From NCBI GenBank assembly GCA_023379435.1, contig JAMCUH010000037.1, forward strand, positions 1-39,662: 39,662 nucleotides of DNA, written 5' to 3'. This document shows, one piece after another, positions 1-39,662 of the stretch. Position 1 is the first letter of the stretch; every line of letters begins with the position of its first letter. The translations under genes were made by a program, and so were the position numbers. The notes beneath the pieces are model-generated. The model made no database searches. It saw only the letters and a list, made by a program, of their open reading frames with translations, and was not told where the DNA came from. This stretch comes from Thermoplasmatota archaeon (GTDB lineage: Archaea; Thermoplasmatota; Thermoplasmata; Thermoplasmatales; Thermoplasmataceae).

Positions 1-560
1 GTTATGATAATAGTCCTTCTTACACAAAATTTTTGAATTGCTTGTTGGTATTATGGGGGTTGATTTTATGAGTATCTGTCGTTTAAGATTCAGATCTACG
101 GCTTGAAGAACATATGTAAGTTCTCAACTCCATAGACGTGATTTTGACAATAAAAATTATTCTTCCAGTTGCGCCATGCAGCCACGGATCTTCTCAAGTC
201 CTGGGGAACTGAGCAGGGGTTTTAAGTTTATAATTTGGAATTTTTGGTTGTGCGATTTGTATTTTTCAATTCAATGTTCGGAATGACATATTTAACCTTG
301 TGATTAAAATGATGCCAGAAATTACTAATGGAGATGTGAGTTATTTCAAGATTTATATTTAATTTATCAAAGCATTCGCTGGACTAATTTCAATTCATCA
401 CTTTTTCTAGGGTATCACAATATACGCAATAATTAATGTTGTCGTGATCTTATGTATTGCAGCAGTTTTATAGCAATCAGAAATAAATGGTGAATATTAA
501 CATCTGAGGAATGAGTGAAGGTGCCCTAAGATTAATAGTATCGGTTCATATGGTTATCAC
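1..560. other. Gene-poor left edge of window
   Basis: This stretch is AT-rich and all six frames are broken by stops at short intervals. I see no coding signature, tRNA or long repeat. The only open piece next to a gene is a 17-codon frame at 511-564 whose TGA overlaps the ATG of the following gene. It has no Shine-Dalgarno at a workable distance, so I do not call it a gene. The promoter of the CinA-like gene should lie in the last 60 bases, but I cannot point to a convincing TATA box. Confidence 0.5.
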
Positions 561-1325
561 ATGAAGGGAGGAGTCATAACCATTGGTAATGAAATTCTAA
601 AGGGGAGAACTGTAAACACCAATGCTGCTGAGATCGGGAGAGTTATGTATTTCTCAGGATATGAAGTGTTTAGGGGGATAGTTGTTCCAGATGATCCGCA
701 GGAGATTGCATATGCTTTCAGGGAATGTCTGAATGTCTGTGACGTTATCATTTCATCAGGCGGTCTCGGCCCAACATTTGATGATATGACCATTCCAGCA
801 TTTGCTAAAGCTTTTAATCTGGATTTGAAACTGGACGATTATTACTATAACCGGATAAAGGAAAGTTTTTCAAGGCTGGGCCTGCCCATGACTGAAGAGA
901 GGAAAAAAATGGCCATGATTCCTGAAAACTCTACTCCCATCGAAAATAATGTGGGTAGTGCACCAGGTATAGAGTGCACGATTCAGGGGAAAAGAGTTTT
1001 CATTCTTCCCGGTGTACCTGCAGAAATGAGATCAATGCTTAAGGTGATCGGAAAAAAGATCAAGCTTTCAGATTCCTTCTATTCCGAAAAAAGCATTGTT
1101 GTTAAAGGGATCTATGAAAGTACCATTTCTCCTCTGGTAAAGAGGATCATGAGAGAACATGGCAATGATGTCTACATAAAGACTCATCCAGGAATGGAAA
1201 ATGGCGTATCTGTTATTGAGATTGAGGTTTCTGCAAAATCCAAAAGAGAGGATGAGGCAGAAAAAAATGCAGAAAATGTTCTCAAAGAAATTGAGGAGGA
1301 ATGCAGGAAACTTTCAAATCCTTGA
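561..1325 (+). CDS. CinA-like molybdopterin-binding-domain protein (COG1058 type)
   Basis: The 254-residue protein matches the N-terminal MoaB/Mog-like domain of CinA. Visible features are the opening GNEILKGRTVNTNAAEIG, then ISSGGLGPTFDDMT (about residues 65-78), then VFILPGVPAEMRSML (about 150-164). These are the conserved loops of this fold. The bacterial C-terminal NMN-deamidase domain is absent, as is usual in archaeal stand-alone versions of about 250 residues. The substrate of the archaeal form is not established; a pyridine-nucleotide or ADP-ribose role is only inferred from the bacterial family. The ATG at 561 is the only possible start, because an in-frame stop lies at 516-518 with no start codon in between. 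The 3' end overlaps a small minus-strand gene by 12 bases. Confidence 0.85.
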   Translation: MKGGVITIGNEILKGRTVNTNAAEIGRVMYFSGYEVFRGIVVPDDPQEIAYAFRECLNVCDVIISSGGLGPTFDDMTIPAFAKAFNLDLKLDDYYYNRIKESFSRLGLPMTEERKKMAMIPENSTPIENNVGSAPGIECTIQGKRVFILPGVPAEMRSMLKVIGKKIKLSDSFYSEKSIVVKGIYESTISPLVKRIMREHGNDVYIKTHPGMENGVSVIEIEVSAKSKREDEAEKNAENVLKEIEEECRKLSNP

Positions 1326-1481
1326 AGCTCTTGCCAGGCACTCACTGCAGTAGCAGTCTGATGAGGAAATACCCAAAACAAGTAACCCCAGCTTACTGAT
1401 GCTGACATTTGAACACCAGCATGATGATCGTTCCTCACCACCGCAGTGAAATGATTTTCCACACCCTGGACAGATCTTCAA
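1314..1481 (-). CDS. Small cysteine-rich CWC-type zinc protein (55 aa)
   Basis: This short minus-strand frame encodes 55 residues with a very ordered cysteine pattern: C4-x2-C7 (CPGCGKSF), C13, then C21-W22-C23, then C43-x-C45-x2-C48-L. It matches the 'cysteine-rich CWC' family, a small predicted zinc-binding protein of unknown role, including the CWC triplet and the closing C-x-C-x2-CL. The only available start is TTG at 1481, since an in-frame TGA lies two codons upstream of it. A weak GTGA lies a few bases before. It follows the dienelactone hydrolase gene in the same direction with a gap of about 110 bases, and runs convergently into the CinA-like gene with a 12-base overlap. The cysteine spacing is directly visible; expression is inferred. 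Confidence 0.62.
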   Translation of the reverse strand: MKICPGCGKSFHCGGEERSSCWCSNVSISKLGLLVLGISSSDCYCSECLARASRI

Positions 1482-1593
1482 ACCCTGTCACTTCTCACTG
1501 TCTTCTGACCGCTCTTTCAAAACACCTTCAAGGGTATTTGTCCAGTTAACGAAGCAAAGCATGAGAAGATTCCTTTCGTCCTTTTCTTCCAAA

Positions 1594-2391
1594 TCACTCA
1601 CCCAGATGCTCGGTAAAGAATCCTGTTGCCATTTTCCATGCGTCATCTGCAACGGCCTTGTTGTATGTAGGTCTCTCGTGATTGAAGAAGGCATGAACGG
1701 CCCCTGGATATATTTTCATTGTGAAACCCTTTTTGAGCTTCACAAACTGGCCCACGAGTTCTGAAAGGCCTCTGTTGACTCCCAGATCCTCTCCAGCATA
1801 TAGGCCCATAACCGCCCCCTTTATCTTTGAAACAGCATCAATTGGCTTCGGGTTTGCACCGTAGAATACCACTGTAGCCCTTATGTCCGTCTTTGTGGCA
1901 AGTTGAAAAACAAGACCGCCTCCGAGGCAGAATCCTGTTGCCCCAATGGCTCCAGGCTTAACATTGGGATCCTTATCAAGATACAGCTTACAGCTTACCA
2001 GATCATTCACCATGGACATCTCAAGGCTTTCCCTGGCCATGAATATCTTTTGAACAACAGCCTTCTCATCGGGATCTGCACTATCCATAAAATTTTTCAT
2101 TGTTTCAGGATCATTTCTCTTTTCAGGTGGCACTGAGAAGAACTTCATCATCGCCTTCTCTATATTTTTAGGATTCAGGACCTGTGCGTCCCTGTGATAA
2201 AGATCGGGGGAAAGAACAACATACCCTTTCTCTGCATATCTTTTCGCAATTGCTCTTATGCTACTGTCAAGACCCCATATCTCATGCACAACGATGATCG
2301 CAGGATGCTTCTTCCCGTCGTCAGGATGCGCATAGTATGCCCTCATCTTTGTCTGATCCTCGACCGTTATGACGATGTCCTTTTCCATCAT
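1594..2391 (-). CDS. Dienelactone hydrolase family protein
   Basis: This 265-residue cytoplasmic alpha/beta hydrolase is of the dienelactone hydrolase type. The Cys-Asp-His triad is visible: Cys155 in the nucleophile elbow GFCLGG, Asp202 in YAGEDLG, and His233 in PGAVHAF. The early HEIWGL motif (about residues 36-41) is also typical of the family. Members cleave cyclic esters such as dienelactone, but most archaeal members have unknown substrates. Between residues 70 and 130 there is a helical insertion that is longer than in the minimal enzyme. Two consecutive ATG codons open the frame, and either may be used. An AT-rich stretch just upstream could hold the promoter, consistent with a short leader. 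Confidence 0.88.
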   Translation of the reverse strand: MMEKDIVITVEDQTKMRAYYAHPDDGKKHPAIIVVHEIWGLDSSIRAIAKRYAEKGYVVLSPDLYHRDAQVLNPKNIEKAMMKFFSVPPEKRNDPETMKNFMDSADPDEKAVVQKIFMARESLEMSMVNDLVSCKLYLDKDPNVKPGAIGATGFCLGGGLVFQLATKTDIRATVVFYGANPKPIDAVSKIKGAVMGLYAGEDLGVNRGLSELVGQFVKLKKGFTMKIYPGAVHAFFNHERPTYNKAVADDAWKMATGFFTEHLGE

Positions 2392-2490
2392 GGGAATAGT
2401 ATAATGATTTAACTCTAAAATTTTTTGTGCTGATAATCATTACGCTGAAATAAATCAAGATTCTTGGAATCCACATAAACAGAAGAAGGA

Positions 2491-3726
2491 ATGGGGATGG
2501 AAAACCAGTTCAATATCAGAGGTCTAAGAAAGGAGCTATATTACATAGGTTTTGCAAGATTTATCCGTGCAACTGGAAGGGTGAGCTCCTTTGTCTTTCT
2601 TCCACTTGTTTTCATTGAATTATACAGGGAGCCTTTTCTGATCACGGGTGTCATTGTGGGGCTTGCAACACTGCTGATGGCCGTGGTACAATCATACTCC
2701 GGGAGACTAACTGACAGAATTGGAAGAAGGATACTCATGGTAATAATACCAATACCAAACGTTCTTGCCTTCTTCCTGATGTTTCTCGCCATCGATCTGC
2801 ATCTATCTGTGTATCTCCTGCTTGGTGCCTTTTATGTCACAACACTGATCAATGCACTTCAGTTCCCAGCACTTCAGGCTGCAATAGCAGATCTGAGTCC
2901 TCCGGAACACCGCCTTTCAGCTTACGGAATGGTAAGGATGATGGTAAACACCGGATCGGCAATAGGCCCATTAACTGGAGGCTTCCTTGCAACCATTGGG
3001 CTCCAGTACATCTTTCTTCTTGCATCAGCTCTTACTGTTGTGGAGATAGTGGTTATATATTTCTCCGTGCCAGAAACTTATAATTTCCCAACTCCGCAGA
3101 AGAAAGAAATATCTACTGCACCTGCAAAATCCATTCTCTCTGACAGATTCTTCATTTCATTTATCATCGTGGGAATAATATTCGCGTTCTTTCTGCGCCA
3201 GAATTCCATTTCACTTTCGGTATATGCTGTTGTTCTTGAAAAACTCCCGCTGTTATATCTTGGATACATATATTCAGTCAATGGGCTTGTTGTGGTTGCT
3301 CTTCAGCTTCCCACTTTGAGGCTCATGACATCAAGATGGTCAGCAATGACATGGAGGGGAGTTGGAGTACTCTTTTATGCCACTGCCTTTTCTCTCCTCT
3401 CCATATCACCCACATTTACCATGATCATGATATACATGTTCATAGCAACCATTGGTGAGAATTTCATCTCTCCGACTACGCAGACAATTGTAACATCGTT
3501 GGCTCCTCCTGACAAAAAAGGTACTTACATAGGAACATACAGCTTCTTTACCAGTACGGGAAGTTTCATGGGAAGTGCTCTTGGTCTTCTCCTTCTTTCT
3601 ATTCTCAAGGGGATTCCAGCGGAGTTCTGGATATATATATCCATTGGAACATTTGCTGTCTCAATGCTCTATTTTTCCATGTCTTTTACCATGAGAAAGA
3701 GGACTGTTGCTGCAGATCATGCATGA
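2491..3726 (+). CDS. Major facilitator superfamily transporter
   Basis: This 411-residue integral membrane protein has about 12 hydrophobic helices and the MFS signature between helices 2 and 3 (GRLTDRIGRRIL, about residues 71-82). A central charged loop follows PETYNFPTPQKKE (about residues 195-207). The overall plan is that of the drug/sugar exporter group, but nothing in the sequence fixes a substrate. The ATG at 2491 is preceded by AGAAGAAGGA. It is transcribed away from the hydrolase gene across a 99-base divergent region, and its stop lies only 5 bases from the stop of the converging zinc protein gene. Direction of transport and substrate are unknown. Confidence 0.85.
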   Translation: MGMENQFNIRGLRKELYYIGFARFIRATGRVSSFVFLPLVFIELYREPFLITGVIVGLATLLMAVVQSYSGRLTDRIGRRILMVIIPIPNVLAFFLMFLAIDLHLSVYLLLGAFYVTTLINALQFPALQAAIADLSPPEHRLSAYGMVRMMVNTGSAIGPLTGGFLATIGLQYIFLLASALTVVEIVVIYFSVPETYNFPTPQKKEISTAPAKSILSDRFFISFIIVGIIFAFFLRQNSISLSVYAVVLEKLPLLYLGYIYSVNGLVVVALQLPTLRLMTSRWSAMTWRGVGVLFYATAFSLLSISPTFTMIMIYMFIATIGENFISPTTQTIVTSLAPPDKKGTYIGTYSFFTSTGSFMGSALGLLLLSILKGIPAEFWIYISIGTFAVSMLYFSMSFTMRKRTVAADHA

Positions 3727-3731
3727 CAATT

Positions 3732-4025
3732 TTATCTCTTCTCGAACGTCATCATTTTTCCGTCCGAAAACGTCCTGAAATAATATTTGAACTCCTCATC
3801 ACCTTTCCTGGCAACGCAGTTCCTTCCCTTACTGTAATTTCCATGTAACTCTATACTGTCTATATGTTCCCACCCTGTATTCTCCTTGACCTTTGCGACC
3901 ATACCCTCAAATGCATCGGCGCACAGGTTGCAACAGAACAGCATGTTATCGCCGTCAATTTCCCTGTAATACTCTCCCCATGTGGCATTGCATAGCGCAC
4001 ATCCTTCAGTGTTGTTTGTTTTCAA
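3732..4025 (-). CDS. Ta0938-like small zinc-binding protein
   Basis: The 97-residue protein starts with a cysteine cluster, C9-x2-C12 followed by C31-C32-x2-C35, which should bind zinc. The rest is a compact alpha/beta segment ending in FRTFSDGKMMTFEKR. It resembles Thermoplasma acidophilum Ta0938, a structurally studied protein of unknown function; that match is from memory. The best start is TTG at 4025, because a GAGGTGA Shine-Dalgarno lies about 9 bases upstream. This places the start inside the last codons of the preceding zinc-finger/heme-oxygenase-fold gene, with a 20-base overlap, so the two are translationally coupled and probably act together. Confidence 0.7.
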   Translation of the reverse strand: MKTNNTEGCALCNATWGEYYREIDGDNMLFCCNLCADAFEGMVAKVKENTGWEHIDSIELHGNYSKGRNCVARKGDEEFKYYFRTFSDGKMMTFEKR

Positions 4026-4896
4026 TCATTTCACCTCTCTTCATCCTGGCAAAAAGGTAATCGTAAAGTCTGTCAAGTGAGGCAAGAGCAATGGCCTGGC
4101 AGGGCTGTTCAAGGGAAAGTGTCTCAGAATACTTATCGATGAGATCCATTGCCTCACCGGCATGGTAAACATCCGCCTCGTAACCCTCCCTGAGGAACGC
4201 CACCGTTTCTCCGGATATCGAGTTATCCTGCAGAATTTTGGGATCGAAATACGGCATGCTTGCACCGTATTCCTTCATTCTTCTGTCGGCAATCAGTTCC
4301 ATGGAGTGCATTGCGCTCATACCTTCGACGAAAGAATACTTCCTGCACACCATGTCCCAGAAGGATATTGCCGAAGAGGTTGCAGTTAAAGGTACAGTTT
4401 CATATATATCCTTACGGGATGCGCCATAGGATTCCGCCATCCTCAGAAGAAGTTCGTGATGCGAGGGTGTCTTATCGGTGCCATACCACTCCGACACGAT
4501 GTTGGATATTTCATAGTGCTGGACATCCTCCATATCTGTATTTGCAATTATGAGGGAACAGCTCTTCACCCACTGCTTCAGAAAATGGTGATGCTCAAAC
4601 GCATATCCCAGAAGGAGATATTTGTCCGGGTGCTGCATCCTCACTATATAAGGATGAGGATCCTTCCCAAAGAATTTGTCCCTCATCCTTCCGATTATCC
4701 AGAGTGACACCTTATCATATTTGAAGAAATTCCTGAGTGAATCAGAAAGCTCAGTCATTCCCTTTCTTTCTGGTGAAATGTAGCGATTCAACCACATTAC
4801 ATGGGCAGCGTCGCTCTTCTCCTGCAGAAGAAGAAAATGTTCAGCCATGTGCCTATAACTCCCAACTTGAGCAAAACAGGCAGGACATTTCAACAT
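4006..4896 (-). CDS. C2H2 zinc finger fused to a heme-oxygenase-fold (PqqC/HDO-like) domain
   Basis: This 296-residue protein has two parts. Residues 4-20 form a zinc finger of pattern C4-x2-C7-x8-H16-x3-H20. Residues of about 30-285 are all-helical and carry the landmarks of the TenA/PqqC heme-oxygenase-like fold: E101-H102-H103-H104 in the early core helix, E136 and H146/H147 in SEWYGTDKTPSHHELL, E200, then D242-x2-H245 followed by D251. In heme-oxygenase-like diiron oxidases, Glu/His/Asp at these places bind two irons. That makes an oxidase role likely, but the ligand assignment is my inference and the substrate is unknown. It is first in a coupled pair with the Ta0938-like protein. An AT-rich TATA-like box (AAAATCATATAG) lies about 30 bases upstream of the ATG. 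Confidence 0.62.
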   Translation of the reverse strand: MLKCPACFAQVGSYRHMAEHFLLLQEKSDAAHVMWLNRYISPERKGMTELSDSLRNFFKYDKVSLWIIGRMRDKFFGKDPHPYIVRMQHPDKYLLLGYAFEHHHFLKQWVKSCSLIIANTDMEDVQHYEISNIVSEWYGTDKTPSHHELLLRMAESYGASRKDIYETVPLTATSSAISFWDMVCRKYSFVEGMSAMHSMELIADRRMKEYGASMPYFDPKILQDNSISGETVAFLREGYEADVYHAGEAMDLIDKYSETLSLEQPCQAIALASLDRLYDYLFARMKRGEMIENKQH

Positions 4897-4980
4897 AGGT
4901 CCATATGGGTAACTCGCTATATGATTTTAATTAAATTGCATCTCTTAAATAGTTCGTGATCATGATGTCTTCTGATATCA

Positions 4981-5490
4981 TTGATAAACATACTTTCCAT
5001 GATCATGCCATACATCATCTTAACCGGAAAATTTGCCTATGTCGTCTCTATTTCCGTATGGTCCGGTTCCCTCTTTCTCATAATGTATATGGTGGGTAGG
5101 AAGAATGATCCAGGATATCTGGGTCTCAGCAGTTTCCTGATGCAGAAAGGAAGAATTTTTCTCAGGGTTGTTGGAATCATATCTGTTCTGCTGTCATTCG
5201 GACTTGTCTTCTGGGAATTCGAGAACGGCAGATTCCATATTTCCGTATTCTCCCTGGAGCTAGATTTCTTCATAATTCTCATAACATATTCCATAATCGG
5301 TGAGCTTTACATTATCCCGGCAATGAAGAGGTTCCACCACATCTCTGAATTCACCACAAAGAGTTCAGGTGATCCTGAAACCCCCCATGTCATTGTCATG
5401 TCGGGAAGGATCAGGGAACTGTGCCTGTATCAGATCATACCCCTATTGTTTGTTGTTCTGACCATATCTCTGCAGTATTCCATATCATAA
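4981..5490 (+). CDS. Small four-helix membrane protein, function unknown
   Basis: This 169-residue protein has four predicted membrane helices, at about residues 10-35, 55-80, 90-110 and 145-165. A positively charged loop lies after helix 1 and a polar loop with DPETPH lies before helix 4. The plan resembles DUF2269/CopD-like small membrane proteins, but no diagnostic residues are visible, so I do not name it. The frame opens with TTG at 4981; ATG codons at 4999 and 5005 in the same frame are alternative starts. It diverges from the zinc-finger/heme-oxygenase-fold gene across an 84-base intergenic region and is followed after 70 bases by the kinase gene. Confidence 0.6.
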   Translation: MINILSMIMPYIILTGKFAYVVSISVWSGSLFLIMYMVGRKNDPGYLGLSSFLMQKGRIFLRVVGIISVLLSFGLVFWEFENGRFHISVFSLELDFFIILITYSIIGELYIIPAMKRFHHISEFTTKSSGDPETPHVIVMSGRIRELCLYQIIPLLFVVLTISLQYSIS

Positions 5491-5560
5491 CTGCCCTTCT
5501 TCTCAGATCAATGGAACAATACAACGCAAAAGATAAAATGTATAATGCACATAATAGGTC

Positions 5561-6886
5561 GTGCCACCTGACGGGAAAAGAAAGAGGAGACAGAAGAATC
5601 CTGACGGTAGCATGCCAGCCATCAAATTCGCTGTCAAAAATGATGGCACGAGTGGATATCACAGGATGCTCATAAAAATAACACCACCGGACGGTATCAC
5701 AAGGGTGGATGCTGCCTACATATCTCCATCTGGGAGCAGGTGGATGCAGAAGGCAAAGAGGATCAACGATACAGACTATGAAATAAACGTAAAACGTGAC
5801 GAAGAGGGAGAATTTCTGACATCCATAGCTGCTTATAACAGTAAGGGCATAGTGAATATGATCACGGGAAATTATTCCTTCATGCCCGGTTCAAAGAGCA
5901 GGGGACAGGAGAGAAGAAAAACACAGATCCTGGAAATACCAGATCCTCCACCGGAGATCAGGAATGGAATCATCAGAACATGGCCAGTATCGAGCGCCTA
6001 TTCCAAATCCCTGCAGAATGTCAGTTACTCAATATCCGAGAAGTATCCAGAGCTGAGGGAATCGAAACTCGTTGCCAACCCCAACGTGAAATTCACATCA
6101 TACATACATGGTTCGGGGAATTTTGGTGTTGTTTTCAAGATAGAGAGAAGCGGTAATTTCCATGCCGTGAAGTGCTTCACCAGGGCGTCTGCAGATATAG
6201 CTGAGAGATATTATTTCCTTAGCGCCTACCTTTCTAAGGCAAATCTACCCTTCCTTGTCAGCTTTAATTATCTAACTGATGCGGTGAGAGTCGTGTCAAA
6301 GCCGAAGGATTACTTTCCAGTTCTTGTGATGGACTGGGTGGAGGGCCAGACACTGAACCAGTTCATCATATCAAACCTTCAAAATTCTGAACTGCTCAGG
6401 AAGTTTGCAGCTGGTTTCATAGCAAGTGTTGAAAAGATGCAGTCACTTGGTATAGCACATGGTGATCTATCAGGGGACAACATACTTGTTGATGATACCG
6501 GCTCCCACAAATTCATTGACTACGACGGCATGTTTGTTCCTCCCCTTTCAGGTAGAAAGTCACAGGAAAGCGGTCACGAGCACTTTCAACATCCTGGAAG
6601 AACGGATGAATTCACGGGCAAACTGGATAATTTCTCAGCACTTGTCATATATCTATCCATTCTAGCCGTATCTGAGAATCCCGAGATGTGGGGCTATAAC
6701 GGTGAAGATCAGGACCGGCTCATTTTTTCCTCTTCAGACTTCAAGGATCCTGAAAATTCAAAACTTTTCTCTGATCTTAATAAAATGAGCAAAAGAATCA
6801 GGAAGCTTTCCGCACTAATGCAGGAGGCACTGAAGCAGAAACCACTGTGGGAAGGTATTTCCCCATCAGTAATCAGGAATCAGTGA
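5561..6886 (+). CDS. YegI-type protein kinase of a TerY-P-like triad
   Basis: This 441-residue protein has a beta-rich N-terminal domain (about residues 20-110, Ig-like in character) joined to a divergent Ser/Thr protein kinase. Kinase motifs are the glycine loop GSGNFG (184-189), the ATP-anchoring Lys204 in HAVKCF, the catalytic loop HGDLSGDNIL (300-309, Asp302 and Asn307) and a metal-binding DYDG (320-323) in place of DFG. The activation segment with ESGHEHFQHPGR and LDNFSA is characteristic of the kinases that travel with PP2C and VWA genes, such as E. coli YegI. The next two genes are exactly a PP2C and a VWA protein, encoded convergently with a 14-base tail overlap. GTG at 5561 is used here; ATG at 5612 is an alternative. 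The TATA-like ATGTATAATG at about 5538-5547 suits the GTG start. Confidence 0.82.
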   Translation: MPPDGKRKRRQKNPDGSMPAIKFAVKNDGTSGYHRMLIKITPPDGITRVDAAYISPSGSRWMQKAKRINDTDYEINVKRDEEGEFLTSIAAYNSKGIVNMITGNYSFMPGSKSRGQERRKTQILEIPDPPPEIRNGIIRTWPVSSAYSKSLQNVSYSISEKYPELRESKLVANPNVKFTSYIHGSGNFGVVFKIERSGNFHAVKCFTRASADIAERYYFLSAYLSKANLPFLVSFNYLTDAVRVVSKPKDYFPVLVMDWVEGQTLNQFIISNLQNSELLRKFAAGFIASVEKMQSLGIAHGDLSGDNILVDDTGSHKFIDYDGMFVPPLSGRKSQESGHEHFQHPGRTDEFTGKLDNFSALVIYLSILAVSENPEMWGYNGEDQDRLIFSSSDFKDPENSKLFSDLNKMSKRIRKLSALMQEALKQKPLWEGISPSVIRNQ

Positions 6887-7595
6887 TAAGCCTCACAAAT
6901 GTGAGATCATCATTTCTCATTCTTCTCTCCCTCACTTCCTTTGTGAAGATCTCCCTGAGATCACCTTCTCCTGCGACAATATCCCATGAATCGGGAAAGA
7001 ACTGAATTATCCATTTTGAGACCGAATCTGTTGCCACGATTACGGAATCGTCTGGCTTCAGGTAGAAATCCTTGATGAGAAATTCAGGAAGATTCCACCT
7101 ATAATCACCTGTGAACGGTGCACCATATCCACTCCAGACGAGCTTTGGTGTAATGTTGAAGTCCTCATATCTGGTAAGCGGAAATGATATGAGAGAGTCG
7201 TTCCTCTTGATTAGCAAACATGAATCGCCAACAGAGAGAGCCCTTGCGTGTCTGAACTCAGGGCCATCCAAGGATTCAAGAAAAATTACTGTTGAATATG
7301 ATCCGGCAACAGCCTTGTTCTTGATAAACAGTCGAAGTGAGTCCCAGTCAATTTCACTGTGCCATTTTGTTCTTGCATTATTTATCAAAAGATCAAGAAA
7401 ATTGTTCTGCCGGAGAGATAGATCACTGTTCACGTATGAGCTCACAAGTGCTCTTGCCCATAGACCGGAAAAAATAGAATCACTGGCACCGTCAGCAACT
7501 GCTACCTTCCCCTTCTCGGTATTGAAGGCATAGGCGTCTTCCGACTCCACGGAGGAGTTGCCAAGCTTTGGAGATGTGAATGCTTTCACTATCAT
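6873..7595 (-). CDS. PP2C-family protein phosphatase of the triad
   Basis: This 240-residue cytoplasmic PP2C/PPM phosphatase has the metal-binding acids in place: E19-D20 in SVESEDAY, D35-G36 in VADGASDS, G123-D124 in SVGDSC, D190 in ATDSVSKW (the usual DG is DS here) and N228-D229-D230 in RNDDLTF. It should reverse phosphorylation made by the neighbouring kinase; this pairing is known for the YegI/YegK/YegL and TerY-P type modules. Its ATG overlaps the stop of the VWA gene by 4 bases (ATGA), so the two are co-translated with VWA first. Its 3' end overlaps the convergent kinase gene by 14 bases. It is close to the minimal size for the family, without extra domains. Confidence 0.86.
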   Translation of the reverse strand: MIVKAFTSPKLGNSSVESEDAYAFNTEKGKVAVADGASDSIFSGLWARALVSSYVNSDLSLRQNNFLDLLINNARTKWHSEIDWDSLRLFIKNKAVAGSYSTVIFLESLDGPEFRHARALSVGDSCLLIKRNDSLISFPLTRYEDFNITPKLVWSGYGAPFTGDYRWNLPEFLIKDFYLKPDDSVIVATDSVSKWIIQFFPDSWDIVAGEGDLREIFTKEVRERRMRNDDLTFVRLITDS

Positions 7596-8416
7596 CTCAT
7601 GAGCGATGATACAGCCCTTGTGCCAATGTCAAGAAGCTTTATGAGATCCTCTAGCTGAGCGTTGAAGACGTATCCCCTGGCTCCTCTCTCTATGTCCTTG
7701 TACTCCTCCCTGGCAATAGCGAGCATGGCCTCTGGGAGCTGGCTTGACATCTGGAACATCTGTTTCGCATACTTTTCCTCAGGAAGAGATGTTTCGGAAT
7801 TTGGGAAAAGAACTGGAGTAACAGTTGCACCGGAGAGGTGACAGTTCCATGTGAGAACGTACCCGTCCTCCGTTGAAAGTGATCTGAGATCGTTCATTGC
7901 TTCAACGGGATCTCCGTCAGTTGCCTCTCCATCCGTTATATTGATAACGATGGGAGGGAACGATTCCTTGTGGCTATCAATCCATTGTGAAATCCAGTCC
8001 TTGGCCATGCTTATTGCCTTCACCATGGGGGTGTCGCTGGCGGCCACGGGGTTAAACCAGATGGGGAAATCATATTCTATCTCCTCGCCCTCGATCTGCT
8101 GTTTCCTCTTCTCAACGGTGAGAATCCTGGATTCTAAGTCAGATATGGGAAGGATGGTTGCATCTTTCAACAGTGATATTGCTGTGTCCCTCTTTGCACC
8201 ATATCCTATGATTCCAACATCAAAATAATTCCTTACACCGTCTGATTTTGTGCATCTGTTCACTATCTCGTTGAGGTTATTGTTCACAGCATCAGCTGCC
8301 TCCTCTGCTTTTGATCTGACTCCTCCACCGATCTTGTGGCTCATGGATCTGCTCTGATCTATGAGAAAAACAAACAGGCCCGGCCTATCTCGACTAATCT
8401 CCTGATCGTATGTCAT
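7592..8416 (-). CDS. VWA-domain protein (TerY/YegL-like) of the triad
   Basis: This 274-residue protein is almost entirely a von Willebrand A domain. The metal-ion-dependent adhesion site is intact: D20-x-S22-x-S24 in LIDQSRSM, Thr129 in ASDTPM, and Asp162 in NITDGEATDGDP. No signal peptide or membrane helix is seen, so it is cytoplasmic. VWA proteins of this type (TerY, YegL) are thought to act as metal-dependent protein scaffolds paired with a kinase and a PP2C. It is the first gene of a two-gene unit, overlapping the phosphatase gene by an ATGA. A promoter with TATA-like TTTTTTATATAG lies about 30 bases upstream of the ATG. Confidence 0.85.
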   Translation of the reverse strand: MTYDQEISRDRPGLFVFLIDQSRSMSHKIGGGVRSKAEEAADAVNNNLNEIVNRCTKSDGVRNYFDVGIIGYGAKRDTAISLLKDATILPISDLESRILTVEKRKQQIEGEEIEYDFPIWFNPVAASDTPMVKAISMAKDWISQWIDSHKESFPPIVINITDGEATDGDPVEAMNDLRSLSTEDGYVLTWNCHLSGATVTPVLFPNSETSLPEEKYAKQMFQMSSQLPEAMLAIAREEYKDIERGARGYVFNAQLEDLIKLLDIGTRAVSSLMR

Positions 8417-8435
8417 AGATAAGTATTGGGCACCT

Positions 8436-8449
8436 CTATATAAAAAATT
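8436..8449 (-). promoter_or_regulatory. TATA-box promoter of the VWA-PP2C unit
   Basis: On the minus strand the sequence TTTTTTATATAGAGG lies about 25-30 bases before the ATG at 8416. This is the usual archaeal TATA distance for a leaderless or short-leader transcript. No other TATA-like element is seen in the 76-base gap. Confidence 0.5.
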
Positions 8450-8492
8450 TTGTCTGCCAATATTTATATTGTCATATTAATTACAATGGATT

Positions 8493-9353
8493 TCATGTTC
8501 TGAACACAACATGTTCCAGAGAACCGTCGAGGTAATTCCTAAGACTCGTAGCTGCCCTTTTCAAATATACCGGTTCGAATTCGGAACCCATACCTGCAAT
8601 ATGGGGCGTCGCAATGCAATTATCCGGAACGTCGTCTGCTATGACGGGTTCGTTCCACCATACATCAGTGAGGTAGAATTTATCTGGGTTTTCCCTGAGA
8701 TATGAAAGCATATCTTCTTTTTTCACAATGTCTCCTCTTGCAACATTTACAATAATGTTGCCACGGAATTGATCAAGGAGTTTTCTGTTGACCATTGATC
8801 TTGTTTCTGAGGTCAGGGGAACGCTTATGACAACTATGTCTGATCCCCTCATGAGATCATCTGGAGATTCGGCAAACTCAGTTACATGGTCACTTTTTCT
8901 GGATCGGGAATATGCAAGCACGTGCATGTCCATTGAATTGGCAATAACCCCAACTTTTTTTCCTATTCCACCATAACCGAGAATTCCAATGGTTTTCCCA
9001 TACAATATGGAAACCTCGAGCCTAGTGAATTTCTTCCTGTGGAATTCTTCGTTGTGTTTACATATCTCTTTCAGATGGGACAGTATCAGAGCAAATACCG
9101 TTTCTGCCACTGGTTCATTGTAGCCTCCGGCATTGCTCAACAGAACCGATCCTTTTGGAAACATTTCAGGAAAAAATCTGTCATTTCCAGCCGACATGCT
9201 CTGGAATATCCTGGCATTCCTCCACTTCCCTGGATCTCTTCGAAAAATTACAGCCTCAGCCTGGTCCGGCTCGGAAACGTATTCAAGCCCAGTTATCTCA
9301 ATACATTCTTCCTTCAAGTCATCCGGCAGATCAAGGTCTATGGAAAATTTCAT
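8493..9353 (-). CDS. D-isomer-specific 2-hydroxyacid dehydrogenase
   Basis: This 286-residue NAD(P)-dependent oxidoreductase reduces 2-keto acids to D-2-hydroxy acids, or the reverse. The Rossmann motif GILGYGGIGKKVG spans about residues 125-137. The substrate-binding Arg is in NVARGDIV, the helper Glu region is DVWWNEPV, and the catalytic His is in ATPHIAG, near the C-terminus. It is somewhat shorter than the usual 310-330 residues, mainly at the N-terminal substrate domain. Specificity (glyoxylate, hydroxypyruvate, phenylpyruvate or other) cannot be read. It stands alone, with the triad promoter downstream and a long gap upstream. Confidence 0.88.
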   Translation of the reverse strand: MKFSIDLDLPDDLKEECIEITGLEYVSEPDQAEAVIFRRDPGKWRNARIFQSMSAGNDRFFPEMFPKGSVLLSNAGGYNEPVAETVFALILSHLKEICKHNEEFHRKKFTRLEVSILYGKTIGILGYGGIGKKVGVIANSMDMHVLAYSRSRKSDHVTEFAESPDDLMRGSDIVVISVPLTSETRSMVNRKLLDQFRGNIIVNVARGDIVKKEDMLSYLRENPDKFYLTDVWWNEPVIADDVPDNCIATPHIAGMGSEFEPVYLKRAATSLRNYLDGSLEHVVFRT

Positions 9354-9825
9354 TCATGAAAATCATAAGAGATCTTAAGTAATTTCCTTAAGAAAAAAAG
9401 GTATATCTGTTAAACTCGCTTAAAATTTGGAGGGCATCGTCAGGAACTCTCACTGACCTGTTTTATCAATGAATGTGATTTGCAAAAAAGTATATCCTAA
9501 AGCATACCTCGGTCGCATACAGTATCATTGTATATTCGATCGTAAATTGGCAGGGAACAGCATTATTGTTATAATACAATAACTGAAGAAGTGCATCTTG
9601 CGCAGGATAAGAGTAAAATGAAGAACATATAATGAAATACCATTATCCAAGAAACAGATTACCTTACAAAAATATAGAATTAATAGAACCTTTATACCGC
9701 CATAACAACAGTAAAAAAAGGGCTCAACGCTGGAATCCTTACCTATGGTTTTTTGTTTTTTTTTTTGAAAAAATAAAATTCTTCATACCATAGACTCAGT
9801 TTCAGGAATTTCTGATTAGCTGGGA
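9354..9825. other. AT-rich intergenic region, no gene seen
   Basis: This region is AT-rich with frequent stops in all frames. It holds a near-palindrome around 9562-9577 (ATTGT, 6 bases, ACAAT) and a hairpin-like element with CTATGGT at 9744-9750 and ACCATAG at 9786-9792. The latter encloses an 11-base T run followed by an A-rich run. I see no Shine-Dalgarno followed by an open frame and no RNA signature. Confidence 0.45.
9744..9792. repeat. Imperfect inverted repeat around a T/A tract
   Basis: CTATGGT at the left is answered by ACCATAG at the right, and the interior is T-rich then A-rich, so the whole segment could fold into a long imperfect hairpin. It could be a terminator-like element or a relic of a small mobile repeat. 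Nothing in the window repeats it. Confidence 0.35.
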
Positions 9826-10134
9826 GTGATAATTATTACCAATATCTCCCTCTCGCCGGTATGCAACCTGACCAAATTTTTCTATTCCAATGATCTCGGC
9901 AAATCCCATGAAGAGGTTGAGGATTCTTTTGGTATTCTAAAACTGGGGATGTGTATTCGACTCAGGAACTTTCAACTTGCTCTTCATATCATTAGATCGA
10001 TCCAAGAAGAAAGAACAGTTTCCATACAATTGTTGTGGAGAAGGAACTTTCCAGACTATCACAACTGTATAATGAGGAATTCATTAAATATACGGATTAA
10101 GAATGATTGTTCAGCTTTAGTGACGCCTAATTGA
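9826..10134 (+). pseudogene. Possible decayed transposase fragment (doubtful)
   Basis: A 102-codon frame opens at GTG 9826. The segment FYSNDLGKSHEEVEDSFG followed by ILKLGMCIRL (about residues 19-46) recalls the C-terminal part of IS4/IS1634-group transposases, where a conserved Glu sits in an 'IEdsFRilKs' motif. The rest of the frame does not look like any protein I know, and the other two plus frames are also briefly protein-like (for example VVEKELSRLSQLYNEEFIKY near 10037-10096). This suggests frameshift decay. No terminal repeats or target duplications are visible. It may equally be non-coding. Confidence 0.25.
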
Positions 10135-10233
10135 TCTGATGATATCATGAATCTGCCAAAAATATTTTTTAATATTTCTTATAAGCTGCTAAGTAATATC
10201 TATATGTAAAATGGATATTAAGAGTGAAACACC

Positions 10234-10830
10234 ATGAGGAGTGTGGAAATGTTTAAGCTGCATGCAAAGGCTCATCTCCCGACATTATTTGGGGATTTTG
10301 AAATATATGTATTTGATGATGATGGTGACCCTTCTGAACACGCTGTTCTTGTGAAGGGTGATGTGTACAATGCCGATTCTGTTCCAGTCAGGATACATTC
10401 AGAATGCCTCACTGGTGATGTTTTCGGTTCAAAACGCTGTGACTGCAGGGAGCAGCTTGTGAAATCCCTTGAAATGCTTTCGTCTATGGAGAGAGGAATT
10501 CTCATATACCTCAGGCAGGAAGGAAGAGGTATAGGCCTCAAGAATAAGATCAAGGCCTACAGTCTTCAGGAGAATGGTTTCGATACAGTGGAGGCAAACC
10601 TTGCCCTCGGGTTGCCCGTTGACAGCAGGGATTATACATTTGCCATAAATGTTCTTCACTACTTTGGAATATCCAGAATCAAGCTTATGTCCAACAATCC
10701 TCTCAAGTTCCAGTTCTTGCAGGAAAATGGCATTGATGTTATAGAGAGAATACCGCTCATAACTGATCCCAGACCGGAGGATAAGTTTTATTTGGAAACA
10801 AAAAGAAACAGGATGGGACATCAGCTGTGA
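10234..10830 (+). CDS. ribA: GTP cyclohydrolase II (riboflavin synthesis)
   Basis: This 198-residue enzyme opens the imidazole ring of GTP, releasing formate and pyrophosphate, as the first step of riboflavin synthesis. The zinc ligands are Cys58, Cys69 and Cys71 in [16 protein letters not shown]. The GTP-binding RQEGRGIGL spans 94-102, and the catalytic Tyr109 is in KIKAYSLQ. Length equals the bacterial monofunctional enzyme (about 196-200). Most archaea use the unrelated GTP cyclohydrolase III, so a RibA-type enzyme here is notable and suggests an old transfer from bacteria. ATG at 10234 is chosen; ATG at 10249 is an in-frame alternative. The glucose dehydrogenase gene follows after 31 bases. 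Confidence 0.92.
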
Positions 10831-10861
10831 TGTTTAAAATACTCCACTAATATATTCTGGC

Positions 10862-11938
10862 ATGGTTCATGCACTGCTTACAAATGCCCCGGGAGGCGGC
10901 ATTGATTACAGAGATGTGATAATAGAGGAAGAAGAGCATGATCTTGTTCTGAGCCCTTTATACACAGGAATATGTGGAACAGACAGGGGAATAGTAAATG
11001 GATCGCTGAACTTTGCGAAAAACCCCGAAAAGTCAGATTACCTTGTTCTTGGTCATGAATCTGTGTGTGTTGTGAGGGATTCATCAAACAGTCAATTCAA
11101 GGAAGGCGATCTTGTTGTGCCTCTTGTGAGGAGACCAGGTAACTGCCCAAACTGCCTCATAGGAAGGCAGGACAACTGCTCTGATGGAAATAAGAAAGAG
11201 GCTGGAGTAACGGGAAAGCATGGATTCATGCGATCCAGGTTCAATGAGGATTCCCAATTTGTTGTAAGAATTGACGATCCATACATGGAAAAAATTTCTG
11301 TCCTGACTGAACCCCTGAAGAACGTTGTGAAAGGATTTGAGGTGATTGAAACCATTTCAAAAAGATCTGTTTACGCAGGCGCTGACTCTTCATTCACAAA
11401 CAAGAACTGTGTTGTAATCGGTACAGGAACAGAGGCTTTTCTCTACGGTATCATGTCTTCAGAGTATGGATTCAACACTGCCCTCACGAATAGGCACCCC
11501 CTCAGCAGAGAAAAAATGGATCTAATTTCGGATTTCTCACTGAATTTTTTTGACTATTCCACTGATATTGCTTATCCCTTTAAAAGCGAAATTGATCTTG
11601 TTATCGACACAAGTGGCGACCCGGCAACTGTATTGAAATTTCTGCGGCTCATGAACTACAACGGAATTTTCCTTTTCTTCGGGACAAATGGCAAGGCACC
11701 AGCTTCCAGCATCAATGGAAATGATATTGATCACATAGTGGAGAGGAACATCACAATTGCCGGAAGCGTTGATGCGGCAAAGGTACATTACATAAGAGCA
11801 GTTAAATACCTAAAGAGATGGTTCAAATCTTTACCCGTTGAAAGTATTATCACTGGGGAATATAGGCCTGAATACACTGAAATATTCAAGAAAAAGCCTG
11901 AGGATGAGATCAAATCTGTCATAAAGTGGGGGGAGTAG
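10862..11938 (+). CDS. gdh: Glucose 1-dehydrogenase, zinc-dependent (Thermoplasma type)
   Basis: This 358-residue medium-chain dehydrogenase oxidises glucose (and often galactose) to the lactone with NAD(P)+, the first step of the Entner-Doudoroff route in these archaea. Catalytic zinc ligands are Cys38 in GICGTDRG and His65-Glu66 in LGHES. The structural zinc lobe carries C95, C98 and C106 (NCPNCLIGRQDNC) and lacks the first of the usual four cysteines, as I recall for Thermoplasma acidophilum GDH too. The nucleotide motif GTGTEAFLYG is at about 187-196. The conserved blocks LTEPLKNV, VDAAKVHYI and FLFFGTNGKAP follow the Thermoplasma enzyme closely. Its end overlaps the FolD frame by 13 bases. 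Confidence 0.92.
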   Translation: MVHALLTNAPGGGIDYRDVIIEEEEHDLVLSPLYTGICGTDRGIVNGSLNFAKNPEKSDYLVLGHESVCVVRDSSNSQFKEGDLVVPLVRRPGNCPNCLIGRQDNCSDGNKKEAGVTGKHGFMRSRFNEDSQFVVRIDDPYMEKISVLTEPLKNVVKGFEVIETISKRSVYAGADSSFTNKNCVVIGTGTEAFLYGIMSSEYGFNTALTNRHPLSREKMDLISDFSLNFFDYSTDIAYPFKSEIDLVIDTSGDPATVLKFLRLMNYNGIFLFFGTNGKAPASSINGNDIDHIVERNITIAGSVDAAKVHYIRAVKYLKRWFKSLPVESIITGEYRPEYTEIFKKKPEDEIKSVIKWGE

Positions 11939-12786
11939 ATAAGTTGCTTCTTGAAGGCAAAGGGATTGCAGACAGGATAATGTTGGAGCTTTCATCTGCT
12001 GCCAGAGATATGGAAGAGAAGAGCGGATCAAGGCCAAGACTTGATCTTATTCTTGTGGGTGATGACCAGGGTGCGAGGATATATTCCCAGGCAAAGATGA
12101 AGCGTGGTAAAAAGATTGGGTGCGACGTAACACTGACAGAGCTGCCTGAGGATTCATCCATGAAAGAGGTGAGTTCCATCATAGGGGAAAAATCCTTAGA
12201 TCCAGATATCCATGGCATCATGATTGAGAATCCTGTTCCGAAAAATCTCTCCATATCGGAGCTTGCAGATCTGATACCATACTATAAGGATGTCGATGGA
12301 ACAGGCTCAATGAATCAGGGTCTAATTGTTTCAAAGAAGGAATTTCTGGTGCCGGCAACGCCAGCTGCTGTTGTGGAAATTCTCACCACTTTCGGCATTA
12401 ATGGTACCGTAACAATAGTGAATAGATCACCAGTTGTCGGAAGACCTCTTGCAGGCATGTTACTGAACAGGGATTATACCGTGACGGTATGCCACAGCAA
12501 GACACCCGACCTGAAAAAATACACAATATCCTCCGATATCATTGTCACTGCTGTTGGTCATGCATCTTATTTCGATGCATCATATTTTTCTCCAGAATCG
12601 ACGGTGATAGATGTTGGTATCAACTACGTTGATGATAAGGTAGTTGGTGACGTAAAGTTCGATGATGTATCGAAACAGGTGAAAAATATCACGCCTGTTC
12701 CAGGAGGGGTTGGGCCAATAACGGCCACGCTCATATTCAGAAATCTGATCACTTCCTTCAGGTATCAGTTTTCCAAAAGACAGTGA
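11926..12786 (+). CDS. folD: FolD: methylenetetrahydrofolate dehydrogenase/cyclohydrolase
   Basis: This 286-residue bifunctional enzyme interconverts 5,10-methylene-, methenyl- and 10-formyl-tetrahydrofolate. The catalytic Tyr53 and Lys57 lie in RIYSQAKMK. The cofactor-binding region has VNRSPVVGRPLAG, and the C-terminal signature PVPGGVGPIT is intact. The frame opens with GTG at 11926, overlapping the end of the glucose dehydrogenase gene by 13 bases; TTG at 11944 is an alternative start. The overlap implies co-translation with glucose dehydrogenase. The link between the two is unlikely to be metabolic beyond shared pyridine-nucleotide use. Confidence 0.92.
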   Translation: MGGVDKLLLEGKGIADRIMLELSSAARDMEEKSGSRPRLDLILVGDDQGARIYSQAKMKRGKKIGCDVTLTELPEDSSMKEVSSIIGEKSLDPDIHGIMIENPVPKNLSISELADLIPYYKDVDGTGSMNQGLIVSKKEFLVPATPAAVVEILTTFGINGTVTIVNRSPVVGRPLAGMLLNRDYTVTVCHSKTPDLKKYTISSDIIVTAVGHASYFDASYFSPESTVIDVGINYVDDKVVGDVKFDDVSKQVKNITPVPGGVGPITATLIFRNLITSFRYQFSKRQ

Positions 12787-12821
12787 CAGTCTTACACAAA
12801 CTCAGGAATTGAGAAATTATA

Positions 12822-12839
12822 TTAATATTTATAATATAA
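12822..12839 (+). promoter_or_regulatory. TATA-box region of the nadE unit
   Basis: The AT-rich run with ATTAATATTTATAATA ends about 10-15 bases before the ATG at 12849, and its centre lies about 20-25 bases upstream. This fits an archaeal TATA box giving a leaderless or nearly leaderless message for nadE and the antiporter. Confidence 0.45.
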
Positions 12840-12848
12840 AGTCAGACA

Positions 12849-13586
12849 ATGAGTGATTCTGTTCTTCTCAACGAAATTCACGTTATCGAAAATTTTCTGA
12901 AGGAGAAGATAGGTAAAAAAAGAGCTGTGATCGGAATCAGCGGTGGTATTGACAGCTCCCTTGTTTTGACACTCCTGTCAAACAGTATTCCTGTTAGTAA
13001 TATCATGCCATTCTTTCTTCCTGAAAAAAGAACGCCTGAATCTGATTTCAGAGATGTTGAAACACTTTGCAAGAGTCTTTCCATTCCGTATGAGACCATC
13101 TTCATTGACCCCATTTCAGAATCTTTCAAAAAAGTGTTAAAACCACCCAGAAGGGAACTGGATGGTAACATAAAAGCAAGGGTTAGGATGACAATTCTGT
13201 ATGAAAAGGCGAATGAGAACGACGGTTTGGTCATAGGCACAACAAACTATTCTGAATACATGACCGGATACTTTACAAAGTACGGAGATGGCGCCTGCGA
13301 TATTGAGCCAATCCTTCATCTTAAGAAGAGCGATGTCAGGAAACTTGCAGCACTCATGAGAGTGCCTGAGAGCATTCTTTCCAAAAAACCGAGCGCAGGT
13401 TTGTGGGAGGGGCAATCTGATGAGGAAGAGATGGGCATAACATATGATGAGATAGACAGGATCCTTTCGCTTATGGATTCTGGTAAGACGGAAGACAATG
13501 ATACATATAGAAAGGTCGAAGAGATGGTAAGGGTAAGTTTTCACAAGAGGATCCAGCCTGAGAATCTGCTTTCCCAGAGGAAGTAG
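12849..13586 (+). CDS. nadE: Ammonia-dependent NAD+ synthetase
   Basis: This 245-residue enzyme converts deamido-NAD+ to NAD+ with ATP and ammonia. The PP-loop motif SGGIDSS is at 31-37 with the preceding VIGI strand. The second region GTTNYSEYMTGYFTKYGD and the substrate-binding SAGLWEGQSDEEEMG are well conserved. There is no glutaminase domain, so it is the short ammonia-using form, of normal length for archaea. The antiporter gene begins 6 bases after the stop, so the two form an operon. Confidence 0.93.
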   Translation: MSDSVLLNEIHVIENFLKEKIGKKRAVIGISGGIDSSLVLTLLSNSIPVSNIMPFFLPEKRTPESDFRDVETLCKSLSIPYETIFIDPISESFKKVLKPPRRELDGNIKARVRMTILYEKANENDGLVIGTTNYSEYMTGYFTKYGDGACDIEPILHLKKSDVRKLAALMRVPESILSKKPSAGLWEGQSDEEEMGITYDEIDRILSLMDSGKTEDNDTYRKVEEMVRVSFHKRIQPENLLSQRK

Positions 13587-13592
13587 GATTCC

Positions 13593-14870
13593 ATGGCGAT
13601 TTCCTCCGAATTCCTGCAGCTCAGCCTTATTCTTATCGTCGCTGCATTCGCCATACCCATATCAAGGAAGGTTTCTGTCATTGAAATTCCCATCCTCATC
13701 GGTCTTGGCATACTGTTCGGCCCAGTCCTTGGAATAATAAGTCACGGTTTCGCCATAAATTTCATGTCACAGTTTGCAACGGTTGGAATCGGTCTTCTTG
13801 GAATAATGATAATTCTTTATTCGGAAAGCCACAGGATCGATATCAGATTATTCAGGAGACTTCTCTCAAAGATCGTTCTTCTGGATACCCTTGGTCTTTT
13901 GATTACCGCATTCGTAACTGCATTCCTTTTCTCTCTCATAACGGGTGCACCTCTTATCATAGGTTTCATTTTTGGTGCAATTATTTCTCCAACTGATCCT
14001 GCTTCCGTCATACCTCTTCTGAGAAGAATGACACTCAGCGAGGATGTCACGGGAACGCTCATAGGTGAAAGCATGTTCAATGATCCCCTGAGTATAATCC
14101 TCTTTTATTTAGGAATAGCACTGATAGCTCCCGGAATATCCCAGGTCACCATATTTTCCGACCTGAATGTGAGATTCGGCATATACGCCGCAACTCTCCT
14201 CTACCTGATGATGCAGATACTTATCCCTGCTGTAAGCGGCATTGCTGTTGGCTTTCTCATCATATACCTCAACAAGATATTCAACTTTGAGAACCTCCTT
14301 CTCGGCCTTATCCTTGGCATAATTCTGCTCGAGTTCGCATTCTTCGAGGCACTGTCGCTGACGCCATTCCCGGCCATCATTGCAACCGGTGCCGTCATAG
14401 GAAATTTCAGCGAAAAGAGCATATTCTGGGAGAGGGAGGCAAATTTTCAGGCAAATCTTGCAGTTCTGGCACAGAGCATAATATTTCTTCTTCTCGGTTC
14501 CATCATCACACTGGGGCAGATAACGAGTTATATCCTGCTGGGTATAATCATGTCACTGGTTGTGATGTTCGTTGCAAGGCCGGCGTCTGTATTCCCATCA
14601 ATTCTCCTTGCATCGCTCAGAAGATCACGCGTGAAATTTGGAAACAAGGTGAAATGGTTCATATCACTTGTTGGACCAAGGGGTGTTGTTTCCGTGGTTC
14701 TTTCTGCCATACCTTATTCACTTGGTCTTGAATATCATATTAGTATACTTATAAAATGGGGACCTGTTCTCTCTGTTTCAGCAATATTCGTTGTACTTCT
14801 ATCAATAATACTCACCACGGTATATTCCCCAACCGTGGGAAGGAAACTTATTCCACCACCAAAGGATTAG
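13593..14870 (+). CDS. CPA1-family Na+/H+ antiporter (NhaP-like)
   Basis: This 425-residue membrane protein has about 12-13 hydrophobic helices. The cation-binding motifs of the CPA1 family are visible: SPTDPASV with Asp135, and GESMFNDPLS with Asn163-Asp164. The later helix carries GPRGVVSVVLS, a family hallmark. It exchanges cytoplasmic Na+ (or K+) for protons, which matters for pH and salt balance in an acidophile. It is co-transcribed with nadE (6-base gap). Its stop overlaps the stop of the convergent secretion ATPase gene by 4 bases. There is no C-terminal cytoplasmic regulatory domain. Confidence 0.9.
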   Translation: MAISSEFLQLSLILIVAAFAIPISRKVSVIEIPILIGLGILFGPVLGIISHGFAINFMSQFATVGIGLLGIMIILYSESHRIDIRLFRRLLSKIVLLDTLGLLITAFVTAFLFSLITGAPLIIGFIFGAIISPTDPASVIPLLRRMTLSEDVTGTLIGESMFNDPLSIILFYLGIALIAPGISQVTIFSDLNVRFGIYAATLLYLMMQILIPAVSGIAVGFLIIYLNKIFNFENLLLGLILGIILLEFAFFEALSLTPFPAIIATGAVIGNFSEKSIFWEREANFQANLAVLAQSIIFLLLGSIITLGQITSYILLGIIMSLVVMFVARPASVFPSILLASLRRSRVKFGNKVKWFISLVGPRGVVSVVLSAIPYSLGLEYHISILIKWGPVLSVSAIFVVLLSIILTTVYSPTVGRKLIPPPKD

Positions 14871-16459
14871 AGACCGAGATCGAACTGATCTTTCTCTTCC
14901 TGCAGTTCCTCGTCTGTGAGATCAAGCTCCTTAAGTAGCTGGCTCTTGTCCTTGTAAAATAGAGTGACTAATCTGGTTACATCCTTGTATGTTATGAACC
15001 TCTTCTTTATCATCCTGGTGATAATCTTTTCCCGCTGCTCGACCTCCTTCTCCAGCATCTGCTCGGTCTTGCCGATTCTCTCAGCGATCCTGTTCATAAC
15101 GTAACTGTAACCGGAAAACGTGAACTGATCATTCTGCGGGTTCCACTTGAAAACGTTGTTTATCACAATATCATTTGAGCCTGAGTCTATTCCAGTGATC
15201 TCGGATATGGATGTTGTCCTCCTGACAATTTTATTCTTGTAAACAAGTGCAGACTGCATTATTATTACATCAAGAGATGTGATCAGCGTTCTGGGAATGT
15301 TTATGGGTGACGACTCAAGCCTGTAAATGAGCGTCCTCGGATCCTCTGCATGGAAGGTACCAAAGCCGTATCTTCCTGCAGACATGGCCTGAAATACAGT
15401 GAATGCCTCTTTACCCCTTACCTCCCCGATTATGAGGTAATTGGGTCTCTGCCTCAGTGAAGCAGTGAGGAGATCAAACATGTCGATTTCACCTGCTCTT
15501 TTCCCCGTTGCCTGATTCAACTTCCCGAAGCCGGGCCTTGTGACAGCTGCAATCCAGTTCTCGTGTGGTATGTTTATCTCCCTTGTATCCTCTATGCTCA
15601 CAACCTTCATCTGTGGCGGTATGAAAAGAAGAATTGCATTGAGTGTTGTTGTCTTTCCAGATCCGGTTCCGCCCGCAACCATCATATTGGACCCGTACTC
15701 TGTGAGAACCCATAGATATGCTATCGCCCTGGCAGAAAGGGTGTTGGACATAACAAGACTTACCGGACTCAGGGGGTTTGACCTGAATTTCCTTATGGTA
15801 AAAGCAGGACCATTGTTTGTTATATACCTCCCGTATGATGCCTGTAGTCTTGATCCATCAACAAGAGTGGCATCAAGGATCGGAATGGATATGGATATAT
15901 GCTTCCCTGAATCCTGAACCATCTTTTTAACGAAGAGGTTCAGCTCAGATTCTGTATTGTATCTTACGTTGGTCTGCATGTAACCAAAATCCCTGTGATA
16001 AACGAAGACAGGAACATTGGCATTATCGCATGAAATATCTTCTATTCCAGGATCCTTCATAAGCCCATCGATTCTTCCAAAACCTACAATATCCCTTTCC
16101 ACATAGTATCTCACTACCTGCAGTGAGTTCTTGTCAAATAAGAAACCGAGATCATCGATTGTTATGTTGAAGTATTCATCAAATTCTTTCTTTTTGTCAA
16201 CGGCAGGTGCCTCGTTATATGCAGCGAGGGCGATTATGTAATCTTCAATCTGTCCTATGGCATCTTTTTCCTTTTCATCAACGGCCGGCTCTATCAAAAC
16301 ATAAACCATATCACCGGTCTTCTTGTTCAGGTATATCCTGGAATAGACGAGCCCCTGTTCCAGTTCCTCGAAAACAAGATCATCATTCGTTGGAGAATCT
16401 GTTAGCTCTATCTGATCCCTTTTTAACGATACAATCGTTCTTGATTTCTTTCCAGCCAT
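14867..16459 (-). CDS. Type II/IV secretion-system ATPase, second copy (TadA/FlaI-like)
   Basis: This 530-residue motor ATPase belongs to the GspE/TadA/FlaI superfamily. Walker A is GGTGSGKT (263-270), the Asp box is SIEDTREINI (about 288-297), and Walker B is in YLIIGEVRGKEA (341-352). The His box is AGRYGFGTFHAEDP (361-374), more divergent than in FlaI. The N-terminal domain carries EDISCDNANVPVFVYHR, which is shared with the other ATPase of this operon. It follows the TadC-like gene with no gap, as the last gene of the operon. It probably powers assembly, retraction or secretion by the same platform. No FlaH-like gene is present, so this is not an archaellum cluster. Confidence 0.88.
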   Translation of the reverse strand: MAGKKSRTIVSLKRDQIELTDSPTNDDLVFEELEQGLVYSRIYLNKKTGDMVYVLIEPAVDEKEKDAIGQIEDYIIALAAYNEAPAVDKKKEFDEYFNITIDDLGFLFDKNSLQVVRYYVERDIVGFGRIDGLMKDPGIEDISCDNANVPVFVYHRDFGYMQTNVRYNTESELNLFVKKMVQDSGKHISISIPILDATLVDGSRLQASYGRYITNNGPAFTIRKFRSNPLSPVSLVMSNTLSARAIAYLWVLTEYGSNMMVAGGTGSGKTTTLNAILLFIPPQMKVVSIEDTREINIPHENWIAAVTRPGFGKLNQATGKRAGEIDMFDLLTASLRQRPNYLIIGEVRGKEAFTVFQAMSAGRYGFGTFHAEDPRTLIYRLESSPINIPRTLITSLDVIIMQSALVYKNKIVRRTTSISEITGIDSGSNDIVINNVFKWNPQNDQFTFSGYSYVMNRIAERIGKTEQMLEKEVEQREKIITRMIKKRFITYKDVTRLVTLFYKDKSQLLKELDLTDEELQEEKDQFDLGL

Positions 16460-17299
16460 TTAAAGTGCACCCACCAGCAAAAGAACAACCATGCTCACAA
16501 GTATGAGGATACCGGAGAGAAGAATGCCAGAGCTGATCCTACCATCCCTCAGAACACCAGATATGATACCGGTCCCTCCACCCTGCACAATCATGCCAAT
16601 GTTGAAGACATTCTTGATGGTGGCAATCTGGCTTCCACCAACTGCAAGGCTGTATAATGTTGATGATGTCCCACTGTCAAGCTTTGGGAGAAAATCAACA
16701 TCCAGTATGAGAACAACGAAAAGGAAAACACCGAATGCTATCATCATTACCATGGTGTAACTTTTCATCTCCGAGAACCTGGAGTTTCTCATAAGCTGCA
16801 TCTGCGATGTGAATTCAGATACCATGTTCATCACATCGGATATGTTCGAACCAGATTCTGCAGCCTTCATGACAATCTTTCCAGCCCTAATGATATTCTG
16901 AGAGCCGCTCTCCTTTCCGAATTCAGAAAGAGCCTCTTCCACAGGAATGCCCCAGGATATCAGTGCTGCAACCCTCTTCACTTCCTTGGAAAGTGGTCCA
17001 TAATCGGTCTGGGATGCCCTTACAATTGCCTGAGATATTGGCATTCCAAAGGTAGTGTATTCGGCAACATCTCTAAGGAAGTCTGAAACTCTCCTCTCAG
17101 CCTCGTAAAAGGTACGCATGTCAATGGAATCCATGACACCATATGGAACCATAATGAGGACAGCAACTATACCTGCAATTATAAGAATGTTAAGATGAAA
17201 TGTTCCACCAGATCTTATGTTAAGGAGAACGTAGAAGACAACAAATATAAGTGCGGCGAAATATGAAAACAGCAGAACCATGAATTTCCGTAGAATCAT
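16460..17299 (-). CDS. TadC-like T2SSF membrane platform protein
   Basis: This 279-residue inner platform protein of a type IV filament/type II secretion machine has hydrophobic helices at about 5-27, 35-56, 180-203, 228-248 and 256-278. A cytoplasmic T2SSF helical domain (about 70-175) includes RVSDFLRDVAEYTTFGMPIS and AAESGSNISDVMNMVSEF. Archaeal FlaJ usually carries two such domains in one chain; here they are split between this protein and its upstream neighbour, as in Tad systems. Its ATG overlaps the upstream gene by 4 bases, and its stop abuts the next ATPase gene. Confidence 0.85.
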   Translation of the reverse strand: MILRKFMVLLFSYFAALIFVVFYVLLNIRSGGTFHLNILIIAGIVAVLIMVPYGVMDSIDMRTFYEAERRVSDFLRDVAEYTTFGMPISQAIVRASQTDYGPLSKEVKRVAALISWGIPVEEALSEFGKESGSQNIIRAGKIVMKAAESGSNISDVMNMVSEFTSQMQLMRNSRFSEMKSYTMVMMIAFGVFLFVVLILDVDFLPKLDSGTSSTLYSLAVGGSQIATIKNVFNIGMIVQGGGTGIISGVLRDGRISSGILLSGILILVSMVVLLLVGAL

Positions 17300-19272
17300 A
17301 TGTTTACCTCCTTCACTGTGCTTGAAACCAGGAAAGTAAAACCAAATGTTATTATGGGTATCACAAGGAGAACAATGAGATACAGGAATACGGCTATGGA
17401 CGCACCTGATGATGAGAGAGCAGCGAAGACACCCAGAATTACAAGAAGCATAAGAGGAAATGCAACTCCCACAGTTACGTAACTTTCAGCAAGAACTCCA
17501 ATGGATTCTGCGTTTGCCTTCAAAAGAGTGCTCAGCTCGGACTGAAACTGCTTTGCCTTAAGTGTGAAGTAGTCCTTCAGGCTTCCACCTGATGTTACGG
17601 TGGATATGATTCCCTGGAGAAATTCTGAAAATTTCAGGGATGGTGAATACTTTGACTCCTCCCTCATGGCTGAAACAATATCATTACCGAACAGCCTTGA
17701 GGATGCTGATATGGCCTTTGCTTCCTTGGAGATCTCACCATATTCATAACTTTTTCCAAGCTCGTACATTATAGTTTCCACAGGAACGTCTGCAGAGGCC
17801 ATTGTTGCTATATAAGCTAGGGCCATTGGAAGCTTTGAGTCTATATCTTTCCTTCTCCTGTTTGCTGTTGACTGTGGGGTATTCAAGGCAACAAGAACGA
17901 AGAGACCTATAACACCAAGAAGACCGGGAATCGCATACCATACCAAACCGCCAAAAAGAATGGAAATAGCACCTATGGCAATGAGACCCGCAAAAACCAT
18001 TACGATTGCAATAACAGATATCATGGAATAATACTGTATGGCAGAATAAGGCATCTTGGCCTTTCTGAGCGCAATCTCAAGCTTCTGGTTCTTTGTCCTC
18101 TTGGAATAGAAACCTCTAAAGAAGAAGAGACCAAGTTTGAGGTAAAGCGGAACTTCCGGAAATTCAATCGTCTGGACAGGTGTGGCAAGTGTTGGTGTTA
18201 TGGGAGTCTGCCACTTCTTTGCCATTACCTTGGGGAAAAGTGCCGTCTGGAACCTCCTTATCTCTGCCTGTCTCACAAGAACAGACTGCTTGTCCTTGTA
18301 TGCTGTTACGAATTGCTTGAGAGAGAACCTGCTTACCCTTTCCACGTGCTCCTTTCCGCTCTGATCCTCCTGCTCCTCCTCAGGCTCTTCCGGTTCTGAT
18401 ACGGCTTTTTTGAGCTTTGCCCTCCTGCTCTCAGCCTGGGCAGCCTTTTTCTTTTCCAGCATCTTTGTGAGTTTCTCAGCCTTCTTTCTTTCCTTCTCCT
18501 CAAGCAGCCTTGTCCTCTTCAATTCCTTTTCGGATTTCTTCTCCAGTTTAGGATTCAGATCAACATGTGCCTCAGGCATTGGCTTGAGTGTCTCCGCTTC
18601 ACCAGAAACTGGTTGTTTTGCATTCTGCTGCATCCCTTCCTGTTCACCGGAATTCTCGGGAACAGGTTCATAGACCGGCGGTATTTCTGGGACAGGCGGT
18701 TCAGGATTTAGATCGACAACCTTCTCGTCAACGGTTTCAATAATAGGTGGTACTTCCGGTTTCTCATCCTTTGGTTCCGGATTCTCAACAACCTTCTCCT
18801 TTTGCTCGTTCTCATTGTGATCAGGAATAACAACATCAGACTTACTCCATGGAACCTGTGATGGCTGTTCTGGCTCACTCTTCTTCTCCTTATCCTGCTG
18901 AATCATGGGTCCCTTGAATGTCGTCCTTCTTCTTTCCGTATACATGTCCTCTGGTCTGATCTCCTCAGGCTTTATCTCATCCTCATTGCTCTTTTCCGGT
19001 GAAGATGAAGAACTTCCAGAAATGTTTGAGAATTTTGGTGCAGGAGGCACAGCGGAAGATTTTTTCTTCCTCTTCTTTTCCTCCTTTTCGGCCTTCTTTT
19101 TCTCCTTCTTTTCTGCCTTTGGATCCTGCGGGGTTGCACTACTTTCTGAAGAATGAACTTCAGGCTGTTCAGAATTCGTTTCGTTTACATCCGTCGGAGC
19201 CGAATCCGTGCTTTTCGGTCCCTTCATTGTGGATTTTCTTCCACTGGGGGTATTATCAATATCATCCGTCAT
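17296..19272 (-). CDS. TadB-like platform protein with a long disordered charged arm
   Basis: This 658-residue protein has two halves. Residues 1-310 are low-complexity and rich in Lys, Glu, Pro and Ser, with Lys/Glu-rich helical stretches at about 53-71 and 243-290. There is no signal peptide, so the arm should lie in the cytoplasm. The motif R-[KR]-[ST]-T-[MF]-K-G-P occurs twice, at 12-19 and 115-122. Residues of about 375-658 form a T2SSF platform with helices at about 413-435, 440-463, 598-620 and 627-650, and the cytoplasmic domain between them (KLPMALAYIATMASADVPVE). The family is normally about 300 residues, so the arm doubles the size. It overlaps both neighbours by 4 bases. Confidence 0.82.
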   Translation of the reverse strand: MTDDIDNTPSGRKSTMKGPKSTDSAPTDVNETNSEQPEVHSSESSATPQDPKAEKKEKKKAEKEEKKRKKKSSAVPPAPKFSNISGSSSSSPEKSNEDEIKPEEIRPEDMYTERRRTTFKGPMIQQDKEKKSEPEQPSQVPWSKSDVVIPDHNENEQKEKVVENPEPKDEKPEVPPIIETVDEKVVDLNPEPPVPEIPPVYEPVPENSGEQEGMQQNAKQPVSGEAETLKPMPEAHVDLNPKLEKKSEKELKRTRLLEEKERKKAEKLTKMLEKKKAAQAESRRAKLKKAVSEPEEPEEEQEDQSGKEHVERVSRFSLKQFVTAYKDKQSVLVRQAEIRRFQTALFPKVMAKKWQTPITPTLATPVQTIEFPEVPLYLKLGLFFFRGFYSKRTKNQKLEIALRKAKMPYSAIQYYSMISVIAIVMVFAGLIAIGAISILFGGLVWYAIPGLLGVIGLFVLVALNTPQSTANRRRKDIDSKLPMALAYIATMASADVPVETIMYELGKSYEYGEISKEAKAISASSRLFGNDIVSAMREESKYSPSLKFSEFLQGIISTVTSGGSLKDYFTLKAKQFQSELSTLLKANAESIGVLAESYVTVGVAFPLMLLVILGVFAALSSSGASIAVFLYLIVLLVIPIITFGFTFLVSSTVKEVNI

Positions 19273-20822
19273 ACTGGTTCTCCGGAGGCCATCAGCATGG
19301 CCCTGTCCTTATCCTTGTAGTACGTGTTTATTATCCTGGTGATCTGCACATAATCTGTTATGTCCGATCTTACCATTTCCTCAAGAAGCTTGTTCCTGAA
19401 ATCGAATTCTTCCTTGAATTGTGAACTTGTCATTCCCTTTAGTGCCTGGACCTTCTTGTAAAGGTTGCTGAAACCTGTGAATGAATGCTTTCCCCTGAAC
19501 GCATCATATGTAAATACCTTGTTGTATACGACTTCTCCGCTCTCGTTGTCGAATCCTGACATTTCGTCAACCTCAGTTATCCTCCTGACAACGGAATCAC
19601 CGCTCCTCACGAACTTGTTGAATATGACTGTATTGAGATATGTTATCATGATCCTTGGAATGTTCAGTGGTGCACTCTCCAGCCTGTTAACTGTTGCCTC
19701 CATGGAATCGGCATGTATGGTTGAGTATGTCGTGTGACCGGTGGCCATAGCCTGGAATAGGGAATTTGCCTCCCTTCCTCTAACTTCCCCGACAACAATG
19801 TACGTAGGCCTCTGCCTCATGGCCATCTTAACCAGTTCAAACATATCGATCTTCAGACCTGAGCTGTCATTATCCTCAATGTCATAATCACTCTCCCTTG
19901 TTGATGTTGCCACCCAGTTCTGGTGCATTATGTTAATTTCCCTTGTCTCCTCTATACTGAATATCTTTGTATTGGGAGGAACAAGCATCAGAATGGCGTT
20001 GAGTGTTGATGTCTTTCCAACAGCAGGTACACCGGCTATGAGCGCAGAGTTAAGGTTCTCAACCATATACCAGAGATATGTCAGAACCTCTGAAGAAGCT
20101 GTCCCAAACTTTATGAGCTCCACCGGAGTGAAAGGCCTTTCTCTGAAAAGCCTGAATGTGAATGTTGATCCTCTCGTTGATATTTCATTGCCATATATAG
20201 CCTGTATTCTGTGACCTTCCTGCGTTGAACCGTCCAGTATAGGCTCAGCAACTGAAACCTCCTTTCCGCAGACTTGGGCAAGCTTGATCACGTATGAATT
20301 AAGAACCTCAGCGTTCTTAAACATTGTATTTGTTTTGATGGAACCATATTTTCTATGGTATACGAATATGGGGATGTTATAACCGTCACAGGAGATATCC
20401 TCAACGTAAGGGTCCTTTACGATAACCTCGATCAATCCAAGACCTTCAAAATCCCTCTTCAGGTAATATTTGATCTTTTCCTTTGATTCCTCTGAGAGCT
20501 TTACCTCATATGCCTTAACGTAATCGTCCACAACCTTTCCAATATCAACGCCGTAAAAATCTGTAAGATAGCCAACCTTGTTTGGGATTACCATCTGCAT
20601 CTCCTTTGGCAGTGTCTTGAGTATCAGCATTTCGTAATCCGTGAGCTTTGGTTCAACCACTGAATAAATGGTCTCCATTGTTTCCCTGTTCCACAAAATC
20701 TCCACGGAACCAAAAGTGCCAATGATATCATATCGATCTATGAGATCCAGATTCTCCTTCTCCGATGTTTTCACCATCGGCCTCTTTGGTCGGGACCTCC
20801 GCATAAGGGAGAATTCAGCCAC
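19269..20822 (-). CDS. Type II/IV secretion-system ATPase, first copy (FlaI/TadA-like)
   Basis: This 517-residue motor ATPase is the first gene of the operon. Walker A is GVPAVGKT (264-271), which differs in its middle from the second copy. The Asp box is SIEETREINI (289-298), Walker B is in YIVVGEVRGREA (341-352), and the His box is ATGHTTYSTIHADS (360-373), close to FlaI. Its N-terminal domain has EDISCDGYNIPIFVYHRK, parallel to the second copy. It starts with GTG at 20822, supported by a GAGGTG Shine-Dalgarno 9 bases upstream. It ends in a 4-base overlap with the TadB-like gene. Two different ATPases bracketing one platform suggest separate extension and retraction or two-substrate use; that is inference. 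Confidence 0.88.
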   Translation of the reverse strand: MAEFSLMRRSRPKRPMVKTSEKENLDLIDRYDIIGTFGSVEILWNRETMETIYSVVEPKLTDYEMLILKTLPKEMQMVIPNKVGYLTDFYGVDIGKVVDDYVKAYEVKLSEESKEKIKYYLKRDFEGLGLIEVIVKDPYVEDISCDGYNIPIFVYHRKYGSIKTNTMFKNAEVLNSYVIKLAQVCGKEVSVAEPILDGSTQEGHRIQAIYGNEISTRGSTFTFRLFRERPFTPVELIKFGTASSEVLTYLWYMVENLNSALIAGVPAVGKTSTLNAILMLVPPNTKIFSIEETREINIMHQNWVATSTRESDYDIEDNDSSGLKIDMFELVKMAMRQRPTYIVVGEVRGREANSLFQAMATGHTTYSTIHADSMEATVNRLESAPLNIPRIMITYLNTVIFNKFVRSGDSVVRRITEVDEMSGFDNESGEVVYNKVFTYDAFRGKHSFTGFSNLYKKVQALKGMTSSQFKEEFDFRNKLLEEMVRSDITDYVQITRIINTYYKDKDRAMLMASGEPV

Positions 20823-20845
20823 TTCTTAACACCTCAATTAATAGA
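20823..20845 (-). promoter_or_regulatory. Shine-Dalgarno deciding the GTG start of the first ATPase
   Basis: On the minus strand ATTGAGGTGTTAAGAA precedes the GTG at 20822. The GAGGTG matches the archaeal 16S anti-Shine-Dalgarno at the correct distance and supports GTG as the start of the Tad-like operon. Confidence 0.65.
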
Positions 20846-20996
20846 TTCAAAGATATAGACAATTTAGGTTTAAAAACTTTCACTCTCTGGCTAATGATAG
20901 AAACTGATACTGGAATAATCATTACTGGTCATTTTCAATCTGATTGACTTTTGTACCGATAACTGACAATTGTCCGACGTATCAAAGCCTGGAAAG

Positions 20997-23714
20997 TCAA
21001 TCCCAGAACCTCCTGTTTTTTGCAAATTCAATCTCAGCGTTCAGTATGGCCTTTATAAAGTCTTCCTTATTTATATACGTAACAGAAAGAAGTCTCCCAG
21101 CTGTTTCAGGTCCTATTCCCCTAGCAGCCATGGCAATCACAGCCTCCATACCTCGTTCCTTCACCAGATGTGCGTTCTTAACGAGTCTCTTTCCGAAATC
21201 CCTCATGCTTTCATCACCTTTCAGAAATTCCCTCAATTGATCATAGTCAAATTCAGAAAAGGATGCAACGAGATAACTGGAGCATATGGGACACTTTATC
21301 TGTTTCACATCCTTCACCTTCACTGTGCGGATATTGTGGCACTTTGTGCAGAAAAGGATTACTTTTTCGTTCATGAGCCTGTTCTCTATTGCTTCAAGAA
21401 TGGCCTTTGTTGGAACTATGGGCGCAACGGTTTCAGAATAATGCTGAACAAAGAATGCCGATGATTTGGATATGGTTCTTGATCCTGTCATACGGATTCT
21501 GTTATGCTTCAAGGAATTCAAAAAATTACCAAGAGTGTCAAGGTCCATGTAATCATCCATGAGTTTCCTGACTGCATCTTTATACAAGATGGTATCGCTG
21601 TAGGAATCGACGATCTTCTCGAATCTTACCCTGCCTACCTCGGATGTGTCCGTGATGATTCCGAACTTCTTGGCTTCGTACAGAAAAACGCCATTGAAGA
21701 ATCTTGACCTTCTTGCAGAACCAAGAATATAGCCGTTGAGATTCTCCGTATTAACCTCCTTCATTATGTTGAAAATCTCATCAGGTGAAAAATTTCTTGC
21801 AGTCTTCATGTTAACATGATAGGGAGAATAATCCATCTCAACACTTTCACCGGTTATGGATGTAAGTATACCTGACAGGATTTGCGCCAGAGCAAAGTTT
21901 CCTCGAGTGCCCAAAAGAGCCTGGATCACGATCTCCCCACCTCTCGTCTCTATGATTATACAGTCAATAGAAGCAAGGGAATTTCCCCACCATTCTTTCA
22001 GTATCTGCTCCGAATGAGCATCTTGAATTCCCTGAGAATTTCCGGTTAGCCTGTTTGCTGAAACTCTCATGCAGACCTCTGGCAGAACAGGAATGTCCTC
22101 ACCAGTCCATTTTGGTGTAATAGCAGTTGTGGAAAAGGGCTCCACAAGTATTCTATCCTCGTCTATTCTTGTTGTTCTCCATGTGTTGCCCTTCATTACG
22201 AAATAAGATCCAGGTTCGATCTCCGAAACAACGTATTTCTCATCAAGTGTTCCTATGAATTTCTTATTGACGGTATCTATTACACGATAGGTTTTCTCAC
22301 TCGGTATCATGGAGATGTTTCCTATGTAATATTTCAGAATACCTGCCCTTTTTCCAATCATGTCTCCGTCAATCCATATTTTCCCTGTCCTGGATAAGAG
22401 ATCTATGACAGAAAGAAAATCGCCCTCCGTCAGATCCCTGAATGGGTATGCCTTGCGGATTGTTCCATATATCTCACTATACGGTTGCCTTCTTGAGAAG
22501 GAAAGCATGAGCATGATCTGGTTTGCAACCGTTGCTAATGATAATTTCCTTATGGGTATTTTTTCAGCAAGGGATTCCGATGCCATCTGTGATATGGCAA
22601 GTGCCTCCTCAAGTTCTATGACATCATTACATAAAATGACGCCCTGTGAAGATTTCTCAATCCAGTGGCCTGATCTCCCAATCCTCTGGATCATCTTGTT
22701 TACCTGCCGTGGTGAATTGAACTGGACAACAAGGTCTGCTGTACCGATGTCTATTCCCAGTTCTAGGGATGAAGTGCAGATTAATGCCTTAACCTCATTC
22801 CTCTTGAAGGCAACCTCTGCCGTTTCCCTCGTCTCCTTTGATAGAGACCCGTGATGAACGAGAACGGGTATGTCACCCTTCCACATCCTTAAACGGAATG
22901 CTATGTCCTCAGCTGAACTCCTGGTGTTCACGAAAACGATGGTTCCGGTGTGATTTTCAATCAGCTCCCACATTTTCATGATGTTTCCAGCGTATTGCGG
23001 ATCACTGCCCATTACATTATAAACTGCTTCAGGAGCTGGTTCTGCCATCATTGGTCTTATATCAATCTTTTTCCTGAGAGAGGTTGAAACGATCTCTACC
23101 TCTTCGTTTGGACATATGAAGCTTGCAAGTTCCTCTGGATTACCAACTGTTGCGGATAGACCTATGGTCTGCAATCTTCCACACAGTTCCCGTAACCTTT
23201 CAAGTGCAACGGTAAATTGTGCTCCTCTCTCATTCTGTGCCAGCTCGTGAACTTCATCGATTATGAGAAATCTTGCGTTGGAAAGTATCTTCCGTAGTCT
23301 TGATCCATTTAGCATTATCTGCAGGGATTCGGGAGTTGTTATGAGAAGGTCAGGTGGTTTCAGAACCATGTTTCTTCTTTCACTTTGTGATATGTCACTA
23401 TGCCTTATCTGCACGGAAAGACCAATATCCTCACCGTATTCCATGAGTCTTGAAAGCATATCCCTGTTCAGAGCTCTTAGAGGTGTTACATATATGGCAG
23501 AGATTTTCTCATAATGTGATTTCAGCATGTGCGTGAAAACAGGGAAAATCGCTGCCTCAGTTTTTCCTGAACCTGTAGGGGAAAGCAGCAACACGTTTTT
23601 ACCCTCCATAACACGCGGTATAACCTTGAGCTGCGGTTCAGTAAATGTTTCTATCCCTTTCTTCCTTATAACCTCTGATAACTTAGGATGCAGAAGTTTC
23701 TCAAATTTTTCCAT
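20997..23714 (-). CDS. lhr: Lhr-type superfamily 2 helicase
   Basis: This 905-residue DNA/RNA helicase has two RecA domains. Motif I is SPTGSGKT (45-52), motif II is DEVH (153-156), motif III is LSATVGNPEE (about 186-195), and motif VI is QRIGRSGHWIE (about 340-350). Downstream come the winged-helix and Lhr-core domains. Near the C-terminus is a C4 zinc finger (C789-x2-C792, C808-x2-C811) followed by a short helical tail with ARGIGPETAGRLL, like a helix-hairpin-helix. This is the archaeal Lhr-core architecture, associated with repair and recombination. It stands alone; a TATA-like TATACTATAAATC lies about 30 bases upstream of its ATG. Confidence 0.88.
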   Translation of the reverse strand: MEKFEKLLHPKLSEVIRKKGIETFTEPQLKVIPRVMEGKNVLLLSPTGSGKTEAAIFPVFTHMLKSHYEKISAIYVTPLRALNRDMLSRLMEYGEDIGLSVQIRHSDISQSERRNMVLKPPDLLITTPESLQIMLNGSRLRKILSNARFLIIDEVHELAQNERGAQFTVALERLRELCGRLQTIGLSATVGNPEELASFICPNEEVEIVSTSLRKKIDIRPMMAEPAPEAVYNVMGSDPQYAGNIMKMWELIENHTGTIVFVNTRSSAEDIAFRLRMWKGDIPVLVHHGSLSKETRETAEVAFKRNEVKALICTSSLELGIDIGTADLVVQFNSPRQVNKMIQRIGRSGHWIEKSSQGVILCNDVIELEEALAISQMASESLAEKIPIRKLSLATVANQIMLMLSFSRRQPYSEIYGTIRKAYPFRDLTEGDFLSVIDLLSRTGKIWIDGDMIGKRAGILKYYIGNISMIPSEKTYRVIDTVNKKFIGTLDEKYVVSEIEPGSYFVMKGNTWRTTRIDEDRILVEPFSTTAITPKWTGEDIPVLPEVCMRVSANRLTGNSQGIQDAHSEQILKEWWGNSLASIDCIIIETRGGEIVIQALLGTRGNFALAQILSGILTSITGESVEMDYSPYHVNMKTARNFSPDEIFNIMKEVNTENLNGYILGSARRSRFFNGVFLYEAKKFGIITDTSEVGRVRFEKIVDSYSDTILYKDAVRKLMDDYMDLDTLGNFLNSLKHNRIRMTGSRTISKSSAFFVQHYSETVAPIVPTKAILEAIENRLMNEKVILFCTKCHNIRTVKVKDVKQIKCPICSSYLVASFSEFDYDQLREFLKGDESMRDFGKRLVKNAHLVKERGMEAVIAMAARGIGPETAGRLLSVTYINKEDFIKAILNAEIEFAKNRRFWD

Positions 23715-23789
23715 GAACCTTCAGAAATCTGATCTTACGATTTATAGTATATCATTCAACAGGATCTGCAGTAAACAAATATTAAGAAC

Positions 23790-23796
23790 AAAAAAA
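23790..23796 (-). terminator. T-run terminator after the poly-Asp ORF
   Basis: On the minus strand a run of seven T lies about 25-30 bases after the stop of the small acidic ORF, in an AT-rich context. Archaeal transcription commonly ends at such U-runs. It separates the small unit from the promoter of the helicase gene. Confidence 0.4.
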
Positions 23797-23821
23797 TTAA
23801 TTATTTTCCTATGACGATCAT

Positions 23822-23896
23822 TCAGGAGTCGTCGTCATCATCGTCATAGTCATCATCATCGTCGTCGTATTCTCCCAATCTCGGCAGTGATACCAT
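23822..23896 (-). CDS. Micro-ORF encoding a poly-aspartate peptide (24 aa)
   Basis: The frame starts at ATG 23896 and encodes MVSLPRLGEY, then six Asp, one Tyr, six Asp and a final Ser, ending in TGA. A GAGGTG Shine-Dalgarno (minus strand, bases 23907-23902) sits 5 bases before the ATG. A TATA-like AAAATTATATAG is centred near 23934, which places transcription start just before the Shine-Dalgarno. A T-run follows the stop. Promoter, ribosome site, start, stop and terminator are thus all in order over 150 bases. The 24-residue product is strongly acidic with a small hydrophobic head. I do not recognise it. It could bind metal or cationic proteins, or mimic DNA; these are guesses. Confidence 0.62.
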   Translation of the reverse strand: MVSLPRLGEYDDDDDDYDDDDDDS

Positions 23897-23927
23897 AACA
23901 ACACCTCAGTGCGACAGATCAGACCGC

Positions 23928-23940
23928 TATATAATTTTTA
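23928..23940 (-). promoter_or_regulatory. TATA box of the poly-Asp ORF
   Basis: The minus-strand sequence AAAAATTATATAG lies about 26 bases before the expected transcript start and 38 bases before the ATG. It is one of the better TATA matches in the window. Confidence 0.5.
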
Positions 23941-24007
23941 ATCTTTTTTTCAGGAAGGTTATTTCAATGTTGAACTAATTTTAATACCTCAATGTAATGC
24001 ACAATAA

Positions 24008-25195
24008 ATGAAGGCTATACCTATAATAGCCATGTCCAGAGGATTAAGAAGCTTCTACCTAGGATACACCTCATTTCTTGTTCCCCTATTTCTTTACCAT
24101 AATCACTTTTCATATATTGATGTTGGAATTTATTCCCTAGCGGCAACGGTTTTCAGTTCGATATACGTCCTAGTATCGGGATTCCTTGGAGATCTATACA
24201 GTAAGAAATTCTCCCTCATTCTTATGTCAGGTCTCCCAGCGGTGGCATTCATAATTTTCCTGACATCATCAAACTTCTATATCCTATTCGCCACTTCCAT
24301 ATTCGGTCTCTCATTTAGTGCTGTTGGGGGAGGAGCGGGAGGTGGCCCTGTGGCACCGGTCATGAACGCTCTTGTCGCTGATAACGTTACCATTAATCGC
24401 ACAGGAATATATTCAAAGCTAACAATTATATCTATCTTAGGTGCCGTTCTCGGAGGAGGGACCTCAACTTTCCTTGAGAATGTCACCAAACTGTATTTTA
24501 CATATCTCTTTTTAATAGCCGTCATTTTAACAGCAGTATCAATAATCTTCATGTTTTACATAAAGGAGGAGAGGAGGAAACCTGAAAAAGAGGAGAAAAA
24601 GGAGATTCTTCCCATGAAATCGGGTCGTGACATTCTCATGGTGAGCTTTGCTGGCCTTATGGGAAGCCTTGGTCTTGGCGTAGTCACTCCCCTGATGTCT
24701 CTATATTTTAAGGCAAGGGGTATTCAGGTTTCGGAAATATCAGATATATTTACAATATCTTATATAGTTTCTGGAATTGGTATTATCTTTTCCCCGTTCT
24801 TTGAGAGAATCCTTGGAAGCGTCAATGCCATCACGGTATTCAGGACGCTTGGATCTGCCCTTTTCGTGGTTATCCCCTTTGTTTCACCATTCCTTGCTGG
24901 AGCTCTCTATATTGCCAGGACAGGTATATATCAGATGGCCCTTCCCATTAGGCAGAGCTTTCAGATGACCATTTTTGACTCTTCAGAGAGAGCCAGGGGA
25001 GGGAGTCTAGCAGGGATTTCAAGAAGATTACCCTACGGAATATCCACAACCATTGGCGGTTACCTCATGAGTATAGGGGCATATGTAGTCATGTTTTCCT
25101 TTGCCGGAATAGTTTCGCTTTTCGATCCCATCCTTTACTACTTATTCTTTTCAAAGAGAGAAAAATCATTAAAATCTAAAGATGAGACATTATAA
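24008..25195 (+). CDS. Major facilitator superfamily transporter
   Basis: This 395-residue protein has about 11-12 hydrophobic helices. The loop after helix 2 carries GFLGDLYSKKFSLIL, a degenerate MFS signature A. Helix 4 contains a glycine-rich GGGAGGGPVAPV (about residues 106-117), unusual for the family and possibly lining the pore. A central cytoplasmic loop is strongly charged (KEERRKPEKEEKKE). The substrate cannot be inferred. TTTTAATACC lies about 25 bases before the ATG, suggesting a leaderless message. It converges on the phosphoribosyltransferase gene with an 8-base gap. Confidence 0.83.
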   Translation: MKAIPIIAMSRGLRSFYLGYTSFLVPLFLYHNHFSYIDVGIYSLAATVFSSIYVLVSGFLGDLYSKKFSLILMSGLPAVAFIIFLTSSNFYILFATSIFGLSFSAVGGGAGGGPVAPVMNALVADNVTINRTGIYSKLTIISILGAVLGGGTSTFLENVTKLYFTYLFLIAVILTAVSIIFMFYIKEERRKPEKEEKKEILPMKSGRDILMVSFAGLMGSLGLGVVTPLMSLYFKARGIQVSEISDIFTISYIVSGIGIIFSPFFERILGSVNAITVFRTLGSALFVVIPFVSPFLAGALYIARTGIYQMALPIRQSFQMTIFDSSERARGGSLAGISRRLPYGISTTIGGYLMSIGAYVVMFSFAGIVSLFDPILYYLFFSKREKSLKSKDETL

Positions 25196-25203
25196 TATTA
25201 TTA

Positions 25204-25848
25204 TTACTCTATAAGCCACGTTTCATCATCATATCTTATTTTCCCTGTTCCAGACAGAACCCCAAGATATCTCTTCAGTGACTCTTCATTTATTTCAAGA
25301 GAAAACCTCTCCTGAAGCTCAGATAAGAATTCCGGTGATGTTCCTGTTCTAAGTGGTGTTTTCATGATTAGATTATATATGTCCTCTGTGATATTCCATG
25401 GAAAAACAAACCATGCCCAGTTATCCTTGCTGATGGGTTCTGCAAAAAAATCTGGCGTATATTTGGAATGATCTATGTGAAGCATGGTGGCAGTTTTGAT
25501 CTCCACTGGGTTCATGGACTGCAGATGTTTGAGGGCAAGAAGCATACTTTCGCCGGTATCAGTTATATCGTCAACCACAAGTATTCTTTTGCCATTAATA
25601 TTCAAAATGCCCGAATCCTGTAATTTTGCTTTCCCATCAAGACTAGCAGTAATTCCCCAGTGCTCTGTCTTAACAGCATAGAGGTCCTTCACAAGAAGAA
25701 GATCAGAGAGGATCCTCCCAGGAATAAGACCTCCACGTGAAAGAGCTACAATTGCATCTGGTTTGTAATTAGACGATACCTTTTCGAATATCCTTTTGCA
25801 CCATTTTTCTATTTCTTCCCATGTAACAAGAGTGGCTTTAAACTCCAT
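25204..25848 (-). CDS. Purine-type phosphoribosyltransferase with C-terminal extension
   Basis: This 214-residue protein transfers a phosphoribosyl group from PRPP to a base. The PRPP-binding signature VVDDITDTGES is at 91-101. The early AIVALSRGGLIPG (33-45) supplies the loop that binds pyrophosphate, and AWFVFPWN (about 163-170) is typical of the xanthine/hypoxanthine-guanine group. About 40 residues at the end (RFSLEINEESLKRYLGVLSG onward) are extra relative to the minimal enzyme and look like a small helical or winged-helix add-on. Base specificity is not fixed by the sequence. It diverges from the SDR gene across 131 bases that hold a palindrome. Confidence 0.83.
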   Translation of the reverse strand: MEFKATLVTWEEIEKWCKRIFEKVSSNYKPDAIVALSRGGLIPGRILSDLLLVKDLYAVKTEHWGITASLDGKAKLQDSGILNINGKRILVVDDITDTGESMLLALKHLQSMNPVEIKTATMLHIDHSKYTPDFFAEPISKDNWAWFVFPWNITEDIYNLIMKTPLRTGTSPEFLSELQERFSLEINEESLKRYLGVLSGTGKIRYDDETWLIE

Positions 25849-25907
25849 TCTACGGAATTGACGCAGGAAATAATAATGTATCTCTTTGTTTTTCCGAAAC
25901 TTTCATA

Positions 25908-25927
25908 GATGGGAAAACTATCCCATC
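25908..25927. promoter_or_regulatory. Palindrome in a divergent promoter region
   Basis: GATGGGA and TCCCATC form a perfect 7-base inverted repeat with a 6-base spacer. It lies between the divergent phosphoribosyltransferase and SDR genes, about 25 bases upstream of the SDR TATA box (TTTTATATC at about 25950-25958). It could be an operator for either gene; there is no T-run to make it a terminator. Confidence 0.4.
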
Positions 25928-25979
25928 ACTCTTCCAAATACGATACTTATTTTATATCTTGACTTATCCTCACAGCAAT

Positions 25980-26825
25980 ATGACATTTCGTGGACTTCTG
26001 GATGGAAAAAACATTCTCATAACGGGTGGTGGCAGTGGCATTGGTAGAGCTATGGCGCAGCATTTCAGTGATATGGGTGCATCAATTGCTGTTCTTGGGA
26101 GACGGGAAATTAAACTAAAAGAAACAGCTGATCTTATCAAAAACAAGGGAGGAACAGCCTATTTTCACACCTGCGATGTCAGAAACACGGATCAGATCAA
26201 TGAAGCTATTGATTATTTTCTTGATAATATGAAAAATATAGATATCCTTGTGAACAATGCTGCTGGAAATTTCGTATCACCAACAGAAAAATTGTCTCCC
26301 CATGCGTTTGATTCCGTTGTGGGCATTGTTCTCCATGGTACCTTCTACGTGACACTGAATATGGGAAAGAGATGGATCAGCAATTCAAGGAAAGGAGTTG
26401 TTCTTGACATAGTCACAACGTACGCCTGGACTGGTTCTGCATTTGTTGTTCCATCGGCAGCCGCCAAAGCTGGTGTTCTTGCAATGGTGAGATCTCTTGC
26501 CGTTGAATGGGCCAGATATGGCATAAGGCATGTGGCCATAGCTCCAGGCCCTTTCCCAACAGAAGCAACAAAGAGGAACTTGTTTCCTATTCAGGACATG
26601 GAAAATAAGATCATTGATAGAATTCCGCTTGGAAGAACCGGAAGAATGGAGGAAATTTCAAACCTTGCTGCATTTCTTGTTTCCGATTATGCTGATTACA
26701 TAAATGGTGAGGTAGTTACCATAGATGGCGGAGAATGGTTGAAAGGTGCTGGGCAGTTCAACGATTTCCTTTCTTTAGATAAGGATCAGTGGGACCTGAT
26801 CAGAGAAATGTCAATGAAGAAATGA
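25980..26825 (+). CDS. SDR oxidoreductase resembling 2,4-dienoyl-CoA reductase
   Basis: This short-chain dehydrogenase has the cofactor motif TGGGSGIG at about 15-22 and NNAAGNF in the core. The catalytic region TTYAWTGSAFVVPSAAAK lacks the usual Y-x3-K but has a Tyr and Lys further apart, as in animal mitochondrial 2,4-dienoyl-CoA reductase (DECR1), whose remembered sequence is very similar there. The C-terminal part, with GRTGRMEEISNLAAFLVSDY and a GQFNDF tail, matches too. It probably reduces 2,4-dienoyl-CoA with NADPH in beta-oxidation of unsaturated acyl chains. The frame extends 7 codons upstream to a TTG, but TTTTATATC lies about 25 bases before the ATG at 25980, favouring a leaderless start there. 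Confidence 0.85.
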   Translation: MTFRGLLDGKNILITGGGSGIGRAMAQHFSDMGASIAVLGRREIKLKETADLIKNKGGTAYFHTCDVRNTDQINEAIDYFLDNMKNIDILVNNAAGNFVSPTEKLSPHAFDSVVGIVLHGTFYVTLNMGKRWISNSRKGVVLDIVTTYAWTGSAFVVPSAAAKAGVLAMVRSLAVEWARYGIRHVAIAPGPFPTEATKRNLFPIQDMENKIIDRIPLGRTGRMEEISNLAAFLVSDYADYINGEVVTIDGGEWLKGAGQFNDFLSLDKDQWDLIREMSMKK

Positions 26826-26930
26826 TGATCGGTCATGTAGAATTAACAATTTGTTCAGTTGTTGAGCTAATATTTTAATACAATCATTTGAATTTGGCAT
26901 TTGGTTTAAGAAATATTAAGAATTTTTGTC

Positions 26931-26938
26931 TTTTTTTT
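26931..26938 (+). terminator. T-run downstream of the SDR gene
   Basis: A TTTTTG run followed by eight T lies about 105 bases after the SDR stop in AT-rich sequence. This is a plausible archaeal intrinsic terminator; there is no hairpin. Confidence 0.35.
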
Positions 26939-27011
26939 AAATATTACCATGGTCATTTTGTAATACAATTAACTACATTTTATTTTAATATATGAAAAAA
27001 TTCATCTTTTC

Positions 27012-30000
27012 GTGTTTAAAAAATTGGTTATAATCGCCGGGACAGCTTTACTAATAGTGTCATTTCTTGGTCTATTCGGGCAAGGTGAAATTCAGGGTGC
27101 GAATATAAATTATACTCCTTACATTGGTCCAAATGTTACACCTTTTACCGGAAACGTTGTTATATACCCCAATGGTACATTTACTCCAGGAGCGCCTTTG
27201 AGCAAGAGTGGAGATAAATACACTCTCACATCTGAAATAGTTGGTTCATTAACTGATATGTTCAACGGAGCAATAATAAACGGTAATGGTTATATGATAA
27301 ACGGCACAGGGAAGGTTGCGTTCTATCTCGATAATGCTGGCAACGTAAGAATTTCTAACTTGAGCGTAATGGATGCATGCAAGGGGTTCGATTTGTATTA
27401 CGTATACAATGTCTCCATGGAAAATCTTGGATTCCAAGGAAAGATAAAATGCGGAATCTACATAGACTACGCGAATAATGTTGAGATAGAAAATAGTTTG
27501 GTGAATGGAACATCGTCGTTTGGCATTCTGTCCCAGTACGCCCACAATCTGGAAATCAATAATGATATCTTATCAAACAATTATGAGGGGATGTATCTTG
27601 TGGGAAGTAATGATGCAGTTGTAAAAAACAGCGTGTTTAATGACTCTCGTTATTATGGCTTTTTGGACCTCAATTCAAATAATTTATTCGTTAACAATGT
27701 CACGTTTCTCCATAATTATGAGTCACTGTTTGTCTGTTATTCCAGTCACGCTGATATTGAAGATATTAAAGTTTCCAATGGGACCTATCCTGTGTACTTT
27801 TCTTCTGATTCTAATTTTAGCCTTTCCAATTCCAGCATAACAGTTAACCAGGATTATACGTATATAGACCAATCCCAAAATGGAAAAATAGCAAACTCTT
27901 ATTTTTCAAAATCAGAGGATTGCATCATTCATTTATACAAATCGACAGGCATAGATCTTATTAATGACTCAATGAATCAGACAACTGATTGCAGTGACAT
28001 TTCATTATCAGAATCCTCTGTAATTGCATACAACAGCACTTTCAAATCCGTAGATTATGCCGTTTATGCGGATGGTGGTTCATTTTCTGCTTATTCTTCC
28101 TACTTTAATTCATCCAGGGATGTATTTTTTATCAGGGATGGAGCATCAATTCATTTGACAGGAGACATAATTGAAGAATCAAACACAACTTACATGCCAT
28201 TCACCACTAATGGTTTCTTCGGTTCCATCACTGTAAACAATAGTAAAATAGAAGCTCCCAAAGGTGGAGATTCCTACGCTTTCTACATGTATGAGTCTAA
28301 GTACAGCCAGAAGTCAGGCCAGATATCACTTAATAATGATGTTTTCAACAACTTTGCCTATGATGTTTACATTTATGATTTCCCCCTGGATAGCCTGGCT
28401 ATTAATGGAACTAGCTTTTACAATTCAAATATTCCTATTTACTCCCTTTGCGGAGCGCTAAAGGTTACTGTCACAAATAACAGGTTATATAACAATTCAC
28501 AATGCATGGTCTACATAGAAAATGCTGCTTCCTTTAACATCTCAGATAACAGGGTCCTGGGATCTCTTAGATGTGACGCATTTACGGTTTACGACACATT
28601 TTCCTATTCAGAAGTAGAAAACAATTTTGTAAATAATAGTGAATTATATGCCATGTATTTCTATTGCACAAATGACATCTATGTTAGCGGGAATACTATC
28701 AATAGCTCAGATGTTGGTATTTACTTTGAATATTCCCATGGATCATATATATCTGATAATTCAATTGAGAACAGCAAATATGGCATATACCTCTGCTGTT
28801 ACTCTCACGGTGCAATATACAATGACATTATAGATGCGTCCCATTACGGTATTTATCTATATGAGTCATATGTTAATCAGATCTACGGGAATATATTGAA
28901 CCACGACAATGACTCTCTTTATACATGTTACCCATATAATGACACATTCTTTGCAAATACCATTGAGAACACTTCAGTTGCTTTATACCTCTATGATGAT
29001 TTCTCCACTTATGACAATTGCTTTGTCACAATATACCACAATAACTTCATCAATTTCAGTAGTGTTGAGATAGCTTCCGGGTCGTTTGCTTTTTGGGACA
29101 TTTCTCCTCCCATTGGCGGAAACTACTGGAGCAATTACACCGGGACCGGTGTAAATGGCATTGGTTCTACGCCTGAAATTGTGAACGGGTCAAACATTGA
29201 TTATTATCCACTGACCCACAGGTGGATATTTTCCACAGTTACGTTTATTGAAAAAGGATTGCCAAATGGCTCAGAATGGGGTATCACTGCGGACTACAAA
29301 AACATGGTTGGCACAGGAAACATTGTCTACCAGGAAACAAACGGTCAGTTTATGAATGTAACATTCACCCCTGATCATGTAGCAGGATATGTTCCTGTAA
29401 AAACCAATTTCACACTTGATCTAAGAGACAACAATATGGTTGTATACGTATTTTACAAACCTTACAATTATACTGTTTCTTTCACAGAAACTGGTCTAAC
29501 ATCTGGAACAACATGGTCTATTGATCTGAATGGCGATATACTTTCATCATCGTCTGATACCATAACATTCAGCGTTCCTAACGGTACATACAATTATAGC
29601 ATAGCTGAGGTGAGAGGTTACAATATGACTGTATCATCTGGCCATGTGACAGTGAAGTCATCTTCCCCATCAGTAGCAGTGACATTCAGCGAAACAAGAT
29701 ATGCTTTAACGTTCACTGAAAAAGGTCTACCTGCTGGGATGATATGGTATGTGTCCATAAATGGACAGAACCTGTCTTCATCCAGTAATTCACTGACATT
29801 TTATGAGGTTAACGGCAATTACTCATACGCAGTCTATGCACCTTCAGGATATACTGTGGCGAATTCCACAGGTCAACATACAATAAGCTATTCCTCTGCA
29901 AATGTAAGCCTTACATTTACATCATCACAGGTGAAACCTAAAATTTCAAACTCAAATCTTTACATCGGCCTTGGCGGTGGAGCAGTTGTAGGTCTGGTTG

Positions 30001-30062
30001 TCGGTTCACTGGCAACAATGGCACTTATTCGCAGAAGAAGCCCGGGAAAAGGGAAGAGTTGA
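27012..30062 (+). CDS. Large surface protein: NosD-type beta-helix, three repeat domains, C-terminal anchor
   Basis: This 1016-residue secreted protein starts with a signal peptide (MFKKLVIIAGTALLIVSFLG, cleavage near 30). Residues of about 90-690 are short repeats rich in Asn, Ser and Tyr with patterns like 'NVEIENSLVNGTSSFGI', typical of right-handed parallel beta-helix (NosD/CASH) domains, ending in GGNYWSNYTGTGVNGIG. Three domains of about 77 residues follow, each opening with an FTEKGLPxG-like motif (about 743, 822 and 898). A transmembrane helix (983-1006) and basic tail RRRSPGKGKS anchor it. Many N-x-S/T sites suggest glycosylation. It starts with GTG at 27012; TTTTAATATATG just upstream fits a leaderless start. 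The region is more AT-rich than its neighbours. Confidence 0.86.
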   Translation: MFKKLVIIAGTALLIVSFLGLFGQGEIQGANINYTPYIGPNVTPFTGNVVIYPNGTFTPGAPLSKSGDKYTLTSEIVGSLTDMFNGAIINGNGYMINGTGKVAFYLDNAGNVRISNLSVMDACKGFDLYYVYNVSMENLGFQGKIKCGIYIDYANNVEIENSLVNGTSSFGILSQYAHNLEINNDILSNNYEGMYLVGSNDAVVKNSVFNDSRYYGFLDLNSNNLFVNNVTFLHNYESLFVCYSSHADIEDIKVSNGTYPVYFSSDSNFSLSNSSITVNQDYTYIDQSQNGKIANSYFSKSEDCIIHLYKSTGIDLINDSMNQTTDCSDISLSESSVIAYNSTFKSVDYAVYADGGSFSAYSSYFNSSRDVFFIRDGASIHLTGDIIEESNTTYMPFTTNGFFGSITVNNSKIEAPKGGDSYAFYMYESKYSQKSGQISLNNDVFNNFAYDVYIYDFPLDSLAINGTSFYNSNIPIYSLCGALKVTVTNNRLYNNSQCMVYIENAASFNISDNRVLGSLRCDAFTVYDTFSYSEVENNFVNNSELYAMYFYCTNDIYVSGNTINSSDVGIYFEYSHGSYISDNSIENSKYGIYLCCYSHGAIYNDIIDASHYGIYLYESYVNQIYGNILNHDNDSLYTCYPYNDTFFANTIENTSVALYLYDDFSTYDNCFVTIYHNNFINFSSVEIASGSFAFWDISPPIGGNYWSNYTGTGVNGIGSTPEIVNGSNIDYYPLTHRWIFSTVTFIEKGLPNGSEWGITADYKNMVGTGNIVYQETNGQFMNVTFTPDHVAGYVPVKTNFTLDLRDNNMVVYVFYKPYNYTVSFTETGLTSGTTWSIDLNGDILSSSSDTITFSVPNGTYNYSIAEVRGYNMTVSSGHVTVKSSSPSVAVTFSETRYALTFTEKGLPAGMIWYVSINGQNLSSSSNSLTFYEVNGNYSYAVYAPSGYTVANSTGQHTISYSSANVSLTFTSSQVKPKISNSNLYIGLGGGAVVGLVVGSLATMALIRRRSPGKGKS

Positions 30063-30145
30063 ATACTTTTCCCGTACAATCTTATTTTTTTACAACGCAA
30101 AAATTTCGCTATTGATTTGCAAAGATTAATCATTCTGATATTCCT

Positions 30146-30333
30146 ATGTTGGACATGGATGAAATAACTGTCTGCCCGCAATGCGCTTCAATACATGTAT
30201 CCTGGGTTGCCGGAGGCATTGCAGGAGCCATTTACAATGCGATGAATGCGGTTATGTGGGAAGTTTCGTTCTTCAGGTTAAACCAAAGGACCTGGAGAAA
30301 TTCCAAGCGGAACTTCGAAAGGAAAAGGACTGA
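30146..30333 (+). pseudogene. Small zinc-ribbon protein interrupted by a frameshift
   Basis: Reading from ATG 30146 gives MLDMDEITVCPQCASIHVSW and then AGGIAGAIY. At 30236-30238 the meaningful reading moves to another frame, CDECGYVGSFVLQVKPKD, ending at TGA 30331-30333. Joined, the two halves make a 62-residue zinc ribbon with CPxC and CxxC knuckles and a charged helical tail, a common small archaeal protein of unknown role. One inserted base after AA at 30236-30237 would restore it (Y-[KN]-C-D-E-C). The uninterrupted first frame runs on to 30349 with no sensible sequence. It may be a true mutation, a sequencing error, or a translated frameshift. ATG at 30155 is an alternative start. Confidence 0.65.
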
Positions 30334-30349
30334 GATTTTTAGATATTAG

Positions 30350-30656
30350 GTGCGCTAAAAATACTTCGGATTCCACCCTTTCATAAACGTTTGAATAGAA
30401 TGTTTTTCCGGAAAAGAAGTGTGAAACTAGGGTGAACGCTCTGTCACATTTTAGGAAAAAAACAGCGATTCACCTCACGTATTTCTAAAATCAACCGTGA
30501 GAGGAGAAACCATGTGTGCAAGAAGTTACCGTGGTGACATGGTTTCCTTAAAAGCAAATTGTAGTGATGTAATACCATTACCGTCACAAATGATCCTGAC
30601 GAAACCATTTCTGTTAGTATGTTTTTTAATTCTCACTGATGATACCATGACTGATA
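30350..30656. other. Palindrome-rich intergenic region
   Basis: This 300-base gap upstream of the sugar kinase gene holds a 12-base perfect palindrome TTTTCCGGAAAA (30404-30415), a possible stem TGTGA/TCACA around 30421-30454, a stem CTCACG/CGTGAG around 30475-30502, and a 10-base stem GAAACCATGT/ACATGGTTTC (30506-30515 and 30537-30546). This concentration is not seen elsewhere in the window. It could be a structured RNA or leader. A 54-codon frame also starts inside the last stem. Confidence 0.45.
30506..30546. repeat. 10-base inverted repeat (hairpin) with 21-base loop
   Basis: GAAACCATGT and ACATGGTTTC pair perfectly. On the plus strand the left arm contains an ATG preceded by GAGAGGAG, so the stem would hide that start codon in RNA. 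No T-run follows directly, so a terminator role is unlikely. Confidence 0.5.
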
Positions 30657-30676
30657 ATGATGATTGTTTCTATTGA
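30512..30676 (+). CDS. Tentative 54-residue ORF upstream of the sugar kinase
   Basis: ATG at 30512 follows GAGGAG by 5 bases and opens a 54-codon frame starting MCARSYRGDMVSLKANCSD and containing a hydrophobic stretch (about residues 32-41, PFLLVCFLIL). Its TGA overlaps the start of the following sugar kinase gene by 20 bases. The Shine-Dalgarno is good, but the protein matches nothing I know and its start lies in a hairpin. It may be a short leader or chance. Confidence 0.25.
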   Translation: MCARSYRGDMVSLKANCSDVIPLPSQMILTKPFLLVCFLILTDDTMTDNDDCFY

Positions 30677-31649
30677 CGGTGGAGCCACGAAAACTTGTTC
30701 GGCTGTTTACGATGACACCAAAAATAACGTAATATCAGTTGGAGTGTCAGGCCCTTCTAATTTTGTTTCAGTGAGCGAAGAAACTGCCTACAGAAACATT
30801 AGACTCGCATTTGATCGTTCTATGCAAAAGGTTTCCTTGAGGAAAGACGATATAGATTCGGTTATTCTGGGGATCGCTGGAGTTGGTGACTCCAGGGAGG
30901 ATTCGGAAAGAGGTTACAATATTGTAAAGAGGGTCCTCGGGAGCACGGAATTTGAATTGTTCAACGACGGCTACTTTGCTTACAGAGCGGCAAACTTGTT
31001 TTCAGACGGTGCCGTATTCGCATCAGGCACTGGGAGTGTTGGTTTTTTTCAGAAGGAGAATGAAATTCACAGGACAGGTGGATGGGGTTGGTTTGCAGGT
31101 GATGAGGGATCGGCTTCATGGATCTCAAAAATGGCCATAAATTCGGCTCAGAGGCAGCATGATGGCATCATAGCCGGCAGATCCTTCATAGAAGCAGTTG
31201 AAAAATATTTTGGTGAGGAACTGAGGGAATGCGTCGGGAAACTTGAAAGAAATCATGAGAAAAGAAGGGTTGCACTTCTTTGTCCTGCTGTTGCAGACCT
31301 TGCGAAGAAAGGTGATCAGACTGCCGTTGGAATATTTGATGAAGCCGCTGATTACGTAGCAAGAGCACTAAAGGCAATGCTCGTCAATTTTCAGGGTGAA
31401 GCTTTGAAGTCAGTTATCGGTGGTCTCGTCCTTTCGGGGGATTTTTTCAGAGATCTCATAACAAGAAAAATGAAAAGTAAAATCGGGTTCTATTACGGCT
31501 ATCAGGTGTGTGTTGGTGGCATTGTCATTGAGAGCCTAAAAAAAGGATACAATATGAACACAGAAATCAGGGACAGATGCATGAACACTGTGGATTCAAT
31601 GATCAGATCAATGCCGGAGGAGGAAAGAATCCAATCGCTAGGTTACTGA
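30657..31649 (+). CDS. BadF/BcrA-type sugar kinase, probably 2-keto-3-deoxygluconate kinase
   Basis: This 330-residue ASKHA-fold ATPase has the phosphate-1 motif SIDGGATKTCSAV (about 5-17), GTGSVGFF (about 124-131), and the domain signature GGWGWFAGDEGSASWIS (about 138-154). These are the marks of the BadF/BadG/BcrA/BcrD and N-acetylglucosamine kinase family. In Thermoplasma acidophilum a member of this family was shown to be a KDG kinase, a new class of sugar kinase; that fact is from memory. With glucose dehydrogenase and a KDG-aldolase-like gene in the same window, KDG kinase is the best guess and N-acetylglucosamine kinase the alternative. It lacks the cysteine ligands of benzoyl-CoA reductase activators. 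Confidence 0.75.
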   Translation: MMIVSIDGGATKTCSAVYDDTKNNVISVGVSGPSNFVSVSEETAYRNIRLAFDRSMQKVSLRKDDIDSVILGIAGVGDSREDSERGYNIVKRVLGSTEFELFNDGYFAYRAANLFSDGAVFASGTGSVGFFQKENEIHRTGGWGWFAGDEGSASWISKMAINSAQRQHDGIIAGRSFIEAVEKYFGEELRECVGKLERNHEKRRVALLCPAVADLAKKGDQTAVGIFDEAADYVARALKAMLVNFQGEALKSVIGGLVLSGDFFRDLITRKMKSKIGFYYGYQVCVGGIVIESLKKGYNMNTEIRDRCMNTVDSMIRSMPEEERIQSLGY

Positions 31650-31705
31650 TTTTTTGTTCATTTTAAGTGCATTTACGATTTTTCGGGAAGAAATTACTGA
31701 CCAAA

Positions 31706-32110
31706 TCATATCCGCTTAGCTGAATTAGCCATTTCAGTGAGCAGTGACGTATACTTCATCAATTTAGCAGTGTTACCAGACGTTCGAATGGCACCATTGA
31801 AAATGCATGGAATTATGTCTGCGTCTCCAGAGAATATCATTTCCCAAACGGTTGCTTCACCCTCCAGAATATATCCATCATTCCTGATACCGTTCCTCGG
31901 TGAATAGATAATGCTGAAGCACTTTCCATGAATAAGTTTTAGTATTATCTCGATTCTTTTCCCCTTCTTCAGAATAGAGGAATTATCGTCACCAATAATT
32001 CTCAGTGCAAGATCATCATCCCAGTCTGAGGATGCTTTCTGAAAATCGCTGTTATCGTTCATGCTGTTTTTCAGTTCTTCAAACCATTCCAGGGAAAACA
32101 TGCTGCTCAT
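31706..32110 (-). CDS. SCP2 sterol-carrier-like domain protein
   Basis: This single-domain protein of about 134 residues shows the SCP2 pattern: N-terminal FSLEWFEELKNSMNDN, a middle beta sheet (IEIILKLIHGKCFSIIYSPR), the segment EGEATVWEMIFSGDADII and a C-terminal helix with RTSGNTAKLMKYTSLLTEM. SCP2 domains bind lipids or acyl-CoA in a hydrophobic tunnel. It may go with fatty-acid genes such as the dienoyl-CoA-reductase-like SDR, though they are not adjacent. The frame can open at TTG 32122 or ATG 32110 or 32101. A TATA box centred near 32136 places transcription start near 32110, so the leaderless ATG at 32110 is preferred. Confidence 0.75.
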   Translation of the reverse strand: MSSMFSLEWFEELKNSMNDNSDFQKASSDWDDDLALRIIGDDNSSILKKGKRIEIILKLIHGKCFSIIYSPRNGIRNDGYILEGEATVWEMIFSGDADIIPCIFNGAIRTSGNTAKLMKYTSLLTEMANSAKRI

Positions 32111-32122
32111 GAGAATCGTCAA

Positions 32123-32467
32123 ATCTTCGCTGATATAAAAAGGATGATGTTATGTGAAGCAACCCATTAGCATGATTGATGCTTTAGATATGAAACCTGC
32201 AGACCTATCTGTGAAGGAAAAACAATCACAATGGAAAGTCTATCACATGATCATAATGTTTCGTATTTTTCGGGGAAAGCTTCTTACCTTTAACATAAAA
32301 TGCCACTGAAAATAAGAGGGGTAACAAAATATTTACGGAAAGTTCTGTAAATTTCAAAACATGCAACATGGAGATTACTTCCTTCTTTCTTGTAAACAAA
32401 ATAAAGGAGTTACACTATGAATGGTGTAATGACCATACTACCATAAGTCATTTATCACCTTAATTCT
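32123..32467. other. Intergenic region with a two-way TATA box and a doubtful small ORF
   Basis: GATATAAAAAGG at 32132-32143 reads as a TATA box on the plus strand and, as CCTTTTTATATC, on the minus strand toward the SCP2 gene. On the plus strand a frame from GTG 32154 (or ATG 32172) to TGA 32307-32309 encodes up to 51 residues including MIDALDMKPADLSVKEKQ. It sits at the right distance from the TATA box, but the protein is unrecognised. Further right, GGAG at 32406 precedes only a 9-codon frame. Confidence 0.4.
32154..32309 (+). CDS. Doubtful 51-residue ORF, unrecognised
   Basis: The frame opens at GTG 32154; ATG at 32172 is 6 codons later and lies 36 bases after the TATA centre. The early part (IDALDMKPADLSVKEKQSQW) has protein-like composition and the end is basic and hydrophobic (FRIFRGKLLTFNIKCH). 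There is no Shine-Dalgarno. It could be a small leaderless gene, a gene fragment, or chance. Confidence 0.25.
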   Translation: MKQPISMIDALDMKPADLSVKEKQSQWKVYHMIIMFRIFRGKLLTFNIKCH

Positions 32468-32986
32468 TCAAGGTCTTTCTGCATTTATGTGTGATATTCT
32501 ATCCCCCATCATGAAGAATTTTCCCTGATGATATATGAGAGGCTTTTTCGTATTATCGTAGTAACCATCCAGTACCCTTCCAATAAAAATTGCATGATCA
32601 CCGGCCTGAATCTCGTTTTCAACAGAACACTCAAAATTTGAAATTGCACCATCCACAAGAGGAGCTCTTATACTATGCCCATAAAACAGCGGAAATTTTG
32701 CAATTGAAAATTTATCTGTGTCTTTCAAGGAATAATTTCCAGCTATGTGGGCTAATCCAGCCTGCTCTTGTGAACAATAACTGACGCCGAATTCCCCAGA
32801 TCCTCTGATCATTTCGTAGGTTTCACGCTCATAGCTGACAAAAACAGCTATGAGAAACGGGTCAATGGATGCTCTGATCGACCACTCCGCAGACATTACA
32901 TTTTCTTTGCCCTTGTAAAATGAAGTGACAAGTGCCACCGTCGTTGTTGTGAACCTCTGAGATTTCTCAATATCTCTTACTCTCAC
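32468..32986 (-). CDS. Flavin reductase-like FMN-binding protein
   Basis: This 172-residue protein is of the flavin reductase/FMN-binding split-barrel family. Conserved stretches are TTTVALVTSFYKGKENVMSA (about 14-33), where the flavin phosphate is usually held, then FGVSYCSQEQAGLAHIAG and ECSVENEIQAGDHAIFIGRV (about 118-137). Members reduce FMN/FAD with NAD(P)H for a partner monooxygenase, or bind flavin for other redox use. The start is GTG at 32986, well supported by a GGTGAT Shine-Dalgarno 9 bases upstream and a TATA-like AGATATATATG before that. The partner is unknown; the P450 in this window is not adjacent. Confidence 0.8.
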   Translation of the reverse strand: MRVRDIEKSQRFTTTTVALVTSFYKGKENVMSAEWSIRASIDPFLIAVFVSYERETYEMIRGSGEFGVSYCSQEQAGLAHIAGNYSLKDTDKFSIAKFPLFYGHSIRAPLVDGAISNFECSVENEIQAGDHAIFIGRVLDGYYDNTKKPLIYHQGKFFMMGDRISHINAERP

Positions 32987-33171
32987 AGTCCTGCATCACC
33001 ATGACATCATATATATCTGACTGCAAATTTGGATTGCAAATAAATAAAAATTCTAACATTATGAGCACAGTTATGCAAAGTACCTCATTTTAGGATCATC
33101 GCATGGAATTTTTATCTTTGAAGCTCGCCAGATAATTTAGTTTAAGAATAACATTGATCCTGAAGATATAA

Positions 33172-33903
33172 TCATGAGACCCCCATGTTTATTTTTCTGA
33201 TTTTCTCCTTGTCTGGAATCTCAGGTAGGGTGGATTCATTGAGTAATTTTTTGAATTCAGAGAATGACTGGCATTTCAACAGGGGATTTGATCTCTTCTC
33301 ATATCCTATGGTGGATGATGTCTTTGGGCTCATGGATGAACCACAAAACGATCCTGCATAATGTGCTGGCAGAACTTCTGTGAAATCAGGCAGTTTCATG
33401 AGCTTTTCTGTTATGCTCTCATAGATCTGCAGGGATGCATCTTTTCCGGAAAAATCACACCTTCCTACGTCACCAACAAAAAGTGTATCACCAGTAAGAA
33501 CCGATGAGGGTTCTGTTGCATTCCTTCTGTTGTCATAATACAGGATGGAAATGCTCTCCTGGGTGTGGCCTGGAGTATGAATGAATTCCAGTGTAAAGTT
33601 ACCAAGCGTGATTTTCTTGCGATCCTTTATGGGAAGAAAATTGAAATACACGTTAGATTCCTCATGCATAAGAATATCTGATCCTGACAGATCACTTAGC
33701 TTTCTCGCTCCAGATATGTGATCGGCATGTATGTGGGTTTCAATGACAGCCTTCAGGTCAAGCCGCATTCTTTTCAGTATTTCTGTATATTGATCAGTGT
33801 CTGAGGCGGGATCGATTAATACGGCAACACCATATGAAGGACATGCGATTATATACGAAAGGCAGCATCTATCTTCACTGATAATCTGTCTTATGAGAGG
33901 CAC
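33172..33903 (-). CDS. Persulfide dioxygenase-like metallo-beta-lactamase (ETHE1 type)
   Basis: This 243-residue mononuclear iron enzyme probably oxidises glutathione- or other low-molecular-weight persulfide to sulfite. The metal motif is H57-x-H59-x-D61-H62 in THIHADHISGA, with H113 in HTPGHTQESIS, D139 in LTGDTLFVGDVGR and H181 in LPAHYAGS. The GSSMSPKTSSTIGYEKRSNP segment (190-208) is characteristic of the ETHE1/persulfide dioxygenase branch and separates it from glyoxalase II. It suggests sulfane-sulfur detoxification in a sulfur-rich acidic habitat. No rhodanese is adjacent. It lies upstream of the flavin reductase gene in the same direction with a 185-base gap, so each probably has its own promoter. 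Confidence 0.85.
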   Translation of the reverse strand: MPLIRQIISEDRCCLSYIIACPSYGVAVLIDPASDTDQYTEILKRMRLDLKAVIETHIHADHISGARKLSDLSGSDILMHEESNVYFNFLPIKDRKKITLGNFTLEFIHTPGHTQESISILYYDNRRNATEPSSVLTGDTLFVGDVGRCDFSGKDASLQIYESITEKLMKLPDFTEVLPAHYAGSFCGSSMSPKTSSTIGYEKRSNPLLKCQSFSEFKKLLNESTLPEIPDKEKIRKINMGVS

Positions 33904-34014
33904 AGTTCTGTAACAGAAAGAGCATTATAATATCCTTTAGGTCAGTAATATTATCAAAAGATATTTATTCGCAAATTGTAAGAGAGATTTATTAGGGTAA
34001 AAATCTGATTGTGA

Positions 34015-35514
34015 TCACTGTGTTATTACATTGAGATTTTCAGTCTTTTCTGATTGTGCCGGTGATTCTTTTTTTCTTCCACCGTTATTGATTACTTCCT
34101 TTGAAAATACAACCACAACGGCAGAAACAGCGAAAAGTGCGACGGCTATTATGAACGCCAGGGTAAACGCATAGTGAGTTGGAAGTGAAAGGGAATATGG
34201 ATTTCCCGAAACTGCTGCAACGGAATAGGTTGATAATATTGCACCGGCAACAGGTGCTCCTATGCTGCTCCCAAGGTTACGGAAGGTACCGTTCATGGAT
34301 GTGGCAAGTCCCATATCTTTAGGATCCACAGATAGCACAAGTATGTTGATTATTGAGGCATTCATAATGGATATTCCGGAGCCTATGATGAAACCATAAA
34401 GTAACGTAAGGGTAAAAGATGGATTTGTAGCTTCTAATAGGAATCCAACTGCTGCAACTATTGGTCCCAGTACGGCCATGTGCTTCACCCCATGTCTTGT
34501 AATAACTGCCCCTGTCACAGGACCAAAGATAAGCGTTCCAATGGCAAACGGTACCAGCGATAGACCTGTATCAAGTATACTTATTCCAAAACCGTAGGGG
34601 GATGTGGATTCGAATCTATATGTTAAAGCCTGCATTGCAAGGAACATGCCCATACCGGAGATTGCAAGAGCAACGTTTGGTATCCAGACATTCCTCTTTG
34701 AAAGTAACCTTTGATCCAGGATTGCCTCCCCTCCAACGAAAGAATAGTGCCTTTCGTAAATGAATGTTGGAATGAAAAGCAGAACTCCAGAGAAAATTAA
34801 GCCGAGAACAGTTATGGAAGACCATCCTATGACAGGCCCATCTGAAATGCCAAATACTATGAGACCAAGAGCGATTGCGAAGACACTTGCACCAATGTAA
34901 TCAACCCTCGTTCCCGGTCTTCTGTACTGTGATTCCCTGATATAAATGGCGGAAATTATCACAAGTGCAAAAACAAATGGGACTGCTGTGTGATATGTGT
35001 ATCTCCATCCCAGATCGTTGGAAACAAGAGATCCGAGAGGGAGACTGATGGCAAATCCGGCACCAAACATTGCGCTCAACAGAGCCTGGGCCTTTGGGAC
35101 AAGCCTTCTGGGAAACTCCTCCCTCACAAGACTCATGCCCAGAGGCATAACTGTCAGGCCGATTCCCTGAATCCCCCTTGATGCGAGCATGTATCCGAAG
35201 TTAGGAGAGAATCCTGTAGACAACACCGCAAACGCATAAACAAGAAGCACAATGACCAGCATTCTCTTCTTTCCGTATATGTCTCCGAGCTTCCCCACTA
35301 TGGGGCTTAGTGCAACCCCTGTCACCAGGTATACAGACAACACAAGGCTGACCTGTGAAATACTTACACCGAAATCCTTTGCTATTGATGGGAGTGAGGG
35401 AGTGAGCATACCCTCAATGTACATGACAACGAGAATCAGCATCGCAAGAATCATCATTATAAGAGATGTGTATTTTTTGTCATATTCTTCATTTGATTGA
35501 GTTTCCAAGTTCAT
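34015..35514 (-). CDS. DHA2-family multidrug efflux transporter (MFS)
   Basis: This 499-residue protein has about 14 membrane helices, the size and plan of EmrB/QacA-type drug/H+ antiporters. Motif A appears as GKLGDIYGKKRML (about 73-85), and motif C-like features are in AISLPLGSLV. The C-terminal tail is cytoplasmic and hydrophilic (NNGGRKKESPAQSEKTE). Its start overlaps the end of the MarR-type regulator gene by 4 bases, so the two are co-translated. This pairing is the classical arrangement for inducible efflux of organic solvents or drugs. The actual substrate is unknown. Confidence 0.87.
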   Translation of the reverse strand: MNLETQSNEEYDKKYTSLIMMILAMLILVVMYIEGMLTPSLPSIAKDFGVSISQVSLVLSVYLVTGVALSPIVGKLGDIYGKKRMLVIVLLVYAFAVLSTGFSPNFGYMLASRGIQGIGLTVMPLGMSLVREEFPRRLVPKAQALLSAMFGAGFAISLPLGSLVSNDLGWRYTYHTAVPFVFALVIISAIYIRESQYRRPGTRVDYIGASVFAIALGLIVFGISDGPVIGWSSITVLGLIFSGVLLFIPTFIYERHYSFVGGEAILDQRLLSKRNVWIPNVALAISGMGMFLAMQALTYRFESTSPYGFGISILDTGLSLVPFAIGTLIFGPVTGAVITRHGVKHMAVLGPIVAAVGFLLEATNPSFTLTLLYGFIIGSGISIMNASIINILVLSVDPKDMGLATSMNGTFRNLGSSIGAPVAGAILSTYSVAAVSGNPYSLSLPTHYAFTLAFIIAVALFAVSAVVVVFSKEVINNGGRKKESPAQSEKTENLNVITQ

Positions 35515-35981
35515 TCCTCCTCGGTTAGTTCCATTTCCATTCTTTCAAGATTTTCCTTCATGATGACCATGGCTTTTTCTAGGATTTCAAGCTCTCTTTC
35601 ACCGAGATTCTCTATGAGTGCCTTTATTAGGTCATCATAAAGATCTGATATCTTTCTCAAAAGTTCCTTTCCTTTTGGTTCTATTGCAAGATAATAGCTC
35701 CTTCTGTCCTTCTCGTTCTTTATCCTTCTAACTAGATTGCCCCTTTCAAGGTTATCGCTTATACTGGTTATGGTCGACTTAGAGACCTGAATTATATGCG
35801 ATAGCCTTACAAGTGATTCGGAACCCTGTGATTCAAGATGGTGAAGAATGAAGAATGCTGGTCTTGATATGTTCAGACTTCTAAGATAAAAGCTCTGGAT
35901 GGCCATCATTTTTCCTACAATGGATTTCCAGCCGTCTCTTATGTTTTTGATATCATTTGTTTCGATTTTTGGACCATTCAT
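35511..35981 (-). CDS. MarR-family transcriptional regulator
   Basis: This 156-residue winged-helix regulator has the helix-turn-helix LVRLSHIIQVSKSTITSISD (about 58-77) and the wing with RRIKNEKDRRSYYLAI (about 85-100), which match MarR proteins. Helices at both ends should form the dimer. It is the first gene of an operon with the DHA2 transporter (4-base overlap) and probably represses both. A palindrome 34-55 bases upstream of its ATG, overlapping the probable TATA box, is a good candidate operator, implying autoregulation relieved by a small aromatic or drug ligand. Confidence 0.88.
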   Translation of the reverse strand: MNGPKIETNDIKNIRDGWKSIVGKMMAIQSFYLRSLNISRPAFFILHHLESQGSESLVRLSHIIQVSKSTITSISDNLERGNLVRRIKNEKDRRSYYLAIEPKGKELLRKISDLYDDLIKALIENLGERELEILEKAMVIMKENLERMEMELTEEE

Positions 35982-36014
35982 ATAAGTCAGAGTGATATTA
36001 CAATTAATTATTTA

Positions 36015-36036
36015 ATAGTTAGTGCAATCTAACTAT
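36015..36036. promoter_or_regulatory. Palindromic candidate MarR operator
   Basis: ATAGTTAG and CTAACTAT form a perfect 8-base inverted repeat with a 6-base spacer (TGCAAT). Centre-to-centre spacing of the arms is 14 bases. It lies directly upstream of and partly overlapping the AT-rich TATA region (minus strand TTAAATAATTAATTG) of the MarR-transporter operon, the right place for a repressor to block TBP/TFB. Confidence 0.65.
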
Positions 36037-36147
36037 ATTTATTGTCACAACTTTATCAATTAATTACGGAAGCCGGTTTATACTGGTCTTTCATATATAT
36101 TCCCTCACGGCATTTCCAGATCTTTACTGTAATACTCGTGGTTATTT

Positions 36148-37014
36148 TCAGTTCTTTAGTGCCGTAGTAATATTATGGAGTGATGTTACTAGTTCTCTTT
36201 CCTGTTCAGGCTCAAGAGGGAGCAAAGGTGGTCTGGGCTGCCCCACATCCAAGCCATGAAAATGTCTTATGGCGGTATAGTTTGCAGACCACTGGCCATA
36301 CTTTTTTACCTCTGCAAGGCAGGAGGATATGATTTTCTGTAAATTTTCTGCTTCTATTTTCTCATAGTTACGGATGATTCTCACGAAGATATCTGTGAGG
36401 TAATTGGAAGAACTGCCTATTATACCGTCCAATCCGGATCTCAAAGCTGGTATGATCAGATCATCTGGTCCCGACAATACAAGAAAATCATCACCCATCT
36501 CCCATTTGAAGTTGATCATATGTGAAATATCCGGTAAGGTTTCTTTTATTCCGATAATTCTTCCCCCCTTGGCGTTAACTTCCTTCACGATTTTTGTGGA
36601 TATTGGATTATTTGTCGTCTTTGGAAAGTTATAAACGATCGTGTCATAAATTCTGGACACATCAAGAAAATATCTTATTAACCATGATTCAGGAACGTCG
36701 AAGTAATAATAGGGCGGAAGCAGGGCAATCGCCCTGAAATTCAGTGACTTTGCCTTCTTTGCCAATTCAACAACTTCTGATGTGTTAAGGCTTCCGATCT
36801 GCATTATGACCTTGCTTGAAATATCTGAAAAGACCTCCATGATCTTCATCTTCTCTTCATGGGATAGTGTGGGTCCAAGGCCTGTGGTGCCACAGAGAAA
36901 CAGCAGATCGATGCCCTTTGACAGGATCAACTCGCCGAAAAAATGCATTTTCTCATAATCTACCTTGTTGTTATGGAATGGTGTTATCATCGGGCATATT
37001 TTCATCTTATCCAT
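36148..37014 (-). CDS. DHDPS/NAL-family aldolase, probable KDG aldolase
   Basis: This 288-residue class I aldolase has the pyruvate-binding loop CGTTGLGPTLS (41-51), the proton-relay Tyr128 in IVYNFPKTT and the Schiff-base Lys157 in IIGIKETLPD. This is the dihydrodipicolinate synthase/N-acetylneuraminate lyase superfamily. In Picrophilus and Thermoplasma a member of this family is the KDG-specific aldolase that cleaves 2-keto-3-deoxygluconate to pyruvate and glyceraldehyde in the non-phosphorylating Entner-Doudoroff route. That identity is favoured here because glucose dehydrogenase and KDG-kinase-like genes are nearby. Other keto-sugar acid aldolases of the same family remain possible. ATG at 37014 is preferred; ATG at 37005 is also in frame. 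Confidence 0.82.
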   Translation of the reverse strand: MDKMKICPMITPFHNNKVDYEKMHFFGELILSKGIDLLFLCGTTGLGPTLSHEEKMKIMEVFSDISSKVIMQIGSLNTSEVVELAKKAKSLNFRAIALLPPYYYFDVPESWLIRYFLDVSRIYDTIVYNFPKTTNNPISTKIVKEVNAKGGRIIGIKETLPDISHMINFKWEMGDDFLVLSGPDDLIIPALRSGLDGIIGSSSNYLTDIFVRIIRNYEKIEAENLQKIISSCLAEVKKYGQWSANYTAIRHFHGLDVGQPRPPLLPLEPEQERELVTSLHNITTALKN

Positions 37015-37110
37015 AAGGCATTATCTATTCTGGGGAATCAGTAATGTAAATAAACTATTTTCCATATGTATTTTTGAAATGTCGCAAGTAAATTTTTAAG
37101 AAAACAGCGA

Positions 37111-37136
37111 GTGGAATTTCCTAGCAATAATTCCAC
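37111..37136. promoter_or_regulatory. Inverted repeat upstream of the P450 gene
   Basis: GTGGAATT and AATTCCAC form a perfect 8-base inverted repeat with a 10-base spacer, in the divergent gap between the aldolase and P450 genes. It immediately precedes a pair of direct repeats. It is a candidate operator. Confidence 0.45.
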
Positions 37137-37182
37137 CAAGTGGAAATGCATTTGAAGAAGGCGCAGCTCAAGTGGCAATGCA
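37137..37182. repeat. Two 14-base direct repeats upstream of the P450 gene
   Basis: CAAGTGGAAATGCA (37137-37150) and CAAGTGGCAATGCA (37169-37182) differ at one base and are 32 bases apart, close to three helical turns. They lie 40-85 bases upstream of the P450 start, just before the AT-rich promoter (AAAATAAATAAATATC). They fit binding sites for a regulator of the P450 gene. Confidence 0.5.
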
Positions 37183-37222
37183 AGAAACGTAAAATAAATA
37201 AATATCATGCTCATGCATTTTA

Positions 37223-38440
37223 ATGGACAAAGCAGAAGACTTTGACGCAGAGATATTCAGATCGATGGAGTTCATATCCAATCCATATCCTATATATAGG
37301 GAACTGAGAAACATCAATCCTCTGATTTATCTCCGGAATGAAAGGTATTACTGGATTCTCTCATACAAGGACTGTTCTTCTGTTCTCTCTGATCTCGACT
37401 ACGGAAAAAAGTTTAAAAGAACCTACGAGGAAATGACAAATTCAAACGTTGATGATCTGCAACATTATGATCCGAGAAACCCAAGGAGAAACATGCTTTT
37501 CCTTGATCCTCCTGATCACACACGGCTCAGGAATCTAGTTGCCAAGGCATTCGTTCCAAAGAACATAGAAAAGATGAGACCATTCATAAGATCACTGGCT
37601 GAGGATCTAATCAAAAGAGTGCGGGAAGGGAGAGATTTTGATATAATGTCCGGATTTGCCGGACCAATTCCAGCTTACACTATCGCAAAGATACTGGGTG
37701 TTCCAAATAGGGATATGGAAAAATTCAAAAAATGGTCCGATTCCGCAGCACTGTCACTTGACAGCACAAGAACAAGGGAAGAATATGAAGAGGCAAGAGT
37801 TGCTGATGAAAATCTATCATTATACATATCAAGCCTGATAGATGAGAAAAAGAAGTCGCACGAAGATGATTTACTCTCTGATCTCATTGCTGCTGAGGAT
37901 TCCGGCGAGAAACTGACTCACAGGGAACTCATAGCCACTTCAACACTTCTTCTCGTTGCAGGTCATGAAACCACTACAAATCTCATAGGAAATGGCTTTC
38001 TTGCCCTTCTGAGAAACAGAGATCAGATGGATATGCTAAGGGAAGACAGATCACTCCTTAAGAACGCAGTTGAGGAGTTCCTGAGGTATGATCCACCGGT
38101 GCAGCAGACTGCCAGAGCTGTCTATAAGGCTACCGTAATTTCCGGTATGGAAATAAAGGAGGGTACAAGAATTTCTGCAGTGATAGGTTCAGCAAACCGT
38201 GATCCGGAAGCTTTTGAAAATCCCGATACCCTGGACATTACAAGAAAGGATAACAAACATCTTTCTTTCAGCAAAGGTATACACTTCTGCATAGGGTCGC
38301 AGCTTGCAAGACTGGAAGCTGAGGTTGCTTTTGACATACTTATGGATAATCTTTCAGATGCGAGGTTAAGCGCAGAACCTGAATGGAGAAATAATGCCAA
38401 CATGCATGGCATGAAAACATTTCTTGTAAAAAAGAACTAA
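37223..38440 (+). CDS. Cytochrome P450 (soluble, class I type)
   Basis: This 405-residue soluble P450 has all hallmarks: the I-helix AGHETT (246-251) for oxygen activation, E285-x2-R288 in the K helix, and the heme-binding loop SFSKGIHFCIG with the proximal Cys356. The N-terminus has no membrane anchor, as in bacterial and archaeal P450s such as CYP119 and Picrophilus CYP231. It inserts one oxygen atom into an unknown substrate, using electrons from a ferredoxin; no ferredoxin or reductase gene is adjacent. The upstream 200 bases carry an inverted repeat and two direct repeats that may control it. ATG at 37223 follows an AT-rich promoter at leaderless spacing. Confidence 0.92.
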   Translation: MDKAEDFDAEIFRSMEFISNPYPIYRELRNINPLIYLRNERYYWILSYKDCSSVLSDLDYGKKFKRTYEEMTNSNVDDLQHYDPRNPRRNMLFLDPPDHTRLRNLVAKAFVPKNIEKMRPFIRSLAEDLIKRVREGRDFDIMSGFAGPIPAYTIAKILGVPNRDMEKFKKWSDSAALSLDSTRTREEYEEARVADENLSLYISSLIDEKKKSHEDDLLSDLIAAEDSGEKLTHRELIATSTLLLVAGHETTTNLIGNGFLALLRNRDQMDMLREDRSLLKNAVEEFLRYDPPVQQTARAVYKATVISGMEIKEGTRISAVIGSANRDPEAFENPDTLDITRKDNKHLSFSKGIHFCIGSQLARLEAEVAFDILMDNLSDARLSAEPEWRNNANMHGMKTFLVKKN

Positions 38441-38905
38441 ACAAAATCATTCGTTAATAATGGAGAATATCCTGAAACTATTGTTTCCCGGGGTAGTAAT
38501 TGGGTCTTAATGAAAAAATTATGCGTGTGAACCAGGGAATATTCTATTAAAATGATGTTTCACCAGAGTGAAAGGACTTCTTACATGATTTTTCAAAAGG
38601 AAAGTCTTCAAACAAATTTTATCAATATTTTTAAAGTTCCGTTCAGTAGACTTGATTCAACTTATTACGCCCCTTCCACTCATTTTTCCTGTATACTTGT
38701 AATTAGTAATTTTGTTCAAGCATGATTATTGCAAATAAAAAATAGGATAATTTCCTGAATGAGCAAAATATTTTCACCATTATATCACACTTGCTAGCAA
38801 TACTCATGATGTGCCATAATTCTGCGTCCGCAAATTAATAATTGCTAAAAAATAATCGAATTTCCAATATAAATGTTTATATCCTATAATCAATTCCTAA
38901 CGACC
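38441..38905. other. AT-rich intergenic region, no gene seen
   Basis: All frames are short. TTTCAC and GTGAAA (38558-38573) form a 6-base inverted repeat with a 4-base spacer. TTTATATCCTATAATC at about 38876-38891 is a plausible TATA region for the glycosyltransferase gene. I find no RNA-gene signature. Confidence 0.45.
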
Positions 38906-39662
38906 ATGCTGAGTTCAGAATCAGCAAAGGAGCCACTTGCGTTACAGATATGTAATGATAACACCGAGAAATTGCAGGTGACTCAGCAATATATATCTAA
39001 AACAAAAAGATTTTCCATAATTATTCCTGCTTATAACGAGGAAAATAGAATAAGACCTGTCCTTAATGAAGTTGTTCACCATTTGAAAAATAATGAGCTT
39101 AACTGGGACATCATACTGACAATAGATGGTAATGACCGAACAGAAGAAGTTGCAAGGGAGTTTTTATCGAAGTACGGAAACATAAAGATTTTGAAATCGC
39201 CTGGAAGATCTGGTAAGGGTGGATCTGTAAAGAGGGGTTTAGGATTGGTTGATTCCGATTACGTTATTCTAATGGATGCAGATAACAGCATTCCATTTTC
39301 CACGATGATAGAAAATCTGAAGTTCGTCGATGATTTCGACTGCGTTATTTTTTCAAGATATAATTCATCAATGAACGAGATTCCATTTATTAGAAGGGTC
39401 ATTAGCAGAGGTTTCAACAGACTTCTTAGATTTTCCTTAAGAATTAACATCAGGGATACACAAACTGGATATAAAATAATTAAAACTGAACCTTTAAAAC
39501 AGGCCATGGATAAGGTCAGTGTAACCAATACTTTCTTTGATGTTGCAATGCTTTACCACCTATTACGGAAGAAAATAAAGATCAAAGAGATTGAGGTAAA
39601 CTACAAGCACAAGGAGGGTAGCAAGTTTCACCCTGTTGGAGAGGTAATAGGTCAAGGTGTAT
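38906..39662 (+). CDS. Family 2 glycosyltransferase, dolichyl-phosphate sugar synthase type (partial)
   Basis: The frame is open from ATG 38906 to the window edge (252 codons seen; the 3' end is missing). After a polar lead of about 35 residues comes FSIIIPAYNEENRI (36-49), the nucleotide-sugar binding start of GT2 enzymes. The DxD motif D124-A-D126 is in LMDADNSIP, and RDTQTGYKI further on is typical of dolichyl-phosphate mannose/glucose synthases. These load sugars onto the polyprenyl carrier for surface glycoprotein and glycolipid synthesis, important in wall-less Thermoplasmatales. No membrane helix is present in the visible part; some relatives have C-terminal helices. The leader is consistent with a leaderless start. 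Confidence 0.86.
   Translation, partial: MLSSESAKEPLALQICNDNTEKLQVTQQYISKTKRFSIIIPAYNEENRIRPVLNEVVHHLKNNELNWDIILTIDGNDRTEEVAREFLSKYGNIKILKSPGRSGKGGSVKRGLGLVDSDYVILMDADNSIPFSTMIENLKFVDDFDCVIFSRYNSSMNEIPFIRRVISRGFNRLLRFSLRINIRDTQTGYKIIKTEPLKQAMDKVSVTNTFFDVAMLYHLLRKKIKIKEIEVNYKHKEGSKFHPVGEVIGQGV

What the first reader, a model, noticed from the sequence alone, without database searches (positions are those of the whole stretch)
5561..8416. Archaeal kinase-PP2C-VWA phospho-signalling triad (YegI/YegK/YegL, TerY-P type)
Three adjacent genes encode a divergent kinase with the HGDLSxxN and DYDG motifs, a complete PP2C phosphatase and a VWA protein with an intact metal site. This combination is known from bacteria, where it accompanies stress or tellurite-type systems, and is poorly studied in archaea. 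Here it stands alone without Ter genes. It makes a closed write/erase/scaffold module whose target and trigger are unknown. The kinase carries a beta-rich N-terminal domain that may be the sensor or substrate-recruiting part.
Basis: partly seen in the sequence, partly recalled or inferred. Interest (0 to 1): 0.72.

Follow-up and report, generated by a model that had tools for sequence, protein, structure and literature searches.

The report
Archaeal phospho-switch with swappable front end
Three neighbouring genes (a protein kinase, a phosphatase that can undo its work, and a metal-site adaptor protein) form a compact signalling cassette related to a bacterial stress and anti-virus module; one family of acid-loving archaea keeps one copy per genome, has turned the kinase gene around and swaps the kinase's front end, but what the switch controls is unknown.

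Summary
Window 5561-8416 encodes a protein kinase (+), a PP2C phosphatase (-) and a VWA/TerY protein (-), all with intact active sites. They match the three TerY-P triad models (TerY 7e-82, STK_OB 1.7e-55, PP2C 9e-22), not E. coli YegI/PphC. (1) The triad is single-copy in 23 of 23 near-complete genomes sampled from this archaeal family outside one clade of three genera, and in none sampled from other families of the phylum. (2) Gene order is fixed: VWA then PP2C, with the kinase convergent (41/41 archaeal loci). All bacterial relatives with a visible kinase (30/30) are co-directional. (3) The C-terminal OB fold or zinc ribbon of bacterial TerY-P kinases is missing. Instead there is an N-terminal module of one of three unrelated kinds: beta-sandwich-like (here), PH-like, or 2-6 transmembrane helices. 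(4) The triad tree rejects the species tree, yet VWA+PP2C and kinase trees agree and sort by module, so cassettes appear to move between genera whole. Most likely it is a TerY-P-derived phosphorylation switch whose input module is exchanged. Flanks are housekeeping genes, no TerD exists, no virus carries it. Target and trigger are unknown; antiviral function is unproven.

The parts
5561..6886 (+). TerY-P-type Ser/Thr protein kinase, 441 aa (GTG start; ATG at 5612 is a possible alternative start)
   Evidence: Pfam Pkinase 4.6e-12; PADLOC STK_OB 1.7e-55 over profile 6-288 of 562 only; kinase fold by AlphaFold/Foldseek
5618..5881 (+). N-terminal beta-sandwich-like module of the kinase (residues 20-107, 7 strands), 'type A'
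   Evidence: AlphaFold model, pLDDT about 70-87; homologous in 6 genera, replaced by PH-like or transmembrane modules in 9 others
5981..6016 (+). invariant WPxxxxYxxxxQ motif (W141-Q152) that marks where bacterial relatives begin
   Evidence: W/P/Y/Q in 39/39 archaeal kinases that reach it; P 29/30 and Y 30/30 in bacteria, where the motif lies at the N-terminus
6458..6529 (+). kinase catalytic motifs HGDLSGDN (300-307) and DYDG (320-323); VAIK lysine is K204
   Evidence: K204, H300, G301, D302, N307, D320, Y321, D322, G323 in 40/40 archaeal kinases
6873..7595 (-). PP2C-type protein phosphatase, 240 aa
   Evidence: PADLOC PP2C 9.3e-22; D20, G36, D124, D190, D229, D230 in 41/41 relatives and D35 in 40/41
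7592..8416 (-). TerY-like VWA protein, 274 aa, intact MIDAS metal site
   Evidence: PADLOC TerY 7e-82; MIDAS D20/S22/S24/T129/D162 in 54/54 archaeal and 33/33 bacterial relatives
6873..6886 (.). 14-bp overlap of the convergent 3' ends of kinase and PP2C
   Evidence: across the family from a 12-bp gap to a 23-bp overlap, most often 8 or 17 bp overlap
7592..7595 (-). 4-bp start/stop overlap of VWA and PP2C, suggesting co-translation
   Evidence: sequence; a 4-bp overlap is the commonest arrangement in relatives (14 of 41)
8437..8444 (-). TATA-box-like TTTATATA about 21-28 bases before the VWA start codon (inferred promoter, probably leaderless transcript)
   Evidence: sequence read only; not tested

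Best explanation
It is a TerY-P-derived protein phosphorylation switch. The kinase is the writer, PP2C the eraser, and the VWA protein a metal-dependent peptide-binding partner (substrate, adaptor or effector of the switch). The kinase's N-terminal module, beta-sandwich-like here, decides where or when the kinase acts; in related genera a PH-like domain or transmembrane helices do this job. VWA and PP2C are made together from one strand and the kinase separately from the other, so writer and eraser doses can be set independently. The cassette, module included, has been exchanged whole between genera, and each genome keeps one. Shown: three genes with intact catalytic and metal sites, fixed linkage, convergent order, co-inheritance of all parts, module swapping, conflict with the species tree. 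Inferred: kinase and phosphatase activity, their acting on each other or a shared target, VWA peptide binding, sensing or localisation by the module, independent dosing, transfer as the cause of the tree conflict. Unknown: trigger, target, and whether the output is stress physiology or antiviral.
For: Family models for all three proteins. Catalytic residues near-invariant in 40-41 relatives. Single copy; all three present or absent together apart from fragmentary assemblies. Order VWA>PP2C><kinase in 41/41 loci while flanks differ between genera. VWA+PP2C and kinase trees have no strongly supported conflict, while both reject the species tree (triad: delta lnL 807, AU p about 1e-10; VWA+PP2C 580; kinase 226) and species data reject the triad tree (580, p 0.001). 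Module type changes twice on the triad tree, even on one built from VWA+PP2C alone, but six times on the species tree, no better than shuffled labels. Module folds: beta domain; PH-like, Foldseek E 2e-5 to GRK2 and 1.6e-4 to the TFIIH subunit PH domain; 2-6 predicted transmembrane helices. Literature: TerY-P is proposed to be a phosphorylation-dependent switch and MIDAS to bind extended peptides (PMC11090510, PMC7159879).
Against: No biochemistry. The canonical alpha-C glutamate is not conserved; an invariant R216-Y217 sits there instead, so the activation mechanism may be unusual. The species tree rests on seven genes of one RNA polymerase/ribosomal cluster. Ancient paralogy with loss, leaving exactly one copy per genome, could mimic exchange. 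That the N-terminal module is a sensor is inferred from position and variability only.
Confidence: 0.62

Rival explanations
1. It is a stand-alone antiviral defence system, an archaeal TerY-P like the OB-fold version reported to protect bacteria from phage: the kinase module detects infection and phosphorylation triggers VWA-mediated shutdown or interference.
For: All three PADLOC TerY-P models match; stand-alone antiphage activity of OB-fold TerY-P is reported (PMC11090510 citing Gao et al. 2020); the cassette is exchanged between genera with swapped input modules, as expected under an arms race.
Against: The C-terminal OB fold or zinc ribbon, thought to contact nucleic acid, is absent. Retention is near-universal and single-copy (23/23 good genomes outside one clade) instead of patchy. 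Flanks are housekeeping genes, not a defence island. No phage or viral contig carries a relative.
Confidence: 0.27
2. It is a tellurite/metal (Ter) stress-response module, with the VWA sensing metal.
For: TerY-P triads were proposed to be metal-sensing switches (Anantharaman et al. 2012, cited in PMC11090510); the MIDAS site is intact.
Against: TerD is absent from all 61 family genomes tested; no metal-resistance gene was found among the ten flanking genes tested by Pfam.
Confidence: 0.06
3. It is the archaeal counterpart of E. coli YegI/PphC(YegK)/YegL.
For: Same three protein classes, co-localised: yegL, pphC and yegI lie on one strand.
Against: YegI and PphC are not hit at all by the archaeal HMMs, YegL at 15 bits only; YegI does not begin with the Y/WP..xY motif; the TerY model finds nothing in E. 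coli. The order is co-directional in E. coli.
Confidence: 0.05

Closest known systems
TerY-P triad (TerY VWA + PP2C + Ser/Thr kinase; OB-fold version of Gao et al. 2020, zinc-ribbon version in CoCoNuTs)
   Same: Homologues of all three proteins, same VWA-then-PP2C-then-kinase order, intact MIDAS and catalytic residues, the Y/WP..xY motif at the start of the kinase unit; archaeal VWA proteins 39-45% identical to bacterial ones
   Different: Kinase gene inverted (convergent) in all archaeal loci; no C-terminal OB fold or zinc ribbon; an extra N-terminal module of three kinds; kept as a single copy by a whole family
Triads of the GAP1-N2 conflict systems (Kaur et al. 2020, PMC7159879)
   Different: There part of larger GTPase-centred systems; here no GTPase or tubulin-like neighbour was seen among the flanking genes tested and the modules are N-terminal
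Alphaproteobacterial VWA/PP2C/kinase triads (e.g. Magnetospirillum loci L172-L181)
   Same: Kinase of about 321 aa also lacks the OB fold, so kinase-only versions exist in bacteria
   Different: No N-terminal module; co-directional genes; the PP2C is more divergent
E. coli YegI/PphC/YegL
   Same: Kinase + PP2C + VWA gene set on one locus
   Different: No sequence match for kinase and phosphatase, marginal for the VWA protein

Membership tests
TerY-P triad | TerY-like VWA protein with complete MIDAS (DxSxS...T...D) | tested here: met
   PADLOC TerY 7e-82, MIDAS residues present
TerY-P triad | Adjacent PP2C-like phosphatase with metal-binding aspartates | tested here: met
   PADLOC PP2C 9.3e-22; D35/D190/D229 conserved; Pfam PP2C_2 below cut-off
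TerY-P triad | Adjacent Ser/Thr kinase of the TerY-P type | tested here: met
   STK_OB 1.7e-55 over the kinase part; shared Y/WP..xY motif and RY in helix C with bacterial relatives
TerY-P triad | Kinase fused at the C-terminus to an OB fold or a zinc ribbon (as in the described subtypes, PMC11090510) | tested here: not met
   The profile match stops at 288/562; the protein ends about 142 residues after the HGD motif
TerY-P triad | Three genes co-directional (seen in all bacterial relatives here; not a published criterion) | tested here: not met
   Kinase convergent in 41/41 archaeal loci; co-directional in 30/30 bacterial loci with a visible kinase
TerY-P triad | Antiphage activity | not testable with these tools
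   needs infection assays
YegI/PphC/YegL | Homology of kinase and phosphatase to YegI and PphC | tested here: not met
   no hit at E<=10 with the archaeal HMMs
Ter-dependent stress response | TerD proteins in the genome | tested here: not met
   0 of 61 family genomes; controls B. subtilis and Deinobacterium positive
Protein kinase superfamily, active enzyme | VAIK lysine, catalytic Asp, Asn and DFG-type Asp | tested here: met
   K204, D302, N307, D320 in 40/40 archaeal kinases; alpha-C Glu not conserved

The most novel reading that the evidence does not exclude
One family of acidophilic archaea depends on a single TerY-P-derived phospho-switch whose input module is exchanged: three cassette lineages (beta-sandwich, PH-like, membrane) replace one another across genera by whole-cassette transfer, each genome retaining exactly one. 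That would be a bacterial conflict module turned into a near-essential archaeal signalling core.
Probability: 0.5. Interest if true: 0.68.

Novelty: new variant of a known kind. Interest (0 to 1): 0.54.

Why it matters
Eukaryote-like phospho-signalling in archaea has few defined writer-eraser pairs. This cassette is compact, present in cultured organisms (Thermoplasma, Thermogymnomonas) and comes in three natural versions differing in the input module, a ready-made comparison for finding trigger and target. It is also a case in which a module known as a patchy bacterial stress/defence system has become a fixture of an archaeal family while apparently still being exchanged between genera.

Tried and rejected
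Rejected: YegI/K/L membership; Ter-system membership; defence-island context (padloc and Pfam on ten window flanking genes and ten neighbours in other genera: only a generic UvrD helicase and a weak radical-SAM match); carriage by viruses or phages (plasmids only two cyanobacterial records). The same-genus genome G001 lacks the triad, but it is 76% complete and lacks close homologues of the window's flanking genes too, so no empty site could be shown. Anantharaman 2012 and Gao 2020 are not in the paper library; they are cited through PMC11090510.

Full report
Observation. Three intact genes lie at the stated place: a kinase at 5561-6886 (+), PP2C at 6873-7595 (-) and VWA at 7592-8416 (-). Pfam gives Pkinase at 4.6e-12 and only sub-threshold PP2C and VWA matches. 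The PADLOC models of the TerY-P system give TerY 7e-82, STK_OB 1.7e-55 and PP2C 9.3e-22. The STK_OB match covers only profile positions 6-288 of 562, so the OB part is missing. The geometry is not an operon: VWA and PP2C overlap by 4 bp on one strand; the kinase converges on them with a 14-bp overlap.

Host and distribution. The window is contig C37 of a 1.15-Mb, 69% complete genome. VWA is found in 47 of 101 relatives, kinase at full strength and PP2C in the same set, single copy, with exceptions explained by fragmented assemblies. Among family genomes at least 90% complete, 23 of 32 have VWA and PP2C; the nine without are all in three genera, g9, g18 and g19, which form one clade. In the phylum sample only this family has the VWA (19 of 293 genomes), and the PADLOC TerY model agrees across the order. 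Two complete genomes with the triad have exactly the lengths 1,564,906 and 1,584,804 bp, which I recall as T. acidophilum and T. volcanium; named Thermoplasma and Thermogymnomonas contigs carry it too. One exception lies outside the family: an assembly named Candidatus Sysuiplasma superficiale (another order in NCBI taxonomy; its RpoB falls outside the family) has a membrane-type cassette nested inside the family's VWA tree, which means transfer or a binning error.

Gene order. In 41 of 41 family loci the order is VWA>PP2C><kinase, while flanking genes differ from genus to genus. In bacterial relatives from the genome collection, 30 of 30 loci with a visible kinase have all genes in one direction. 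E. coli yegL-pphC-yegI is also on one strand. The kinase inversion is therefore specific to the archaeal lineage among the loci seen. The archaeal VWA proteins are monophyletic with support 1.00 against 32 bacterial loci plus YegL; which bacterial branch is closest is unresolved.

Kinase architecture. Bacterial kinases start at a Y/F/WP..xY motif (P 29/30, Y 30/30). The archaeal ones have the same motif as an invariant WPxxxxYxxxxQ, but preceded by 103-331 residues, and they end after the kinase lobe. The preceding part is of three kinds. Type A (g1, g3, g8, g12, g14, g17) is a beta-rich domain; in the window's AlphaFold model it has seven strands at residues 20-107 (pLDDT 82.5 overall, about 70-87 there). 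Type B (g4, g6, g10, g11, g13, g16) is PH-like, seven strands plus a C-terminal helix, pLDDT 84, with Foldseek matches to the GRK2 and TFIIH-subunit PH domains at 2e-5 to 2e-4, usually followed by a proline-rich linker. Type C (g2, g5 Thermoplasma, g15) has two to six predicted transmembrane helices. The kinase part matches solved protein kinases.

Active sites. Kinase K204, H300-G301-D302, N307, D320-Y321-D322-G323 and the helix-C residues R216-Y217 are present in 40 of 40 archaeal sequences; 12 of 30 bacterial ones have Arg in place of the VAIK lysine. PP2C D20, G36, G98, T102, D124, D190, D229 and D230 are in 41 of 41, D35 in 40. MIDAS residues are in 54 of 54. Selection keeps all three as working proteins.

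Inheritance. I built a species tree from seven linked RNA-polymerase/ribosomal-cluster genes (3009 columns) and compared it with the triad. Triad data reject the species tree (delta lnL 807, AU p about 1e-10), as do VWA+PP2C alone (580) and kinase core alone (226); species data reject the triad tree (580, p 0.001). VWA+PP2C and kinase trees have no strongly supported conflict, so the three genes travel together. The module type, not used for any tree, needs two changes on the triad tree, also on the VWA+PP2C tree, but six on the species tree, which is what shuffled labels give (mean 7.1). For example the window's genus (type A) and its sister genus g2 (type C) carry different lineages. The simplest reading is exchange of whole cassettes with their module between genera, one kept per genome; ancient paralogy with precise loss is not excluded.

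Context. The window flanks are metabolic and transport genes: MFS transporter, TENA/zinc-finger protein, hydroxyacid dehydrogenase, GTP cyclohydrolase II, FolD, NAD synthase. None matches a defence model; neighbours in other genera are likewise ordinary. No phage or viral-contig relative was found. TerD is absent from 61 family genomes.

Interpretation. PMC11090510 describes TerY-P as a VWA, PP2C and kinase with a C-terminal zinc ribbon or OB fold, proposed as a phosphorylation-dependent switch, the OB-fold version being a stand-alone antiphage system. [quoted passage not shown] The archaeal cassette works like that in its core but differs in gene geometry, in lacking the C-terminal nucleic-acid-type domain and in its interchangeable N-terminal modules. 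I call it a new variant of TerY-P. That it is a write/erase switch is likely (0.62). Whether it serves defence or physiology is open; family-wide retention and housekeeping surroundings favour physiology, cassette exchange favours conflict. I found no paper describing this archaeal form in the open library, which is incomplete.

Noticed in passing
L001 (G000:C48), kinase 104-1402 and PP2C 1408-2214: A second, unrelated kinase + PP2C tandem of the classical PknB/PrpC kind in the same genome, co-directional and with no VWA in the 3.5-kb locus seen.
   Followed up: partly
L135 (Candidatus Sysuiplasma superficiale contig JAGVSJ010000020.1) 6001-9259: Membrane-type cassette in an assembly assigned to another order, nested in the family's VWA tree: cross-order transfer or misbinning.
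   Followed up: partly
L150-L160 kinases: About 12 of 30 bacterial TerY-P kinases have Arg instead of the VAIK lysine (AVRCF), while the archaeal ones always have Lys; the two classes may differ in activity.
   Followed up: no
L159 (Chthonomonas calidirosea bin) 6001-13003: Three successive TerY-like VWA genes followed by PP2C and two kinases on one strand.
   Followed up: no
L067/L106 (Thermogymnomonas acidicola) and L148: Kinase reading frame interrupted in both; VWA also interrupted in L148 (low-completeness assemblies, so possibly sequencing errors).
   Followed up: no
window 4006-4896: Fusion of an archaeal C2H2-type zinc finger (PF16293) with a TENA/THI-4-type haem-oxygenase-like domain, next to a Ta0938/TRASH-like gene (3732-4025).
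   Followed up: no
window 561-1325 and L065:10666-11442: A MoCF/CinA-like gene lies within about 10 kb of the triad in genera g1, g5 and g12 but on different sides; chance or a trace of an older location.
   Followed up: no
L068 (G008) 1350-2081: A second, divergent TerY-P-type PP2C paralogue (26% identical) about 7 kb from the triad, with no VWA or kinase partner found at that spot.
   Followed up: no
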